Below, piece after piece: positions 1 through 64,000 of a DNA stretch of 64,000 nt. A model generated the notes under the pieces. It did no database searches. It worked only from the letters and a program-made list of their open reading frames with translations, and was not told the origin of the DNA. Each line of letters begins with the position of its first letter. The stretch's first letter is position 1. Source of the DNA: Pedobacter kyungheensis (GTDB lineage Bacteria; Bacteroidota; Bacteroidia; Sphingobacteriales; Sphingobacteriaceae). The stretch spans positions 62,001 through 126,000 of the forward strand of contig NZ_JSYN01000004.1 of assembly GCF_000812965.1 (NCBI RefSeq), written 5' to 3'. Both the position numbers and the translations under genes were made by a program.

Positions 1-2389
1 TCAGTTTCAGCATCAGTTTACCAAAACGAATGAATGGTCCCCAACGGCCGTTTTCGATCGAAATTTTCTCGGCATCCCAGGTTTTAATGTACCTGTTGGC
101 CTCTTTTTCTACTTTTTTGCCAATTAAGGTTTCAATATCGGCCTGTGTAAGGTTATTGAAATCGTAACCTTTAGCCGGGATATTGATAAACAAGTCGTTC
201 CATTTAATAAACGGACCAAAACGGCCTTTTCCTTTGGTAACGCCCAAGCCCTGGTAATAGGCAATAGGCGCATCGTCGTCCATTTTCTGGCGGATAATTT
301 CAACAGCTCTTTCGTAGGTTACCGACAGTGGTTCTTCGTTTTTAGGCAATGAAATAAAACTCTCACCCCATTTTACATATGGACCAAATCTGCCTACACC
401 AATTACTACTTCCTTACCCTCAAAATCGGGTAGCTGGAAAGGTAGTTTAAATAATTCTAATGCATCGTCAAGCGTAATGGTAGCAACCGATTGGTTACGC
501 ATTAAGCTGGCATAGCGGGGCTTTTCTTCTTCATCTAGCTCGCCAATTTGCACCAGCGGACCAAATTTACCCACTTTGGTGTAAACGTTTTTACCCGTTG
601 CGGGATCAAGTCCTAACAGGCGTTCGCCGGTAGCACGTTCTGCAGTTTCTAAAGTAGTTTCTACTTCGGTGTGGAAAGGATTGTAGAAAGAATGGAGCAT
701 TTTTGTCCACTCTTGTAAGCCCTGCGCAATCTCATCAAATTCTTTTTCTACTTTGGCAGTAAAGTTAAAATCGACGATTCCTTTAAAATGTTCAACCAGG
801 AAATCGTTAACTACCTCACCAATATCGGTAGGGAAGAGTTTCGATTTTTCGGCTCCGGTTATTTCTGATTTGGTTTCTTTTTTAACCTTGCCGTCGGCCA
901 AAGTAATGGCTGTAAACTTACGCTGTTTACCTTCACGGTCTTCTTTTACTACGTAACCACGGTTTTGTACGGTAGAAATGGTTGGTGCATAAGTAGACGG
1001 ACGGCCAATGCCCAGTTCTTCTAATTTTTTAACCAAACTGGCCTCTGTATAGCGTGCCGGCGGACGAGAATAACGCTCAGTTGCCTGCATTTCTTTTAAA
1101 AATAATTCCTGCCCCTTAGCTAAAGGAGGTAAGATTGAGCCACCTTCTTTTTCATCGCCTTCTTCATCGTCGGTTGATTCGAGATAAACTTTTAAGAAAC
1201 CATCAAATTTCAGCACCTCACCTTCAGCCACTAAATGCTCTTTGCGGGTTGATGCGGTAATTTGTGCAGTAGTTTTCTCGAATAAGGCTTCGCTCATTTG
1301 CGAGGCAATTGAACGTTTCCAGATCAGATCGTACAAACGTTTTTCTGAAATATCGCCATCAACCGTATGTCTGTCGAAATAGGTAGGGCGGATGGCTTCG
1401 TGGGCCTCTTGTGCACCTGCCGATTTGGTTTTATAAACCCTTGGCTGGTGATATTTTTCGCCGTAGGCCGATTTGATTTCGGCAGCTGCAGCATTTATAG
1501 CGGTTTCTGATAAGTTTACCGAGTCAGTTCTCATGTAGGTAATCTTACCCGCCTCATATAATCGTTGGGCAACCTGCATGGTTCTGGCAACCGAAAAACC
1601 TAATTTTCTGGAGGCTTCCTGTTGCAGGGTTGAAGTGGTAAAAGGTGCTGCCGGATTACGTTTTGCCGGTTTGGTTTCTAAGCTGCTAATGGTAAATGCA
1701 GCACTGGCACAATCCTGAAGGTATTTCTCTGCATCGGCTTCGCTTTCGAAACGCTGTGGTAATTCGGCTTTTACCAGTTCGCGGCCTTTGCCGGTAGTAA
1801 ACTGGGCTGTTATTTTATATGCTGCTGAAGCATTAAAGTTTAAAACTTCTCTTTCTCTATCTACAATTAAACGTACGGCAACAGATTGCACACGGCCTGC
1901 AGATAAAGATGGTTTTACCTTTTTCCATAATACCGGCGAAAGCTCAAAACCTACCAGCCGATCTAAAACGCGGCGGGCTTGTTGTGCATTTACCAGGTTA
2001 TAATCGATACCCCGTGGACTATCGATGGCTTTTAAAATGGCAGGTTTGGTAATTTCATGAAAAACGATCCGCTTGGTTTTTTCTACTTTAAGGCCTAATG
2101 TTTCGAATAAGTGCCACGAAATGGCTTCTCCCTCGCGGTCCTCATCGGATGCTAACCATACCATTTCGGCATCTTTAGCAAGCTTTTTCAGTTCGGCAAC
2201 CACATTTTTCTTATCGGCGGGCACCTCGTAGGTTTGGGCAAAATTGTTTTTGATATCAATTGCCATGTCGCCCTTCACTAAATCACGTATATGGCCATAG
2301 CTAGACTTCACCAGGAAATCTTTGCCTAAATAGCCTTCAATAGTTTTAGCTTTTGCGGGTGACTCGACGATTAGTAAGTTTTTTGCCAT
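1..2389 (-). CDS. topA: DNA topoisomerase I (3' end lies outside the window)
   Basis: Type IA topoisomerase that relaxes negative supercoils by a transient 5'-phosphotyrosine link. The frame is open from the ATG at 2389 to the window edge, giving 796 codons without the C-terminus. The TOPRIM domain is visible at residues 1-115 (VESPAKAKT near residue 9; acidic DEDREGE near 82-88), and the catalytic tyrosine is Y285 in the motif YMRTDS. The C-terminal part has no obvious Cys4 zinc fingers; instead it carries repeated units of the form VG(R/K)FGP(Y/F)-x-KW, at least four of them, the C-terminal repeat type usual in Bacteroidota TopA. A separate promoter is likely, because the upstream 480 bp hold no gene. 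Identification is firm. Confidence 0.97.
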   Translation of the reverse strand, partial: MAKNLLIVESPAKAKTIEGYLGKDFLVKSSYGHIRDLVKGDMAIDIKNNFAQTYEVPADKKNVVAELKKLAKDAEMVWLASDEDREGEAISWHLFETLGLKVEKTKRIVFHEITKPAILKAIDSPRGIDYNLVNAQQARRVLDRLVGFELSPVLWKKVKPSLSAGRVQSVAVRLIVDREREVLNFNASAAYKITAQFTTGKGRELVKAELPQRFESEADAEKYLQDCASAAFTISSLETKPAKRNPAAPFTTSTLQQEASRKLGFSVARTMQVAQRLYEAGKITYMRTDSVNLSETAINAAAAEIKSAYGEKYHQPRVYKTKSAGAQEAHEAIRPTYFDRHTVDGDISEKRLYDLIWKRSIASQMSEALFEKTTAQITASTRKEHLVAEGEVLKFDGFLKVYLESTDDEEGDEKEGGSILPPLAKGQELFLKEMQATERYSRPPARYTEASLVKKLEELGIGRPSTYAPTISTVQNRGYVVKEDREGKQRKFTAITLADGKVKKETKSEITGAEKSKLFPTDIGEVVNDFLVEHFKGIVDFNFTAKVEKEFDEIAQGLQEWTKMLHSFYNPFHTEVETTLETAERATGERLLGLDPATGKNVYTKVGKFGPLVQIGELDEEEKPRYASLMRNQSVATITLDDALELFKLPFQLPDFEGKEVVIGVGRFGPYVKWGESFISLPKNEEPLSVTYERAVEIIRQKMDDDAPIAYYQGLGVTKGKGRFGPFIKWNDLFINIPAKGYDFNNLTQADIETLIGKKVEKEANRYIKTWDAEKISIENGRWGPFIRFGKLMLKL

Positions 2390-2873
2390 GAAATACGTTT
2401 TTGTGCAAATAAAGCTATAATTCAAGCATAAATCAAAACCTGATTAAAATTTAATACAAATTTTTTGCTGATTTTTTTAGTGATCGTGATCATTTTTTAG
2501 AAAAAAGAGCTAGAAATGAGTGGTTTTAATGCGTTTTTTTATATCCTGGCTGAAGGATTTGAATTGCTTATGACTTACTTACTAAGAGCGGCTCCTGGCT
2601 GGTGCGCTGGTAAGCAAGCTGAGGTTTTTACATTTTACCTGTGTTTATAAACCCGGTCCGATAGCTATCGGATGTACGGATGCTCCCGGTTTTTTATGCC
2701 TGAGCAGGAGGGAAAGCGGGCTGTTGCTGCCGAAATGTTACTGGCTTATATTTTCTAAAAATCATACTTATTATAAAACAAGCTGACTTTTTACCCATCC
2801 ATCTTACATTTTACACGAACTTTACCTATGTCGAAACTATTTGTAGCTATATTCGTATATAAAATAAAAAACG
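2390..2873. other. Intergenic region between topA and the peroxidase gene
   Basis: About 480 bp without a supported gene. It should hold the topA promoter (reading left) and the peroxidase promoter (reading right); an imperfect -7 element TATATTCG lies about 25 bp before the peroxidase ATG. A palindromic hairpin (listed separately) sits near its middle. A 44-codon open frame from the ATG at 2516 has no supporting signal and is not called. Confidence 0.6.
2649..2695. repeat. Palindromic hairpin with inner palindrome CCGATAGCTATCGG
   Basis: The 14-bp perfect palindrome CCGATAGCTATCGG (2658-2671) is nested between CCGG arms (2653-2656 and 2686-2689), the second followed by six T. A near-identical palindrome, CCGATAACTATCGG, recurs at 22116-22129, so this is a dispersed repeat family that may also act as a terminator here. 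Confidence 0.6.
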
Positions 2874-3389
2874 ATGATAAGCACAATTTTAATTCTATTA
2901 AACTTTTTGGTGCCAAACCCGCCAAAAAATGTTTACGATTTTAGCTTTAAAACCATTGATGGTAAAGAAATTAAACTATCGAAGTTTAAAGGCAAGAAGA
3001 TAATGATCGTAAATACGGCTTCTAAATGTGGATATACGCCGCAATACGAAGACCTGGAAAAACTGCAAAAACAATATGGTAAAAAGGTGGTGTTAATCGG
3101 ATTCCCGGCTGGTAACTTTGGTGGACAGGAGTTTTCGACCAATGCGGAAATTAAGGAGTTCTGCACAGGTAAGTACAATGTTTCGTTTTTACTGGCAGAG
3201 AAAAGCAGTGTAAAAGGCGATGACATTAGTCCGTTGTTTAAATACCTGACTTCGCAAACCAATACGGAGGAGCAAGGTGATATTAAATGGAACTTTGAAA
3301 AATTCCTGATTAACGAAAAAGGGGAGTTGGTGCACCGTTTCCGTTCTAAAGTTAAACCAACTGATGAATTGATTACAAAGAACCTATAA
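2874..3389 (+). CDS. Cysteine-type glutathione peroxidase family protein
   Basis: A thiol peroxidase of the GPx fold, expected to reduce hydroperoxides, probably with thioredoxin rather than glutathione. The 171-residue length suits the family. The peroxidatic Cys is C52 in NTASKCGYTPQY, where animal enzymes have selenocysteine. The tetrad partners are Q85 (NFGGQE) and W139-N140 (KWNFEKFL). C97 in KEFCTGKY lies where thioredoxin-dependent GPx proteins carry the resolving Cys. The usual FPCNQFG is FPAGNFG here, so the extra Cys of that motif is missing. The N-terminus is a short hydrophobic stretch (residues 3-14) that could be a weak export signal or just the first strand. Single gene, convergent with aquaporin. 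Confidence 0.92.
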   Translation: MISTILILLNFLVPNPPKNVYDFSFKTIDGKEIKLSKFKGKKIMIVNTASKCGYTPQYEDLEKLQKQYGKKVVLIGFPAGNFGGQEFSTNAEIKEFCTGKYNVSFLLAEKSSVKGDDISPLFKYLTSQTNTEEQGDIKWNFEKFLINEKGELVHRFRSKVKPTDELITKNL

Positions 3390-3462
3390 AGGGAATTTCA
3401 GACTTGAGATAGGAGACTTGAGATGTGAGATGGGGTAGTCTTTGCTCATGCTAATCTTTTAG

Positions 3463-3512
3463 AAAAGGTAAAATGAAATTTGGGTATTGTTCCATCTTCC
3501 ATTTTACCTTTT
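3463..3512. terminator. Bidirectional terminator-like inverted repeat
   Basis: Arms AAAAGGTAAAATGAAA (3463-3478) and TTCCATTTTACCTTTT (3497-3512) pair with one mismatch. It lies between two convergent genes and is A-rich on one flank and T-rich on the other, so it could end both transcripts. The arm sequence resembles the repeat units at 47522 and 47633, so it may be a co-opted dispersed repeat. Confidence 0.6.
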
Positions 3513-3522
3513 CCTTTTTATA

Positions 3523-4230
3523 CTAGTTACGTTCGAGGACGGTTTTCCAAACAATGCCGCTCAAAACTGCACCCACAATTGGTGCTACAATAAATAGCCA
3601 AACCTGACTTAGGGCTTGTCCACCAACCAATATTGCCGGTCCGATACTGCGTGCGGGGTTTACCGATACGCCGGTTACAGGTATGCCTACTATATGTATG
3701 AGTACTAAGCTTAATCCAATGGCTAAACCGGCAAAACCCCCGTTAATGTTTTTGGTAGAGGTTGAACCAAAAATTACCAATAAGAAAATGAAAGTTAATA
3801 CCACTTCGGCAATCAGGCCTGCCTGCAGGTTATAGTGTTGGGGTGAAAAGGCTTCGTAACCATTTTGGCCAAGACCATTGGCGGCCAACGAATATTCTGG
3901 TTTGCCAGATGCAATGAGCATGAGTATAAAAGCACCTGCAATGCCGCCTAGAATTTGCGCCACAATGTAGTAGGCTGCTTCTGAAGCCTTCATGCGGCCG
4001 GTTACCACCATGCCAATAGATATGGCCGGATTGATGTGACAACCGGATATATGCCCGATAGCATAGGCCATAGCCACTACCGAAAGACCAAAGGCAAACG
4101 AAATGCCCAATAAGCCTACACCTGTTGTACCATTGGCGCCTGCTATTACAGCGCTGCCACAACCCATTAAAACCAATACTAGTGTGCCCAGAAACTCGGC
4201 ACTGAATTTTGAGAATTTGCTTGTCTCCAT
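3523..4230 (-). CDS. aqpZ: Aquaporin Z, water channel
   Basis: Inner-membrane MIP-family channel of 235 residues, typical AqpZ length. Two half-helix NPA motifs are present: NPA at 67-69 (GCHINPAISIG) and NPA at 191-193 followed by the selectivity-filter R194 (VNPARSIGPA). H179 in LVLIHIVGIPVTG matches the filter histidine of water-selective members, arguing for water rather than glycerol. Six membrane segments can be drawn around these. It stands alone, transcribed leftward, and its 3' end faces the peroxidase gene. Confidence 0.96.
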   Translation of the reverse strand: METSKFSKFSAEFLGTLVLVLMGCGSAVIAGANGTTGVGLLGISFAFGLSVVAMAYAIGHISGCHINPAISIGMVVTGRMKASEAAYYIVAQILGGIAGAFILMLIASGKPEYSLAANGLGQNGYEAFSPQHYNLQAGLIAEVVLTFIFLLVIFGSTSTKNINGGFAGLAIGLSLVLIHIVGIPVTGVSVNPARSIGPAILVGGQALSQVWLFIVAPIVGAVLSGIVWKTVLERN

Positions 4231-4364
4231 ATAATTATTATTTAAGGTTTACACATTATATTGGGGACGAATATGTATTCGAATATAGGAAAAAATAAAC
4301 AAAACGGGAATAAAATTTTGTGAGGGAAATTTTGTGCTTTTATAAGGGTATAAGCAAAAAAGAA

Positions 4365-4386
4365 GGGGCATAAATCCTTATGCCCC
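4365..4386 (-). terminator. Rho-independent terminator for the metallo-hydrolase transcript
   Basis: Nine-bp perfect stem (4365-4373 with 4378-4386, arm GGGGCATAA) and a 4-nt loop. On the minus strand it is followed by TTCTTTTTT, which suits a transcript arriving from the gene ending at 4577. It is about 190 nt past the stop, so a long 3' UTR is implied. Confidence 0.7.
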
Positions 4387-4576
4387 CTCAATAAACCAAA
4401 CAAACTATTTATGAAGTATAGATATAACTCCAATACAGCCAAAATGTTTTGTGGTATAAATGAATTGAGCTATGGATTATTTTTGTTTTGCTTGTTTTTA
4501 AAGTGTATTTATTTGTAATACAGGTTTATAGTATTTAAAACTCAAAAAAGCTGTTGTTTTTTGTGACTTTAAAATG

Positions 4577-5413
4577 TTAAAACAAGTTTAACTGATCGGG
4601 TTGGTAAAGTTCCGGACGAAAAACATATTGCTGTGCTGCATTTTGATCGGCACTTACATAGTACAAGTCGGTTTCTTCATATCTCGAAGCTACTTTAACA
4701 AATGTATCGCCGGCAACGGTTTTAAAAAGCATTTCTACGAGTTCAGGATCGTTATTGTCTTTTGATAAATGGCTCAAAAGCAAATGGCTCATGTGGGCCG
4801 GTTTATGGTTCGTAAACAATTCGAGTGCCTGTGCATTGCTTAAATGGCCATGGCCACCCATAATCCTTTGTTTTAAGAAATAAGGGTACCTGCCATTTTG
4901 AAGCATTTGAGTGTCGTAGTTGGCTTCTAAGAAAGCAGCATGGCAATCTTTAAAGTGGTGAATGAGGCGATCGCAAACGGCACCTATATCGGTAAAAACA
5001 CCAACTTTAACGGTGTTACACTCAATGGTAAAGCTATAAGGATCTGCAGCATCGTGGAATTTAGAAAATGCTGCTATTTTTAAATCACCTATCTGGATGG
5101 TTTGCAGGTGGCTTAAAGAAAAGGTATTGGCGGCATCGAGTACCAGGCGACCGCTTTTTAAGGTTGGCGTGCTAATGTAAACAGGAAGTTTATATTTTTT
5201 AGCAAAAACGGTAAGGCCTTTAATGTGGTCGCTATGCTCATGCGAAATAAAAATGGCTTTCACTTTGTTTATGGCTAAGCCTAAGCGCGCCATTCGTCTT
5301 TCAACTTCCTTGCAGGTTAGGCCTACATCAACCAAAACAGCTTCATTATCGTTACCAACATAGTAACAATTGCCATTACTGCCTGAGTTTATGGATGTAA
5401 AATATAGTGCCAT
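4577..5413 (-). CDS. MBL-fold metallo-hydrolase, YycJ/WalJ type
   Basis: Cytoplasmic metallo-beta-lactamase-fold hydrolase of 278 residues. The zinc motif HEHSDHIKG is at about residues 58-66, with a further Asp and His downstream (HDAADPYSF; GGHGHLSN). The opening SINSGSNGNCYYVG is the usual start of the YycJ-like group, whose members are described as nucleases or DNA-repair-linked proteins. The actual substrate is not known from sequence. It follows the MarR gene on the same strand after 46 bp, but the terminator at 4365 suggests a separate unit or read-through only. Confidence 0.88.
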   Translation of the reverse strand: MALYFTSINSGSNGNCYYVGNDNEAVLVDVGLTCKEVERRMARLGLAINKVKAIFISHEHSDHIKGLTVFAKKYKLPVYISTPTLKSGRLVLDAANTFSLSHLQTIQIGDLKIAAFSKFHDAADPYSFTIECNTVKVGVFTDIGAVCDRLIHHFKDCHAAFLEANYDTQMLQNGRYPYFLKQRIMGGHGHLSNAQALELFTNHKPAHMSHLLLSHLSKDNNDPELVEMLFKTVAGDTFVKVASRYEETDLYYVSADQNAAQQYVFRPELYQPDQLNLF

Positions 5414-5459
5414 ATAAGGGGTGCAAGATACGGCTTATTTGCTGAAGGAAAAAAGAAAA

Positions 5460-5903
5460 CTATACACGGCTGCCGTTGTGCTCTACCAGGCGTGAAAGGA
5501 GTGGCAGGAAGGCCTGGATGAGGTTGATTTCTTCGGAAGAGAAAATTTTTTCCATGGTTTGAACGAGCCATTCTTCTTTTATTTTGCGCGTGGCAATAAT
5601 GTGCTTTTCGCCCAATTTGGTTAGGCCAATAAATACTTTGCGTTTATCGTCTTCACTGGGAAAACGTTCTACGCATTTGGCATCGTGCAAACGGTTAATA
5701 ATTTGTGAAATGGCCTGCTTAGATACCCTTTCCATATCAGCCAGCTCGGTAGATAACATTTTGCCATGCTGCTCTAATAATGACATGGTAAGCAGTTCGG
5801 CATTGCTAAACTCAGAGCTTACGTTCTGTTTGCGTAGCTGCCGGGTTAAACGGGTAACGGTACTTCTTAATCGGGCTGCAATATCCTGGGTTTGCGTTGG
5901 CAT
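5460..5903 (-). CDS. MarR-family transcriptional regulator
   Basis: A 147-residue winged-helix regulator: the HTH spans about residues 50-85 (STELADMERVSKQAISQIINRLHDAKCVERFPSEDDKRKVFIGLT), with the typical wing DDKRK. It is divergent from an MFS exporter, the classic MarR arrangement for a drug-responsive repressor of an efflux gene. Two related 15-bp palindromes, one next to each start codon, are listed separately as its likely operators, so autoregulation plus control of the exporter is inferred. Confidence 0.92.
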   Translation of the reverse strand: MPTQTQDIAARLRSTVTRLTRQLRKQNVSSEFSNAELLTMSLLEQHGKMLSTELADMERVSKQAISQIINRLHDAKCVERFPSEDDKRKVFIGLTKLGEKHIIATRKIKEEWLVQTMEKIFSSEEINLIQAFLPLLSRLVEHNGSRV

Positions 5904-5910
5904 AGTAATG

Positions 5911-5925
5911 GTAAATAAACTTTAC
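5911..5925. promoter_or_regulatory. Candidate MarR operator, marR side
   Basis: GTAAATAAACTTTAC matches the palindrome at 6049 in 12 of 15 positions and lies 7 bp upstream of the marR start codon. Confidence 0.55.
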
Positions 5926-6041
5926 AAATATAAGCTTTAAATTTTATAGGTAAATACTGTTTTTTTGAAAAAACCTATTATTTATGAATTTAATATGATA
6001 AAACAAGATGATTTTGATTTTATAGTTCTGTTTAAAAATTC

Positions 6042-6063
6042 TATTTTTGTAAAGTTACTTTAC
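6042..6063 (+). promoter_or_regulatory. MFS promoter -7 box overlapping a perfect MarR-type operator
   Basis: TATTTTTG (6042-6049) fits the Bacteroidota -7 consensus TAnnTTTG. It shares its last base with the perfect palindrome GTAAAGTTACTTTAC (6049-6063, 7-bp arms), which would cover the transcription start. Binding there would block initiation of the exporter gene at 6074. No convincing -33 TTG is seen. Confidence 0.6.
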
Positions 6064-6073
6064 TATTTTAAAC

Positions 6074-7306
6074 ATGAGTATTTTTCGTTCACTAAGGCAC
6101 TATAATTACAGGTTATTTTTTACAGGACAAGCTATTTCGCTAATTGGTACATGGATGCAGCGCGTAGCCATTAGCTGGTTGGTTTACCGCTTAACAGGCT
6201 CGGCTTTTCTTTTAGGATTGATTACCTTTTTAAGTCTAATTCCATCACTGGTACTGGCGCCCTATGCAGGGAGCTATGTAGACAGGCACAACAAGTATAA
6301 AATCCTGGTCATTACGCAGGTGATTTTAATGCTGCAGGCAGGTGCGCTGGCTTTAATGATCTGGTTTAAAGTGTATGATATGTTCTGGATTGCGGCACTC
6401 TCGCTGGTACAGGGGCTGATCAATGCTTTTGATGTAACTGCACGCCAATCGCTAATGGTAAATTTAATTGATGATAAAGAAGATTTACCAAATGCGATCG
6501 CATTAAACTCATCGATGTTTAATGCCGCCAGGTTAATTGGTCCGGCTTTGGCAGGGGTAATTTTGAGTACTTTGGGTGAGGATGTGTGTTTTCTGATCAA
6601 CTTTGTAAGCTTTATAGCCGTGCTGGCTTGTATGGTGATGATGAAACTTAAGCTAACTGAACATAAAAAATCGACAGAAAACATTTGGATTGACCTGAAA
6701 AAAGGTTACGACTATTTAAAGGCATCGCCCGATCTGGCTTCGATGGTTTTAATGATGGCGGCATCGAGCCTTTTGGTGATTCCTTTTACCACGTTGTTAC
6801 CGGTTTTTGCGAAAGATATTTTTAACGGCAATGCCACCACCTTTGGTTGGTTTGAAAGCGCAGCTGGTTTTGGCGCATTTTTCGGCGCTATTTACATGGC
6901 AACTTTAAAGGCAAATCAGAACTTGCAGAAAATAGTAATGATGTCGGGTGTTTTACTGGCGCTTTCGGTAGTGGCACTGGCCATTTCGCCGTCGCTTATC
7001 CTGGCTTTAATTTGTACCGGTTTGGCTGCTTTAGGGTTAATGGCACAAACATCATCCATTAACACTTATTTACAAACCCATGCCGATGATTTAATGCGCG
7101 GCAGAACGCTTAGTTATTACATTATGGCCTATCAGGGGGTATTACCTATCGGAAGTTTATTAATGGGATATTTAGCCCATCTTTTCGGTACACAGGTGGT
7201 GGTGGCTTTCGAGGGGGTAGCAGGTTTACTGATCGTGGCAGCTTTTTCGTACAATGAGAAACACAGGAATCAAATGAAAGACCGGTTTTCTTTGTTAGGA
7301 AACTAG
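6074..7306 (+). CDS. MFS exporter, EntS-like (MFS_3)
   Basis: A 410-residue inner-membrane transporter with about 12 hydrophobic segments. The start (FRSLRHYNYRLFFTGQAISLIGTWMQRVAISWLVYRLTG) and the motif SYVDRHNKYKILV between helices 2 and 3 are typical of the EntS/MFS_3 group, proton-driven exporters of siderophores or drugs. The substrate cannot be told. Control by the divergent MarR protein is suggested by the operator pair in the 170-bp gap. Confidence 0.9.
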   Translation: MSIFRSLRHYNYRLFFTGQAISLIGTWMQRVAISWLVYRLTGSAFLLGLITFLSLIPSLVLAPYAGSYVDRHNKYKILVITQVILMLQAGALALMIWFKVYDMFWIAALSLVQGLINAFDVTARQSLMVNLIDDKEDLPNAIALNSSMFNAARLIGPALAGVILSTLGEDVCFLINFVSFIAVLACMVMMKLKLTEHKKSTENIWIDLKKGYDYLKASPDLASMVLMMAASSLLVIPFTTLLPVFAKDIFNGNATTFGWFESAAGFGAFFGAIYMATLKANQNLQKIVMMSGVLLALSVVALAISPSLILALICTGLAALGLMAQTSSINTYLQTHADDLMRGRTLSYYIMAYQGVLPIGSLLMGYLAHLFGTQVVVAFEGVAGLLIVAAFSYNEKHRNQMKDRFSLLGN

Positions 7307-7661
7307 GGCGATGGTGTTTTTTACCATATAAGACATTTAAGCTGCTGAGGTATTTTTACCATTAAGGTGTTAAGGACATTAAGTTTTAATATGACTAATA
7401 TTTCTTAACTGTCTTAATTGCTTAATGATATATTTTTTACCACCTTAGAAACCTAAGGGTATGTTAGGGGATAGAAAGATGTAAGCGCCAGTCTTCTTAC
7501 GCCGGACTTCCGACCGCTGACTCCAAACTATTTTTTATCATTAAGGTATTAAGGGCATTAAGTTTTTACAGCATATATTTCTTAACTGTCTTAATTTCTT
7601 TATGGTATTTTTCCGTACTCAGTCTTCCGACTCCGGACCTCCGACCTCTGACTTTTTTAAA
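7307..7661. repeat. Diverged tandem repeat block between convergent genes
   Basis: No gene. Module A (7360-7430 and 7539-7606) begins CATTAAGG and carries matching TTAAG/CTTAA arms, so each copy can fold into an imperfect hairpin. Module B (7490-7521 and 7621-7653) runs AGTCTTC...CCGGAC.TCCGACC.CTGACT. The module A end CTTAATTGCTTAATGAT reappears exactly near 47597, 40 kb away, marking a dispersed family. The hairpins could also terminate the two convergent transcripts. Confidence 0.7.
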
Positions 7662-8684
7662 TTATGCTTCGTGCACAATCAACTTACAATCCACCATCAC
7701 TTTCTGATAATTTTCCATATCAATTTCTCTATTGATAAGCTGAAGCAGAAGTTTAATGGCATTTTCGCCTACCGATTCGGGATTTTCTTCAACTGATGCA
7801 ATGGGTGGGGAATCTAAATAGCTGATAAAAGAAGTGTTGCCAAAGCCTATGCATTCAATCTGATCCAGGTTGGGATGATTGATCGACCTGAGGTATTTAA
7901 TGGCATCGAACAAAATAGGTTCCTTAAATGCAACCAGGGCGGTAGGTGTATTTTGTGGATTGTCGAAAAGGTTCTGGATAGCCGAAATGGTATTTTCTTT
8001 ATCAAAATCGGTATAGGCTACCAAATCTGCCGAAAAAGGCACTCCGTTATCTTTTAGCGCATTGATGTAGCCATTAAAGCGATCGTGCGTAAAATTGATC
8101 ATTTTTGGTCCGCCCAGATAGGCAATTTTTTTGTGCCCGCGGTTAATTAAAAACTGGGTGGCTTTATAGCAGCCCTGAAAGGTGTTGCCTAAAACTTTAT
8201 GACAGCTTAAATTAAAACTAGGGTTGCGGGTGTAGTACACTACCGGGATGCCCATGTTTTCGAACTGGTCGAGGTGCGCAAAATCCTGTGTATGTTTAGA
8301 GATAGCAACGATCAATCCATCAACGCGGCTGCGCAGCAACATGTTGGCCGATTGGATTTCTTTTTCCAGATCATCGTGCGATTGGCTAATGATGACATTG
8401 TAGCCGTTTTGGGTTGCAAACTGCTCAACCCCATAAATACTGCGTGTAAAAAAGTGATCTAAAAGATTGGGTAAAATAATACCGATAATGCGCGACTTCT
8501 TTTCCTTTAAATTAATGGCCGATTTGTTGGGCGTAAAATGCAATTCGCGAGCCATCTCCTGAACACGTTTTTTGGTGTATTCATTTATGGTAGGATAGTT
8601 ATTTAGGGCTTTTGATACTGTTGATACTGACATCTTTAACTTTTCAGCCAGGAACTTCAGGGTAACAGGGGTATTGTTCGTCAT
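7662..8684 (-). CDS. LacI-family transcriptional regulator of the polysaccharide locus
   Basis: About 340 residues: a LacI HTH at the N-terminus (LKFLAEKLKMSVSTVSKALNNYPTINEYTKKRVQEMARELHFTPN) followed by a periplasmic-binding-protein-like effector domain (IIGIILPNLLDHFF...GVEQFA; HKKIAYLGGP). The open frame extends to a TTG at 8723, but the first ATG (8684) begins MTNNTPVTLKFLAEKLK, the normal distance from the HTH, so that start is used. It is divergent from the first susC gene, and a perfect 18-bp operator-like palindrome lies just upstream of it. It probably senses a sugar or uronate from the PUL substrate; which one is not visible. Confidence 0.92.
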   Translation of the reverse strand: MTNNTPVTLKFLAEKLKMSVSTVSKALNNYPTINEYTKKRVQEMARELHFTPNKSAINLKEKKSRIIGIILPNLLDHFFTRSIYGVEQFATQNGYNVIISQSHDDLEKEIQSANMLLRSRVDGLIVAISKHTQDFAHLDQFENMGIPVVYYTRNPSFNLSCHKVLGNTFQGCYKATQFLINRGHKKIAYLGGPKMINFTHDRFNGYINALKDNGVPFSADLVAYTDFDKENTISAIQNLFDNPQNTPTALVAFKEPILFDAIKYLRSINHPNLDQIECIGFGNTSFISYLDSPPIASVEENPESVGENAIKLLLQLINREIDMENYQKVMVDCKLIVHEA

Positions 8685-8725
8685 CTTTTCCAATCTCAAT
8701 GCATAGTTAAGAAAAAAACACAATT

Positions 8726-8743
8726 ATTTCAAACGTTTGAAAT
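8726..8743. promoter_or_regulatory. LacI-type operator palindrome
   Basis: ATTTCAAACGTTTGAAAT is a perfect 18-bp palindrome with the central CG expected for LacI-family sites. It lies 42 bp upstream of the regulator ATG, in its probable promoter, and about 410 bp from the susC start. Autoregulation is the direct inference; control of the PUL promoter is likely but not shown. Confidence 0.75.
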
Positions 8744-9154
8744 GAGTTTCAATTGATTTTATGGCCTTTTAAGCTATTTTGAAAGACTTTTATCCTTTTA
8801 GCTTTTCTACATTCGTTACCACTAACTCAAACTAACCAAGTAAATATGATGAAATCATCCCACAATTGTTTTTGTATGATCATGGCAAGTGCAAAGACTC
8901 CAAATTTGGCTGAACAGGCTTACGTAGATTTATCTCAAAAATGTTACTTTTTGAAGATAAGATCGTACCATCCTCAAGACGCATAGGCTTTAGCTAAAGA
9001 CAAACTAATTTCCCAGCTGTCAGCCCGATTTTTAAGCTGGCTGCAAAATACATAAACCTGTTCCTTTTATTGATTCCAGGCAATAAAAATGAACCGGAAG
9101 GGATATGCTATGCATTAAATTTTAACCAAACAGATTAAAATATTGATAATAATT
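8744..9154 (+). other. Long leader and promoter region of the PUL
   Basis: About 410 bp between the operator and the first susC ATG. An imperfect -7 element TACATTCG (8808-8815) has no well-spaced -33 partner. Transcription from there would give a leader of over 300 nt, with a 46-codon open frame and a stem-loop (arms CCAGCT at 9013-9018 and AGCTGG at 9035-9040). This leaves room for post-transcriptional control, which is unproven. Confidence 0.45.
8846..8986 (+). CDS. Possible 46-residue leader peptide
   Basis: Open frame ATG (8846) to TAG (8986). The peptide starts MMKSSHNCFCMIMASAK, has three Cys and ends YHPQDA. I do not recognise it. It lies alone inside the long leader upstream of susC. 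No Shine-Dalgarno is visible, but this phylum rarely uses one. It could be a regulatory small ORF or chance. Confidence 0.25.
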   Translation: MMKSSHNCFCMIMASAKTPNLAEQAYVDLSQKCYFLKIRSYHPQDA

Positions 9155-12100
9155 ATGGATATACTTTACAATTTAAAAAGGACTTTTGCCAGTGTAGGAA
9201 CGGAGCGATTCCAAAGGGTTAAGGTGCTTTATGTTTTAACATTCCTTTTATTGATGAGTGCATCGTTTACTGCCTTTGCACAAAGCACAGTAAATGGTAC
9301 AGTAAAAGATGCAAAAGGAGTTACCCTGCCAGGCGTAAGTGTTCGGGTTAAGGGTACTACACAAGGTGCTGTTACCGATAACGACGGTAAATTTTCGATC
9401 AAAGCTGCAGGTAACGCTACCTTAACATTTACTTATGTAGGTTACACAATTAAAGATGTAGCTATAAACAATAAAACCGTATTAAATGTAGTTTTGGAAG
9501 ATGATACGCAGGGGTTGGATGAAGTAATTGTGGTGGGTTATGGCGTGCAGAAAAAATCTACTTTAACCGGGGCTGTGGCACAGATTGGTGCCGAAGAGGT
9601 AATGAAATCGCCAACTCCAAGTCCTACAAATGCCTTAATTGGTCGTTTACCCGGTTTACTGGCGGTGCAAACCAGTGGGCAACCCGGAGCCGATGCAGCG
9701 CAGCTAAAGGTACGTGGTGTGGCCACTTACGGATCGAACAATGCTGCAATTGTAGTGGTAGATGGGGTAGAGCGCCCGAGCTTTTCGGATGTAGATGCAA
9801 GCGAAATTGAATCGGTAACGGTTTTAAAGGATGCGGCTTCTACAGCCATTTACGGGATCAGGGGGGCGAACGGTATCATCGTGATAACGACCAAACAAGG
9901 TAAAATTGGTAAGCCGAAAGTAACGTACACCGGTAACATTGCCATGCAAACCTATACCGGCCTGGCTGTTGGTTTACCCGCTTTTGAAAATGCATCTTTA
10001 TTAAATCAATCATACGTAAACGATGGAAAAGCACCATTTTTTACCGATGCTGAGCTGCAAAAATTTAAAGACGGTTCAGACCCGATCGGTTACCCCGATG
10101 TACAGTGGTTCGATTATTTAACTAAAAAGTATTATGCCCAAACCCAACATAACATTAACATTAACGGCGGTACTAAAATTGCCAAGTATTTTGTTTCTGC
10201 AGGTTATGCTTTCCAGGATGGTATTTTCAAGAAATTCGATTCACCTTATGGCATCAATACTGTACCCAATTACAACCGTTACAATTTCCGTTCGAACGTA
10301 GATTTAACGCTGAACAAAGATTTCACCGTTGGGATTAAACTGGGCGGCCGTTTTGCCAACCGTTATCAGCCAGCAGGATTATTATCTTCTTCGGCTTTCT
10401 CTTATGATACCATTGAGGGGATGATCTCGCGTATTTTGCAGGTGCCGGCGTATGCTTATCCGGTAACGCTACCTGATGGCAGGATCACCGCAAATCCGAA
10501 CATTGGTACCAACATCTGGAACCCGTTTGCGGTACTAACCCGTTTCGGAACCCGTAACGATGATAACAACACCATAGAAAGTACTTTTAATTTAAACTAT
10601 AAACTGGGTTTTATTACCAAGGGTTTAGGCTTTAAAACGGTATTTGGCTACGATTCTTATTACAACAATATTGAGCGGAGAAATGCCAACTGGGCGGCTT
10701 ATGTTTACAATCCGGCAACAGGGCAGGCTACCTTATCAACCGATACCCGTAACCGCGACGAGCCTTTAGGTGCAGTGCAGGATGGAGGGGTAACCAGCGG
10801 AAGTACCAACATGAACCTGCAAACCGGTTTTGATTATAACCGCGATTTTGGGAAACATAACGTGGGCGGATTGTTACTGGGTACACGCCAGCTCATCCGC
10901 ACTACCGGCGCTACACCATTTACGGCTCCGCCACGTGCCTCGCAGGGTGTTGTTGGCCGGGTTACCTACAATTATAATGAACGCTACTTTGCCGAATTCA
11001 ATGGTTCTTACAACGGATCTGAAAACTTTGCCGAAGGTTTACGTTACGGTTTCTTTCCGGCAGTATCGGCAGGATGGACGCTTACTAACGAGCCTTTCTG
11101 GAAAAAGAACAATGTGCTAACCTATTTAAAAATCAGGGGAAGTTACGGGCAGGTTGGTAACGACAGGATTTCGGATAACCGTTTCTTGTTCTTAACTACC
11201 TACACCGCCAATTCGGGTGCGCCATTCGGCAATCCGCTGGCTCTGGTTAATTATCCAACCCTTTACATTGGCGATACCGCCTTAGGGAACGATAAAGTAA
11301 CCTGGGAAACCGGTACCAAAAGAAATATTGGTATGGAAGCGCGTTTCCTGAGCGATAACCTGAAATTAACCGTTGATCTTTTTGACGAAACCCGTAAAGA
11401 TATTTTAACACCAGCGTTGAGCGGCTCTGCATTATTCGGGCATGCTTACCCCAACTTAAACAAGGGGATAGTGTACAATAAAGGTTACGAAGTTGAGCTC
11501 GATTACCAGCGTACAGTGGGTAGCGTAACCTTTGGCCTAAATGCGCAGTTGAGCTACAATAAAAATAAAATCCTGGAGAACGATGAACCAGATGGCATGC
11601 CTTTTTCACTGGCCAGAAAAGGTACCAGCGTTGGTCAGTTTTTTGGTTATAAAACCGATGGATTTTTCCAGTCGGCAGCAGATATCGCAGCTTCACCTAA
11701 GCTATCGGGATACAATCCAATTCCGGGCGATTTAAAATTCAAAGACCTGGATGGCGATGGCGTAATTACCAATTTAGATCAGGATGCCATAGGCTATACC
11801 AATACCCCGCAATATATTTATAGTTTTAGTCCAAGGGTGAGTTATAAAGGATTTTCGCTTTCAGCTTTATTTCAGGGCGTGGCTAACGTAAGCTCAAACG
11901 TAATTTTAAACGAGCAGAATAATGGCCAGCAAATGTATCCATTCATGCTCGATTCGTGGACACCGGCTACTGCTGCAACAGCCACCTGGCCAGCATTGCA
12001 TGCCCGGGGTACAGCATCTTTAAATTATGCTTTAAACGATTTTACCTTACAAAATTCAGCTTATTTAAAAATCAGGAATATCGAGCTGGCCTGGACACTT

Positions 12101-12295
12101 CCAAAATCGTGGATGAGTACCTTAAAACTAAGCAATGTGCGGGTTTTCTTACAGGGACAGAATATTTACACCTGGACCAAGTATAAGTTCTACATCGATC
12201 CGGAGAATGTAAACACCATTAACACGGCATTCCCGCTACAGGCGCTTTATCCAACATCGCGGATTTACAATTTTGGTTTAAACGTTCAATTTTAA
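9155..12295 (+). CDS. SusC/RagA-family TonB-dependent outer-membrane transporter (first pair)
   Basis: About 1046 residues. A signal peptide at about residues 23-43 (VLTFLLLMSASFTAFAQ) is followed by a CarboxypepD_reg-like beta-sandwich domain (45-125), the conserved DEVIVVGYGVQKK segment before the plug, a plug domain with RGVATYGSNNAAIVVVDGVERP, and a 22-strand barrel ending in aromatic F. It would import oligosaccharides bound by its SusD partner, which starts 4 bp after this gene ends. An upstream in-frame TTG (9143) is possible; the ATG at 9155 is preferred. It is the first structural gene of the PUL. Confidence 0.95.
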   Translation: MDILYNLKRTFASVGTERFQRVKVLYVLTFLLLMSASFTAFAQSTVNGTVKDAKGVTLPGVSVRVKGTTQGAVTDNDGKFSIKAAGNATLTFTYVGYTIKDVAINNKTVLNVVLEDDTQGLDEVIVVGYGVQKKSTLTGAVAQIGAEEVMKSPTPSPTNALIGRLPGLLAVQTSGQPGADAAQLKVRGVATYGSNNAAIVVVDGVERPSFSDVDASEIESVTVLKDAASTAIYGIRGANGIIVITTKQGKIGKPKVTYTGNIAMQTYTGLAVGLPAFENASLLNQSYVNDGKAPFFTDAELQKFKDGSDPIGYPDVQWFDYLTKKYYAQTQHNININGGTKIAKYFVSAGYAFQDGIFKKFDSPYGINTVPNYNRYNFRSNVDLTLNKDFTVGIKLGGRFANRYQPAGLLSSSAFSYDTIEGMISRILQVPAYAYPVTLPDGRITANPNIGTNIWNPFAVLTRFGTRNDDNNTIESTFNLNYKLGFITKGLGFKTVFGYDSYYNNIERRNANWAAYVYNPATGQATLSTDTRNRDEPLGAVQDGGVTSGSTNMNLQTGFDYNRDFGKHNVGGLLLGTRQLIRTTGATPFTAPPRASQGVVGRVTYNYNERYFAEFNGSYNGSENFAEGLRYGFFPAVSAGWTLTNEPFWKKNNVLTYLKIRGSYGQVGNDRISDNRFLFLTTYTANSGAPFGNPLALVNYPTLYIGDTALGNDKVTWETGTKRNIGMEARFLSDNLKLTVDLFDETRKDILTPALSGSALFGHAYPNLNKGIVYNKGYEVELDYQRTVGSVTFGLNAQLSYNKNKILENDEPDGMPFSLARKGTSVGQFFGYKTDGFFQSAADIAASPKLSGYNPIPGDLKFKDLDGDGVITNLDQDAIGYTNTPQYIYSFSPRVSYKGFSLSALFQGVANVSSNVILNEQNNGQQMYPFMLDSWTPATAATATWPALHARGTASLNYALNDFTLQNSAYLKIRNIELAWTLPKSWMSTLKLSNVRVFLQGQNIYTWTKYKFYIDPENVNTINTAFPLQALYPTSRIYNFGLNVQF

Positions 12296-12299
12296 GCTC

Positions 12300-14003
12300 A
12301 TGAAAAACTACAAGATATATACAGCCATTGTTTTATTAACGCTGTTTGCTGTTTCCTGCAAAAAAGACTACCTGGAAAGAACACCTGGTGTGGCTTTGAG
12401 CGAGGACGAAATTTTTGCAGATCCGGCACAGGCTGCCCGCTTTGCAGATAATGCTTATAATTATGTAATTAACAAATATGTACGCTTTAATGATCACCGC
12501 GGTTGCGTAGCGCAGGCATCAGACGAGGCCGTTTCGGGCAATTCGGAAGGTACGGTAACCACTTTAAACCGGGGTTTGTACCACGATCACAGTAACGGAG
12601 CTTCGTTAAACGATATTTACGATATCTGGAAAAGAATGTACGCTGGTATTGCCATCGAAACCAAAATGCTTTCGCGTTTGGCTGATGTTCCGCCAGCGCC
12701 ACCTGCTACTGTTCCTATTTTTCAACCGGTGAGGGTAGAGGGCGAGATGCGTTTTTTACGCGCCATGTCTTATTTCGAATTAACCAAAAGATTTGGTGGT
12801 GTGCCTATTGTTGATAAGGTATACACCGTTAACGATGAGCTAAATCTACCACGGAGTTCGTTTGATGAGGTTACCAAATACATCCTGGCCGATCTGGCTA
12901 TAGCCGAAACCAAATTGGGTAACGATGCCGATTATACCGCTGCAGATTATGGCCGACCTACCAAGGGCGCTGTGCAGGCTTTAAGAACCCGCGTGCTTTT
13001 ATATGCGGCAAGTCCGTTAAATAACCCAACCGGCGATAAAGCCAAATGGGCTGCTGCTGCCGCTGCTGCGCAAAGATTAATGAATGGCGAATTTGGTCCT
13101 TATGCCCTGCAAGCCACTTATGGCGATATTTTAAATGTGCCTACTTCATCAGAATACATCATGATCCGCATTAAAGGCAATACGCCATTGGCCGGAGAGA
13201 TGATGCAGGATTTTTCAATGTCGCCAGGTTCTGGTGGTGCGCAGGGACAAATGAACCCGACTCAAAACCATGTCGATATGTACGAAATGGCCAATGGAAA
13301 AGCCATTACCGATCCAACTTCAGGTTACGATCCGCAGAAACCTTATGCCAACCGCGAGCCTCGTTTTTACGATAACATCATTTATAACGATCGCCCATGG
13401 CAAGGTAGAGCCATCCAGATGTGGTCATCGCCGGCCGGAGCACTAGATTACAGTACTACCATTACTTATACCGCAACACGCTACTATTGCAAAAAATATT
13501 GGCCTGAGGTATATCGTACCGTAGGCGGAAGTACCACCTTGCTCAATTACATTTATTTCCGATATGCAGAAGTATTGCTCAACTATGCCGAGGCACAAAA
13601 CGAAGCCGTAGGTGCTGATGCATCAGTTTACGAACAGCTGGTTGATATCCGTAAAAGAGCTGGCATTCAACCAGGTGCCGATAACCTTTACGGGCTTAAA
13701 GCCAACATGACCCAGGATGAAATGCGTACCGCCATCAGGCATGAACGTGCAATTGAACTGGCTTTTGAAGATCATCGCTGGTACGACATCATGCGCTGGA
13801 AAATTGGCGCTACCACCATTGGGGTACCAATGAAAGGCATGGATGTGATTAAACAGGCCAACGGAACCTTTGTGTATACCCCTTTTGTATTGAGCCAGAC
13901 TTTCCAGAAAACCTGGACCGAAAAGCAAAACCTGTACCCCATTCCGCGTGCAGAAATTTACAAAAGCAAAGGAGTATTAACACAAAATCCGGGTTGGGAG
14001 TAG
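12300..14003 (+). CDS. SusD/RagB-family glycan-binding lipoprotein (first pair)
   Basis: 567 residues. A lipoprotein signal peptide ends in the lipobox FAVSC, so the protein is anchored at the outer membrane through C20. The TPR-like SusD fold is shown by EGEMRFLRAMSYFELTKRFGGVPIV, the late motif RHERAIELAFEDHRWYDIMRWKIG and the end YPIPRAEIYKSKGVLTQNPGW. It caps the SusC channel and selects the glycan. It begins 4 bp after susC, so the two are cotranscribed. Confidence 0.95.
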   Translation: MKNYKIYTAIVLLTLFAVSCKKDYLERTPGVALSEDEIFADPAQAARFADNAYNYVINKYVRFNDHRGCVAQASDEAVSGNSEGTVTTLNRGLYHDHSNGASLNDIYDIWKRMYAGIAIETKMLSRLADVPPAPPATVPIFQPVRVEGEMRFLRAMSYFELTKRFGGVPIVDKVYTVNDELNLPRSSFDEVTKYILADLAIAETKLGNDADYTAADYGRPTKGAVQALRTRVLLYAASPLNNPTGDKAKWAAAAAAAQRLMNGEFGPYALQATYGDILNVPTSSEYIMIRIKGNTPLAGEMMQDFSMSPGSGGAQGQMNPTQNHVDMYEMANGKAITDPTSGYDPQKPYANREPRFYDNIIYNDRPWQGRAIQMWSSPAGALDYSTTITYTATRYYCKKYWPEVYRTVGGSTTLLNYIYFRYAEVLLNYAEAQNEAVGADASVYEQLVDIRKRAGIQPGADNLYGLKANMTQDEMRTAIRHERAIELAFEDHRWYDIMRWKIGATTIGVPMKGMDVIKQANGTFVYTPFVLSQTFQKTWTEKQNLYPIPRAEIYKSKGVLTQNPGWE

Positions 14004-14040
14004 TGAGTTAATCAATGTAACGCTAAAAGATTATTGAAAA

Positions 14041-17000
14041 ATGAAATTATTAAGATCAAAATATAAATATATAGCCTGCCTGCTCTTTTTATGGGCCTGC
14101 GTGCTAAACGTTTACAGCCAAACACCTGATGAGCAGCTTACGGTTACAGGCAGGGTAGTAGATCAGGACAAAAAGCCTGTGGCAGGTGTAGCAATCTCCA
14201 TTCAGGAAGATAAGACCAATAAATCGGTTACCACTGGTGCCGACGGACGTTTTACGCTTGCAACCTCTACCAGCGATGTGCTTGTTTTTAAATATGTAGG
14301 TTATCTGATGGTGCTTAAACCAGCGGCTGAAGTAAGCAAAGGTGATGTTGTTTTAACCAAAGCACTTATTGATGCCGGCGACAATGATAATGTATACATC
14401 CCTTTTGGGGTGAGGAAGAAAAGAGAAGTTACGGCTACCATCAGTACCATTACTACCGATGATTTACCGCAAATCCCGTCTTCATCTTTAACCAATGTGT
14501 TTACCGGCAGGTTACCCGGACTGGCCATTTATCCAAGCGGTTCGCAGCAGCCTGGTTATGATGTATCGAGCTTTTTAATCCGCGGGCGTTCTTCTTACAA
14601 CAGCAATCAGGAGCCTTTGGTGCTGGTAGATGGTATTGAGCGCGATTTCAGATCGATGGATTTAGGAGAAATAGAAAGTGTAAGTGTATTAAAAGATGCG
14701 GCAACACTGGCCTGGTATGGCATGTACTCGGCAAATGGGGTAATTTATGTAAAAACCAAAAGGGGCAGTGCTACTTCTACCAGCGTTACTTTCGATGCGC
14801 AGGCAGGTTTACAGGCTCCTTTGCAAATTGCTGCGCCATTAGATGCGTACACTTATGCGAGTTTATATAACGAGGCTGCTATTAACAGCGGTGGCACCGC
14901 TGTTTACAGTCCGGCAGCTTTACAGGCCTATCAGGATGGTTCAGATCCCATCAAATATCCAAATAACAACTTTGTACGCGATTTTACCAAGCGTGTAGCA
15001 CCCACGCAGCGTTATGTGGCTACAGTTACCGGTGGTAATGCTTTTATTAAATATTATACTTTGCTGAGCGCTTATCAGCAAGGAGGTTTTTATAAGGGTG
15101 GCCATAACGATACTTATGATGCCAATACCGATTTTAACCGCTATAATTTAAGGACCAACATCGATTTGCATGTAAACAAGAACCTGGATGTAGCTTTGGA
15201 TATCGGCGGCAGGATTACCAATCTTACTTTTCCTAATGCTGGTACAGCAACCTTTTTATCAACGGTTTATTCAACTCCTGCCAATGCCTTTCCGGTTATT
15301 AATCCAAACGGATCATATGGCGGAACATCGATATTTACCCAGAATAACCCACAAGCCATGCTCGAGGCCAGGGGAGCCAGTACCGATCTGGTACGTAACA
15401 TGATGGCCACCTTAAGCGCCCGTCAGAAAATGGATGGCATATTAAAAGGCCTGACAGCAGAAGTATTTTATGCTTACGATATTGCCGGTGCATACCGTTC
15501 GGGCTTTAGTCAGCAGTATGCCACCTCAGAGTTAAAAGCCGATGGTACTTACACTACTTACGGTACGCCGGTTAAGGTCGATTATCAGGCCAATGCATTT
15601 TCGGGTAATATCCGTAAAAGTGAGTTTTGGGCTGGTTTCGATTACAACAGAATCTTTGGTAAGCATGATATTAAATTCAGCACCCGTGTTTCGCGGGCAA
15701 ACTATGCCTCTTTCGGGAGTTTAGATGTACGTCGCGAGGGTTGGTCTAACCGCTTATCTTACAATTATATGCAGCGCTATTTTCTGGATCTTACTGCTGC
15801 TTATGCTGGTTCGGAGAATTTTGCACCAGGTTCGCGTTATGGTTTCTTCCCTGCTGCATCGGCAGGATGGATCATTTCCGACGAGGACTTTATGAAAGGT
15901 TCGACAAACTTTCTCGATTTCTTAAAAATCAGGGGTTCTTACGGGCTGGTGGGTAATGATGCCATTGGCACAGCCAGAAGGTTTGCTTACAACGATTTCT
16001 TTACCAGAAGTGCTACAGGTTATACCTTTGGTACGGGTTATACCGGTGTAAGCGGCTCGGGCCAGCTGGCTTTGGCTAACCCTTTCTTAACCTGGGAAAA
16101 AGCTTATAAAACCAGTGTAGGCTTCGATGCTAAAATGTTTAAACAGGCGCTATCCATCAGTGCCGATTATTTTTACGAAGACCGCAAAGATTTAACCACC
16201 GCATCGCTGCTGCCAAGTTTGTTGGGCCAGTCGTTAATTTATGTTAACGAGGGTGAGGCATCTTACAAAGGTTTCGAAACCGGTATCAATTTCAATAAAA
16301 AACTGGGAGGCGTAAACCTGAACGTATTTGGTAACTTCACTTACAATACCAGTAAAATATTGGCCATTAACGAAGGTGCCGGATTACCTGATTACCAAAA
16401 GCAGCTGGGGCATCCCATTTCTAGTGTAATTTCTCCGGCAGCTACTGCCAATACAGCTGCAGGTTACGTGAGTATGATGCTCATTTCTGATGGTATTTTC
16501 CAAAACCAGGCACAGATTGATGCTTCGGCAAAGCAGATCTTATCTAAAGATGTTAAGCCCGGCGATATTAAATATGTAGATCAGAATGGAGATGGTGTAA
16601 TTAACGATCTTGACCGCGTAAGAACCGATTTCAATTTTGTTCCCAAAGCATATTTCGGTTTCGGTGCTTCAGTCTCTTATGCCAATTTTGATGCTAACTT
16701 CTTGTTTCAGGGCACCAGCGGCCGCTCCATTACCATACAGCAGCTCGTAAATGCAGGCAATACCAATAATGGCTTTTTAAACCAGTTTAGTGTAGATCGC
16801 TGGACGCCAGATAATCCCGGAGCGCCTTATCCAAGATTGTTGTTAACCGATCGGGGTAACAATACCGCTGCTTCCGATTTCTGGATCAGATCAGGCGATT
16901 ATATTCGCTTAAAAAATGTAGAGATTGGTTATTCCTTATCACCTTCATTTATCAAAAAGTTAAGAATCAAACAACTGCGTTTTTATGCCAGTGGCTTAAA

Positions 17001-17121
17001 CCTGCTCACTTTCGATAAACTGGGCGATTTGCCAATCGATCCTGAATTGCCGGAGTCGGGTTACAATTCATCTTATCCATACATGAAAATATATTCGTTC
17101 GGTGTGAATTTGAAATTTTAA
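14041..17121 (+). CDS. SusC-family TonB-dependent transporter (second pair)
   Basis: 1026 residues with a signal peptide ending near residue 27 (CVLNVYSQ), a CarboxypepD_reg-like domain (33-115), a plug domain (RGRSSYNSNQEPLVLVDGIERDF; IESVSVLKDAATLAWYGMYSANGVIYVKTKRG) and a beta-barrel ending KMYSFGVNLKF-like. The segment before the plug is NVYIPFGVRKKREVTATIS, not the usual DEVVVVGYG, so it differs from its neighbour. Sequence differences from the first SusC suggest a second, distinct glycan fragment. It is 37 bp after the first susD on the same transcript. Confidence 0.94.
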   Translation: MKLLRSKYKYIACLLFLWACVLNVYSQTPDEQLTVTGRVVDQDKKPVAGVAISIQEDKTNKSVTTGADGRFTLATSTSDVLVFKYVGYLMVLKPAAEVSKGDVVLTKALIDAGDNDNVYIPFGVRKKREVTATISTITTDDLPQIPSSSLTNVFTGRLPGLAIYPSGSQQPGYDVSSFLIRGRSSYNSNQEPLVLVDGIERDFRSMDLGEIESVSVLKDAATLAWYGMYSANGVIYVKTKRGSATSTSVTFDAQAGLQAPLQIAAPLDAYTYASLYNEAAINSGGTAVYSPAALQAYQDGSDPIKYPNNNFVRDFTKRVAPTQRYVATVTGGNAFIKYYTLLSAYQQGGFYKGGHNDTYDANTDFNRYNLRTNIDLHVNKNLDVALDIGGRITNLTFPNAGTATFLSTVYSTPANAFPVINPNGSYGGTSIFTQNNPQAMLEARGASTDLVRNMMATLSARQKMDGILKGLTAEVFYAYDIAGAYRSGFSQQYATSELKADGTYTTYGTPVKVDYQANAFSGNIRKSEFWAGFDYNRIFGKHDIKFSTRVSRANYASFGSLDVRREGWSNRLSYNYMQRYFLDLTAAYAGSENFAPGSRYGFFPAASAGWIISDEDFMKGSTNFLDFLKIRGSYGLVGNDAIGTARRFAYNDFFTRSATGYTFGTGYTGVSGSGQLALANPFLTWEKAYKTSVGFDAKMFKQALSISADYFYEDRKDLTTASLLPSLLGQSLIYVNEGEASYKGFETGINFNKKLGGVNLNVFGNFTYNTSKILAINEGAGLPDYQKQLGHPISSVISPAATANTAAGYVSMMLISDGIFQNQAQIDASAKQILSKDVKPGDIKYVDQNGDGVINDLDRVRTDFNFVPKAYFGFGASVSYANFDANFLFQGTSGRSITIQQLVNAGNTNNGFLNQFSVDRWTPDNPGAPYPRLLLTDRGNNTAASDFWIRSGDYIRLKNVEIGYSLSPSFIKKLRIKQLRFYASGLNLLTFDKLGDLPIDPELPESGYNSSYPYMKIYSFGVNLKF

Positions 17122-17132
17122 CAGCTAAGACC

Positions 17133-17170
17133 GTGAAGCCGATCGGGATGCAAATTCCGGCAGGCTTCAC
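17133..17170 (+). other. Intercistronic stem-loop between susC and susD
   Basis: GTGAAGCC (17133-17140) pairs perfectly with GGCTTCAC (17163-17170), with more partial pairing inside (CCGATCGG/CCGG). No T-run follows. It lies in the 67-bp gap between the second susC and susD, so mRNA processing or stabilisation is more likely than termination. Confidence 0.6.
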
Positions 17171-17188
17171 CTTAAAAAACTAAAAGAG

Positions 17189-18907
17189 ATGAAAAAAAAT
17201 ATATTTTATTCAATCCTGATTCTGGCCATAAGCTGCTCTGCAGGATGTAAAAAAAGCGGATTTCTTCAGGATGGCGAGTTTAGCGGGGGGAACGATATTA
17301 CCCAGGCGCAGTTGTGGGCCAATCCTGATTATGCCCGTAATTTCCTGAACAATGTTTATGCATCACTTTCTGATCGTTACGATCTTGACGATGGTGCATT
17401 GCTGGCTTCAGCTTCTGATGAGGCCGTAAACTCCAACCAAAACTCATCAGTTAACATTTTAAACAATGGCACCTGGAGCCCCGTTAAAACTTTTGATGAT
17501 GTGTATTTTGCCATGTATTCAGGCATCCGCAAGGCCAATATGTTTCTCGAAAATATAGATGGGGCGGTAATTGTGCCTGCAGATGAAACTTTTCCGTTAA
17601 ACAATGCGGCAAATCAGGGGATGGAGCCACAAATTGCACGCTTAAAAGGTCAGGCTTATTTTTTACGTGCATTTTTCCAGTTCGAATTGCTTAAACGTTA
17701 TGGCAGTTTTGCCATTGTAACCCGTACGCTTACGGTAACCGATGATCTGGATTTACCCAGAAATTCTTTCGACGACTGCGTAAAACAGATTTCGGCTGAT
17801 TGCGAGGAAGCCATTTTACGCTTGCCTTTATCGCCAACCGAATGGAATACACCATTGCGTGGAAGAGCTACCCAAACTGCGGCTATGGCACTTAAAGCCC
17901 GTTTGTTGTTGTACGCGGCTAGTCCACAATATAACCCGGGAGGAGATGTGGCTAAATGGCAGGCAGCAGCCGATGCGGCAAAGCGGATTATCGATACCGG
18001 TAAGCATGGTATCTACACTTCTTATCCTAACATTTGGTTATGGAATAATGGTGCTTTCAATAACGAAACCATTTTTGCTACGGCAACTTTAAACACCAAT
18101 ACCATTGAGCAGAACAACGCACCGGTGAGTTACGATGCCGCTAATGGCCGTACCAACCCCACACAAGAGCTGGTTGATGCTTTTGAAATGAAAACCACCG
18201 GTAGAATGATTAGCGATGCTGCTTCCGGGTATTCGGCAACAGCACCTTATACCAACCGCGATCCGCGTTTAAACTTTGCCATCATGTACAATGGCTCAAC
18301 TTTTAAAAGTAAGCCGGTTGAAACTTTTGTAGGTGGTAAAGATGGTTTGGGTTTGAACGTAAATGCAACAAAAACCGGTTATTATATGCGTAAATACCTG
18401 AGCGAAAGTGCATCGTGGGCCGGTAACAGTGCTACTGTACGTCGCCCGTGGATTTTCTTCCGCTATGCAGAAGTACTTTTAAATTACGCTGAAGCCTTAA
18501 ACGAAGCGCAAGGTACCGGTGCATTGACGCAGATTTTAACAAGTTTAAATGCTATACGGGCCAGAACTGGGGTAGCCATGCCTGCTTTGCAAACCACCAA
18601 TCCGGCTGCAAACGGTTATGTGGCGCCAACCAAAGAAGAGTTGCGTAAACGCATCCGTAACGAGCGCAGGGTAGAGCTTTGTTTCGAAGAACAACGTTTT
18701 TACGATGTGCGCAGGTGGAAAGAAGGCGAAATTACATTTAACAAAGCTGTTACAGGAATGCGGATTACCCAGGTTAGCCCTGGCACCTTTACCTATGCGC
18801 CTTTTACCGTAGAAAACCGGGTTTTTACGGCTAAAAACTACTTATATCCCATTTCTCAGAACGAATTAAATAAGGCACCAAAGCTGGGACAGAACCCCGG
18901 TTATTAA
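17189..18907 (+). CDS. SusD/RagB-family glycan-binding lipoprotein (second pair)
   Basis: 572 residues. The lipobox is near SAGC at C20, and the SusD fold is shown by RLKGQAYFLRAFFQFELLKRYGSFAIV and by RIRNERRVELCFEEQRFYDVRRWKEGEI near the C-terminus, with the end YPISQNELNKAPKLGQNPGY. It pairs with the second SusC and is separated from it by a hairpin. It is the last transport gene; the enzymes follow after another hairpin. Confidence 0.94.
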   Translation: MKKNIFYSILILAISCSAGCKKSGFLQDGEFSGGNDITQAQLWANPDYARNFLNNVYASLSDRYDLDDGALLASASDEAVNSNQNSSVNILNNGTWSPVKTFDDVYFAMYSGIRKANMFLENIDGAVIVPADETFPLNNAANQGMEPQIARLKGQAYFLRAFFQFELLKRYGSFAIVTRTLTVTDDLDLPRNSFDDCVKQISADCEEAILRLPLSPTEWNTPLRGRATQTAAMALKARLLLYAASPQYNPGGDVAKWQAAADAAKRIIDTGKHGIYTSYPNIWLWNNGAFNNETIFATATLNTNTIEQNNAPVSYDAANGRTNPTQELVDAFEMKTTGRMISDAASGYSATAPYTNRDPRLNFAIMYNGSTFKSKPVETFVGGKDGLGLNVNATKTGYYMRKYLSESASWAGNSATVRRPWIFFRYAEVLLNYAEALNEAQGTGALTQILTSLNAIRARTGVAMPALQTTNPAANGYVAPTKEELRKRIRNERRVELCFEEQRFYDVRRWKEGEITFNKAVTGMRITQVSPGTFTYAPFTVENRVFTAKNYLYPISQNELNKAPKLGQNPGY

Positions 18908-18935
18908 AAAAAACTAGATTTTGCTCAAATTTAGG

Positions 18936-18957
18936 CGGACGGTGGAAACACCGTCCG
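18936..18957 (+). other. Stem-loop between the transport genes and the enzymes
   Basis: A perfect 9-bp stem (arm CGGACGGTG at 18936-18944, partner at 18949-18957) closed by a GAAA tetraloop. No T-run follows, so it is probably not a full terminator. It marks the border between the susCD part and the hydrolase part of the operon and could protect the upstream mRNA from 3' decay. Confidence 0.65.
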
Positions 18958-19009
18958 TTAATTAATTGTTAGTTTTGGGATAATCAAATAATTAATAAAA
19001 ACTTAAGTT

Positions 19010-20839
19010 ATGCTAAAAAGAACCTATAGCGTATTTATAATCTGCTTTTCGCTTCTTTCATCAATCAGTTACGGTCAGGTTACGGCTATACAAAATATTC
19101 AGGCACGTAAAATCCAGAGCCTGAATGGAAAATGGAATTACATTGTAGATCCTTACGAAAACGGTTATTACGATTATCGTCACGAACCATTCGATCAATC
19201 AAAAACCGGAACCGGTGGCTATTTTGATGATAAAGTACAAAAAGATAAGTCAGAACTGATTGAGTATGATTTCGACCATTCGCCGCAAATGAATGTTCCC
19301 GGCGACTGGAATTCGCAATCAGAAAAATTAGAACTTTACGAAGGCAATGTTTGGCTGCGCAAAAAGTTTGATGCAAAACCCGAAAAAGGGAAAAGATATT
19401 TCGTGTATTTCGGTGCGGTAAATTACGAGGCACATGTGTATCTGAACGGCAAAAAGCTAGGGGTACATAAAGGTGGATTTACGCCTTTCCAGTTCGATGT
19501 TACCGGTAATTTAAAAGCAGGCGAAAATTCAATCGTGCTTAAGGTTGATAATATCCGCAAGCAGGACGAAATTCCAACTGTAAATACCGACTGGTGGAAT
19601 TATGGCGGCATTACCCGCGATGTTTTCCTGGCCGAATTTCCGGAACATTTCATCAGCGATTATAAACTTCAGCTGGTTAAAGGCAACAATAACCTGTTAA
19701 ATTTCAGTGTAAAACTGGCTGATGCCACTTCGGGTCAGGAGGTTACTTTGTCTATTCCCGAACTTAAGTTAGAGAAAAAATATAAAACCGATAGTGAAGG
19801 TAAAATTACCGATGAATTTACCTGGAACAACCTCAGTTTGTGGTCGCCGGAAAGCCCTAAGCTTTATGGCGTAAACATTAAAACCGATAAAGAAGATATT
19901 AACGATAAAATTGGTTTCAGAACCATTCAGGTAGACGGCGACAGCATTTTGTTGAATGGTAAATCGGTGTTTTTAAGAGGGATTTCACTGCACGATGAAA
20001 ACCCGCTTTTGGCGGGCCGTTTACGTTCAGAAGGCGATATGCGCATGATGTTGCAGTGGGCAAAAGATATGAACTGTAACTATGTACGTTTGGCACATTA
20101 TCCGCACAACGAAGAAATGATCCGTTTGGCTGATGAGATGGGCTTGCTGGTTTGGGCCGAGGTTCCAGTTTACTGGACCATCAGCTGGACAAATCCTGCT
20201 ACTTATGCCAATGCTAAACAGCAGCTTACCGATTTAATTGTACGCGATAAAAACCGCGCCAGTGTAATTGTATGGTCGATAGGAAACGAAACTCCTTTAA
20301 GCAGTGCACGGTTAAGCTTTATGAGCAACCTGGCCGAAACTGCCCGCACACTGGATGATACCCGTTTGGTTGCAGCGGCGCTGGAAGTACACCGTGACGG
20401 AAATAACATCATTTTAAACGATCCTCTGGGTGAGAAAATAGATTTGGTGAGCTTTAATGAATACGCGGGCTGGTATTGGGGAGGCAATCCTTCAGAAATT
20501 ACCAAATACAATTTCGATATCAAGTACAAAAAACCAGTGGTTATTACAGAGTTTGGCGGCGATGCCTTAGGTGGTTTCCACGCCGATGAAAATACACGCT
20601 GGAGTGAAGAATACCAGGAAGCCTTATACAAAAATCAGATTACCCTACTAAGTAAAATTGGTGCCTTACGTGGCATGACACCATGGATTTTAACCGATTT
20701 CCGTTCGCCAAGAAGACAGCATCCTATTTACCAGAATTTCTGGAATCGCAAAGGTTTAATTAGCGAAACCGGCAAGAAAAAGAAAGCATTTTACGTACTC
20801 AAAGATTTTTACGGCCAAATGCAGGCCAAATACAAATAA
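19010..20839 (+). CDS. Glycoside hydrolase family 2, beta-glucuronidase or beta-galactosidase type
   Basis: 609 residues with a signal peptide (to about residue 22), so periplasmic or exported. The domain order is a jelly-roll sugar-binding domain (35-210), an Ig-like domain (215-305) and a TIM barrel (306-609). The acid/base is E427 in WSIGNETP and the nucleophile E514 in VVITEFGGDA. The motif LAHYPHNEEMIRLADEMGLLVWAEVPVYW resembles beta-glucuronidases, which fits the glucuronate genes at the end of the locus. Exact specificity cannot be fixed from sequence; beta-galactosidase remains possible. Confidence 0.88.
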   Translation: MLKRTYSVFIICFSLLSSISYGQVTAIQNIQARKIQSLNGKWNYIVDPYENGYYDYRHEPFDQSKTGTGGYFDDKVQKDKSELIEYDFDHSPQMNVPGDWNSQSEKLELYEGNVWLRKKFDAKPEKGKRYFVYFGAVNYEAHVYLNGKKLGVHKGGFTPFQFDVTGNLKAGENSIVLKVDNIRKQDEIPTVNTDWWNYGGITRDVFLAEFPEHFISDYKLQLVKGNNNLLNFSVKLADATSGQEVTLSIPELKLEKKYKTDSEGKITDEFTWNNLSLWSPESPKLYGVNIKTDKEDINDKIGFRTIQVDGDSILLNGKSVFLRGISLHDENPLLAGRLRSEGDMRMMLQWAKDMNCNYVRLAHYPHNEEMIRLADEMGLLVWAEVPVYWTISWTNPATYANAKQQLTDLIVRDKNRASVIVWSIGNETPLSSARLSFMSNLAETARTLDDTRLVAAALEVHRDGNNIILNDPLGEKIDLVSFNEYAGWYWGGNPSEITKYNFDIKYKKPVVITEFGGDALGGFHADENTRWSEEYQEALYKNQITLLSKIGALRGMTPWILTDFRSPRRQHPIYQNFWNRKGLISETGKKKKAFYVLKDFYGQMQAKYK

Positions 20840-20842
20840 ACA

Positions 20843-21916
20843 ATGAACAGATTTACGACAATTGGTTTTGCTACAAAATTGATGCTTTCGGCATCATTGT
20901 TAATCATTTCTTGTGCCAAGAGTACCGCTATCGATACTCCAATAATAAAGGTAGAAGAAAGCTTGCAGAAAAATATGCCTTTCCCCATGGGAGCAGCCTT
21001 AAATGTAAGTTTGTTAAAGAGCAATGCCAGTTATCGTAATCTGGTAATTAAAGAATTTAATAGCGTTACCGCCGAAAATGCAATGAAATTTGCTTCGGTA
21101 CATCCTGCTAAAGATACCTACACCTGGGCTGATGCCGATTACCTGGTCGATTTTGCACTGGCCAATGGCAAACGTGTGCACGGGCATACTTTGAATTGGT
21201 ACCAGTCGCTACCCGATTGGGTTAAAAACTTTCAGGGAACCACCGCCGAATGGGAAAATTTATTGAAAACCCATATCCAGACTGTGGTTGGGCATTTTAA
21301 AGGTAAAGTCGCTTCGTGGGATGTGGTAAATGAAGCGGTTAACGAAGATGGCACCCTGCGCAGCACCATCTGGCTGGAGAAACTGGGGTCCGACTATATT
21401 GGCAGGGCATTTCAATATGCGCATGAGGCAGATCCGAATGCCCTGCTTTTTTACAATGATTATGGTCATGAGTACAGTGCTAACAAGCGTACCGCCATCA
21501 TCAATCTGGTTAACGGTTTAAAAAGTAAAGGCATCCCGGTTGACGGGATTGGCCTGCAAATGCATACCAATGTAAACCAAAGCGATGCTAATTTAACTGC
21601 CGCGATAACTACTGCTGCGGCAACCGGACTAAAAGTTCATATTTCTGAAATCGATATCTCGCTTAATCCGGCCAATACACCCGGAGCAACTTATACTGCC
21701 GCTTTAGCCGAACAACAGGCCGCCAAATATAAAACCATTGTTAAAGCTTACAATGCCATTCCTAAAAATCAGCAGTTTGGCATTACGCAATGGAATGTTA
21801 GCGACGGCGATAGCTGGATTTTATCATTTTATAAACGTGCCGACTGGCCTTTGCCATTCGATGCACAATATCAGCGTAAAGCAGCTTATCAGGGAATTTT
21901 AGACGGCGTTAAATAG
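20843..21916 (+). CDS. Glycoside hydrolase family 10, endo-beta-1,4-xylanase type
   Basis: 357 residues, probably a lipoprotein (IISC, C24), hence surface or periplasmic. The GH10 barrel is clear: FNSVTAENAMKF, acid/base E164 in WDVVNEAVNED, and nucleophile E269 in VHISEIDISL. The retaining mechanism should cut beta-1,4-xylan internally. Odd: the strongly conserved HTLxWHxQ motif reads HTLNWYQS, so the subsite -1 His is Tyr (Y120), which may change activity or substrate. It starts 3 bp after the GH2 stop, so the two are tightly coupled. Confidence 0.93.
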   Translation: MNRFTTIGFATKLMLSASLLIISCAKSTAIDTPIIKVEESLQKNMPFPMGAALNVSLLKSNASYRNLVIKEFNSVTAENAMKFASVHPAKDTYTWADADYLVDFALANGKRVHGHTLNWYQSLPDWVKNFQGTTAEWENLLKTHIQTVVGHFKGKVASWDVVNEAVNEDGTLRSTIWLEKLGSDYIGRAFQYAHEADPNALLFYNDYGHEYSANKRTAIINLVNGLKSKGIPVDGIGLQMHTNVNQSDANLTAAITTAAATGLKVHISEIDISLNPANTPGATYTAALAEQQAAKYKTIVKAYNAIPKNQQFGITQWNVSDGDSWILSFYKRADWPLPFDAQYQRKAAYQGILDGVK

Positions 21917-21928
21917 CAAAATATATCC

Positions 21929-22054
21929 ATGAGAAAATATTTTTTACTGGCTTTAATTTTAGGCCTTTCTGCCACCGCTACGGTCGCGCAGGATGGTACA
22001 GCTGGTTGGTGGGCCACCAACCATTGGAGCAATCCCACTCATACGTCACCCTGA
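21929..22054 (+). pseudogene. Secreted protein truncated just after its signal peptide
   Basis: ATG at 21929 opens MRKYFLLALILGLSATATVAQDG, a clean signal peptide, 12 bp after the xylanase stop. The next 18 codons (TAGWWATNHW...) are encoded by the palindromic repeat at 22003-22023 and the frame stops at 22054 inside another repeat. The likely reading is an exported PUL protein, perhaps an enzyme, that lost its body when repeat DNA replaced or invaded it. No remnant of the mature protein is seen downstream, so its function is unknown. Confidence 0.7.
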
Positions 22055-22503
22055 ATTTATTTCAGGGTCTCTGATTGAGAAAGAGTGGCTTTAGTTGAGA
22101 GGTGCTGAAATAAATCCGATAACTATCGGATCAGCATGATGATAGAGTTTAGAAGGACTAAATAGGATAAATGAAATACTCCGTGCCTTCCGTGTTTCCG
22201 TGGCAAATAATATTAGCCACATATGCACGGAGAAACACGCAAAGGGTGAGTGAAGTAGGATAGGATAAAAATAATTTGCTCTGTGTACTTAGTGCCATAG
22301 TGGTTAAATAAAAATGGTTCGTGTGGACACGAACCATAGCGTTGAGAAAAATGAATTACTCCGTGCCTTCCGTGTTTCCGTGGCAAATAATATTAGCCGC
22401 CTATGCACGAAAAACAAGATGAGCCTAAGCTGGTTGGTGAGCCACCAACCATTGAATAGAAATAATTTGTTTTGTGCAGATAGTGCCTTTATGGTTAAAT
22501 AAA
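22003..22503. repeat. Cluster of palindromic and tandem repeats inside the PUL
   Basis: A 500-bp non-coding cluster. TGGTTGGTGG palindromes lie at 22003-22023 and 22431-22451. CCCTGAA...TTCAGGG is at 22049-22067, with a partner GTGCTGAAATAAAT...TCAGCATGATG interrupted by CCGATAACTATCGG (22116-22129). ATGGTTCGTGT with ACACGAACCAT is at 22314-22337. A segment starting near 22170 (ACTCCGTGCCTTCCGTG...) recurs at 22351, about 181 bp on, including the trailing AAATAATTTG...GGTTAAATAAA. These are REP- or MITE-like elements without coding capacity. Confidence 0.8.
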
Positions 22504-22525
22504 AAAATACTAATTCCTAAATAAC

Positions 22526-23701
22526 ATGAGCCTACTACCGCTCCGTATTTTATCGATAGATGTTTTAAGGGCCATCACCATGTTGCTGATGATCTTTGTA
22601 AACGACGTGGCCGGCGTATCGCATATTCCGGAATGGATTAAGCATACCGAAGCCAATGTAGATGGAATGGGCTTTTCTGACCTCATTTTTCCTGCCTTTT
22701 TGTTTATTGTAGGGCTCTCTCTACCTTTCGCTTTGGCAAACAGAAAGAAAAAGGGCGATAACGTTTGGCAACTCATCGGCTACATTGCCTTAAGGTCGCT
22801 GGCGCTCATTTTGATGGGCTTTTTTCATGTTAATTTAGAAAATTACAATCAAACATTAGCCTTATTACCATACCCGGTGTATACGCTTTTGGTTACGGTG
22901 GCTTTTTTTCTCATCTGGTTAGATTATGCAGGTGATATTTCGAGAACAAAAAAATACAGCTTTATTGCTTTGGGGGTTGTATTATTGGCTGCCATGGCCT
23001 TGCTCTACAAAGGTGGTAGTGCCGAAGATCCGCAGGGTTTAAAACCACATTGGTGGGGTATATTGGGTATTATTGGCTGGGCTTATCTCGTTTCGGCCCT
23101 GGTATTTTTATTGTGCCGTTCCAGTTTACTTGCACTCATGGTCGCCTTTACGCTTTTTGCAGGTATTAATGTAAGCAGCCATTTGGGCTTGCTAAAGCTG
23201 CATATTCCAGTTGTGGGCGATGCTTCTTCCATCACATTAATGCTTGCAGGTGCTTTGCTCGCTACCTTATATACGAAAACCACAGGAGCGGGCAAATCAG
23301 CCGATTTTTGGTTTTTAACTGCCTTTTACGGCTTGCTTGCTTTTTGCTTCGGTATGTTTATCAGGCCTTATGCCGGTGGTATTTCTAAAATTTATGCCAC
23401 TCCGGCCTGGGTATTTGTGTGTCTTGGCATTTCTATCCTGGTTTTTGAGTGCTTGATTTTTCTGGTAGATGTGAAAGGTAAAAAAGATTGGTTTAAATGG
23501 ATCAAACCTGCCGGAACAAGTACTTTAACCTGTTACCTCATTCCGTATCTGCTATATGCCCTGATGGGGATTGTACATTTTCATTACCCGCATTTCTTAA
23601 ATACCGGTGTAGGTGGAATCCTCAGGTCAGTTTTTATTTCCTTTCTGGTAATTGGTATTGTGGCCTTTTTGGAAAAGAAAAAATTGCGTTTAAAAGTTTA
23701 A
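22526..23701 (+). CDS. DUF5009 / HGSNAT-like membrane acyltransferase
   Basis: 391 residues with about ten membrane segments. The opening RILSIDVLRAITMLLMIFVNDVAG is the signature of the DUF5009/DUF1624 group related to heparan-alpha-glucosaminide N-acetyltransferase, which moves acetyl from cytosolic acetyl-CoA across the membrane to an amino sugar. The region SDLIFPAFLFIVGLSLPFAL supports this. In PULs such genes travel with hydrolases, but their substrates in bacteria are mostly unproven. Here it suggests an amino sugar, for example glucosamine, in the target glycan. It follows the repeat cluster and is 12 bp before the next GH2. Confidence 0.85.
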   Translation: MSLLPLRILSIDVLRAITMLLMIFVNDVAGVSHIPEWIKHTEANVDGMGFSDLIFPAFLFIVGLSLPFALANRKKKGDNVWQLIGYIALRSLALILMGFFHVNLENYNQTLALLPYPVYTLLVTVAFFLIWLDYAGDISRTKKYSFIALGVVLLAAMALLYKGGSAEDPQGLKPHWWGILGIIGWAYLVSALVFLLCRSSLLALMVAFTLFAGINVSSHLGLLKLHIPVVGDASSITLMLAGALLATLYTKTTGAGKSADFWFLTAFYGLLAFCFGMFIRPYAGGISKIYATPAWVFVCLGISILVFECLIFLVDVKGKKDWFKWIKPAGTSTLTCYLIPYLLYALMGIVHFHYPHFLNTGVGGILRSVFISFLVIGIVAFLEKKKLRLKV

Positions 23702-23713
23702 TTTTTAAAATAG

Positions 23714-26176
23714 ATGTTAAAACAAATTAAGTATATAGGTTCGTTTATTTTGTTGTTATTCAGTAATTTATTGTTTGCGCAGCAATCGGTAAGGTTAAAT
23801 AACAACTGGGAATTTTTAAAGCAAGATTTAGGTGGGATTTGGGAGGCTGTGCGGCCTGTGGGTTTAGGTAATCCCGAGTCTGTTCCGCTGTGGCAGAAAG
23901 TAAGCCTGCCACATTGTGTAAACGCCGAAGATGCCGTAGATCCTGATGTAAACTATTACCAGGGACCAGCCTGGTACCGTACCAACCTGAAAATTGAAAA
24001 TCCATACCAAAACGGACGCACCATTTTGCATTTTGAAGGTGCCGGACAAAAAACCGAAGTTTATGTGTACACCACAAAAGTAGCCACGCATGTAGGTGGT
24101 TATGATGAATGGACGGTTGATATTACCGATGCTGTTGCAGCTTTCCAGAAAACGGAAGTTTACCAGAAGCAGTTTAAAGGAAAGGTGCCGGTTGCTGTAC
24201 GTACTGATAATTCGCGCGATTTGGAAATGATTCCTTCCGATCTCTCTGATTTTAATGTTTATGGTGGTATTTACCGTTACCTTAATCTGGTTTACACGCC
24301 ACCTTTATCGGTTGATAAAATGTTTGCTAAGGCCGAGGTTGATGCGCAGGGGAAATTGGGTAAACTGAATGTAAAAACGCGTTTGTATAATCCTTCAGGC
24401 TTAAATAATGCCACAATTGAATTAAAGTTGGTTGATCCGGCTGGTAAAATTGTAGCTAAAAGCACAGAGAAGCCTGGGAATTTAAGCGGCGATTTAGATT
24501 TGCGGACAGTCGAAGTAAAGAAACCGCAATTGTGGTCAACAGATAAACCTGCACAATACACATTGCAATATGAAGTCATCTCTACAGCCGGAAATTACAG
24601 GGGCGAAGAGAAAATTGGTTTCCGCAATATCGAATTTGTAGAAAAAGGCCCTTTTAAACTAAACGGACAGCGTTTATTGTTGCGTGGTATGCACCGTCAC
24701 GAGGATCATGCGGGAGTAGCTGCCGCCATGACCGAGGGCATGATCCGCCAGGAAATGCAGATGATGAAAGATATGGGCGTTAATTTCATCCGACTGGGAC
24801 ATTACCAGCAATCGCGCATTGTTTTAAACCTTTGCGATAGTTTGGGGATTATGGTTTGGGAAGAAATTCCCTGGTGCCGTGGCGGATTAGGTGGTCCGGT
24901 GTATCAGCAACAAGCGAAAAGGATGCTCACCAATATGGTAGAACAACATTACAACCATCCCGCCATTATTATCTGGGGAATGGGTAATGAAAACGACTGG
25001 CCCGGCGATTTTCCGGAATTTGACAAAGAAAAAATCAGGGCTTTTATGAAAGAACTGAATGATTTATCGCATCAACTGGATAAATCGCGCTATACGGCCA
25101 TTCGCCGTTGCGATTTTTGCAGTGATATTGTGGATGTATATTCTCCTTCGATCTGGGCGGGTTGGTACCGTGGGGCTTTCACTGATTATAAAAAAGCTTC
25201 AGAAGATGAGTTTGCCAAAGTAAAGCGTTTTTTGCACGTAGAGTGGGGTGGAGATAGTCATGCTTTACGCCATTCAGAGAATCCCGATAAAGCTTTAAGT
25301 AAAATTAAAACAGGCGGCGCAACCGATGAGCGGGCAGGCGATGCTTCGCTATACGGTGGTGCAGCCAGGATTTCTAAAGATGGCGATTGGAGCGAATCTT
25401 ATATCACCAATTTAATCGACTGGCACTTAAAAGAACAGGAAAATATGCCCTGGTTAAGTGGTACAGCCTACTGGCCTTTTAAAGATTTCTCTACTCCCGT
25501 GCGTTCCGATAACCCGGTGCCTTATATGAACCAGAAAGGGGTAGTTGAGCGCGATTTTACCAAAAAAGAAGCTTATTATGTTTTTCAGTCATATTGGACA
25601 AGTCAGCCCATGGCCCACATTTACGGGCATAGCTGGCCGGTACGCTGGGGAGATGAAGGCGAAGAAAAAATGGTAAAGGTATATTCGAATTGTACCGAAG
25701 CCGAAATTTTCCTCAATGGCAAAAGCTTTGGCACTAAAAAGAGAAATAGTCAGGATTACCCTGCAGCCGGTCTGCGCTGGAACCTGCCATTTGTAAAAGG
25801 CGAAAATACCGTTAAGGTTATCGCTAAAAAAGGTAAAGAAACAGTGACCGACGAAATTAAATTTACCTATCAAACAGAAAAATGGACCAAACCAAGTCAG
25901 CTGGAACTGAAGAAAATCGATCAGCAGGGCGATATTGCTACGGTAGAAGTGAAGCTGCTGGATAGCCACAATGTACTTTGTTTAGATGCCATCAACTGGA
26001 TTAGTTTTGGTTTAACCGGAGATGGTAAATTAATTGACAATCAGGGTACTTCGTCTGGTTCACGTAAAGTGCAGGCTTACAACGGCAGGGCAATTATTAA
26101 AGTTAAATTAAACAAGGGGCAAAGCATGGTTTCGGTTGCTTCCGAAGGTTTAAAAACAGTATTCACCACACTATAA
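23714..26176 (+). CDS. Glycoside hydrolase family 2, beta-galactosidase-like with C-terminal Ig domains
   Basis: 820 residues with a signal peptide to about residue 22. It has a jelly-roll domain (30-200), an Ig-like domain (205-310), a TIM barrel (311-620) and DUF4982-like Ig domains at the end. The acid/base is E426 in WGMGNEND and the nucleophile E510 in FLHVEWGGDSH. It is longer than the GH2 at 19010 and not close to it, so the two should cut different linkages. Beta-galactosidase is the default reading; a glucuronidase or other exo-activity cannot be excluded. Confidence 0.88.
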   Translation: MLKQIKYIGSFILLLFSNLLFAQQSVRLNNNWEFLKQDLGGIWEAVRPVGLGNPESVPLWQKVSLPHCVNAEDAVDPDVNYYQGPAWYRTNLKIENPYQNGRTILHFEGAGQKTEVYVYTTKVATHVGGYDEWTVDITDAVAAFQKTEVYQKQFKGKVPVAVRTDNSRDLEMIPSDLSDFNVYGGIYRYLNLVYTPPLSVDKMFAKAEVDAQGKLGKLNVKTRLYNPSGLNNATIELKLVDPAGKIVAKSTEKPGNLSGDLDLRTVEVKKPQLWSTDKPAQYTLQYEVISTAGNYRGEEKIGFRNIEFVEKGPFKLNGQRLLLRGMHRHEDHAGVAAAMTEGMIRQEMQMMKDMGVNFIRLGHYQQSRIVLNLCDSLGIMVWEEIPWCRGGLGGPVYQQQAKRMLTNMVEQHYNHPAIIIWGMGNENDWPGDFPEFDKEKIRAFMKELNDLSHQLDKSRYTAIRRCDFCSDIVDVYSPSIWAGWYRGAFTDYKKASEDEFAKVKRFLHVEWGGDSHALRHSENPDKALSKIKTGGATDERAGDASLYGGAARISKDGDWSESYITNLIDWHLKEQENMPWLSGTAYWPFKDFSTPVRSDNPVPYMNQKGVVERDFTKKEAYYVFQSYWTSQPMAHIYGHSWPVRWGDEGEEKMVKVYSNCTEAEIFLNGKSFGTKKRNSQDYPAAGLRWNLPFVKGENTVKVIAKKGKETVTDEIKFTYQTEKWTKPSQLELKKIDQQGDIATVEVKLLDSHNVLCLDAINWISFGLTGDGKLIDNQGTSSGSRKVQAYNGRAIIKVKLNKGQSMVSVASEGLKTVFTTL

Positions 26177-26182
26177 TTTAGC

Positions 26183-27373
26183 ATGAAAAGAATTATTTCC
26201 ACTTTGTTTCTGGCGGCTTGCTGTTTGCTTGCAACAGTTTTAACTTCAGCCGCCCAGCAAACTACAAAGAAAGGTAGTTTAGAAAAAGAAGCTACAGCTT
26301 TATTAAAAAAGCAGATCCTTACTGAAGCTGCCTGGGCCATGAAACAAGCCCCGATTACCATTACCACTTCTTCATCGCCAAGAAGTGCAGGCGGTAAGCA
26401 CGATTTTTTCTCCGAAGCCGATTATTTCTGGCCCGATCCTCAAAATCCTGACGGACCATACATTAACCGAGATGGAATGACCAATCCCGATAACTTTGTA
26501 GCCCACCGTAAAGCCATGATCCGTTTTAGCAAGATCATAGGTGCCCTGGCATCGGCTTATAAAGTTACCGGAGATGAAAAATATGTGCAGCAAGCCGTTA
26601 AACACTTTCAAGCCTGGTTTATCAATTCAGCAACGCTGATGAATCCAAACCTGCTTTTCGCTCAGGCGGTAAAAGGCCGGTTTACAGGACGTAATTACGG
26701 CATTATCGACACCATACATTTAATGGAAGTGGCGCAGGGAGCGCTGGTGATGCAAAAAGCAAAAGCTTTTGATCCTGAAACCGCGAAAGGCGTAAAAAAA
26801 TGGTTCAGCGACTATACCTTATGGCTAAATACCAGCAAGCCTGGTATTCAGGAAAAAACCGTAAAGAATAACCACGCCACTTGCTGGGCCATGCAGGTGG
26901 CATCCTTTGCTAAATTATGTGGCGACGAAAGCATGCTAGATTCGCTGCGCAACAGTTATAAAGCCATTCTTTTGCCTAACCAAATGGGCAATGACGGCCG
27001 TTTTCCGCTTGAAATGGCCCGCACCAAACCTTATGGCTATTCGATTTTTAACCTCGATGCCATGACCATGCTTTGCCAGATCCTGTCAACTCCCAAAGAT
27101 AACCTCTGGAATTTCGAAACTGCCGATGGCAAATCCATTAAAAAGGGGTTGACCTATTTATACCCTTTTATTGCGGATAAAAGCAAATGGACGCTAGCGC
27201 CAGATGTGATGTACTGGGAAAACTGGCCGGTAGCACAACCCTTTTTGTTGTTTGGCGCTGTACAATTCAATCAAGGCAACTGGTATGCCACCTGGGCCAA
27301 ATTAGACCATCAGCCACAGGTAGAAGAAGTAATTAGAAATTTACCTATCCGTAACCCTTTAATCTGGTTATAA
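26183..27373 (+). CDS. Alginate-lyase-superfamily polysaccharide lyase (PL38-like)
   Basis: 396 residues with a signal peptide ending near residue 24 (TSAAQ). The fold is an (alpha/alpha) toroid of the alginate_lyase Pfam type: SEADYFWPDPQNPDGPYINRDG near 77-98, and the active-site signature NNH (229-231) in VKNNHATCWAMQVA, as in PL5/PL38 enzymes. Such enzymes cleave beta-1,4-linked uronic acid chains by elimination; PL38 includes glucuronan and alginate lyases. Assignment to PL38 rests on motif memory and context. It directly precedes a GH88, the expected partner for unsaturated products, with only 1 bp between the genes. Confidence 0.8.
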   Translation: MKRIISTLFLAACCLLATVLTSAAQQTTKKGSLEKEATALLKKQILTEAAWAMKQAPITITTSSSPRSAGGKHDFFSEADYFWPDPQNPDGPYINRDGMTNPDNFVAHRKAMIRFSKIIGALASAYKVTGDEKYVQQAVKHFQAWFINSATLMNPNLLFAQAVKGRFTGRNYGIIDTIHLMEVAQGALVMQKAKAFDPETAKGVKKWFSDYTLWLNTSKPGIQEKTVKNNHATCWAMQVASFAKLCGDESMLDSLRNSYKAILLPNQMGNDGRFPLEMARTKPYGYSIFNLDAMTMLCQILSTPKDNLWNFETADGKSIKKGLTYLYPFIADKSKWTLAPDVMYWENWPVAQPFLLFGAVQFNQGNWYATWAKLDHQPQVEEVIRNLPIRNPLIWL

Positions 27374-27374
27374 T

Positions 27375-28547
27375 ATGAACATGAAAATAATGCTAACGGC
27401 ACTAAGTATGCTGTTTATCACCACAGTAAAAGCACAAAAAACCGATGTGAAGAAGGCATTTGCCGCGGCAGCCAAACAAACCGATGTATTGGTTAAAAAT
27501 GTAGATTCGGCACGCAAAATAAAGCCTAATCTGGTTTCACCCCGCACTGTAGAAAATGGCGAGTTTAAAATGGTCATTTCTAAAGACTGGACCAGTGGTT
27601 TCTTTCCGGCAGAGCTTTGGTATTTTTATCAATATACCCAAGATAAAAAGTGGCTCGATCTGGCCCGGAAGTATACCGAAGATATTAAAAAGGAGCAGTT
27701 TAACAAAGGAACCCACGATTTGGGTTTCATGGTTTATTGTCCATTTGGCAATGGCTACCGCTTAACTAACGATCCGGCCTACCGAGCAGTAATTATTCAG
27801 GCAGCAAAATCGCTTTCTACGCGTTTTAATGCCAAATCAGGAGTTTTAAAGTCATGGGACCACAGTGGTAAGAAATGGGAGTTTCCGGTAATTATCGATA
27901 ACATGATGAACCTTGAGCTGCTGTTCGAAACCACTAAGCTAACCGGCGATTCATCTTTCTATAAAATTGCCGTTTCACATGCCAATACCACGCTCAAAAA
28001 TCATTTCCGACCGGATTTTAGCTCTTATCATGTAGTTGATTACGATACATTAACCGGTAATGTGCGTAAGAAGGAAACTGCGCAGGGCTATGCAAACGAA
28101 TCGGCATGGGCCCGCGGCCAGGCATGGGCTTTGTACGGTTATACCATGTGCTACCGCGAAACAAAAAATAAAGCATATCTGGCTCAGGCCGATGGTGTTG
28201 CAGGATTTATATTAAACAGTAAAATTACCCCGGCCGATGGCATTCCATACTGGGATTATAACGATCCTAAAATCCCGGAGGTATCCAGAGATGCTTCTGC
28301 AGCAGCAATTACGGCTTCGGCACTTTACGAGCTAGCCAAATACAGCAATAATGCAAAAAAATACAAAGCAGCAGCCGATAAGATTTTATACAGCTTGAGC
28401 ACCAAATACACCAGCAAAATTGGCGATAATTATGGTTTTATACTCGAGCACAGCACAGGTCACCGCCCGGCTAAATCGGAGATAGATGTGCCGATTAACT
28501 ATGCTGATTATTACTATCTGGAAGCTTTATTGAGAAGTAAAAACTAA
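27375..28547 (+). CDS. GH88 unsaturated glucuronyl hydrolase
   Basis: 390 residues with a signal peptide to about residue 20 (TTVKA), so probably periplasmic. The (alpha/alpha)6 barrel carries the two catalytic aspartates of the family, D115 in THDLGFMV and D175 in VIIDNMMNLELL. It removes the 4,5-unsaturated uronate left at the non-reducing end by a lyase, through hydration of the double bond. Its position one base after the lyase gene is strong support for a two-step uronate pathway. Confidence 0.94.
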   Translation: MNMKIMLTALSMLFITTVKAQKTDVKKAFAAAAKQTDVLVKNVDSARKIKPNLVSPRTVENGEFKMVISKDWTSGFFPAELWYFYQYTQDKKWLDLARKYTEDIKKEQFNKGTHDLGFMVYCPFGNGYRLTNDPAYRAVIIQAAKSLSTRFNAKSGVLKSWDHSGKKWEFPVIIDNMMNLELLFETTKLTGDSSFYKIAVSHANTTLKNHFRPDFSSYHVVDYDTLTGNVRKKETAQGYANESAWARGQAWALYGYTMCYRETKNKAYLAQADGVAGFILNSKITPADGIPYWDYNDPKIPEVSRDASAAAITASALYELAKYSNNAKKYKAAADKILYSLSTKYTSKIGDNYGFILEHSTGHRPAKSEIDVPINYADYYYLEALLRSKN

Positions 28548-28551
28548 GAAG

Positions 28552-29673
28552 ATGAAAACTTTAAAGCTATTTATTTTTGCGTTTGCAGTAGCCGGCATTT
28601 TGCTGGCCATGCGTACCGACCGCGCCCCCAAAAATAAGGTAGTGATTGGCTACGTTGGTGGTTATAAAGGCCTGGTTGATGTGAGTAAAATTTCTGCTGA
28701 GCAACTCACACACATTAATTATGCTTTTGTTGATGTAAAAAACAACCGTGCTTATTTACATCGCGAAGCCACCGATACCACTAATCTGCGGCAACTTAAC
28801 CTGCTTAAACGTAAAAATCCGGCACTTAAAATCCTGATTTCGATTGGAGGATGGGCTTGGAGCGAAAATTTCTCAGATGCTGCGCTTACGGATACTTCGC
28901 GCAAGGCTTTTGCTGCCAGCGCCGTTAAAATCATCGAAAAATATAAGCTGGATGGGGTAGACATTGATTGGGAATATCCGGCAATTGCCGGTGAAGAAGG
29001 TAATGTTTTCAGGCCTGAAGATAAGCAGAATTTTACCCTCTTGCTTAAAGAATTACGTTTGGAGCTCGATACACTTGAAAAACAGGAACGAACCAAAAAG
29101 CTCTTGACTATAGCTGTTGGAGGTTTTACCAATTTCATCAACCATACCGAAATGGATAAAGCCCAGCAATACCTGGATTTTGTGAACCTGATGACTTACG
29201 ATTTTTATCATGGCAGGTTAGCAGGGCACCATACCAATTTGTACAATTCTAAAACCCATCCGGCAGAAAATTATGCGGATAAAACCTTTCGCGAGTTTGT
29301 GGCCGCAGGTGTTCCGCCGGCAAAACTGGTAATGGGGATTGCTTTTTACAGCAGGGCATTTACGCTTAGCCCCGGCGCCACAAAAGGATTAGGTGATACG
29401 GTATTAAGCAGCAGGTACGGAAAGGGGTATACTTTTATTAAAGATAGCCTCGTGAACCAAAAAGGTTTTACCAAATACTACGATAAAGCGGCCAAAGCGC
29501 CATATATCTACAACGCTGCTACACAAGAATACATGACATTCGATGATGAGCAATCGGTAAAAGAAAAATGTGCTTATGTGCTCAAAAACGGAATGGGTGG
29601 GGTAATGTTCTGGGAGTATGACTCAGATTTAAATGGTTATTTGCTCAACCAGATCAATAAAAGTTTAAAATAA
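28552..29673 (+). CDS. GH18 chitinase-family glycosidase
   Basis: 373 residues with an N-terminal hydrophobic segment (6-20) that looks like a signal peptide or anchor without a clear lipobox. The GH18 barrel is complete: LKILISIGGWAWS near 93-104 and the catalytic DGVDIDWE with E141 as acid and D139 as helper. Downstream NLMTYDFYHG and GVMFWEYDSD match GH18 strands. It should act on beta-1,4-N-acetylglucosamine chains. GH18 is unusual among uronate enzymes and hints at GlcNAc in the glycan. Confidence 0.93.
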   Translation: MKTLKLFIFAFAVAGILLAMRTDRAPKNKVVIGYVGGYKGLVDVSKISAEQLTHINYAFVDVKNNRAYLHREATDTTNLRQLNLLKRKNPALKILISIGGWAWSENFSDAALTDTSRKAFAASAVKIIEKYKLDGVDIDWEYPAIAGEEGNVFRPEDKQNFTLLLKELRLELDTLEKQERTKKLLTIAVGGFTNFINHTEMDKAQQYLDFVNLMTYDFYHGRLAGHHTNLYNSKTHPAENYADKTFREFVAAGVPPAKLVMGIAFYSRAFTLSPGATKGLGDTVLSSRYGKGYTFIKDSLVNQKGFTKYYDKAAKAPYIYNAATQEYMTFDDEQSVKEKCAYVLKNGMGGVMFWEYDSDLNGYLLNQINKSLK

Positions 29674-29727
29674 TAAAGCATTCAGTGCTATTGAACATGG
29701 TGTCGCATCCATAAATATTTAATTAAG

Positions 29728-31194
29728 ATGAAACATAATTTAAGCCTCCTGTTAATATTAGCTACAGCATTTAATGTTGCTGCTCAAAACAAAAAAACAG
29801 TTAAACCGGCAGCCGTTTACAGTGTTGCCAATAAAAAAGTAACGGTTTTCACCACTGCCGAAAAAACTGAATACCGCATCAGCAAAACCGAAACGCTAAA
29901 TTTCGTAGCCAATAAGCAGCCTTTTGAAACAGAGCCTTGCATTTTTATCGATCCAACCATAAAATACCAAAGCCTGATAGGGATTGGCGGCGCACTGACC
30001 GATGCCTCAGCCGAAACATTTGCCAAACTCTCTAAAAAGAATCAGCAGGAACTGCTTCAGGCGTATTATAACCCAAATAAAGGCATTGGTTATACTTTGG
30101 CCCGTACCAATATTGCCAGTTGCGATTTCTCCAGCGGAAGTTATACCTATGTGCAGGATAATGATAAAGATTTGAAAACCTTTAGTGTGGCGCACGATCA
30201 GGATTATAAAATCCCCTTAATTAAACAGGCTATTACAGCTGCCGGAGGCAAACTGCCTTTGTTTGTGAGTCCGTGGTCGCCGCCCGCCTGGATGAAAGAT
30301 AATAACAGTTTACTTCAAGGTGGTCATTTATTGCCGGCATTTCGCCAAAGCTGGGCCAACCACTACGTAAAGTTTATTAAAACTTACGAGGGGATGGGCA
30401 TTCCCATCTGGGGTTTAAGTGTACAAAATGAGCCTATGGCCAAACAAAAATGGGAATCATGCCTGTTTACTGCTGAGGAAGAACGCGATTTTATCAAAAA
30501 CTTTTTGGGACCAACACTTCAAAAATCGGGCTTAGGTGCTAAAAAGCTCATTGCCTGGGACCATAACCGCGATCAGATTTTTCAGCGCGCCAGCACCATT
30601 TTAAACGATAAAGATGCTGCTAAATACGTTTGGGGTATTGGTTTTCACTGGTACGAAACCTGGACAGGTAGCGCTATGCAGTTTGGAAACGTAAAACAAA
30701 CCCATGAAGCCTATCCCGATAAAGCTTTGATTTTTACCGAGGGTTGTAAAGAGAAATACGATGTAAATAAACTCGACGACTGGACTTTAGGCGAGCGTTA
30801 TGGTTACTCGATGATTAACGATTTCAACTCCGGAACAGCCGCCTGGACAGATTGGAACATTCTTTTAGATGAAAAAGGAGGCCCCAATCATGTAGGAAAT
30901 TTCTGTTTTGCACCCGTACACGCCGATACCAAAAACGATAAATTGATTTATACAAATGCCTACTATTATATGGGACATTTTTCTAAATTTATCCGCCCGG
31001 GCGCTAAAAGAATAGGATCGGCTTCCAGCCGCGATAAACTGCAAACCACCGCTTTCTTAAATACCGATGGAAAGCTGGTTGTGGTCGTAATGAATCAAAC
31101 GGACGATAAATTAAAATACAGTTTATGGATTAAAGGCGAGGCTGCAACCACAACAAGTCTGCCGCACTCCATAACCACATTAGTAGTAGAATAA
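29728..31194 (+). CDS. GH30 glycosidase, glucosylceramidase / beta-1,6-glucanase type
   Basis: 488 residues with a signal peptide to residue 20 (FNVAAQ). GH30 features are the start IGIGGALTDASAETFAKLS, acid/base E235 in LSVQNEPMAKQKWESC and nucleophile E338 in IFTEGCKEK, with a C-terminal beta domain (WTDWNILLDEKGGPNHVGNFC onward). Family members in Bacteroidota include beta-glucosidases, beta-1,6-glucanases and beta-xylosidases; subfamily 3 is suspected but not proven. It follows GH18 after 54 bp. Confidence 0.9.
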   Translation: MKHNLSLLLILATAFNVAAQNKKTVKPAAVYSVANKKVTVFTTAEKTEYRISKTETLNFVANKQPFETEPCIFIDPTIKYQSLIGIGGALTDASAETFAKLSKKNQQELLQAYYNPNKGIGYTLARTNIASCDFSSGSYTYVQDNDKDLKTFSVAHDQDYKIPLIKQAITAAGGKLPLFVSPWSPPAWMKDNNSLLQGGHLLPAFRQSWANHYVKFIKTYEGMGIPIWGLSVQNEPMAKQKWESCLFTAEEERDFIKNFLGPTLQKSGLGAKKLIAWDHNRDQIFQRASTILNDKDAAKYVWGIGFHWYETWTGSAMQFGNVKQTHEAYPDKALIFTEGCKEKYDVNKLDDWTLGERYGYSMINDFNSGTAAWTDWNILLDEKGGPNHVGNFCFAPVHADTKNDKLIYTNAYYYMGHFSKFIRPGAKRIGSASSRDKLQTTAFLNTDGKLVVVVMNQTDDKLKYSLWIKGEAATTTSLPHSITTLVVE

Positions 31195-31211
31195 ACTAAA
31201 AAACTAAACAA

Positions 31212-32036
31212 ATGATGAAAGAAGTGGAAAGCCCCTTTTCCCTAAAAAACAAGGTTGTAGTAGTTACAGGTGCCACAGGCGTTTTAGGAGAGGCTTTTGT
31301 TAACGGATTGAATAATGCCGGTGCAAGCATTATAGTGCTCGGCAGAAACGAAGAAATTGCCAAACTCAGGACTGAAGAGGTAGTTAATGCCGGTGGAAAA
31401 GCAATTTATATCATAGCTGACGTATTGAACGAAGAGGATTTGGTAGCTGCCAATACCCGGATTATGGAAACTTATGGCCGTATAGATGGTTTGGTAAATG
31501 CAGCAGGAGGCAATGTGGCCGAGGCTGTTATACAACCTGGTAGCGATATATTCGATTTGAATGTTACTGCCCTAAAACAAGCTTTCGACTTAAATTTATT
31601 TGGCACCATTTTGCCAACCCAGGTTTTCGGTAAAGAAATTGCCAAAAATGGCGGAAGTATTGTTAATATTTCTTCGGCTTCAGCTGTGCAGGCCATTACC
31701 CGCGTTTTGGGTTATTCGCTGGCTAAATCATCTATAGAAAGTTATACCAAATGGATGGCTGTAGAACTGGCCAACCGTTATGGCGATAAAATCAGAATGA
31801 ACGCGCTGGTACCCGGCTTTTTTATTACCCACCAAAACCGGGCTTTGCTAACCAATCCGGATGGATCTCTAACCGCAAGAGGGCATGCCATTATCGCTAA
31901 AACACCATTTAAACGTTTCGGTGAGCCCGATGAATTAATTGGTGGCCTGGTATATTTGCTTAGCGATGCCTCGAAATTTGTAAACGGCGAAAATATTAAA
32001 ATAGACGGGGGATTCAGTGCTTTTTCTGGCGTTTAA
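31212..32036 (+). CDS. SDR oxidoreductase, probable fructuronate (mannonate) reductase
   Basis: 274 residues, a classical short-chain dehydrogenase. The nucleotide motif TGATGVLG spans 19-26, followed by NAAGG, the catalytic S155 region (VNISSASAV), and Y168/K172 in YSLAK. It lies directly before mannonate dehydratase, which strongly suggests it replaces UxuB and interconverts D-fructuronate and D-mannonate with NAD(P)H in the cytoplasm. By sequence alone it is only an SDR; the function is inferred from its neighbour. It starts 17 bp after GH30. Confidence 0.82.
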   Translation: MMKEVESPFSLKNKVVVVTGATGVLGEAFVNGLNNAGASIIVLGRNEEIAKLRTEEVVNAGGKAIYIIADVLNEEDLVAANTRIMETYGRIDGLVNAAGGNVAEAVIQPGSDIFDLNVTALKQAFDLNLFGTILPTQVFGKEIAKNGGSIVNISSASAVQAITRVLGYSLAKSSIESYTKWMAVELANRYGDKIRMNALVPGFFITHQNRALLTNPDGSLTARGHAIIAKTPFKRFGEPDELIGGLVYLLSDASKFVNGENIKIDGGFSAFSGV

Positions 32037-32082
32037 AAACCAAAAATCGGTATAATCTTATAAATCAGTGTAATCATATATA

Positions 32083-33246
32083 ATGAAAAAATTAGAACAA
32101 ACCTGGCGTTGGTACGGACCAAATGATCCGGTTAGCTTACAGGATGTTAAACAGGCAGGTGCAACAGGTATTGTATCTGCATTACATCACATTGCCCACG
32201 GCGAAGTATGGCCGCTGGAAGATATTAAAGAAAGAAAAGCCATTATCGAAGCCGCTGGTTTAACCTGGTCGGTGGTAGAAAGTGTGCCTGTACACGAAGC
32301 CATTAAAACCCGCAGAGCAGATGCAGGTCAATATATCGAAAATTATAAAACTTCGTTACGCAATTTAGCCGCATGCGGACTTAAAACCGTATGCTATAAT
32401 TTTATGCCGGTACTCGATTGGACCCGTACGCAACTGGATCTCGAAATGACCGATGGATCAAAAGCCCTGTATTTTAACTGGATTGATTTGGCAATTTTCG
32501 ACCTTTACATTTTAAAGCGCGAAGGAGCAGAGGCCGATTATTCTGCTTCAATTTTAACAAGGGCCAAAGATAAATATGCTACGCTTAACGAGCAGGAATT
32601 GATCGATTTGCGTATTAATGTATTGATGGGTATTCCGAATGAGAAAGAGATCGAACTCGAAACCCTGCGCGAGAGCATTAATGAATATAAAGCCATTGGT
32701 ACGCAGGGCTTGAAAGAAAATTTAAAGTTTTTCCTTTCATCAATTGCTGAAGTATGTACCGAAGAAGGTATTAAAATGACCATCCACCCCGATGATCCGC
32801 CTTACCCGATTTTAGGATTGCCGCGAATTGCCAGTACACTGGAGGATTTTAATTATATCATTAAAGAAGTAGACCAGCCTTTTAACGGCGTTTGTTTCTG
32901 TACTGGTTCGCTAGGCGCTGGTGTTGATAATAATGCTTTAGAAATTTTCAATGCGGTTAAGGAAAGGGTTTATTTTGCGCATTTGCGTAATGTGACCAAA
33001 GATGAAGATGGCAGTTTCTACGAGGCCGATCATTTAGGTGGCGATGTAAACATGTATGAAATTATGAAAGCCCTGACAGAAGAAAATGCAACCCGCGAAG
33101 TGGCCATTCCTTTCCGTCCCGATCACGGGCACCAGATGCTTGATGATTTAGCTAAGGTAACCAACCCGGGTTATTCTGCCATTGGCCGCCTCAGGGGGCT
33201 TGCAGAACTAAGAGGTTTGGAAATCGGGGTAACCGGCAATTACTAG
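32083..33246 (+). CDS. uxuA: Mannonate dehydratase
   Basis: 387 residues, close to the usual UxuA length. It dehydrates D-mannonate to 2-keto-3-deoxy-D-gluconate with Mn or Fe. Characteristic stretches are LEQTWRWYGPNDPVSLQDVKQAGATGIV at the start, CYNFMPVLDWTRT, TIHPDDPPYPILGLPRI, VCFCTGSLGAG and IPFRPDHGHQMLDD, which carry the metal-binding His, Cys and Asp. It is the last gene of the PUL, followed by a strong terminator. The isomerase (UxaC) and KDG kinase and aldolase are not in this window and must be encoded elsewhere. Confidence 0.97.
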   Translation: MKKLEQTWRWYGPNDPVSLQDVKQAGATGIVSALHHIAHGEVWPLEDIKERKAIIEAAGLTWSVVESVPVHEAIKTRRADAGQYIENYKTSLRNLAACGLKTVCYNFMPVLDWTRTQLDLEMTDGSKALYFNWIDLAIFDLYILKREGAEADYSASILTRAKDKYATLNEQELIDLRINVLMGIPNEKEIELETLRESINEYKAIGTQGLKENLKFFLSSIAEVCTEEGIKMTIHPDDPPYPILGLPRIASTLEDFNYIIKEVDQPFNGVCFCTGSLGAGVDNNALEIFNAVKERVYFAHLRNVTKDEDGSFYEADHLGGDVNMYEIMKALTEENATREVAIPFRPDHGHQMLDDLAKVTNPGYSAIGRLRGLAELRGLEIGVTGNY

Positions 33247-33261
33247 CAAACATAAAAAACT

Positions 33262-33294
33262 AATGCGCACAGTATTTAATTGTGCGCATTTTTT
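33262..33294 (+). terminator. Rho-independent terminator closing the PUL
   Basis: Perfect 10-bp stem AATGCGCACA (33262-33271) with 33281-33290, a 9-nt loop, then a run of T to 33294. It lies 16 bp after the uxuA stop. Confidence 0.92.
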
Positions 33295-33310
33295 GCTTAT
33301 GCTTAGAATT

Positions 33311-33488
33311 AACCATATAAGAAATATAAGGCCTTGTAAGCATGGATTTGCTGATATGACTTATATGGTTAAATGTTATTAGTATGCCCTATAATAACCA
33401 TATAAGAAACATGAGCTTAAATGTGCTGATATGTCTTATGTAGTAAAAGAAAAATATACCTTAAATGTTCTAACATGACTTATATGGT
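33311..33488. repeat. Array of three related palindromic units
   Basis: Arms AACCATATAAG (33311-33321) and CTTATATGGTT (33360-33370) are perfect inverted repeats. AACCATATAAG recurs at 33396-33406 with a degenerate right arm near 33435-33444, and a third right arm CTTATATGGT is at 33479-33488. The inner text TG(C)TGATATG is also shared. This is a non-coding dispersed palindrome family, placed right after the PUL terminator. Confidence 0.8.
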
Positions 33489-33523
33489 AAGCGTTATGGC
33501 CTGAAATTTGATTACCTTTAACC

Positions 33524-33751
33524 ATGGAAAATAGCAATCATCCCCTAAAAACCATCTTAAAGCCCTCAGTTATTCATGATGATTTACCTGAGGTTAAAAA
33601 GCCCGAGCATTTGCGTAAAGTACCCCTTGACCACGATAATGCCTTACCGGAAAATCCGGAAAGAAATTACCACCATGATGATCCGGCCAGCTACAGTCAC
33701 GACGAATTGAGGCAGGCCGATGATGATATCTGGAATGGGGAAGACGCTTAA
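33524..33751 (+). CDS. Small acidic hypothetical protein
   Basis: 75 residues, rich in Asp, Glu, His and Pro (HDDLPEVKKPEHLRKVPLDHDNALPENPERNYHHDDPASYSHDELRQADDDIWNGEDA). No signal peptide or membrane segment; it should be largely disordered. I do not recognise a family or function. Coding is supported by a clean start, normal codon use and position in an otherwise empty gap before a tRNA. Confidence 0.6.
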   Translation: MENSNHPLKTILKPSVIHDDLPEVKKPEHLRKVPLDHDNALPENPERNYHHDDPASYSHDELRQADDDIWNGEDA

Positions 33752-33923
33752 AGGCTCCTTTTTGTTGAAATAACCAACAAAAAATACAGTTTAAGGTGAG
33801 GGTAAGATATTTTTTAAGTGCTGAAATTAATTTTAATTGCTTCTATTTTAAATACTTATTTCAAAACTGAAAACAGCCTTCCAAATAGTTTAAAATATAT
33901 TTTTACTTATTCAATAGAACTCC

Positions 33924-33931
33924 TATATTTG
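33924..33931 (+). promoter_or_regulatory. -7 promoter element of the tRNA gene
   Basis: TATATTTG matches TAnnTTTG exactly, 18 bp before the mature tRNA 5' end. The -33 TTG is not clear. Confidence 0.6.
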
Positions 33932-33949
33932 CAGCTCATTAAAAAATGA

Positions 33950-34023
33950 GCCTCGGTAGCTCAGTTGGATAGAGCAACGGTTTTCTAAACCGTGGGTCAG
34001 GGGTTCGAATCCCTTCCGGGGTA
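33950..34023 (+). tRNA. tRNA-Arg (anticodon TCT)
   Basis: A 74-nt cloverleaf. The acceptor GCCTCGG pairs with CCGGGGT, with two G-U wobbles. The D arm is GCTC/GAGC, the anticodon arm ACGGT-TTTCTAA-ACCGT gives anticodon TCT (reads AGA/AGG), and the T arm is AGGGG-TTCGAAT-CCCTT. The discriminator is A and CCA is not encoded. Confidence 0.96.
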
Positions 34024-34027
34024 CTTA

Positions 34028-34057
34028 AAGGGAAGATTGAAAAATCTTCCCTTTTTT
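34028..34057 (+). terminator. Rho-independent terminator of the tRNA gene
   Basis: Eleven-bp stem (34028-34038 with 34043-34053) around a GAAA loop, ending in a run of six T (34052-34057). It starts 4 nt after the tRNA. Confidence 0.9.
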
Positions 34058-34418
34058 ATTGCCCATAATTTTCTCCTTAATGATCTTGATTTAAACCTTA
34101 ACCTATTTTTCTTCATTCGCATAAATAGATTTCTCCGGTAACTGGAAGATCGGATTCTTGATTAATCAGCGCTTTTCTTGTTGCTGATCTGAATACAAAA
34201 TCGATTTAAATCCATGCTAATTAGGTTTTATCACACAGTAAAAGGAAAGCTATCGCGAGGAGTTTATATACTTTTTTTACAACCTAAGGTTTTGAAAACT
34301 AGTCTTTTGTCAAAAAGATGATACTTGCTGTGCCACTTTATATATTATGGCTAACTTAGGCACGTCGGTCGTCCCCAATTTGATTTAATTACTTTTTTTC
34401 TAAAAATTAATTAGCTCA
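34058..34418. other. Intergenic region, nothing supported
   Basis: About 360 bp, AT-rich, without a convincing gene, repeat or RNA. It should hold the promoter of the HTH gene at 34419, but no clear TAnnTTTG element at a good distance was found. Confidence 0.5.
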
Positions 34419-34832
34419 ATGACAACACATTTGAAACAAGGAGAAATTCTCGAGCGCCTGGTACGTAGAGACCGCATGGGAATTAGCGAACTTTCAAGAA
34501 AACTTAAAGTAAGTCGCAGGACTATTTACAACTGGTTTGCCCAGGAACGGATTGATCAGGAGATTATCTGGCAGGTGGGCAGATTATTAGGACAGGATCT
34601 TTCTATCGATTTTCCAGATGCTTTCCCCGTACCCTTATCCGGCCAGCTTAAAGGCCAGGCAATTGATCAGGTTAAACCAGATCATTCGAATGCCAATGCA
34701 GTACATTTCTGGATGAATAAGTATATCAGCTTGCTCGAAAAGTATAATGATTTGCTGTCTGCAAAAGATCAGGCTGACCATGTCGAGCTTAGAAAACGAC
34801 TCTTGTTTGGTAATGAAAGGACGATGATTTAG
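34419..34832 (+). CDS. HTH DNA-binding protein, function unknown
   Basis: 137 residues. The N-terminal helix-turn-helix is clear (ILERLVRRDRMGISELSRKLKVSRRTIYNWFAQERIDQEIIWQVGRLLG, about residues 9-57). The middle (60-90) is Pro- and Gln-rich and probably a linker; the C-terminus (92-130) is helical (FWMNKYISLLEKYNDLLSAKDQADHVELRKRLL) and may be a coiled coil for dimer formation. This architecture is common in Sphingobacteriaceae as a stand-alone regulator. The target is unknown; no partner gene is adjacent. Confidence 0.75.
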   Translation: MTTHLKQGEILERLVRRDRMGISELSRKLKVSRRTIYNWFAQERIDQEIIWQVGRLLGQDLSIDFPDAFPVPLSGQLKGQAIDQVKPDHSNANAVHFWMNKYISLLEKYNDLLSAKDQADHVELRKRLLFGNERTMI

Positions 34833-35029
34833 TCCTTCAAAATATGCTGTTATCCGGGTAGCAATCTTGTCGTTGAATATTAGTGTTGTTGTGTGGCACA
34901 GCATGAGTTGATCTAATGACCAGATTTTACCATATTTACAATGGTACCGGATACCTTTGTTGAAGCTTTATTTTGCTTTGGATTAATAATTTTTATGCAA
35001 TTTGCGTAAATATCCAAACAGAGATTTAA

Positions 35030-35323
35030 ATGGAAACGATAGCAGATTTTAAGCGTAGTTTAACCAACGAAAAACCCGATGTTGGTTTTACAGTTCAGCT
35101 TAAAGCATTGTGGTACGATGGGAAAGGCAACTGGGATAAAGCCCATGGACTAATTGACCAGCTAAACGATTCCGAATCGGCCCATGTGCACGCTTATTTG
35201 CACCGCAAAGAGGGCGACCAGTTTAACGCAGGTTACTGGTATAGAAAAGCAGGGCAGGTGTTTCCGGAACAATCTCTCGAAAAAGAATGGGAACAACTTG
35301 TTTTTAAGTTCCTAAAGAAATAA
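35030..35323 (+). CDS. Conserved small protein of unknown function
   Basis: 97 residues, soluble, with a helical repeat look (WDKAHGLIDQLNDSESAHVHAYLHRKEGDQFNAGYWYRKAGQVFPEQSLEKEWEQL). The motif AHVHAYLHRKEGDxxNAxYWYRKAG recurs in a widely spread bacterial family, recalled from memory, that lacks an assigned role. Two helix pairs resemble a short TPR-like fold. It is convergent with the Lrp gene and stands alone. Confidence 0.75.
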   Translation: METIADFKRSLTNEKPDVGFTVQLKALWYDGKGNWDKAHGLIDQLNDSESAHVHAYLHRKEGDQFNAGYWYRKAGQVFPEQSLEKEWEQLVFKFLKK

Positions 35324-35348
35324 TATTTTTTTAGGGAAGCCAGGCTAA

Positions 35349-35825
35349 CTACCTCGATTCAAGCGGATAGGCTAAATCGCGTTTAACTTCGTTTACCACA
35401 AAACTACTGTGTGATTTGAGTACATTTTCCTGCGTCATCAGGTCGCGGGTAATAAAACGGGTGTATTCCTGCATATCTCTAACCACAATTTTAAGCAGAA
35501 AATCGTAATCGCCGGTGGTATGGTAGCATTCGAGCACCTGCGGAAATACAGCTACTTTTTCCTGGAAATTGGTAAGGGCATTGCTGCTATGGTCGCGAAG
35601 GGTTACATGGGTATAAGAAACCAATAGTTCTTTAAACTTTTCGCGGTTAATGATGGTAATGTTACCGGCTATAAAACCACGTTCGCGCATGCGGTTAATG
35701 CGCTCAAATATGGTGCTTGGCGATTTGTGGAGCTTATAGGCGAGTTCTTTATAGTTTAAATCGCCTTGCGTTTGCAGCAGCGATAAAATCTCATAATCCA
35801 GCTTATCCAAAATATCGTCGTGCAT
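35349..35825 (-). CDS. Lrp/AsnC-family transcriptional regulator
   Basis: 158 residues: an N-terminal HTH (LDYEILSLLQTQGDLNYKELAYKLHKSPSTIFERINRMRERGFIAG) and a C-terminal RAM/ligand-sensing domain (YHTTGDYDFLLKIVVRDMQEYTRFITRDLM). These feast/famine regulators bind amino acids. It is divergent from a threonine dehydrogenase-like gene, so a role in amino-acid catabolism, possibly sensing threonine, glycine or leucine, is likely. Its promoter on the minus strand is well formed. Confidence 0.93.
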   Translation of the reverse strand: MHDDILDKLDYEILSLLQTQGDLNYKELAYKLHKSPSTIFERINRMRERGFIAGNITIINREKFKELLVSYTHVTLRDHSSNALTNFQEKVAVFPQVLECYHTTGDYDFLLKIVVRDMQEYTRFITRDLMTQENVLKSHSSFVVNEVKRDLAYPLESR

Positions 35826-35903
35826 GGCGCAGGTCTTCTTAGCTATTTAATTTGCGGTAAATAATCAGGTAAATTGATTTGCCGGTTTGAGCTTCCGGCA
35901 TTG

Positions 35904-35934
35904 CAAACATAATAAGTTTATTTTTAACTCCCAA
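35904..35934 (-). promoter_or_regulatory. Promoter of the Lrp-family gene
   Basis: On the minus strand, TTG (35932-35934), a 20-bp spacer, then TATGTTTG (35904-35911) match the Bacteroidota consensus TTG...TAnnTTTG, about 80 bp before the start codon. Confidence 0.65.
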
Positions 35935-36149
35935 TTCCGGAAACATTATTTGGAATTCGCTTTAGCGCATATCTGGGCTCAAAATTATGTTTGGCTTTTA
36001 ATGTCACTTCTCGAATAATCTTCGAACTAAAATCAATCACAAGGATTTCTCTTCCGGTCTTTCCAAATTTGCGTTGTCAAAAAATAAAATAAACAGGCTT
36101 GCAGCAGATTTATAATCAGATATGCACACCTGTAATTTCAAAAAAATAT

Positions 36150-37106
36150 ATGAATAAAGAAACAATATTGGTGATCGGAGCCTGTGGGCAGATTGGGAAA
36201 GAGTTGTTGGTTGCCCTGAGAGAAAAAAACGGACATGATAACGTGATTGCTGCAGATATTCATCCGCAAGAAAGTTTGCCGGCCGAAACTGCTCCTTATG
36301 TTAAACTTAATGTTTTAGATGCGCAGGCCCTCGAAGCTTTAATTGTTGATCAGCAAATAACCCAGATTTACCACCTTGCAGCAGTGCTTTCTGCTAAAGG
36401 CGAAAGCAATCCAACATTGGCCTGGGATCTTAATATGAACAGTTTACTGAGTGTGTTGGATTTGTCAGTAAAACACAAAGTGAACAAAGTATTCTGGCCA
36501 AGCAGTATTGCCATTTTCGGCCCAGACTCAGAGAAAATTAACTGCCCTCAGCAAGGTGTTACCGAGCCATCTACTGTGTACGGAATCAGTAAGGCTGCAG
36601 GTGAGCATTGGTGTAAATATTATTTCGAAAAACACGGTTTGGATGTGCGCAGTTTGCGTTACCCCGGGCTAATTAGCTATACGGGTGCTCCGGGTGGTGG
36701 TACTACCGATTATGCGGTTGATATTTTCCACCATGCAGTACAAGGTAAGCCTTACACCTGCTTTTTGAGCGAAGAAACAGCATTGCCAATGATGTTTATG
36801 GAAGATGCCATTCATGCTACGCTTCAGTTGATGGATGCACCGGCAGAAAATGTTCACATCCGTACGGCTTACAACCTGGGTGCTTTAAGTTTTACCCCTC
36901 AGGAATTGGCGGCAGAAATTAAAAGCCAGGTACCTGAGTTTGTAGTAAATTATGCACCCGATTTCCGCCAGGCCATTGCCGATAGCTGGCCATCAAGCAT
37001 TGATGACAGCGCCGCAAGAAAAGACTGGGGCTGGAAACCTGCTTACGATTTAAAAGCAATGACTACCGAAATGCTGGAGAACCTTTTGGTACTACAGGCA
37101 AATTAA
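36150..37106 (+). CDS. L-threonine 3-dehydrogenase, SDR (epimerase-like) type
   Basis: 318 residues from the ATG at 36150; the open frame reaches back to a TTG, but only the ATG places the Rossmann motif GACGQIG (10-16) near the N-terminus. The catalytic Y144/K148 pair is in STVYGISKAAGEHW. Sequence features (YHLAAVLSAKGESNP; FWPSSIAIFGP; SLRYPGLISY) match the GalE-like threonine dehydrogenases of Flavobacteria, which oxidise L-threonine to 2-amino-3-ketobutyrate with NAD. The divergent Lrp gene supports this. Another epimerase function is less likely. Confidence 0.87.
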   Translation: MNKETILVIGACGQIGKELLVALREKNGHDNVIAADIHPQESLPAETAPYVKLNVLDAQALEALIVDQQITQIYHLAAVLSAKGESNPTLAWDLNMNSLLSVLDLSVKHKVNKVFWPSSIAIFGPDSEKINCPQQGVTEPSTVYGISKAAGEHWCKYYFEKHGLDVRSLRYPGLISYTGAPGGGTTDYAVDIFHHAVQGKPYTCFLSEETALPMMFMEDAIHATLQLMDAPAENVHIRTAYNLGALSFTPQELAAEIKSQVPEFVVNYAPDFRQAIADSWPSSIDDSAARKDWGWKPAYDLKAMTTEMLENLLVLQAN

Positions 37107-37153
37107 TGTGGCAAAAAGGTATTAAAAATAATTAACCCGACAGGGTTAGTATC

Positions 37154-37258
37154 TAGGGAAGAACCCTATTTGTTTTTTTGTAAGTCATTTAAGGTGACTG
37201 AAATAGGTTTTAGTTAATAAGCGGTTGTTTCCGGATGGTAACAATCGCTTTTTGTTTT
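37154..37258 (+). terminator. Two successive terminator-like hairpins
   Basis: First: TAGGG (37154-37158) pairs with CCCTA (37164-37168), followed by a T-rich tract. Second: an 11-bp stem with one mismatch (37219-37229 with 37240-37250), followed by TTTGTTTTTTT. Both lie between the dehydrogenase and the transporter gene; the second could also act in the leader of the transporter. Confidence 0.7.
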
Positions 37259-37332
37259 TTTACAGCTTTCACAAATGAAGAACAGGAAAAGCAGTACCTT
37301 TGCGCGGTTTAAATTTTTAGTCGTTAAATGTT

Positions 37333-38232
37333 ATGGATGCTGTGAAGATAAAAGGATATGTATGCGCGCTGATTTCGGCAGTAACCTATGGTTTAATACC
37401 ACTTTTTATCCTGCCGTTAAAAGCCATTCACTTTTCGATGGATGTAACCCTTTTCTACAGGTTTTTCATTTCGGCAGGCATCATGCTCATCCTGTTGCGG
37501 TATAAAAAAGAACATTTGAAGTTAAAAACGAAAGAAATAGGGGTGTTTTTGGCGCTTGGTATATTGTTTAGCCTCAGTTCCGATTTACTTTTTCTGGCTT
37601 ATGACCGCTTATCGGCCGGAATTGCTTCCACCATTTTGTTTGTATTTCCGGTTATTGTAGCCATAATTATGGCTATTTTTTTCAGGGAAAGGATAAGCGC
37701 CATCATGGTTATTTCGATGGCTATAACCCTTTCAGGTATATATGTGTTAAGCGGTGCCTCAACCGCCAGCATTAATTTTAACGGACTTGCACTGGCGCTT
37801 GGCAGTGCACTTGCCTATGCACTTTATATCGTAACGGTAAATAAATCGAATATTAAGGCTTCAGGGATTAAAACAACTTTTTACTCCTTACTTTTTTCGG
37901 CTCTATATTACCTGATCAAGTCGGTGCTTGGCAGAGAATCGCTGGCAATACCCGATTTACATATCCTGTTGCATATTACGCTTTTCGGGCTCATTACTTC
38001 TGTTGTTTCCATTACTACACTGGTATATGCCATCGGTTATATTGGTTCTACACCAACGGCTATACTGGGCGCGCTTGAGCCTGTGGTAGCCGTAATCATT
38101 AGTGTAATGCTCTTCGGCGAAAAACTAACTTTTGCCTTGCTACTTGGTGTATTGTTAATTGTTGGCGGCGTTTTGGTAAGCATCGTATTTTCGAGGGCTA
38201 AAACGGCTACAGAAGAGATTTCAGCAGTATAA
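37333..38232 (+). CDS. DMT-superfamily (EamA) transporter
   Basis: 299 residues with ten hydrophobic segments in two EamA repeats (about 7-140 and 152-290). The conserved ends LEPVVAVIISVMLFGEKLT and GGVLVSIVFSRAK are typical. Members export amino acids or other small metabolites. Substrate unknown. Its location after a threonine dehydrogenase could suggest amino-acid export, but the two are separated by terminators. Confidence 0.88.
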   Translation: MDAVKIKGYVCALISAVTYGLIPLFILPLKAIHFSMDVTLFYRFFISAGIMLILLRYKKEHLKLKTKEIGVFLALGILFSLSSDLLFLAYDRLSAGIASTILFVFPVIVAIIMAIFFRERISAIMVISMAITLSGIYVLSGASTASINFNGLALALGSALAYALYIVTVNKSNIKASGIKTTFYSLLFSALYYLIKSVLGRESLAIPDLHILLHITLFGLITSVVSITTLVYAIGYIGSTPTAILGALEPVVAVIISVMLFGEKLTFALLLGVLLIVGGVLVSIVFSRAKTATEEISAV

Positions 38233-38358
38233 GGAAAGCGCTATATTACCTTTTTAATTAGCTGAAATAACCATTTAAAAGATACATTCTGCTCATAAAC
38301 CCTTAATTTTAGCTAATCTTATCGCAGATTATTGTCTTAAATAATAAAAATAAGGAAA

Positions 38359-38766
38359 ATGGAAATTACTAGGATAGGGTCGAAGGCCTCCGTTAAAGGA
38401 CCTGAAGATTGGTTTACGGGAGCGGTAAGGGTCGATTCGTTATTTGACGCCAACAGTTCGAGGCGGGCTGTTGCAGCAAGCGTAACCTTTGAGCCTGGAG
38501 CAAGAACTGCCTGGCATACACATCCGCTGGGGCAGACCTTAATCGTTACTGCGGGTTGTGGCTGGGTTCAGCGTGAGGGAGGGCCTGTAGAAACCATCTA
38601 TCCCGGCGACGTAGTTTGGTTTGAAGCAAACGAAAAGCATTGGCACGGCGCATCGGCTAACATGGGAATGACACATATTGCCATTCAGGAAAACCTGGAC
38701 GGAAAAGTGGTTGATTGGCTGGAAAAGGTTACCGATGAACAGTATAACGGACAAATTGGAGGATAA
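38359..38766 (+). CDS. Mn-dependent cupin, hydroxynitrile-lyase-like
   Basis: 135 residues, a single small cupin. The metal ligands expected for the cupin hydroxynitrile lyases (the Granulicella tundricola type, recalled from memory) are all present at the same positions: H53, H55 and Q59 in [10 protein letters not shown], and H94 in EKHWHG, with H106 also kept. The N-terminus ([20 protein letters not shown]) and the end ([13 protein letters not shown]) also agree. In that family the enzyme makes or splits cyanohydrins in vitro, but the natural role is unknown. Single gene. Confidence 0.88.
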
Positions 38767-38782
38767 TAATAAAAATAACCGG

Positions 38783-38810
38783 TTCTATCTCGACACATGA
38801 AGAGATAGAA
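38783..38810. other. Stem-loop between convergent genes
   Basis: TTCTATCTC (38783-38791) and GAGATAGAA (38802-38810) are a perfect inverted repeat with a 10-nt loop, 16 bp after the cupin stop. No T-run follows, so it is a weak terminator candidate. Confidence 0.45.
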
Positions 38811-38842
38811 TCGATTGTGCAGTATTGCTGAATAACTAAAAG

Positions 38843-39430
38843 CTAGGATATGGTTAAAGGTGATGCTGTTTTGTTGTAATTGGCCAGAATAATGCCTTTA
38901 GTAGTGGTTTTACTTTCGGTTAATGTAAATTCTGCAGGAAATGCACCATTATCAAAGAGTTTTTTGCCTTCACCGAGCATTAAAGGGTATATTTTCAGGT
39001 GTATTTCATCAACCAGATTATGCTTAAACAGTAACTGTACAAGTTTGCTGCTACCCCAAATCTGAATATCGGCACCCATAGAATTTTTAATTTTGCTGAT
39101 GTCTTCGAGGCTTTCGATAAACTCGGTATTTTCCCAGTTTGTTTTTTTTCGGGTTGTACTGAGTACATATTTAGTACCGCTATTGATACCCGGCCAGAAA
39201 TCGCCATGTTCGGGCCAGTAATTTTCCCAGATATCGAATGTTTTTCGGCCCAAAAGATAAGCTGCCGGTTGCTCAAGTTCCTTCTTAACTTCGGCACCAC
39301 TGATCTCATCATTGTAGCCCATGGCCCAGCCGCCATATTTAAAACCATTTGAGGTATCTTCTTCCTGTCCTCCCGGGCACTGTATTACACCATCGAGGCT
39401 CATCATGGCCAGCACAATTATTTTTCTCAT
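38843..39430 (-). CDS. Dihydrofolate-reductase-like (RibD C-terminal domain) protein
   Basis: 195 residues. The RibD_C/DHFR-like fold shows as MRKIIVLAMMSLDGVIQCPGG, AYLLGRKTFDIWENYWP, DIQIWGSSKLVQLLFKHNLVDEIHLKIYPLMLGEGKKLF. It should bind NADPH, but the substrate is not folate in most members, and the function is unknown. A pair of 22-bp-spaced direct repeats of LytTR type lies upstream (39495-39532), hinting at control by a LytTR regulator. Confidence 0.88.
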   Translation of the reverse strand: MRKIIVLAMMSLDGVIQCPGGQEEDTSNGFKYGGWAMGYNDEISGAEVKKELEQPAAYLLGRKTFDIWENYWPEHGDFWPGINSGTKYVLSTTRKKTNWENTEFIESLEDISKIKNSMGADIQIWGSSKLVQLLFKHNLVDEIHLKIYPLMLGEGKKLFDNGAFPAEFTLTESKTTTKGIILANYNKTASPLTIS

Positions 39431-39494
39431 AAGTTCTGCTTTTTGTTGAATATAAATTTCGGAATAAAAATGCAGGCTTAACCACTACAATTGT

Positions 39495-39532
39495 GACAAG
39501 TTTAATGGGCGGATGCGACAAGTTAGATGGAC
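39495..39532. promoter_or_regulatory. Direct repeats with a 22-bp period, LytTR-site-like
   Basis: GACAAGTTTAATGGGC (39495-39510) and GACAAGTTAGATGGAC (39517-39532) share 13 of 16 bases and start 22 bp apart, two helical turns, as LytTR dimers require. They lie 65 bp upstream of the DHFR-like start codon, and a LytTR regulator is encoded 420 bp away. Confidence 0.5.
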
Positions 39533-39599
39533 AATATACGTAATCAGGCAAAGTATCTTCGGCCTTTAATCTTAGCAATAGCCGTGATTTTAAAGTGAT

Positions 39600-39788
39600 T
39601 TAGTTTTCGTCAGTGGCGGCAACAAGACTAAAATCATAACGTACGCGCTCGTATTCAGATGCCTGGGCGCGAAGGATTCTGATTTCTGACATTTCTTCGC
39701 AGCTAATGCGCTGACTGCCTTTGTTCATCAGCATATTAATCCTTAAAAGAACCTTACGATATTGCTCTACTGTAGTGATTGCGTCCAT
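39600..39788 (-). CDS. Small hypothetical protein, helical
   Basis: 62 residues: MDAITTVEQYRKVLLRINMLMNK then a polar helical stretch (EEMSEIRILRAQASEYERVRYD). It resembles the N-terminal part of antitoxin-like HTH proteins that begin AITTxEQYxKVLxRINxLM, but the DNA-binding half is absent. No toxin gene is adjacent. Function unknown; it may be a shortened relative. Confidence 0.55.
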   Translation of the reverse strand: MDAITTVEQYRKVLLRINMLMNKGSQRISCEEMSEIRILRAQASEYERVRYDFSLVAATDEN

Positions 39789-39950
39789 AATGATAGATTT
39801 AAAAGCTAAGGTAAGCTGCGGCGAATTACCAAAAAAAAATAATTTATAAACAGGCTGTGGAAAAGATTGAGGAAGCTGATTATGACCTGTTTATTTTTTC
39901 AGCTACACAAAGGATTAATAAATTAACTTTGATATATCCGGGTCTTTATT

Positions 39951-40667
39951 TTAATGCGCTTTAATAAATTTCTCCAGTTCTTCGCGAAAGTTACGGCCTA
40001 TGGGCACCTGCTGACCATTTAAAAAAATACTGTTTCGATCGAGTTGCTGCACTTTTTGCAGGTTAATGATAAAAGATTTGTGCACACGTAAAAAACGGTC
40101 GGCCGGAAAAAGGTCTTGCATGGCTTTGATTGATCCTTTAAGCAGGATTTTTTTTGCCGGCGTATGAATGATGGCATAATCTTTCAAACCCTGAATATGG
40201 CTTACTTCGCTGAATTGGAGTTTGATGCGTTGCACCCCGCTTTTAACGAAAATAAAATCGTCGATATTGGCCTGGTTTTCTTCCAGATGGCTGTGTTCTT
40301 TAAGCGCCAGAAGCTCCCGGGCTTTAGTTATGGCTTGTTCAAAGCGGTTAAAGGTAATGGGTTTTAATAAAAAATCGATCACACCCAATTCATAACCTTC
40401 AAAAGCATAGTTGCGGTAAGCGGTGGTAAAAATGGTCAGTGGTGGTTCAGCTAATCTTTTCAGAAATTCTATTCCGCTCATTTCAGGCATTTCTATATCC
40501 AGGAGCAAAAGCTGGATTCCGCTATCTTTTAATCCCGCTAAAGCCGCCATCGCATTGGGGAAAAGCAAAATTTGTCCTATGCCAGATAGCCTTTTTAAAT
40601 AACCTTCCAATACCTCCCGGGCTAATGGTTCATCGTCAATTACAGCAACATTTAACAGCGTTTCCAT
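39951..40667 (-). CDS. LytTR-family response regulator
   Basis: 238 residues. Receiver domain (1-120) with phosphoacceptor Asp in LLLLDIEMPEMSG, Thr in FTTAYR and Lys in LLKPI; then a LytTR DNA-binding domain (FIFVKSGVQRIKLQFSEVSHIQGLKDYAIIHT...FLRVHKSFIINLQKV). Its start overlaps the kinase stop by one base (TAATG), so the two are translationally coupled. Target sites may be the direct repeats at 39495 and sites upstream of 41865. Confidence 0.95.
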   Translation of the reverse strand: METLLNVAVIDDEPLAREVLEGYLKRLSGIGQILLFPNAMAALAGLKDSGIQLLLLDIEMPEMSGIEFLKRLAEPPLTIFTTAYRNYAFEGYELGVIDFLLKPITFNRFEQAITKARELLALKEHSHLEENQANIDDFIFVKSGVQRIKLQFSEVSHIQGLKDYAIIHTPAKKILLKGSIKAMQDLFPADRFLRVHKSFIINLQKVQQLDRNSIFLNGQQVPIGRNFREELEKFIKAH

Positions 40668-41689
40668 TACAGTTCAATTATTAATAAGGCACTAAAACGG
40701 CCTGGCTCGTCCTTTAGTTGTAAATCATGTTTGCCCCTATACAGCAATGCGAGGCGTTTGCGTAGGTTGCTCAGTCCAATGCCACCTTTTAAGGGTTCTG
40801 CAGGCGCAAGCGGCCTGGTGTTTTCTACCTTTACAGTTAAAACTAGATCATTAAATGCTATATCAATATTTAGCTCGCTATCGGCTGTTTGTCTGCTCAA
40901 CCCGTGTTTAAAAGCGTTTTCTACCACAGGTAATAAGAGGAGTGGAGCAATGGTTAATCCCGATGGCACGTTGGCAATATTAAATGTTATCACCGCTTCA
41001 TTGCCAAAACGCAAGCGTTCCAATGCTACATAATTTTGCAAATATTCCAGTTCTTTGTCCAGCAATACTTTATCATCATTGCTATCGTACAGCATGTATT
41101 CCATCATCGATGATAGCTTCAGTACCACATCAGGCGCCTGTTCCGATTTTTTAAGGGTGAGGGCGTAAAGATTATTGAGGATATTGAACAGGAAATGCGG
41201 GTTTACCTGGGCCCGTAAGAAATCTACTTCGGCGTTAAGCTTTTCAACCGTAATGCGTTGGATCAATAACTGCTGACTATACCAATCGATACTCAGTTTA
41301 AGCGAAAGCATAAGCCCCAGATACCATAAAGTACTGAAAAAATTGTAGTAAAGCGATTCGTAAATGTTGCTTCGGTAAAGCGGGCCAACAATGTAGCCGT
41401 ATAAATACCAATCGTACAAACTTTGGATAACGAGGTAGGCCATAACCGAAAGTAAAATGGAGGCTGCATAGGCCCCATATCTCTTTTTTATGAGATATTT
41501 CGGTAAAAAAATGTGTAAATTAAGGTAAGCAATCACCATCAGTAAGATTACCCGAACACTTACACAAGCCAAAAAGTAGGGCATGTTGGCTTTATAGAGC
41601 AGATATTTTTTCTCGTAAAGAAAAAAGCCGGTTACCAATATCCAGTAAGCGGTGTAAATCAGTGTTTTTTTGTTGAAAAATCTGCTCAT
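40667..41689 (-). CDS. LytS-like sensor histidine kinase
   Basis: 340 residues from the ATG at 41689; the frame also has a TTG two codons earlier. Four hydrophobic helices fill residues 1-135 without an obvious periplasmic sensor domain. The His_kinase motif with phospho-His is QVNPHFLFNILNNLYALTL, and the ATPase domain ends GGIGLSNLRKRLALLYR. It pairs with the following regulator. The signal is unknown. A small secreted protein is divergent from it. Confidence 0.94.
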   Translation of the reverse strand: MSRFFNKKTLIYTAYWILVTGFFLYEKKYLLYKANMPYFLACVSVRVILLMVIAYLNLHIFLPKYLIKKRYGAYAASILLSVMAYLVIQSLYDWYLYGYIVGPLYRSNIYESLYYNFFSTLWYLGLMLSLKLSIDWYSQQLLIQRITVEKLNAEVDFLRAQVNPHFLFNILNNLYALTLKKSEQAPDVVLKLSSMMEYMLYDSNDDKVLLDKELEYLQNYVALERLRFGNEAVITFNIANVPSGLTIAPLLLLPVVENAFKHGLSRQTADSELNIDIAFNDLVLTVKVENTRPLAPAEPLKGGIGLSNLRKRLALLYRGKHDLQLKDEPGRFSALLIIEL

Positions 41690-41726
41690 GGTCAAAGGAA
41701 CTTAAAAAGGCCGGGTCAACAAAGAA

Positions 41727-41743
41727 ATGTCGACAAACGACAT
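41727..41743. promoter_or_regulatory. Palindrome between the kinase and the divergent secreted-protein gene
   Basis: ATGTCG and CGACAT are perfect 6-bp arms around ACAAA. CGACAAG-like words also occur on the minus strand near 41775 and in the repeat at 39517, so this may be a binding site of the adjacent LytTR regulator or another factor. Confidence 0.4.
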
Positions 41744-41792
41744 AAATAATAGAGGAAGATACGCATAAAAATACGCTTGTCGATTAGATTGG

Positions 41793-41823
41793 TTGTTACT
41801 CTACTATTTTTTAGCTGTATTTG
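41793..41823 (+). promoter_or_regulatory. Promoter of the small secreted protein gene
   Basis: TTG (41793-41795), a 20-bp spacer and TGTATTTG (41816-41823, one mismatch to TAnnTTTG) lie 41 bp before the ATG at 41865. Confidence 0.55.
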
Positions 41824-41864
41824 CTGAAGCGCTAACTTGGTACTAAATCAAAAAAATAAACAAT

Positions 41865-42293
41865 ATGAAAAAGTTATTAGTTTGTGCTTTCCTGGTTGTA
41901 ACACTGGGAAGTTTAAGTTTTACCACCAGGTTTGGACTTGATGGTTATGAGATTTTTCTCAATAACAAATCGGTGCTGAAACAGTACATTAACCAACCAC
42001 TAAATTTAAGGGTATTGAATTTAGATCAGGCTAAAGAAACGGATCAGTTGCGCATTGTTTACAAGCACTGCCGCCTGGATAACGGTACAGGCACTGGTCG
42101 TGGCCTCGCACTTAAAGACCAAAGCGGTACTACTTTGCACCAGTGGAGCTTTAGCAATGAAGGCCAGATGACCATTTTGGTGAAAGAATTGCGCCAGGCC
42201 GAAAAGAAAAGTGGAAAAAACAAACTCAGTCTGTATTATACTGCGCGTGAACTCGAAAAAGGAGAGATGCTGGCCATGATTAGCCTGAAATAA
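41865..42293 (+). CDS. Small secreted protein of unknown function
   Basis: 142 residues with a signal peptide (MKKLLVCAFLVVTLGSLSF) and a mature beta-rich domain (DGYEIFLNNKSVLKQYINQPLNLRVLNLDQA...YKHCRLDNGTGTGRGLALKDQSGTTLHQW...KLSLYYTARELEKGEMLAMISL). I do not know a named domain for it. Similar proteins occur beside LytTR kinases in related genomes, as far as I recall, and it is divergent from such a pair here, so it is likely a target or partner of that system. Confidence 0.75.
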   Translation: MKKLLVCAFLVVTLGSLSFTTRFGLDGYEIFLNNKSVLKQYINQPLNLRVLNLDQAKETDQLRIVYKHCRLDNGTGTGRGLALKDQSGTTLHQWSFSNEGQMTILVKELRQAEKKSGKNKLSLYYTARELEKGEMLAMISLK

Positions 42294-42401
42294 AAAATAT
42301 CGGGTAACAGCTTATGTATAAGTATGCACATTGCCTCTACAAACAGCTGTATAAAGTTGTGTTTGTTTATACATTATGAGTCACAATGTAACTACAAGCG
42401 T

Positions 42402-42430
42402 TTGAAATAAGCAATGAGCCACTATCTTTG
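42402..42430 (+). promoter_or_regulatory. Promoter of the candidate small RNA
   Basis: TTG (42402-42404), an 18-bp spacer and TATCTTTG (42423-42430), an exact TAnnTTTG match. No start codon follows in a coding context; a terminator comes 40 nt after the expected start. Confidence 0.7.
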
Positions 42431-42435
42431 AAACA

Positions 42436-42501
42436 CAATCGCCTCACTCGATTGAAACAAATTCTGTCTGCTCCAGTGAATTTTCACTGGAGCGGTTTTT
42501 T
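42436..42501 (+). ncRNA. Candidate free-standing small RNA (about 66 nt)
   Basis: From the expected start near 42436 the transcript would form hairpin 1 (CAATCG 42436-42441, loop CCTCACT, CGATTG 42449-42454), a single-stranded A/U-rich linker (AAACAAATTCTGTCT), then a perfect 11-bp terminator stem (42470-42480 with 42483-42493) and a run of six T (42496-42501). It has its own consensus promoter and no open frame of note. It lies between a rightward secreted-protein gene and a leftward protease-like gene. The terminator could also serve the upstream gene. No known RNA family is recognised. Confidence 0.65.
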
Positions 42502-42520
42502 ATAGCTCATCCATTGTCGC

Positions 42521-43450
42521 TTAGCTTGCCGGATAGGGTAAGCTGAAAAGACTATTGGGCTTAAGATAAACTGCCTTTCGGTCAGCACTGATTATAATAT
42601 TAAACCGTTTAAGTAGTTCACCTCCAATAATACTCATCTTTTGACGACCAATTGCCCCTTTAAAAAATCCGGCCGGTACTTCATTTAGTTTATTTTCACC
42701 CATTAGCAAAGCAGGTAATACCGCTTTTTTTACGGTAAGCACATTTCCGAAAGAATCTTTGAGGTTTTTTTCGCTAACGATTTTAAGTTTTTGATCCAGC
42801 TGATTGTTATTGGTAAAGGTGTCATCAAAAAGCACAGCTCCTGCATATCCCGAATGGATTAGAAAGGGTAGGCTAAGTTGTTCGGTGCCAATTTCACAGC
42901 TGGCGTTAATGAATAGCATATCGTCTTTATATTCGGCTTCGAGTTTGATATAAGCTTTTGCTTTTGCAGGTAAATCTTTGCTGATGGTCATGATTTTCTT
43001 GTCAAAATCAATATCGATAAACTGACCTTCAAAAAGTTCAGGGCCAAATTTGCCACCCGTTCCAGGACCGGAATTCAGGTTTTCCCATAGCGGAATATGA
43101 TCCCATTTCTTTTTTCCGATTTGAAGCAGGTTATTTTTACTGTAACGCGAACTATTTTCGCCACCACCCCAGCTTTTTACTGTATCGGCGCCTTCAAAAC
43201 GCAGGCTTTTCATCTTCGAAATGGCATCAGTAGTGAGTGTTAACGAATTTGCCGCAGTATGGAACATGAGCGAAACGGTATCCTGACCGTTAATAAGTGC
43301 ACTAATGGCAATATTGTTCTGACTGGTTAATTTGAATGGAATGCTATAGGTTTTTGCTGAGGATTGTGCAATGACCTGATTGCTGTAAATAACCCAAATA
43401 CATAAGGTTAAAAGGAGTTGCAGGGTATTTTTACTGATTAGCGTTTTCAT
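42521..43450 (-). CDS. Secreted retropepsin-like protein with both catalytic Asp replaced by His
   Basis: 309 residues with a signal peptide ending near residue 29 (NQVIAQS). Two repeats of the aspartyl-protease type are seen: LMFHTAANSLTLT (H64-T65-A66-A67) and FLIHSGYAGAVLF (H199-S200-G201), where active enzymes have DTGA and D(S/T)G. The flexible-flap-like region SWGGGENSSRYSK and the late IIGGELLKRFNIIISADRKAVYLKP agree with the fold. Proteolysis by the normal Asp/Asp mechanism is not expected. It may be a binding protein or use a different chemistry. Convergent with the candidate sRNA. Confidence 0.78.
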   Translation of the reverse strand: MKTLISKNTLQLLLTLCIWVIYSNQVIAQSSAKTYSIPFKLTSQNNIAISALINGQDTVSLMFHTAANSLTLTTDAISKMKSLRFEGADTVKSWGGGENSSRYSKNNLLQIGKKKWDHIPLWENLNSGPGTGGKFGPELFEGQFIDIDFDKKIMTISKDLPAKAKAYIKLEAEYKDDMLFINASCEIGTEQLSLPFLIHSGYAGAVLFDDTFTNNNQLDQKLKIVSEKNLKDSFGNVLTVKKAVLPALLMGENKLNEVPAGFFKGAIGRQKMSIIGGELLKRFNIIISADRKAVYLKPNSLFSLPYPAS

Positions 43451-43541
43451 TTGGCTAATGTAATCATTTAAAGGAATGGATGGCAGTTGCCAAGTGCAAC
43501 ATTTGCTAAACTTGTATAAAAAAGGATGGCATTTGAAGCAG

Positions 43542-44174
43542 TTATTTCAGTTTACAGACCAATACCAGATCGGTAATGTTTACACCATTTTGATCAGGTG
43601 CACTGTAGCGTTTTACACATAGTGTTTCGAAGCCACTTTGGCTGAGTGCCTGAGCTAAATAGTCTTCCCGGTGATAATGCACATAAACACGGTCGCCGGT
43701 ACTCGATATTTGATATCGCGATTGATTATTGGTATCTTCTTCCATGGTGCTCAGATAAAACATACCTGCAGGTTTTAACAATTTAGCCGCGTCATTAATC
43801 AGTACTGCAGCTTCTTCAGGAGTTAAATAGGGGAGACAAAAACCGCAGGTAATGCCATCAAATTTTTGTTCAATTTTGCCGATCTCACGGCAATCCATCA
43901 ATTGAAACTGAGCAGTTGGATTGTTAATTTGGGCAAGTTCGAGCATATTTGGCGAAAGGTCGATCCCTAAAATGCGGTAATCGGGATGCTCATTAAGTAA
44001 GTATTGGGTAATGTTTCCGGGGCCGCAGGCGATATCTAAAATGCTGGGATTATTGGCTTGTATATGATCACAAAATACCTGAAAAGGCTCAGTATACAAA
44101 CTTACGTCCATAAACTTTTGCTGGTATATTTTGGCCGATTTGTTAAAAGCCTCAGCTGGTTTTACTGTTTTCAT
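43542..44174 (-). CDS. SAM-dependent methyltransferase, class I
   Basis: About 210 residues from the ATG at 44174 (MKTVKPAEAFNKSAKIYQQKF); another ATG five codons earlier is possible, and the open frame extends further without conserved sequence. Motif I is ILDIACGPGNITQYLL, with the acidic residue in GIDLSPNMLELAQ and FQLMDCREIG following. The fold is Methyltransf_25/11. The substrate is not identifiable. It is a single gene between the retropepsin-like protein and the FAD oxidoreductase. Confidence 0.88.
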   Translation of the reverse strand: MKTVKPAEAFNKSAKIYQQKFMDVSLYTEPFQVFCDHIQANNPSILDIACGPGNITQYLLNEHPDYRILGIDLSPNMLELAQINNPTAQFQLMDCREIGKIEQKFDGITCGFCLPYLTPEEAAVLINDAAKLLKPAGMFYLSTMEEDTNNQSRYQISSTGDRVYVHYHREDYLAQALSQSGFETLCVKRYSAPDQNGVNITDLVLVCKLK

Positions 44175-44359
44175 AAGTTCATTAATCATAATTGCTTTTA
44201 ATGTACCCGGATTCCCAATCGTTAGCATAAAGTTATGAAAAATAGGACGATAACTGTTTTTTATTATCTGGATTACTATCTTAGCTAAAACGTTAAACCT
44301 TAGTAAATGCAAACGATAATCCGTTCGGCATTTAGCGAAACATAATCTTTTAGCAGCTC

Positions 44360-46012
44360 ATGATCAGAAAATTTTTAGCCGGTTTATTTGCACTTCATTT
44401 TAGCTTATTTGCTCTCGCACAACAGAAAAAGCAGGAATATAAAGCCGATATTATTGTTTATGGGGGCACTTCGGCAGGAGTTATTGCGGCAGTGCAGGCT
44501 GCAAAACTGGGTAAAAGCGTATTGGTTGTTTCGCCAGATCAACATCTGGGCGGGCTTTCTTCATCGGGACTGGGCTTTACCGATACCGGCGATAAATCGG
44601 TGATTGGAGGTTTGGCCAGAACATTTTACGCCAGGGTTTATCAGCATTATCAAAAAGCCAGTGCCTGGAACTGGCAGGCGCAGACTGCTTACGGCAATAA
44701 GGGGCAGGGCACCCCGGCAATGGATGGTAATGAACGTACAATGTGGATTTTTGAGCCCCATGTTGCGGAGCAGATTATGGAAGAAATGGTGAAAGAAAAT
44801 CACCTGAAAATCTACCGCGACGAGTGGCTCAATAGAAAATCGGGATTAGAAATGAAAGGCGGAAAGATTACCCGGTTAACAACTTTATCGGGTAAAAAAT
44901 TCTCTGGAAAAATATTTATAGATGCCACTTATGAAGGTGATTTAATGGCAGTAGCTAAAGTAAGTTATCATGTAGGTAGAGAGGCCAACAGCACTTATTC
45001 AGAACAGTGGAACGGCGTGCAGGCCCTTGTTTTTCAGCATGGCCATCATTTTAAGAATAAAATAGATCCTTACCGTATTGCGGGCGATAAAAACAGTGGA
45101 CTTTTAACTGGTATTTCAATAGAACAGCCTGGCAAGAATGGTACTGCCGACAATAAAATTCAGGCCTATTGTTACCGCATGTGTTTAACAGATAAACCCG
45201 AAAACAGGATGGCTTTTCCAAAGCCAGATCATTACAATCCGAAAGATTATGAACTCTTGCTCAGGGTTTTCAATTCAGGTTGGAACGAGCTTTTTGATAA
45301 GTACGATCCTATTCCCAACCGTAAAACAGATACCAATAATCATGGCCCCTTTAGTACCGATTTTATAGGGATGAATTATGATTACCCTGAAGCTTCGTAC
45401 GAAAAGCGAAGAGAGATTATTAAAGCGCATGAAAATTACCAGAAAGGCTTGATGTATTTTATGGCGAACGATCCGCGTATGCCACAGCAGATTAGTATAA
45501 AATTAAAAAACTGGGGGCTTGCCAAAGATGAGTTTAAAGATAATGGCAACTGGCCTTATCAGCTCTATGTGCGCGAAGCCAGGCGAATGATTAGCGATTT
45601 TGTAATGACCGAGAATGAAGTGCTGGGCAAAAAAGCTGTGCCCAACCCCATAGGTATGGGATCTTATTCGCTCGATTCTCATAATGTTCAGCGTTATGTT
45701 ACCGCCGATGGATTTGTTCAGAATGAGGGCGATATCGGCGTAAAAGCGCCAAAACCTTACAGTATTGCCTATCAATCTATTGTGCCGCGTAAGCAAGAAT
45801 GCCAGAATCTTTTGGTTCCAGTATGTTTATCTGCTTCGCACATTGCCTATGGTTCGGTGCGCATGGAACCTGTATTTATGATATTGGGTGAATCGGCGGC
45901 TACAGCAGCGGCTTTGGCCATAGATGGAGGAAATGCCGTACAGGATATCGATTACAATGTATTGAAAAAGATGCTGCTTAACCAGAAACAGCATTTGGTT
46001 TTAGGCGATTAA
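44360..46012 (+). CDS. Secreted FAD-dependent oxidoreductase (FAD_oxidored family)
   Basis: 550 residues with a signal peptide (to about residue 20, FALAQQ). The N-terminal FAD-binding fold is shown by ADIIVYGGTSAGVIAAVQAAKLGKSVLVVSPDQHLGGLSSSGLGFTD. The middle contains GKIFIDATYEGDLMAVAKVSYHVGREA, typical of the PF12831 group often found in carbohydrate loci and sometimes named xanthan-lyase-associated. Substrate unknown; an export signal on an FAD protein implies Sec export with folding outside or a periplasmic location. No operon partner. Confidence 0.85.
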   Translation: MIRKFLAGLFALHFSLFALAQQKKQEYKADIIVYGGTSAGVIAAVQAAKLGKSVLVVSPDQHLGGLSSSGLGFTDTGDKSVIGGLARTFYARVYQHYQKASAWNWQAQTAYGNKGQGTPAMDGNERTMWIFEPHVAEQIMEEMVKENHLKIYRDEWLNRKSGLEMKGGKITRLTTLSGKKFSGKIFIDATYEGDLMAVAKVSYHVGREANSTYSEQWNGVQALVFQHGHHFKNKIDPYRIAGDKNSGLLTGISIEQPGKNGTADNKIQAYCYRMCLTDKPENRMAFPKPDHYNPKDYELLLRVFNSGWNELFDKYDPIPNRKTDTNNHGPFSTDFIGMNYDYPEASYEKRREIIKAHENYQKGLMYFMANDPRMPQQISIKLKNWGLAKDEFKDNGNWPYQLYVREARRMISDFVMTENEVLGKKAVPNPIGMGSYSLDSHNVQRYVTADGFVQNEGDIGVKAPKPYSIAYQSIVPRKQECQNLLVPVCLSASHIAYGSVRMEPVFMILGESAATAAALAIDGGNAVQDIDYNVLKKMLLNQKQHLVLGD

Positions 46013-46131
46013 ATTTAGTAGATCATTAATTTATTCAGGTGTTTTTGATTATAATAAAGCACGGGATGCTCAAATATGAACACCCCGGGTTTTGATAAAC
46101 ATTTCATTATAGTCGGTTTAATTATGTTCCT

Positions 46132-47208
46132 TTACATACCATCAGAGCGCATAGCATAAACTAATTTTACGTGCCTGAATGCGTTTGTTTCGCTCCATTC
46201 GTTATCGTAGTTTAAACCATAAGGCCAAAAATGCCCGCCTCCGGTATGTATTGCGCCGCTGGTGCCGTCAAATATTTTAACCAAAGCAACCGTATTAGTA
46301 CCCAAAAAATCGCCGGTCGAAGTATTGGTTCCCCATCCGCCACTAAGGCCTACACCATAGGTATGGGCAATTTCGTGCATGGCTGTACGCACGTTTTGAT
46401 AGCTGCTATTGGCTCCAAAACGTATATTTCCATTGGTGCTCCCGTCAGCTGTTGCCACACCTGTATTGTATTCAACAGTAAGGGTGCGCGCAGGCCAGTT
46501 AGCACCAGCATTATACCTGGCGCAGGCGTCGTTCATGGCATTGGTAATGCGGGTTAGCACATCGGCCGGTACGCCAGTGCTGGTAAGTGTCCAACCTAAC
46601 TGACCACCGGCATTAACCGTAAGTAACGACCATTGCTGGTTTTCGCCTCCCCAATAAGTCCATTGGTCTACATTGGCGCTGTTATCTATCGATTGCCCGG
46701 CAACATCAAGGTCTTTGCCGCTGTTGCGGTTAATAATACGGTAGTAACCATTGCCAATGGAAGTAAATTGCCATTGCTGGTGGGTGGCGCCGGTATTGGT
46801 CGAAATATTTACATTATCGCCATCGGCAGTACCCGCCTGATCTACCTGAAGTGCTTTTGCACTATGTACACCAATAATCGAATAATAACCGCCCGAAACT
46901 GCAGTTAAAGTCCATTTTTGGTTGGTTCCGCCAGTACCGGCATATTGCGCTACATTAGCACCATCAGCGGTTTGAAATGAGGCTACATCAAGTACCTTTC
47001 CGCTTTTGCGGTTTACAATGTAAAATGTGCCGTTTGCCACGGTAAGTTGTGCTTCATTGGGCGGTATGGCACCTATTTTTCCCTTTATCGAAAGCGATTC
47101 GGTACTTGTGGTATCTGAAAGTTTGTCTTTTTTACAGCTACTATAAAGCATGAGGATGCCGAGCATGACTGCGCTGATTGAACGTAAGATAGAAGGTTTA
47201 GTTTTCAT
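46132..47208 (-). CDS. Lipoprotein with a ricin-type lectin and a zincin-like peptidase domain
   Basis: 358 residues from the ATG at 47208 (the frame reaches to 47286, but only this start gives a signal peptide). The lipobox is YSSC with C25. A ricin B-type trefoil (about 55-200) carries three QxW motifs (W99, W146, W193). The C-terminal half has H278-E279-x-x-H282 in MHEIAHTYGVG, a metallopeptidase signature. The usual third ligand six residues on is not a His; H321 or H326 (HTGGGHFWPYG) may serve. It is probably a surface protein that binds a glycan and cleaves an attached protein. Confidence 0.82.
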   Translation of the reverse strand: MKTKPSILRSISAVMLGILMLYSSCKKDKLSDTTSTESLSIKGKIGAIPPNEAQLTVANGTFYIVNRKSGKVLDVASFQTADGANVAQYAGTGGTNQKWTLTAVSGGYYSIIGVHSAKALQVDQAGTADGDNVNISTNTGATHQQWQFTSIGNGYYRIINRNSGKDLDVAGQSIDNSANVDQWTYWGGENQQWSLLTVNAGGQLGWTLTSTGVPADVLTRITNAMNDACARYNAGANWPARTLTVEYNTGVATADGSTNGNIRFGANSSYQNVRTAMHEIAHTYGVGLSGGWGTNTSTGDFLGTNTVALVKIFDGTSGAIHTGGGHFWPYGLNYDNEWSETNAFRHVKLVYAMRSDGM

Positions 47209-47821
47209 AATGTTGAGTAGGGATTGATTAAACATTGCACAGGAAATGTTCATTTGGTTAATTAATAGAAGGCCTGTGCACACCATAAAAGCGATGTCCT
47301 CCTGTGCTTATCAATTAGGCTATAATGACTGTTTAAGTTGTTCTGTTATGTGCAAGAGTAATGAAACACCAGAAGTGCTTAATCTCGTTTTGCATTTTTT
47401 ATTATACTTGGTTCGAACAAATTAACTACAAAAAAGATGCGCAGCAGAGGGGGAATCTGATCAAAATAAGGGGGCAAACTCTTATTTTTTACGCTACAAG
47501 AAAATAAATTACAATGAAAGCGGTAAAATGGAAATGATAGGGAAGATGTAAACTGGAAATAGTACAGATATAAAAGAATAGTACTTAATGTACTTAATTG
47601 CTTAATGATGAAAATACCTGTAAAATAGAAAAGGTAAGATGGAAATGATAGGGAAGATGTAAACTGGAAATAGAACAGGTATTAAAGAATAGTACTTAAT
47701 GTACTTAACTCCTTAATGATGAAAATATTTTAGCCGAGGGATGATGTAAGATGTAAGTTGAACGCAAAAAGTATCGAATGAATCATACTAATTTCTTAAT
47801 GATGTAAATAACAAGCCAATC
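47209..47821. other. Intergenic region holding a tandem duplication
   Basis: About 610 bp. The right-hand half is the repeat listed separately; the left part, next to the lipoprotein gene, should hold its promoter. No coding region is seen. Confidence 0.5.
47522..47732. repeat. Two-copy tandem repeat, 111-bp period
   Basis: The first copy starts GGTAAAATGGAAATGATAGGG (47522) and the second GGTAAGATGGAAATGATAGG (47633). Both contain GATGTAAACTGGAAATAG, AGTACTTAATGTACTTAA and CTTAATGATGAAAATA. Differences are few, so the duplication is recent. Parts match the 7360 and 3463 repeats. Confidence 0.85.
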
Positions 47822-49348
47822 TTATTCAGCCGTTTTAAGCTTAAACCAAAATGTTGATCCATCTCCTGCAGTACTTTTAACCTCAATGCTGCTGCCGTGG
47901 AGTTCGAGTATGGCGTAAACAAGGTAAAGCCCAATTCCAAATCCGCTGATGCTTCTGGTTTCTTCCGACTGTATCCGGTAAAATTTCCTGAACAGGAGTT
48001 TTTGATCTTCTTTCGGAATACCCATGCCCTGGTCTTTCACCGCAACAGTCAGGTAGTTATCCTGCCTTTCGCAAGTTACTGTAATTTCTCCACCATCAGG
48101 CGAATATTTTATCGCATTGCTGATCAGGTTAATCAGCACCAGTGAAATTTTTTCTGCATCGCCAATGGCCAATGCATTTTGTTCGCCGATATAGTTGAAA
48201 TGATGTTTCGAAGTGGTTATAGAAGCATCTGATATACAGTTGTTAATCAGTGCTGATAAATCGAATTGGCTTAAGTTTAACTTTAAATGTCCATCTTCCA
48301 TTCGGGAGATATTCAGGAAATCTCTAATCATCGCCTCCATTTTTTTGGTCTGCAGTTCAGCTCTGGAAAGCGCTTTATCAATAAAATCGTTTTCTTCCTT
48401 TCTGGCTTTAAACAACGCCACCTGCACATACGAACGGAGTGAGGTTAAAGGCGTTTTTAACTCATGGCTCACCAAACCTATAAACTCTTCCTTTTTCTTA
48501 TCGGCTTGCTTTCTTTCGGTAATATCTCTGGCAATTTTTGAAAGCCCGATTACCCGGCCTGCACTATCTTTAATGGGCGAAATGGTTAACGATACATCAA
48601 TCAGCCTGCCATCTTTGCGGCGTCTGATGGTTTCGAAATGATCTACCCTGATACCCTGACTAAGTTGTGAGAGGATTTTGGACTCTTCATCATGCCGGTC
48701 GTTCGGAATGATCTTAAGAATCGATTGCCCAATCATTTCTTCGGCATTGTACCCAAATATGCGTACAGCCGAATCGTTCCAGCTGGTTACAATACTGTTC
48801 AGGTCTTTACTGATAATGGCATCGTCTGATGATTCGATAATCGCACTTAACCGTTTACTATTTACCTCTGCCGATAGGCGATCGGTAATATCACGTGCAA
48901 TTTTAGATACACCAATAATTACACCCTTAGAATTCAGAACAGGAGATATGGTAAGCGATACATCCACCAATGTGTCATCTTTGCGCCTGCGCTTGGTTTC
49001 GAAATGATTAATGGCGATGCCGCGTTGCATCTTGGCAATGATTTCAGTTTCTTCGTAGTGGCGATCTTCAGGAATAAGGGTGAGGATCGAAACACCAATC
49101 ATTTCTTCGGCAGTGTAACCAAAAATACGTGATGCAGCCTTATTCCAACTTGTGATAATGCCATCAAGGTTTTTGCTGATAATGGCATCATCAGTAGATT
49201 GATTAATGGAATGAAGTATGGCGTTTTTTTCCTCAGCAATTTTGAGTACTGCATTTAAACGTTGCAATTTATCCTCATCAAGATTAAGATTTAATGCAAG
49301 TTTTTCCAGTTCATTTATTACTTCGGCAATATCATTAGACGTTATCAT
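47822..49348 (-). CDS. Sensor histidine kinase with two near-identical PAS domains
   Basis: 508 residues, no membrane segment, so cytoplasmic. The order is a short N-terminal helix (1-45), PAS1 (about 46-155), PAS2 (about 170-275), HisKA with VSHELKTPLTSLRSYVQ, and HATPase_c (LVLINLISNAIKYSPDGGEITVTC...GFGIGLYLVYAILELHGSSIEVKS). The PAS pair is a clear internal duplication (DDAIISK-L--I-TSWN--A-RIFGY-AEEMIG-SIL--IP-DRH). It lacks an adjacent response regulator. The likely signal is redox or a small ligand, but no cofactor-binding residue can be named. Confidence 0.93.
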   Translation of the reverse strand: MITSNDIAEVINELEKLALNLNLDEDKLQRLNAVLKIAEEKNAILHSINQSTDDAIISKNLDGIITSWNKAASRIFGYTAEEMIGVSILTLIPEDRHYEETEIIAKMQRGIAINHFETKRRRKDDTLVDVSLTISPVLNSKGVIIGVSKIARDITDRLSAEVNSKRLSAIIESSDDAIISKDLNSIVTSWNDSAVRIFGYNAEEMIGQSILKIIPNDRHDEESKILSQLSQGIRVDHFETIRRRKDGRLIDVSLTISPIKDSAGRVIGLSKIARDITERKQADKKKEEFIGLVSHELKTPLTSLRSYVQVALFKARKEENDFIDKALSRAELQTKKMEAMIRDFLNISRMEDGHLKLNLSQFDLSALINNCISDASITTSKHHFNYIGEQNALAIGDAEKISLVLINLISNAIKYSPDGGEITVTCERQDNYLTVAVKDQGMGIPKEDQKLLFRKFYRIQSEETRSISGFGIGLYLVYAILELHGSSIEVKSTAGDGSTFWFKLKTAE

Positions 49349-49523
49349 GTTTTATAATGAATAAACAATATCGGAATATTTATCTGATAGCTTTTCTGTT
49401 TTGGTAATTGCCCGTATAAATTCGCGTGATTTTACCGCTTTGTAATGAAATTGCTACTGTTTAAGGCTCTTTTGAGTGCTATTTAAACCCAAAATCGATA
49501 ATTTTCCTGTTTTAATCTGCGGT

Positions 49524-50225
49524 TTAATTTTTCTGGTTATCTGCGGCTACAGTTTCCTGTAAAAAAGGTGTATCAAGGATACTGATCCGCTTGCCTTGTG
49601 CCGAAATTTTACCGTTTTTGCTAAATTCAGTAAAAATCTTGAAAAGTGTTTCGTAGGTGGTACCCGAATAAGAAGCTACGTCTTGACGGGAGATATCCAA
49701 ATCTATCGCGCCTGAAACATCGGTGCCAAATTGCGCCTGTAAAGCTAAAATTGCGTTGGCAATCCGGCCTTTTACTGACATGTGGGCCAGATTACGCATC
49801 CGCTCGTGCGATTCCTGTAATTCGGCAGCAAAGAAATCCATCAGCTGGTAAGTGAAATCAGGGTTAACGCGTAAGCTCGATCTGAAAAAATGCAGGTCAA
49901 TATAACACACCGTTGCCTCTTCGAGCGCAGTAGCCGAAACCGGATAAACCGGGTTTTTACCCAGCCCCAGGTGACCAATTACATCGCCTTTGCGGGCAAA
50001 ACGGATAATCAGTTCTTTCTCATTATCCCATTTTTTGTGCACTTTAATGGTACCCGAATAAACAAAAAAGATTCCATGAACGGGATCTCCTTCAACAAAG
50101 AGTTGCTCGCCTTTTTTTATTTGAAAGTTTTTTTTCTGTTGCGCAACAGCAGGGAGCCAGTCTGTAAGTACTCGGCTGCACAGGTAACAGCTTTTCAGGT
50201 CGCAGGTATTGTTGCTTTCTTTCAT
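49524..50225 (-). CDS. Crp/Fnr-family regulator with FNR-like cysteines
   Basis: 233 residues: a cNMP-binding-like beta-roll (25-125) and a Crp-type HTH (165-215, LDISRQDVASYSGTTYETLFKIFTEFSKNG). Cys residues sit at C8, C13 and C16 (CDLKSCYLC), with a fourth at C107. That is the same layout as the [4Fe-4S] ligands of FNR, with different spacing, so oxygen sensing is plausible. It is divergent from the ClC gene, with two identical palindromes between them. A cytochrome b/Mo-cofactor gene lies 3.3 kb away. Confidence 0.9.
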   Translation of the reverse strand: MKESNNTCDLKSCYLCSRVLTDWLPAVAQQKKNFQIKKGEQLFVEGDPVHGIFFVYSGTIKVHKKWDNEKELIIRFARKGDVIGHLGLGKNPVYPVSATALEEATVCYIDLHFFRSSLRVNPDFTYQLMDFFAAELQESHERMRNLAHMSVKGRIANAILALQAQFGTDVSGAIDLDISRQDVASYSGTTYETLFKIFTEFSKNGKISAQGKRISILDTPFLQETVAADNQKN

Positions 50226-50295
50226 CTTCAGGTTGTTGCTGCTGGCAAAAATACAATTATTAATTTATTCGCAATCCAAATCTTTAAATATATCT

Positions 50296-50362
50296 TAAAA
50301 TATATTTTATTGTGTTATTTATGTTTTATTGTCTAATTTAGTATTGTTTAAAATATATTTTA
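50296..50362. promoter_or_regulatory. Two identical AT-rich palindromes between the Crp/Fnr gene and the ClC gene
   Basis: The 14-bp palindrome TAAAATATATTTTA occurs at 50296-50309 and 50349-50362; the start-to-start distance is 53 bp, about five helical turns. The flanks agree as well (TTAAAATATATTTTAT). It is a candidate operator pair, but the sites are very AT-rich and could have arisen by chance. Confidence 0.45.
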
Positions 50363-50387
50363 TGCAATGTTTCTGGTTTTTTATTTT

Positions 50388-50395
50388 TACTTTTG
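50388..50395 (+). promoter_or_regulatory. -7 element of the ClC gene
   Basis: TACTTTTG is an exact TAnnTTTG match, 20 bp before the ATG at 50416. It lies downstream of the in-frame TTG (50329) and ATG (50362), and so argues against those starts. Confidence 0.6.
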
Positions 50396-50415
50396 TCTCA
50401 TGCTCAAATAATAAA

Positions 50416-52287
50416 ATGAATAAGACAAAAAATATCATACCAATTTCCCCGGCGCTGGGTATTTTCGGTAAGTTTAAAAGAAGTAAAAACAAAGAAAAAA
50501 GTTCTAAAAAGCGCCTGTTATGGATATCCATGCTCTCAGTTGGTGTTGCCATTGCAATTTCTTTAATCGCGAAAGTGCTGGTATCGCTAATTAACCTGGT
50601 AACCAATATTTCTTTCTACCAGCAGTTCGATTTCAGTTTCCATAGTCCGGCTGATAACCATCTTGGTCTGTTGGTTATTATTGTACCCGTTATTGGCGGG
50701 GTAATAGTTGGTTTTATGGCATTTTATGGCTCAAAAGCGATTAGGGGGCACGGTATTCCCGAAGCCATGGAACAGGTACTTACCAATCAGAGTAAAATAA
50801 AACCAGCTATAGCCATTTTGAAACCGGTTTCTTCTGCTATTGCCATTGGTACGGGTGGGCCATTTGGTGCAGAGGGGCCAATTATAGCCACCGGAGGTGC
50901 ATTGGGCTCTACACTTGGGCAGTTGTTTACTGTGAGCCCGGTTGAACGTAAAATTATCCTTGCTGCCGGGGCAACTGCGGGTATGTCGGCCATATTTGGT
51001 ACACCGCTGGCTGCTGTATTTCTTGCCATCGAACTCTTATTGTTCGAATTTTCTCCGAGGGCAATTATACCAGTGGCACTTGCCTGTATTACAGGAGCGG
51101 CAGGACACCATCTGCTTTTCGAAGCAGGGCCTGTGTTTCCCATGCCAGTACTTTCGGCACCGTCAAATGCGGCATTGGGTATTTATAGTCTCATCGGGAT
51201 TCTGGTAGGGCTCGCATCACTGGGGCTTACTAAAGTGGTTTATTTTATCGAAGATGCCTTTGAGCACCTGCCTTTTCACTGGACCTGGTGGCCTGCAATT
51301 GGCGGACTTGCAGTAGGCGTGGTGGGTTATTTTGCCCCACGCACACTTGGCGTTGGTTACGATAATATCATCTCACTTTTAAGCGGCCAGCTTTCCATTT
51401 CTGTCATTCTTTCGCTTTGTCTGTTTAAATTTATTTCCTGGGCCATCGCGCTGGGCAGCGGAACTTCTGGGGGTACGCTTGCTCCATTAATGACCATTGG
51501 TGGAGCAACAGGCGCTGCATTGGGTTATCTTTTGCATGCTCTTTTTCCATCATTAGCAATCATTATTCCAATGTCTGCGTTAGTTGGCATGTCGGCCATG
51601 TTTGCCGGTGCTTCGAGGGCTTATTTAACCAGTATTGTTTTTGCACTGGAGGCTACCCAACAGATACAAGGACTCTTGCCTTTGCTTGGTGCCTGCTCTG
51701 GTGCCTACCTCATTTCGGTGTTTTTAATGAAAAATACGATCATGACCGAAAAAATTGCCCGCAGGGGGATTCATACGCCAGATAGTTATGAGCCGGATTT
51801 GCTGTTAAAATTACGCGTTACGGAGGTGATGGATCGCAATCCTGTTTTTATCAGTTCGTACAATACCATTGCCGAGGTGCGGAAATATTTTGCGGCCAAT
51901 CCGCCTAAAGAAAACCAGTATGCTGTGCGCGATGCTGAAGGGGATTATTTGGGTACTATCTCCGTACTGGATATTTTCCAATGGGTAAAAGAAGATATGG
52001 CCAGTATTACGGCTATAATCAAATCAGGAGATGAGCAGATTAAAGCAAACGAACCGGTGAGAAAAGCACTGGAGTTGATGCATACCTCCGGAAATGATTT
52101 TGTTGCAGTGGTAAGTGGTAGAGATGGCACATCATTCGTAGGTTTGTTAAGCTATAAAGATATTGTTAGGGCCTATAGTGTAAACCAGGAAAAGGAGAGT
52201 AGTGTGGGTAGAAACCTTTCGATGGAAAGGCAAGCGAAAAAGATGATTGTGAAAGGGAAAAAAATGATGGCCGATAGAAGAGTTTAA
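50416..52287 (+). CDS. ClC-family chloride channel with C-terminal CBS pair
   Basis: About 623 residues from the ATG at 50416, chosen because the promoter -7 element lies just upstream. The pore motifs are GTGGPFGAEGPIIATGGALGS (GxFxxEGP, with the gating-type Glu) and GSGTSGGTLAPLMTIGGATGAALG. The C-terminal 140 residues form two CBS domains (VTEVMDRNPVFISSYNTIAEVRKYF; KANEPVRKALELMHTSGNDFVAVV). It moves chloride or, as an antiporter, exchanges chloride for protons; the motif GAEGP keeps the Glu. Divergent from the Crp/Fnr gene. Confidence 0.93.
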   Translation: MNKTKNIIPISPALGIFGKFKRSKNKEKSSKKRLLWISMLSVGVAIAISLIAKVLVSLINLVTNISFYQQFDFSFHSPADNHLGLLVIIVPVIGGVIVGFMAFYGSKAIRGHGIPEAMEQVLTNQSKIKPAIAILKPVSSAIAIGTGGPFGAEGPIIATGGALGSTLGQLFTVSPVERKIILAAGATAGMSAIFGTPLAAVFLAIELLLFEFSPRAIIPVALACITGAAGHHLLFEAGPVFPMPVLSAPSNAALGIYSLIGILVGLASLGLTKVVYFIEDAFEHLPFHWTWWPAIGGLAVGVVGYFAPRTLGVGYDNIISLLSGQLSISVILSLCLFKFISWAIALGSGTSGGTLAPLMTIGGATGAALGYLLHALFPSLAIIIPMSALVGMSAMFAGASRAYLTSIVFALEATQQIQGLLPLLGACSGAYLISVFLMKNTIMTEKIARRGIHTPDSYEPDLLLKLRVTEVMDRNPVFISSYNTIAEVRKYFAANPPKENQYAVRDAEGDYLGTISVLDIFQWVKEDMASITAIIKSGDEQIKANEPVRKALELMHTSGNDFVAVVSGRDGTSFVGLLSYKDIVRAYSVNQEKESSVGRNLSMERQAKKMIVKGKKMMADRRV

Positions 52288-52313
52288 TTGTAAATGTTAT
52301 TTAATTAAAGGTT

Positions 52314-52547
52314 ATGAAAAAAACAAGTTATTACCTGATGGTTGGTGGATTAGTATTACTGGTTGCGGCATTATTAACCGGCGGACATTTAAATGCGGTA
52401 AATCCGGTAGATTCGCACCCCTGGACGATCAATATCAATGGCATCCGTTCGTTTGCCTGGCCTGAGTTTACTGGTGGTTTGTTGATTGCATTGGGCGTTA
52501 TTTTTAATATCGCTACCTGGCAACAGAAAAAATCGAGGATAGCCTAA
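52314..52547 (+). CDS. Small membrane protein, unknown
   Basis: 77 residues with two predicted membrane helices (about 6-26 and 52-70) and a short hydrophilic middle (NAVNPVDSHPWTININGIRSFAWPE). It has a basic C-terminus (QQKKSRIA). No family is recognised. It follows the ClC gene after 26 bp and may be cotranscribed. Confidence 0.65.
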   Translation: MKKTSYYLMVGGLVLLVAALLTGGHLNAVNPVDSHPWTININGIRSFAWPEFTGGLLIALGVIFNIATWQQKKSRIA

Positions 52548-52578
52548 TTGTTAAAACATTAAGTTTCCTTTTAATTAC

Positions 52579-52929
52579 ATGGTAACGGAAAATAATGCAC
52601 TTGAGGAGGCCATCGCGCAACTCAAAGCCAAAGGATATACCTTAACGTTTAGTCCCGATGATACTGATACTGCTGCCTGGGGGGGAAGTGGTCCATGGCC
52701 GGTTGATATTGAATATCACATTGATGAGGAGTTGCCTTGTACGGTTTACAACGATGGCGAAGAAACCCGAATGAAGGTTTTGGCCATCACTACCAAGCCC
52801 TTTGGTTTAAAGGGTATTCAACTGGTAAATGCAGAACAGCAACGCTATTGGACGGTTGATGAAATTTTAGTTAGCTTTTCGAAAATGCTTAAAGCTACCA
52901 AAACATTTCTTTTTGGACCCAAAGGATAA
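52579..52929 (+). CDS. Hypothetical protein
   Basis: 116 residues, soluble, acidic, with a beta-rich middle (PDDTDTAAWGGSGPWPVDIEYHIDEELPCTVYNDGEETRMKVLAITTKPFGLKGIQLVN). No known family is recognised. It comes 31 bp after the small membrane protein on the same strand, so the three genes from 50416 may form an operon. Coding is supported by codon use and length. Confidence 0.6.
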   Translation: MVTENNALEEAIAQLKAKGYTLTFSPDDTDTAAWGGSGPWPVDIEYHIDEELPCTVYNDGEETRMKVLAITTKPFGLKGIQLVNAEQQRYWTVDEILVSFSKMLKATKTFLFGPKG

Positions 52930-52999
52930 TTAAATCCTGTTTATTTACGCATAGTTATTTAGGCTTATTTATCCCGTCGTTGGTTAAGGTGTTTTCGGA

Positions 53000-53257
53000 T
53001 TACTCCGGAAGCACCTCTAGCTTTGCTGCTATTTCGGTAATGATGGTCATGCTAAAGGTATGTCTGCCGGTTAGCCATCTTTTAATTTCATCAGGATTAA
53101 CATCCAGGGCAATAGCCAGATCTTGTTCAGTTAGCTCATTATTGGCAATTGCAGCGGCAGCTTTTGCGGCAACAGCGAGGTTTAACTGCGATAAGCGTTC
53201 GATAGCAGGGTTGCCGGTTTCTTCCAGCCAGATGGCAACAAAATCGTTTTCTTCCAT
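53000..53257 (-). CDS. Small XRE-type HTH protein
   Basis: 85 residues, with a helix-turn-helix (ELTEQDLAIALDVNPDEIKRWLTGRHTFSMTIITEIAAKLE). It looks like the antitoxin or HTH_3 type. No toxin gene is adjacent, so a toxin-antitoxin role is not supported; it may regulate its own promoter or a neighbour. It is convergent with the hypothetical gene at 52579. Confidence 0.7.
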   Translation of the reverse strand: MEENDFVAIWLEETGNPAIERLSQLNLAVAAKAAAAIANNELTEQDLAIALDVNPDEIKRWLTGRHTFSMTIITEIAAKLEVLPE

Positions 53258-53499
53258 TTATATATGTATTGGTATTTCAGCCAATTGAGGCTGCTTTATT
53301 CGGGGGGCAAATTTAACGATCCTACATCAATCAACACCATGCTTTTTGGTTTTTTGGCAGGTAAACCCTGAGATTTTTGGATTTATTTAGCTAATTTCAG
53401 GCTTGTAAAGCTGCTGGCAATTAAAAAAGGGTGAAATATCCGGTTAAGTCAGGCTTTTATCATTCATAAAAAAACGTTCATCTTCCTTAAAATTGCGCC

Positions 53500-55167
53500 A
53501 TGATCCCGAATTTTTCTGCTGCAGAACAAGCCGTTCACTACCCCGCCGATCGAAGAACTTTTATTGGATTAAAACCACAAGTGTGGTACGTTTTAGCTAT
53601 TTTACTGATCGCTACAATGGGTGTTGCCTGGTTGCAGTATTTAATCTGGGGTTTACCGGCCGATCCGGGGCTCATCCCTGTGCCCAAAGAAAAGCTGGCT
53701 ATTGGCTTTCCGTGGTGGCTAAGGTTAAGCCATTGGGTAAACTTCTTTTTCCTAATTACCATTATCAGGAGTGGCCTTTCTATACTGGCCGATCATCCGC
53801 GCTTATATTTTAACAACAGTTGTACCCCCGGGTCTGAATGGGCCAAATTTACCCCCTTAAATATTCCGGAAGGGAAGGTGTGGACAGCAAAAGAAGATGC
53901 GCGTTACATTAGTCCGGTATTGGGTTTGCCCGGGTACAGGCACACCGTAGGCCTGGCGCGTTGCTGGCACTTTATCAATGTGCCGTTTTTCTTGCTCAAC
54001 GGGGTTATTTTTATTGTCTTACTGTTTTCGACTGATCAGTGGCGTAAACTGGTGCCTACCTCGTGGAGCATTATCCCCGATTCGTGGAGTGTGTTTGTAC
54101 ATTATGCCACTTTCAATATGCCTGTAGAACCGAATGGCTTTTACCAATACAATGCCCTGCAGCAGGTATCTTATTTCGCCGTGGTTTTTTTACTCGCACC
54201 CATTGCCATGTTGAGTGGTATGGCCATGTCGCCGGCAATTGAAAACCGTTTCCACTGGTTTCCCAAAATTTTTATCAACCGGCAAGGTGCGCGTTCAGTT
54301 CATTTTCTGGTGATGCTGGCTTATCTGGCTTTTCTGGTGGTCCATGTAGCAATGGTTGTAGCAACGGGTTTGGTTAGAAATATGAACCACATTGTTAATG
54401 GAACGGATAGCGAAACCGACCAAACCGGCTTGTACTTTGGTATTGGTTTTCTTATTTTTCTGGTTTTGTTTGCCGTGTTTGCGCATTGGTTCTCGTGGCA
54501 TCGGCCAAGGCAATTGCAACGGTTGCAGGCTTTAATTAACGGTACGCTTTGGGAGAAAACCATTAACAAGCTTAAACCTAAACTGGTCTATCGCAAAGAA
54601 GACATTACACCCCACTTTTGGGCCAACGGCAAAGTGCCTGAATCGGCAGAGTGGAAAGCACTTGCCGCCAATAACTTTCAGGATTTTAAACTTAAGGTAG
54701 GCGGTTTGGTAGACAATCCTATGGAGTTTTCGCTGGCTGAGTTAAAAAAACTAGGGCAGGATGAAAATATCACCATGCACCATTGTATTCAGGGCTGGTC
54801 GGGCATTGCTGAATGGGGTGGTTTACCTATGCGTAAACTCATTGAAGTGGTTAAACCACATCCTTCTGTTCAAACAGTTGTATTTTATTCTTTTGGTGAA
54901 GGATTGTATGGCGGAGATTATTACGATACCCATACGCTCGATAACTGCCTGAAACCGGGTGCATTGCTGGCATGGGAAATGAATTACGAACCTTTAACCG
55001 AGCTTTATGGTGCTCCCTTACGTTTGCGGGTAGAAAACCAACTGGGATATAAAATGGTGAAGTGGATTGCGCGAATCGAGTTTGTTACCTCTCACACCAC
55101 GGTAGGTAAGGGCTATGGAGGCAAAAACGAAGATGATGAATATTTCGATTTACTGGCCAATACCTAA
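53500..55167 (+). CDS. Cytochrome b561-type membrane protein fused to a molybdopterin oxidoreductase domain
   Basis: 555 residues. The N-terminal half (about 25-335) has five or so membrane helices with candidate haem His H78 (RLSHWVNFFF), H157 (ARCWHFINVP), H268 and H282 (ARSVHFLVML; FLVVHVAMVV). The C-terminal part (about 395-545) is a sulfite-oxidase/MsrP-like Mo-cofactor domain, with the Mo-ligating Cys C429 in TMHHCIQGWSGIAEWGGLP. It looks like MsrP and MsrQ joined in one chain, with the order reversed relative to the two-gene operon. It would pass quinone electrons to a Mo site, whose side of the membrane is not certain. No signal peptide is seen. Confidence 0.85.
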   Translation: MIPNFSAAEQAVHYPADRRTFIGLKPQVWYVLAILLIATMGVAWLQYLIWGLPADPGLIPVPKEKLAIGFPWWLRLSHWVNFFFLITIIRSGLSILADHPRLYFNNSCTPGSEWAKFTPLNIPEGKVWTAKEDARYISPVLGLPGYRHTVGLARCWHFINVPFFLLNGVIFIVLLFSTDQWRKLVPTSWSIIPDSWSVFVHYATFNMPVEPNGFYQYNALQQVSYFAVVFLLAPIAMLSGMAMSPAIENRFHWFPKIFINRQGARSVHFLVMLAYLAFLVVHVAMVVATGLVRNMNHIVNGTDSETDQTGLYFGIGFLIFLVLFAVFAHWFSWHRPRQLQRLQALINGTLWEKTINKLKPKLVYRKEDITPHFWANGKVPESAEWKALAANNFQDFKLKVGGLVDNPMEFSLAELKKLGQDENITMHHCIQGWSGIAEWGGLPMRKLIEVVKPHPSVQTVVFYSFGEGLYGGDYYDTHTLDNCLKPGALLAWEMNYEPLTELYGAPLRLRVENQLGYKMVKWIARIEFVTSHTTVGKGYGGKNEDDEYFDLLANT

Positions 55168-55178
55168 ATCTGTACAAC

Positions 55179-55516
55179 ATGAGCTTAGCACAACGGATCA
55201 AAGAAATGCCACCAGCTTATTTTTCGATGGTCATGGCTATGGGAATTATTGGTATAGGCATTTCTTTACATGGCTGGCCTTTGCCGGCTAAAGTTTTCCT
55301 GTTTTTTAATCTGGTAATTTTCTGCACATTAATTGTCGCGAACTTATACCGTTTGGTTCGGTTTTATGCAGACATTAAGGCCGATTTTCATAGCTACGAG
55401 CGTGGCCCTGGTTTTTTAACGATTATTGCTGCTAGCTGTGCGTGGTGATGATAGGTTTTTGGGCTAAACTATTTACCAGACCGAATCCTGATGGCACTAA
55501 AACAAATAACAATTAA
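55179..55516 (+). pseudogene. TehA/SLAC1-family transporter remnant with internal deletion
   Basis: The ORF at 55179-55448 encodes 89 residues that match only the start of TehA/SLAC1-like anion transporters (MPPAYFSMVMAMGIIGIGISL...), which are normally over 300 long. It stops at AASCAW. Immediately after, in the +2 frame, GTG GTG ATG ATA... (55442-55516) reads VVMIGFWAKLFTRPNPDGTKTNNN, which looks like the last helix and tail of the same protein. The body of the gene has been lost by an internal out-of-frame deletion. It follows the Mo fusion after 11 bp. Confidence 0.72.
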
Positions 55517-55543
55517 AATGGGAAGATTTATCCCATTTTAATT
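55511..55543. terminator. Bidirectional terminator
   Basis: A perfect 13-bp inverted repeat, AATTAAAATGGGA (55511-55523) and TCCCATTTTAATT (55531-55543), with a 7-nt loop. It lies between the remnant and the convergent RND operon. Confidence 0.75.
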
Positions 55544-55554
55544 GAACTATCCGG

Positions 55555-56967
55555 TTATTCTATTCCGCCACCCAGTGCCCGGTACAAATCAGTTAGGGCG
55601 GTAAGCTTTTCCTGTTTTATTGAAATGGCTTCCAGATCGTTTTGCAGGGCATTATTTTGTGCTGTAATAACCTCAAGATAGGTGGCCATGCCACTTTTAT
55701 AAAGCAATAAGGCATCTTTATTAGCCTTGTTCAAAGAGGCCGATTTAGCATCAATCAAAGCCAGCCTTTCGTCTGCATGTACCGATTGGCTCATGGCATC
55801 AGAAACTTCAGCAACAGCTGTTAACATGGTTTGTTTAAATGTTATAACCGATTTTTGCTGTTCAAGGAGCGCAGTTTGATAAGCTGTTTTTAATTCTGCT
55901 TTCTGAAAAACAGGTTGCGTCAGGTTCGCAGCAAGAGTATTAAATATCGAACCCGGAATATTAAACCAGTTTTTGATATTGAACGCATTTAATCCCGATT
56001 GTGCTGAAAGGCTTATTGACGGATACATGGCTGCTTTGGCTAATCCGGTTTTGGCATTTGCCGACCTTACCAGCAATTCGGCTGCTTTTAAATCAGGCCT
56101 GCGCGATAAAAGCATAGCAGGAACACCTGTTGCAAAAATGGCATCCGGAGCCACACTGGCTAATGTACCCGAGCGTTTTACCGCGTCGGGATATTCTCCA
56201 CACAATATGCTAAGCGCATGCTCCTGCATCTCTATATTTTTTTGCACAAGTGGTACTAAAAGTTCAGCTGTTTTTTGCTGTGCTTTAACCTGCTCAACTG
56301 CCAGCGAGTTTACCTGCCCGGCACGGTATTGCAGATTTAGCATGCTAAGCGTACTGTCGCTTAATTGTACATTTCTTTTCGCTATGCGTAATTGCTCATC
56401 AAGGCCAATCAGGTTATAATAAGCCTTTGCAACCTGTGCTATAATTTTGGTTTTTACTGCGGCAATATTTTCTTTTTGAGCCAGGTACTCGGCCATTGCA
56501 CCACTTTTGCGCATCGCAGCCTTTCCCCAAATGTCGGCTTCCCAGGCCAATTGTAAATTGGCATTGTAATCATCAATGTAACTGGTGCTTACAAACTGGC
56601 CTGAAAGTGAACCATTGAGTGAGTTTTTAGATTGAAAACTGCGGTTTGCGCTTACTGCGAGGTTAAGTGTTGGCAATATAGATAGTTTGGCTTGTTTAAA
56701 AGCCAGATCAAGTTGTTCCATAGTTAACAAGGCAGTAGCCACTTCGGAGTTTTTATTAAGAGCGTTTTCAATAAGCAGATTGAGTTGGGGCTCCTTAAAA
56801 AAAGATTTCCACGGAAGCAGTACTGTATCGCCGGTTAAGCTAATCTGATTCCGGTATTGCGCTGGCGTTGAAAGCGTTTGTCGGCTATATTTGCCACCTA
56901 CGGCACATGATGCCAGTAAAGTAACAATAGCCAGTGCAGGTATAAGATGTTTTAATGTTGTTTTCAT
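55555..56967 (-). CDS. RND efflux outer-membrane factor (OprM/NodT family lipoprotein)
   Basis: 470 residues with a lipobox (VTLLASC, C22). Two OEP repeats of helical hairpins are visible (about 60-250 and 265-455), with the typical RRPDLKAAELLVRSANAKTGLAKAAMYPSISLS and the ending YLEVITAQNNALQNDLEAISIKQEKLTALTDLYRALGGG. It would form the outer-membrane tunnel for the pump. Its ATG overlaps the stop of the permease gene (ATGA), so all three genes are coupled; it is the last in the operon. Confidence 0.95.
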   Translation of the reverse strand: MKTTLKHLIPALAIVTLLASCAVGGKYSRQTLSTPAQYRNQISLTGDTVLLPWKSFFKEPQLNLLIENALNKNSEVATALLTMEQLDLAFKQAKLSILPTLNLAVSANRSFQSKNSLNGSLSGQFVSTSYIDDYNANLQLAWEADIWGKAAMRKSGAMAEYLAQKENIAAVKTKIIAQVAKAYYNLIGLDEQLRIAKRNVQLSDSTLSMLNLQYRAGQVNSLAVEQVKAQQKTAELLVPLVQKNIEMQEHALSILCGEYPDAVKRSGTLASVAPDAIFATGVPAMLLSRRPDLKAAELLVRSANAKTGLAKAAMYPSISLSAQSGLNAFNIKNWFNIPGSIFNTLAANLTQPVFQKAELKTAYQTALLEQQKSVITFKQTMLTAVAEVSDAMSQSVHADERLALIDAKSASLNKANKDALLLYKSGMATYLEVITAQNNALQNDLEAISIKQEKLTALTDLYRALGGGIE

Positions 56968-59900
56968 GATACGATGTCTGCTTTTTGTATTTGAGTTTTG
57001 CGCGAAACTTTCTCCTGAAGGAACTGGAAGAGCATAAACAGCATAGGGATGATGAATAATCCTAAAATTACCCCGCTAAACATACCGAATGCTGCACCAA
57101 AACTGATTGATTTATTTCCGGTAGCAGTTCCTCCGGTAGCAGTCATCAGGGGAATCATCCCAGCGATAAAAGCTAATGAAGTCATGATAATTGGGCGCAA
57201 TCTTTCTTTTGCACCTTCATAAGCTGCGTTTACAATAGAAAGGCCTGACTGACGGCGTTGTACTGCAAATTCGACGATTAAGATTGCATTTTTTGCCAGC
57301 AAACCAACCAGCATAATTAAACCAACCTGCACATAAATATTATTGTCTAAACCAGCCAGTTTTATACCGGCAAAAGCACCAATTACACCTGTTGGTATAG
57401 ATAGTAATACCGCCAATGGCAACAGATAACTTTCATATTGGGCAGCCAGTAGGAAGTACACAAACAATAAACACAGACCAAATATCATTACAGTTTGGTT
57501 GCCTGAGGCTTTTTCTTCCAAACTTAATCCTGTCCATTCGTAGCTGTAATCGGATGGGAGCTTATTTAATACTTTCTCCAGCGTTTCCATAATCTGGCCA
57601 TTACTGAAACCCGGGGCAGCACTTACGTTAATGGTAACAGCATTGTACAAGTTGTACCTGTTTACCGATTCCGGACCATACACTTTTTGTAAGGAAAGCA
57701 AAGCTTTTGCAGCAACCATTTCGCCCTGGTCATTTTTAACAAATATTTCGTTAAAAGCATCTTCATCTGTTCTGAAAATACCATCGGCTTTAATACTTAC
57801 CCGGTAAAATTTTCCAAATCTCGAAAAATCTGCAGATTGATCGCCTGCAAAGTAAACCTGCACAGCATCCAGCAATCCGGCAATGCTAACGCCCATTTGT
57901 TTGGCTTTATCTTCATCAACCTCAAGTTCCAGTTGCGGGTAATCGGCCCTGAATGTGGTATAAGCATACTGAACGCCCGGTTGCTGCATAATCTGACCGA
58001 TTAATTTATCGGCCTGCGATTTTAAGGAAGCCATATTGCGGCCAAGTCGATCCTGCAGCACAATTTCTGCACCAGCGGTTGTTCCAAAACCTTCAACCGG
58101 AGGCATACGGAAGGCCATAACCTGTCCATCTTTTACAGAGGCCAGCTTACCTGTAATAATTCCCATTACGGCATCAATATCCTTAACAGCACCACGTTCT
58201 TTAGGCGCTTTAAGCTTTACAAAACCCATGGCGTATGATGGGCCTGCACTATTGCTCAGGATGTTAAAACCAGTAATATTGGTATTATTGTCAACAGCTT
58301 CTACCTCTTTTAATAGCTTGTCGATTTTAGCAACTGTGGCTGTTGTGCGGTTTAGCGCTGTTCCGGCAGGCATGCTTAAACTATATACAATAAAGCTATC
58401 ATCTTCCATCGGTACAAAACTTTTAGGGGTCGTCATCATCATCCAGCCTGCAAGAGCGATAATTGCCAGGGTTAATCCGCCAGCAAACCATTTATATCTC
58501 GTAAGGAATTTTAAACCATCGGTGTACCGGTTTGTTAACCGGTTAAAAGCTGAATTGAAGCCGGTAAAGAAGCGTTGCGAAAAATTTTGTTTTTGCTTTT
58601 TATGCTGGTCATGCCCATCATGATTGTTCTTTAAGAAAAGTGCACAAAGGGCAGGGGTTAACGTTAAAGCGTTAACTGCCGAAATAATGATAGAAATGGC
58701 CAGCGTATAAGCAAATTGCTTGTAAAATATTCCGGCAGATCCGGTCATAAAGCCAATGGGAATAAATACTGCCGACATAACCAGGGTGATGGATATTACG
58801 GCACCCGTAATTTCGCTCATGGCCGAACGTGTGGCTTCGCGCCCGGTCATATCCGAACCTTCCATTTTTTTATGTACTGCCTCTACCACCACAATGGCAT
58901 CATCTACAACAATACCTATGGCCAGCACCAGTGCAAAAAGGGTTAAAATATTAATGGTAAAGCCAAATACAAGCAGGAAGAAAAAAGTACCAATAATGGC
59001 CACCGGAACTGCAATGGCTGGTATAATGGTCGATCTAAAATCCTGAAGGAAAAGAAATACAACAATGAATACCAATATAAATGCTTCTATCAATGTCGAT
59101 TTAACCTGACCTGTAGCTTCATCTAAACGTTCTTTGGTGCTCATTAAGGTATAATATTTAATACCCGGAGGAAAAGATTTCGATAATCGCTCAAGCTCAG
59201 CCCTTACACCAATTTCTATTTCGTTGGCATTAGAACCGGTAGTTTGTAAAATGGCCAGTGTAACCGCGTTTTTTCCGTTCGATTTATTATCTCCACTGTA
59301 AGAAATGGAACCAAATTCTACCCTGGCTACTTCTTTTAAACGCAGTACATTGCCTTTTTGGTTTTTTATCACCATGTTTTCGTACTGTTCGGGCAGGTTT
59401 TTCTTGCCTTTGTAACGCATCACGTATTCAAGTGCAGCGTCTGATTCTTCCCCCAGTTTCCCTGGGGCTGCTTCTAAGCTCTGATCGGCAATTGCTGCTT
59501 TAATGTCAGCAGGAACCAGGCCTGCATTCGCCATTTTCTGCGGATTTAACCAAATTCTCATCGAATAATCTTTCGCTCCGAAAACCTGTGCCTGGCCTAC
59601 ACCCGGTACACGTTTAATTTGCGGAATAAGGTTAATGTTGGCATAATTCTGCAAAAACAATTCATCATATTTTGCATGGTCTTCGCTATACAGGTTGAAG
59701 ATCATAATCATGCTGTTTTGTTGCTTAGAAGTGGTAAGCCCCATCCTGATTACTTCCTGAGGAAGCTTTGGTGTAGCTTGCTGTACCCTGTTTTGTACAT
59801 TTACAGCAGCCTGATCAACATTTACACCTTGCTTAAAAATAATGCTTATGGAGAATGACCCATCATTACTTGCAGTAGATTTGATGTACTGCATATCTTC

Positions 59901-60116
59901 TACACCGTTAATCTGTTCTTCTAAAGGTGTTACCACCGATCTGATTACCGCTTCGCTATTGCCGCCAGGATAAGAGCCACTTACCGAAACCGTAGGAGGC
60001 GAAATATCCGGAAAACGGGTTACCGATAATCTGGTCAAACCAATTATACCCAAAATAACGAGCACAATAGAGATTACGGTAGCCATTACTGGTCTATCGA
60101 TTATATTCTTTAACAT
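56964..60116 (-). CDS. RND efflux permease (HAE1, AcrB-like)
   Basis: 1050 residues, normal AcrB size, with 12 membrane helices and two large periplasmic loops. The proton-relay aspartates are in GIVVDDAIVVVEAVH, and the C-terminal half repeats the fold (TSLAFIAGMIPLMTATGGTATGNKSISFG). The start MLKNIIDRPVMATVISIVLVILGIIGLTRLSVTRFPDISPPTV is typical. It exports hydrophobic drugs or similar compounds, powered by protons. It sits 38 bp after the adaptor gene and overlaps the outer-membrane gene. Confidence 0.97.
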   Translation of the reverse strand: MLKNIIDRPVMATVISIVLVILGIIGLTRLSVTRFPDISPPTVSVSGSYPGGNSEAVIRSVVTPLEEQINGVEDMQYIKSTASNDGSFSISIIFKQGVNVDQAAVNVQNRVQQATPKLPQEVIRMGLTTSKQQNSMIMIFNLYSEDHAKYDELFLQNYANINLIPQIKRVPGVGQAQVFGAKDYSMRIWLNPQKMANAGLVPADIKAAIADQSLEAAPGKLGEESDAALEYVMRYKGKKNLPEQYENMVIKNQKGNVLRLKEVARVEFGSISYSGDNKSNGKNAVTLAILQTTGSNANEIEIGVRAELERLSKSFPPGIKYYTLMSTKERLDEATGQVKSTLIEAFILVFIVVFLFLQDFRSTIIPAIAVPVAIIGTFFFLLVFGFTINILTLFALVLAIGIVVDDAIVVVEAVHKKMEGSDMTGREATRSAMSEITGAVISITLVMSAVFIPIGFMTGSAGIFYKQFAYTLAISIIISAVNALTLTPALCALFLKNNHDGHDQHKKQKQNFSQRFFTGFNSAFNRLTNRYTDGLKFLTRYKWFAGGLTLAIIALAGWMMMTTPKSFVPMEDDSFIVYSLSMPAGTALNRTTATVAKIDKLLKEVEAVDNNTNITGFNILSNSAGPSYAMGFVKLKAPKERGAVKDIDAVMGIITGKLASVKDGQVMAFRMPPVEGFGTTAGAEIVLQDRLGRNMASLKSQADKLIGQIMQQPGVQYAYTTFRADYPQLELEVDEDKAKQMGVSIAGLLDAVQVYFAGDQSADFSRFGKFYRVSIKADGIFRTDEDAFNEIFVKNDQGEMVAAKALLSLQKVYGPESVNRYNLYNAVTINVSAAPGFSNGQIMETLEKVLNKLPSDYSYEWTGLSLEEKASGNQTVMIFGLCLLFVYFLLAAQYESYLLPLAVLLSIPTGVIGAFAGIKLAGLDNNIYVQVGLIMLVGLLAKNAILIVEFAVQRRQSGLSIVNAAYEGAKERLRPIIMTSLAFIAGMIPLMTATGGTATGNKSISFGAAFGMFSGVILGLFIIPMLFMLFQFLQEKVSRKTQIQKADIVS

Positions 60117-60154
60117 AAAATAAATTCTAAAATTTAATATTGGATATGATTGCG

Positions 60155-61291
60155 CTAGGGCCTGGCAACTTTTGGCTTAACAACCATTCCCTGCGCCAGG
60201 ATTTCGATATTGTTTGTTGCAATCCGATCGCCCGATTTTAGTCCGCTTTTAACCAGGTAATTTTGACCTGATTTGCCGGCAATTTCCATGGGCTGCATGT
60301 TCACTTTATTGCTATCGCCGAGGGTGTATACAAAAAACTTATCCTGTATATCTTTAACACTGGCCATCGGGATAGTCATAACCGAACTGAGTGCGGTATT
60401 AATTACTACGCGTACCGAGCCTCCTGAGCGTAAAAACTTATCTGGATTAGGGAAAATAGCTTTCATAGCAATGGTTCCGGTTGTTCTGTCGATATTTCCA
60501 CTTGCGGTTTCTAATTTTCCTTTTATCCCATATAAACTTCCGTCAGAGAGGATAAGGTCAACCCCGGTTATTTTTTCGCTATTGCTTTTACCCCCTTTAA
60601 GTATGCGCAGATAATCGGCATCGCTCATGGCAAAATAAACATATACTTCATCGATTTCAGAAAGCGTAGTCATTGGATTTGCATCAGCAGGAGTCACTAA
60701 ATTTCCAATGCGGTTAGGAATACGGCCAATATAACCGCTAACTGGTGCTTTTATTACCGAAAAATCGGCATTAATTTTTGCAGCGTTAAGGGCTGCCTTA
60801 GCTTGCGCAACAGCGGCTACAGTGGCTTTATAGTTCGATTCGGCAGTTTGTAGCTGTACATCGGTAACTACTTTGCCTGCTACTAAAGGTTTAATTTTTT
60901 CAACCTCCAGTTTTGCCGTTGCCTGATTGGCCAAAGCCGCACTCAAAGCAGCCTCGTTATTGCTTATTTGTGCATTTAGTGCATCACCTTTAATGCGGAA
61001 AAGCGTTTGCCCGCTTTTAACGTAATCGCCTTCCTTTACATATATAGCAGCCAGATACCCCGTAGCCTGTGCTTTAATGTCAACATTTACTTTGCCTTCA
61101 ATAGTACCGGGATATTTTTTTTCTATACCCGCATTTCCTGTACTTAAAGTAATAAATTCTACTTCAGGGCTGGCTTCCTGTTGCATTGCATTATCGTTTG
61201 CGCTAGTGCCACAGGCGGCCACTAAAGCAATGGTGCTTATTGCCAAAATATTGTACAGGCTAGCTTTTATTTGCTTATAAGTTATTGCCAT
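60155..61291 (-). CDS. RND periplasmic adaptor (MFP) subunit
   Basis: 378 residues with a lipobox near LVAACG (C27). Barrel-sandwich/lipoyl (PGTIEGKVNVDIKAQATGYLAAIYVKEGDYVKSGQTLFRI), a helical hairpin (115-175) and beta-barrel domains are present. It links the permease to the outer-membrane factor. First gene of the operon. A 200-bp gap upstream contains GCTGAA three times (61346, 61379, 61400), possibly a regulator site, before the adjacent LytTR pair. Confidence 0.95.
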   Translation of the reverse strand: MAITYKQIKASLYNILAISTIALVAACGTSANDNAMQQEASPEVEFITLSTGNAGIEKKYPGTIEGKVNVDIKAQATGYLAAIYVKEGDYVKSGQTLFRIKGDALNAQISNNEAALSAALANQATAKLEVEKIKPLVAGKVVTDVQLQTAESNYKATVAAVAQAKAALNAAKINADFSVIKAPVSGYIGRIPNRIGNLVTPADANPMTTLSEIDEVYVYFAMSDADYLRILKGGKSNSEKITGVDLILSDGSLYGIKGKLETASGNIDRTTGTIAMKAIFPNPDKFLRSGGSVRVVINTALSSVMTIPMASVKDIQDKFFVYTLGDSNKVNMQPMEIAGKSGQNYLVKSGLKSGDRIATNNIEILAQGMVVKPKVARP

Positions 61292-61491
61292 TCTTTTTTA
61301 AGATTTGATTGTATGGCAAAAAGACAAAGAAATTAAACGCGCGAGGCTGAATAATTGACCGAAACGGAAGAATTTGCTGCTGAATCGTAGGAAACAATGG
61401 CTGAAACTATGCGGCAGGATCGGGCAATTGGCTAATAGTGCGAAGCGCGATTTTTGGTTAGAAGAAAGTCCTTTGTGTGGTTGTTCTTTAA

Positions 61492-62247
61492 TTAATAATC
61501 CATCCAGTTTCTAAATTGCTGCGCCTTTTCGCGGCTAACAATTACCTCGGCTTCCGGATTGTGCTTTAGCTTAATTTTTAGTTTGCCATTAAAATAATTG
61601 TGGATGTTTTGTACCGCATCAATGTTAATGATAAACTGGCGGTTAGCCCTGAAAAATTGTTTAGGATCGAGCTGTTGTTCCAGCTCTTCCAGAGTTTGAC
61701 CCAGGTTTTCTTCAGTAGAATTATTCAAAAACGCCCTTGTAATTTTTAATTCAACATAAAAATAAGCAACTTCATTTACCAAAAGCGTTTTAAAACCATC
61801 ACGATAGGGAAGAAGAAAACGACTTCTATAGGACTTGCGATCTAAATGGTTAAGCAGGTTTTGAACTGCAATCATCGGGTCTGGTAAATTTCGCTCCTCC
61901 ACTTTCTCAATAGCCAATGCCAGTTCATCCTGATCAATCGGTTTCAGAATGTAATCGACACTGTTGAATTTAAATGCCCTCACCGCATATTCATCATAGG
62001 CCGTGGTGAAAATAATCGGACATTTAAGATTAGTTTGCTCTAAAATTTCAAAACTCAAGCCGTCTGATAATCGGATATCCATCATAATCAGGTCTGGACA
62101 ATCGTTTTTTAATAACCAGGCCATACTTTCAGATACGCTCCCCAATACATCCAAAATAGCAATATCTGGACGTACAATGCCAATCAATCTTTTTAAACGA
62201 TCGGCATTTGGTTTTTCATCTTCAACGATTAGAATATTTTTAATCAT
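61492..62247 (-). CDS. LytTR-family response regulator
   Basis: 251 residues. The receiver has a phosphoacceptor Asp in LIMMDIRLSDGLSF and a conserved Lys in YILKPIDQDE; the C-terminal LytTR domain reads RSRFLLPYRDGFKTLLVNEVAYFYVELKITRAFLNN...FFRANRQFIINIDAVQNI. It overlaps the kinase by 4 bp (ATGA). It is followed after 200 bp by the RND operon on the same strand, so it may control that pump, but this is only contextual. Confidence 0.95.
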   Translation of the reverse strand: MIKNILIVEDEKPNADRLKRLIGIVRPDIAILDVLGSVSESMAWLLKNDCPDLIMMDIRLSDGLSFEILEQTNLKCPIIFTTAYDEYAVRAFKFNSVDYILKPIDQDELALAIEKVEERNLPDPMIAVQNLLNHLDRKSYRSRFLLPYRDGFKTLLVNEVAYFYVELKITRAFLNNSTEENLGQTLEELEQQLDPKQFFRANRQFIINIDAVQNIHNYFNGKLKIKLKHNPEAEVIVSREKAQQFRNWMDY

Positions 62248-63338
62248 AATTTAATAAGTGGAACAATTACCGTAAACTGCTGCGAATCTTGTACAATTGT
62301 GGGTAATGCTTTCCCCAGTAACCGATATCTCTTTTTAATATTATCCAGACCAATACCCGCTGAAACTGGTTTCCTGTCCAGTGCTTTAATTCCATTACTA
62401 ACCGTTAATTCTTCAGAATCGGTGCCTTTTATTGAAATTTTTAAAGGGTCGTCTTTCAGTAATTTATTGTGTTTTAACGCATTTTCAATCAGCAGCTGTA
62501 AAGTTAATGGTGGTATACGCAGGTGGTTCAATGCCGGATCAATTTCAATATTAAACTGAACACCTGTGCCGGCTCTTTGCTGTAAAAGAAAAATATAGGC
62601 ATGGATGAATTTAATCTCGTCGGCCAGGCTAATTAGATCTTTTTTGGCATTGAGTAAGAGGTAGCGATACACTTTAGAGAAGTTTTCGGCGTATTCATAA
62701 CCCAGTTGCTGGTCTTCAAGTATCAATTCGGAAAGCACGCTCAGGTTATTAAAAACAAAATGAGGGTCGATTTGCAGTTTCAAGGCCAGTAATTCGGCTT
62801 CGGCAGCAGCTTGCTCGTGCTGTGCTGCTTTTACTTTATTTTCAAGTGCTTCCATCGCCGAACTTTTCCAGTTCATGATCAGGAAATTGCCAGTATTGAT
62901 TCCGCTAATCATTAATCCAATGAGTATGCTTACCACAATAAACTGGGCAAAATCAGTGAGGTCTTGCGGAGACATTTCCCTTTTTTCTTCACCGCTTAAG
63001 GCGATATGGATTAAAACCTGAAAAAAAATAAGAATCAGCACCAATATAATATTGGCAATGGTTTCTATCGAAAGTCGTTTAAGCGGGGCCTGGGTCCAGG
63101 GAAAGCGTTTATTTAGCAGCTTATGCATAAAAATGCTCGATTCTGACATAATCACACAGAATAAGAAGGTGATAGTCATTTCGCCCAGAATTTCATAGTA
63201 TGATGAATTGATATATTCTACCCACCACCTCGAATAGGGATTGAGTACATAAGATACCAGGTAAAACATAATAAAAGCAAAAATCACGATCATGATTCGT
63301 TTGCCTTTATTACTAAAATAGATGTCAATTATCTTCAT
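62244..63338 (-). CDS. LytS-like sensor histidine kinase
   Basis: 364 residues with four hydrophobic helices before residue 160 and a coiled stretch (MNWKSSAMEALENKVKAAQHEQAAAEAELLALKLQIDPHFVFNNLSVLSELI) holding the phospho-His region, then an ATPase domain ending SAGIGLDNIKKRYRLLG. There is no extracellular sensor domain. It is coupled to the next gene. Its relation to the pair at 39951-41689 is one of architecture, not close identity. Confidence 0.94.
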   Translation of the reverse strand: MKIIDIYFSNKGKRIMIVIFAFIMFYLVSYVLNPYSRWWVEYINSSYYEILGEMTITFLFCVIMSESSIFMHKLLNKRFPWTQAPLKRLSIETIANIILVLILIFFQVLIHIALSGEEKREMSPQDLTDFAQFIVVSILIGLMISGINTGNFLIMNWKSSAMEALENKVKAAQHEQAAAEAELLALKLQIDPHFVFNNLSVLSELILEDQQLGYEYAENFSKVYRYLLLNAKKDLISLADEIKFIHAYIFLLQQRAGTGVQFNIEIDPALNHLRIPPLTLQLLIENALKHNKLLKDDPLKISIKGTDSEELTVSNGIKALDRKPVSAGIGLDNIKKRYRLLGKALPTIVQDSQQFTVIVPLIKL

Positions 63339-63554
63339 AATGATGCCGATATCAGTTCATTACCACAACTGATAATTGCAGGATACCTCAATTACCGATT
63401 GGCAAATCATTTATCTGAATCCAAATTTCGTTTTTTTTGGCTGATATCTGCTTTTTTTTCTGCTCTGGTGGTTTTCTTTACCACTGAAGCGTTGATATGG
63501 CTTACTGAGGCAGATTGTGCTCCATGTTGCTTATAAAAAGATAATGGCAATGAT

Positions 63555-63923
63555 CTAACAACCCGCAGTTTGTGTTACATATCGGCTTACCAGTGTGCTA
63601 AGCTGCGCAATATCAAATGGTTTGCGTAAATAAGCATCGAAACCCATTTTACGGTAAGTCAAATCTATATCCGGATTACAGCTTGTGGCAATAAGGCCGG
63701 TTTGCGGGCATAAAACGCTGATTAATCTACATAATCTGGCCGGTCGGAGCAAGTCTTGAAAACAATCCATTATTACCAAATCTGGTGTATAGCTTACCAC
63801 GGCAGTAGTTAAATCGCTATCCCAGTAAGGAAGATTTTTTACCTGACAGCCTTCTTCGGTTAATATCAGACTAATAATTTCGAAAATAGCCACGTCGGGC
63901 TCATATAGAAATATCTTTTTCAT
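63555..63923 (-). CDS. Single-domain response regulator (CheY-like receiver)
   Basis: 122 residues, receiver only. The acidic pocket Glu/Asp is in LYEPD, the phosphoacceptor D51 or so is in DLVIMDCFQDLL, and the conserved Lys is in AYLRKPFD. No output domain follows. It may serve as a phosphate sink, a relay partner or an adaptor. It lies upstream of the LytTR kinase pair but 217 bp away. The start is backed by a strong Shine-Dalgarno. Confidence 0.88.
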   Translation of the reverse strand: MKKIFLYEPDVAIFEIISLILTEEGCQVKNLPYWDSDLTTAVVSYTPDLVIMDCFQDLLRPARLCRLISVLCPQTGLIATSCNPDIDLTYRKMGFDAYLRKPFDIAQLSTLVSRYVTQTAGC

Positions 63924-63930
63924 GGGTAGT

Positions 63931-63935
63931 CCTCC
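63931..63935 (-). promoter_or_regulatory. Strong Shine-Dalgarno of the receiver-domain gene
   Basis: GGAGG on the minus strand, 7 nt before the ATG at 63923. Two more GGAGG words lie at 63949-63953 and 63955-63959. Such a site is unusual in this phylum. Confidence 0.65.
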
Positions 63936-64000
63936 GAAAAAGATAAATCCTCCGCCTCCGGGGGGAATATTTTAAGGATATTACAATATAGTCAAAATTA

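Follow-up and report, generated by a model that had tools for sequence, protein, structure and literature searches.

Does the interval between two convergent genes of Pedobacter kyungheensis encode a free-standing small RNA (sRNA), or does it hold no more than the 3′ end of a neighbouring transcript? A sequence-only reading of the window (the whole 64,000-nt stretch of DNA analyzed, whose numbering is used throughout) had proposed a compact RNA with its own promoter and terminator at 42402–42501. Regulatory RNAs of Sphingobacteriaceae are little described in the open-licence papers searched, among which, judged by listings and abstracts, we found no studies of base-pairing sRNAs in Pedobacter or Sphingobacteriaceae. 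In Bacteroides, short intergenic RNAs that have a start site and a terminator form a known class, 9 of 11 tested having been validated by Northern blot, according to the accessible part of the study (PMC7366714), and the corresponding part of a Flavobacterium study describes independent short transcripts mapped by RNA-seq (PMC9723704).

Predicted promoter, hairpins, and terminator

The promoter elements lie where the sequence-only reading placed them: a −33 TTG element (42402–42404, plus strand) is separated by an 18-nt spacer (42405–42422) from a −7 box, TATCTTTG (42423–42430, plus strand). TTGAAAT is equally spaced from the box in all four Pedobacter species that share the locus, and all eight columns of the box are invariant among them. 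Since the −7 box occupies positions −12 to −5 relative to the start in Flavobacterium psychrophilum (PMC9723704, accessible part), we place the start of transcription at about 42435, which gives a predicted, apparently non-coding sRNA of ~67 nt (42435–42501, plus strand). The earlier estimate of ~66 nt from 42436 is thereby corrected slightly in both start and size.

The predicted RNA opens with a hairpin, CAAUCG-CCUCACU-CGAUUG (42436–42454, plus strand), whose perfect 6-bp stem and single-stranded continuation were correctly described before; all 19 of its columns are invariant, and its exposed 7-nt loop, CCUCACU, is a candidate seed. The linker that follows, AAACAAAUU(C/U)UGU (42455–42467, plus strand), is A/U-rich, 13 nt long, invariant at 12 of 13 columns, and unpaired in the computed fold, making it a candidate second seed. 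At the 3′ end stands an intrinsic terminator (42468–42501, plus strand), as expected of a free-standing Bacteroidota sRNA. Its hairpin (42468–42495) closes a 4-nt ATTT loop and precedes a run of six T (42496–42501); the stem, formerly read as a perfect 11-bp helix, in fact has 12 pairs, the second of which, counted from the base, is U-G. No ATG was seen by eye in the transcript, as had been claimed, and it holds no conserved open reading frame, there being neither an ATG nor any frame that closes inside it.

Within a single genome, several of these features are unexceptional. The window contains 6 instances of TTG-17..20-TAnnTTTG, fewer than the mean of 8.7 among 30 dinucleotide shuffles, and a promoter match alone therefore means little; with the exact box TATCTTTG the pattern occurs once, against 0.33 in shuffles. 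The 67-nt fold has a z-score of −6.1 relative to shuffles, most of which we attribute to the terminator. When only the first 33 nt are folded, z is −2.25 and 7 of 200 shuffles do equally well; the 5′ hairpin by itself folds at −4.5 kcal/mol. Promoter and 5′ hairpin were consequently set aside as stand-alone evidence, both being near chance within one genome. The combination is rarer: a simple scan found five strong terminators in the 64 kb, and only that at 42468–42501 has a TAnnTTTG box 15–110 nt upstream. The box, at chance level as a sequence match and invariant in four species, may belong to a dedicated promoter with the start predicted above.

Conservation and distribution within Pedobacter

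The case for a functional element rests on comparison among the window's species, P. soli, P. ghigonis, and one further Pedobacter species (three distinct rows in the analysis of base pairs). From the −7 box to the T-run (42423–42501), 76 of 79 columns are invariant; in the same alignment the 5′ spacer keeps 70 of its 107 columns unchanged and the segment past the T-run 4 of 19. The hypergeometric probability of such invariance within the spacer is ~4e-10, and for hairpin and linker alone, where 1 of 37 columns varies, it is ~2e-6. In a second alignment of 2.4 kb that includes coding sequence, the element ranks at the top of 2,381 windows of 79 nt, with the only ties overlapping it; variable columns there make up 43 of 129 (33%) in the 5′ spacer and 10 of 19 (53%) beyond the T-run. 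The longest invariant run, 43 nt (42421–42463), spans the box, the hairpin, and most of the linker, and promoter or terminator function alone is therefore insufficient to account for it.

Only three substitutions fall in the element: C/T in the linker, T/G in the terminator loop, and a C/T in the terminator stem, through which one distinct row has a G-C pair and the other two have G-U, likewise a standard pair. All 54 pair cells of the three distinct rows are standard pairs. Because the stems hardly vary, and the 5′ stem never does, covariation speaks neither for nor against the fold. Synteny is retained in all three relatives. The short RNA gene proposed from sequence is thus well supported on comparison, by these 76 invariant columns together with box, terminator, and synteny, whereas its promoter match as such stays at chance level.

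The element is confined to few genomes. A DNA search found it in 4 of 145 Pedobacter genomes, our own included, and a search of the latter found a single copy, which makes the gene easy to delete. A covariance model matches 24 of 144 genus genomes when E is limited to 0.1, but scores separate sharply: 113–114 bits in the four carriers and 27 to 36.7 bits in the other matching genomes. The ten best of the weaker alignments were inspected and rejected, as they share essentially the terminator, and two of the ten were the opposite strand of another listed match. Under the same E limit of 0.1, extending the search to the family gave matches in 35 of 399 genomes, with a near-full match only in the same four; eight of these loci were viewed in context, and the remainder were judged by their short coverage only. 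The best family match beyond the four (L114) lies inside a 421-aa open frame, and the longest partial matches (G041 and G190) also fall within open frames; none of the three was retained.

In a comparison of rpoB (2.4 kb, 137 of 144 genomes ranked), the carriers are the four most similar genomes, at 100, 99, 98, and 97%; in the next closest, at 95% and 94%, neither the genus nor the family search found the element. An RNA gene that is nearly invariant among these carriers, and that the searches did not find in their closest sisters, offers a clean case for studying sRNA origin. An exact scan of GTDB for the 19-nt hairpin, which may omit records near the window, returned three records, from P. 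ghigonis, P. soli, and one Acetothermia MAG, the last taken as chance; viral contigs gave no exact hairpin match. Conservation of the hairpins in relatives, whose absence the sequence-only reading had named as evidence against itself, accordingly holds within the P. soli clade and fails in the other genomes of genus and family searched.

Nor did the searches place the RNA in a recognized family, in line with the earlier statement that none fits: no Rfam gathering cut-off is reached by the locus or by two other loci scanned (L003 and L004). At E up to 10, the stretch gives 17 sub-threshold matches, the best being Spot 42 (RF00021), which was rejected because its scores, 30.2 bits at the locus and 28.9 bits in the relative L005, fall far below the gathering cut-off of 80. 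Since an unrelated terminator stretch (L027) reaches 30–32.5 bits with several other unrelated families (and 18.4 bits with Spot 42), we take this score as background. FopS (RF04319) and Pedo-repair (RF01715) are absent from both the gathering matches and the 17 weak ones, and GibS (RF04182) is absent from the 17.

Flanking genes, upstream sequences, and target searches

Upstream of the RNA, on the same strand, lies a gene for a 142-aa protein (41865–42293, plus strand) with a signal-peptide-like start, judged by eye, and no Pfam or NCBIfam match. It occurs in 14 of 144 genus genomes, our own included, with a patchy distribution by rpoB ranking. A kinase gene adjoins it in eight of nine other Pedobacter loci (L014 gave no match; fragments in G118 were left out), and the 142-aa protein may work together with this PF06580-like kinase. 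The genes that follow it differ among those nine loci, and the 25 loci neighbouring the gene elsewhere gave no credible match to the covariance model with filters off (best 13.7 bits). The noncoding stretch between the divergent LytTR-system kinase gene and the 142-aa gene (41696–41864) is itself strongly conserved, which suggests shared regulatory sites. With 23 of 169 columns variable there, against 3 of 79 in the element (Fisher P 0.024), high noncoding conservation is not unique to the element.

Between the 142-aa gene and the predicted promoter stands an operator-like palindrome, TGTATAA-N12-TTATACA (42348–42373), covering roughly positions −87 to −62 relative to the predicted start. When spacers of 10–16 nt are allowed, the pattern is found at the locus in all four genomes and in one further copy, in G070 only; its reversed control is found in none of the four. 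This distribution suggests a dedicated operator, but within a longer transcript the sequence could alternatively fold into an A/U hairpin. Further upstream, AACAGCTTA-TGTATAAG (42306–42322, plus strand) partially repeats, in direct orientation, the sequence at 42342–42354 (AACAGCTGTATAA); its core is visible in the four-species alignment, and it possibly belongs to the same regulatory array as the palindrome.

On the other side, a convergent retropepsin-like gene (PF13650; 42521–43450, minus strand) ends with its stop codon 19 nt from the T-run, and its mRNA could run into the antisense strand of the RNA. Retropepsins are expected to carry their active-site Asp in DTG motifs. In the protein encoded here His replaces the active-site Asp, the motifs reading HTA and HSG. 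Among the 30 best loci (L051–L080), His stands at both sites in all 19 homologues of at least 45% identity, our own included, and Asp at both sites in all 11 of at most 30% identity. The double-His protein would represent a conserved pseudo-protease or one with an altered active site.

Target searches covered long exact or near-exact complements of loop and linker, in lists of limited length of which a part was inspected, and gave no convincing target; pairing over shorter or gapped stretches would be compatible with this outcome. Complements of an 11-nt loop sequence with at most one mismatch number 48 in the four genomes (11–13 per genome), four of them the locus itself, and are rarer than the reversed control (12 vs 21 in G000); none of the 30 loci inspected among these 48 sites had a sense frame starting between −40 and +60 nt. 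The short loop complement AGTGAGG, placed 3–16 nt before an ATG, is found 66 times against 37 for its reversed control in G000, 52 against 23 in G031, and at least 68 against 41 in G087. Among the matches listed, it is about 1.7–2.3 times commoner than the control in the three genomes searched. Of the 66 sites in our own genome, 41 were inspected, and the two that looked start-like were neither of them a convincing gene. Because the other 39 were not start-like, we take the excess to reflect, probably, composition.

Near-complements of the linker (32 sites, four being the locus itself) are likewise rarer than their reversed control (8 vs 32 in G000). Outside the locus, 26 of 28 sites were inspected, and at none of them did a convincing sense start lie nearby; the closest plausible start, in G087, is at a distance of 122 nt. 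One linker-like site with the same context in three genomes was rejected as lying on the strand opposite to its genes. A linker-like site one mismatch off corresponds to codons for GQNLFT near the C-terminus of apparent SusC-type receptors, identified by eye; it is present in G000 and G070, and in G087 it falls in a different gene. Since this is a recurring protein motif, we do not count it as a target.

Competing readings and known systems

Taken together, these data suggest that the regulatory RNA encoded here is probably real and ordinary in type. We favour, with confidence a little above even, a free-standing, clade-specific, independently transcribed gene for a base-pairing sRNA of ~67 nt with targets in trans. 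RNA polymerase would start near 42435 and stop in the T-run, and a regulator bound to the upstream palindrome may control transcription. The 5′ hairpin would protect the 5′ end, and the loop, the linker, or both would base-pair in trans with one or more mRNAs, altering their translation or stability. Action in trans, of which the sequence-only reading had taken the compact layout as a hallmark, is inferred only.

The gene for the 142-aa protein offers an unlikely alternative, in which the terminator serves that mRNA and the short RNA is a product of its 3′ UTR, with or without an internal promoter. Gene and RNA share a strand, with 141 nt separating the stop codon of the one from the predicted start of the other. 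We found no strong terminator between the gene and 42468, so transcripts of the gene, which ends at 42293, may read through; in two of nine orthologues in other species (L011 and L014), by contrast, a hairpin with a T-run is seen by eye after the stop codon. Yet a plain terminator needs neither an invariant −7 box nor an invariant hairpin, and both are kept here behind a spacer that varies at 43 of 129 columns. Rather improbable, in our estimation, is action in cis on the convergent retropepsin-like mRNA, whose read-through would be antisense to the RNA and form a duplex cut by RNase III-like enzymes. The 19 nt from stop codon to T-run and the retention of the gene pair in all four species fit such a mechanism, as does the failure to find a strong minus-strand terminator between 42521 and 42294; the one relative scanned (L004) has only a weak 5-pair minus-strand site (1479–1491). 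Those same 19 nt vary at 10 or 15 positions, depending on the alignment, beside an invariant RNA, and because any sequence yields a perfect antisense, action in cis fails to explain the invariance.

The letter-for-letter retention of the 5′ stem, even where a structural hairpin would be free to make compensatory changes, is in keeping with an RNA that binds protein, acting as a decoy that titrates an RNA-binding regulator through the hairpin. Bacteroides supplies a precedent in its global RNA-binding protein RbpB (PMC11697453, accessible part), and we count nothing specific against the idea, to which we nevertheless give a low probability. A very small peptide is scarcely credible. It would begin at a TTG in the 3′ arm of the hairpin and run for 17 codons in the window, and two of the three substitutions are, by eye, silent in that frame. 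There is no ATG, and the TTG lies inside the stem. The frame measures 17, 20, 24, and 24 codons in the four species, with C-termini that differ, and closes 1, 9, 20, and 20 nt past the last T; a transcript ending in the T-run would contain no stop for this frame, since that stop begins after the T-run in all four. Also a long shot is a scheme joining the whole locus: a dedicated regulator of TGTATAA-N12-TTATACA would control a clade-private sRNA, which would link the 142-aa protein, encoded next to LytTR two-component genes, with the double-His retropepsin-like protein, both by sense-antisense pairing of shared 3′ ends and through a hairpin-loop seed acting in trans.

The preferred reading, an independently transcribed base-pairing sRNA, has counterparts elsewhere in Bacteroidota, which we compare here on the accessible parts of the cited studies. 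Another candidate structured RNA, Pedo-repair (RF01715; PMC2864571), also comes from Pedobacter. The independent short transcripts of Flavobacterium psychrophilum, Rfp18 among them, are likewise free-standing, and the predicted targets of Rfp18 pair with a stem-loop, though the median length of these transcripts is 176 bp, against ~67 nt predicted here (PMC9723704). GibS (RF04182; PMC7366714) is also intergenic, with its own promoter, genus-level conservation, and a seed in its 5′ part, but that promoter is non-canonical and the RNA largely unstructured. The RNA predicted here appears similar in size to Bacteroides FopS (RF04319; PMC11697453), with no relationship detected between the two. FopS measures ~65–70 nt by Northern blot and, like the RNA proposed here, consists of a 5′ region followed by an intrinsic terminator; its canonical sigma-A promoter would have its parallel in the conserved sigma-A-type box at our locus. 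In FopS, however, the 5′ seed is single-stranded, and B. thetaiotaomicron encodes 14 paralogues; the Pedobacter RNA would present its 5′ region as a hairpin, and the search of its genome gave one copy.
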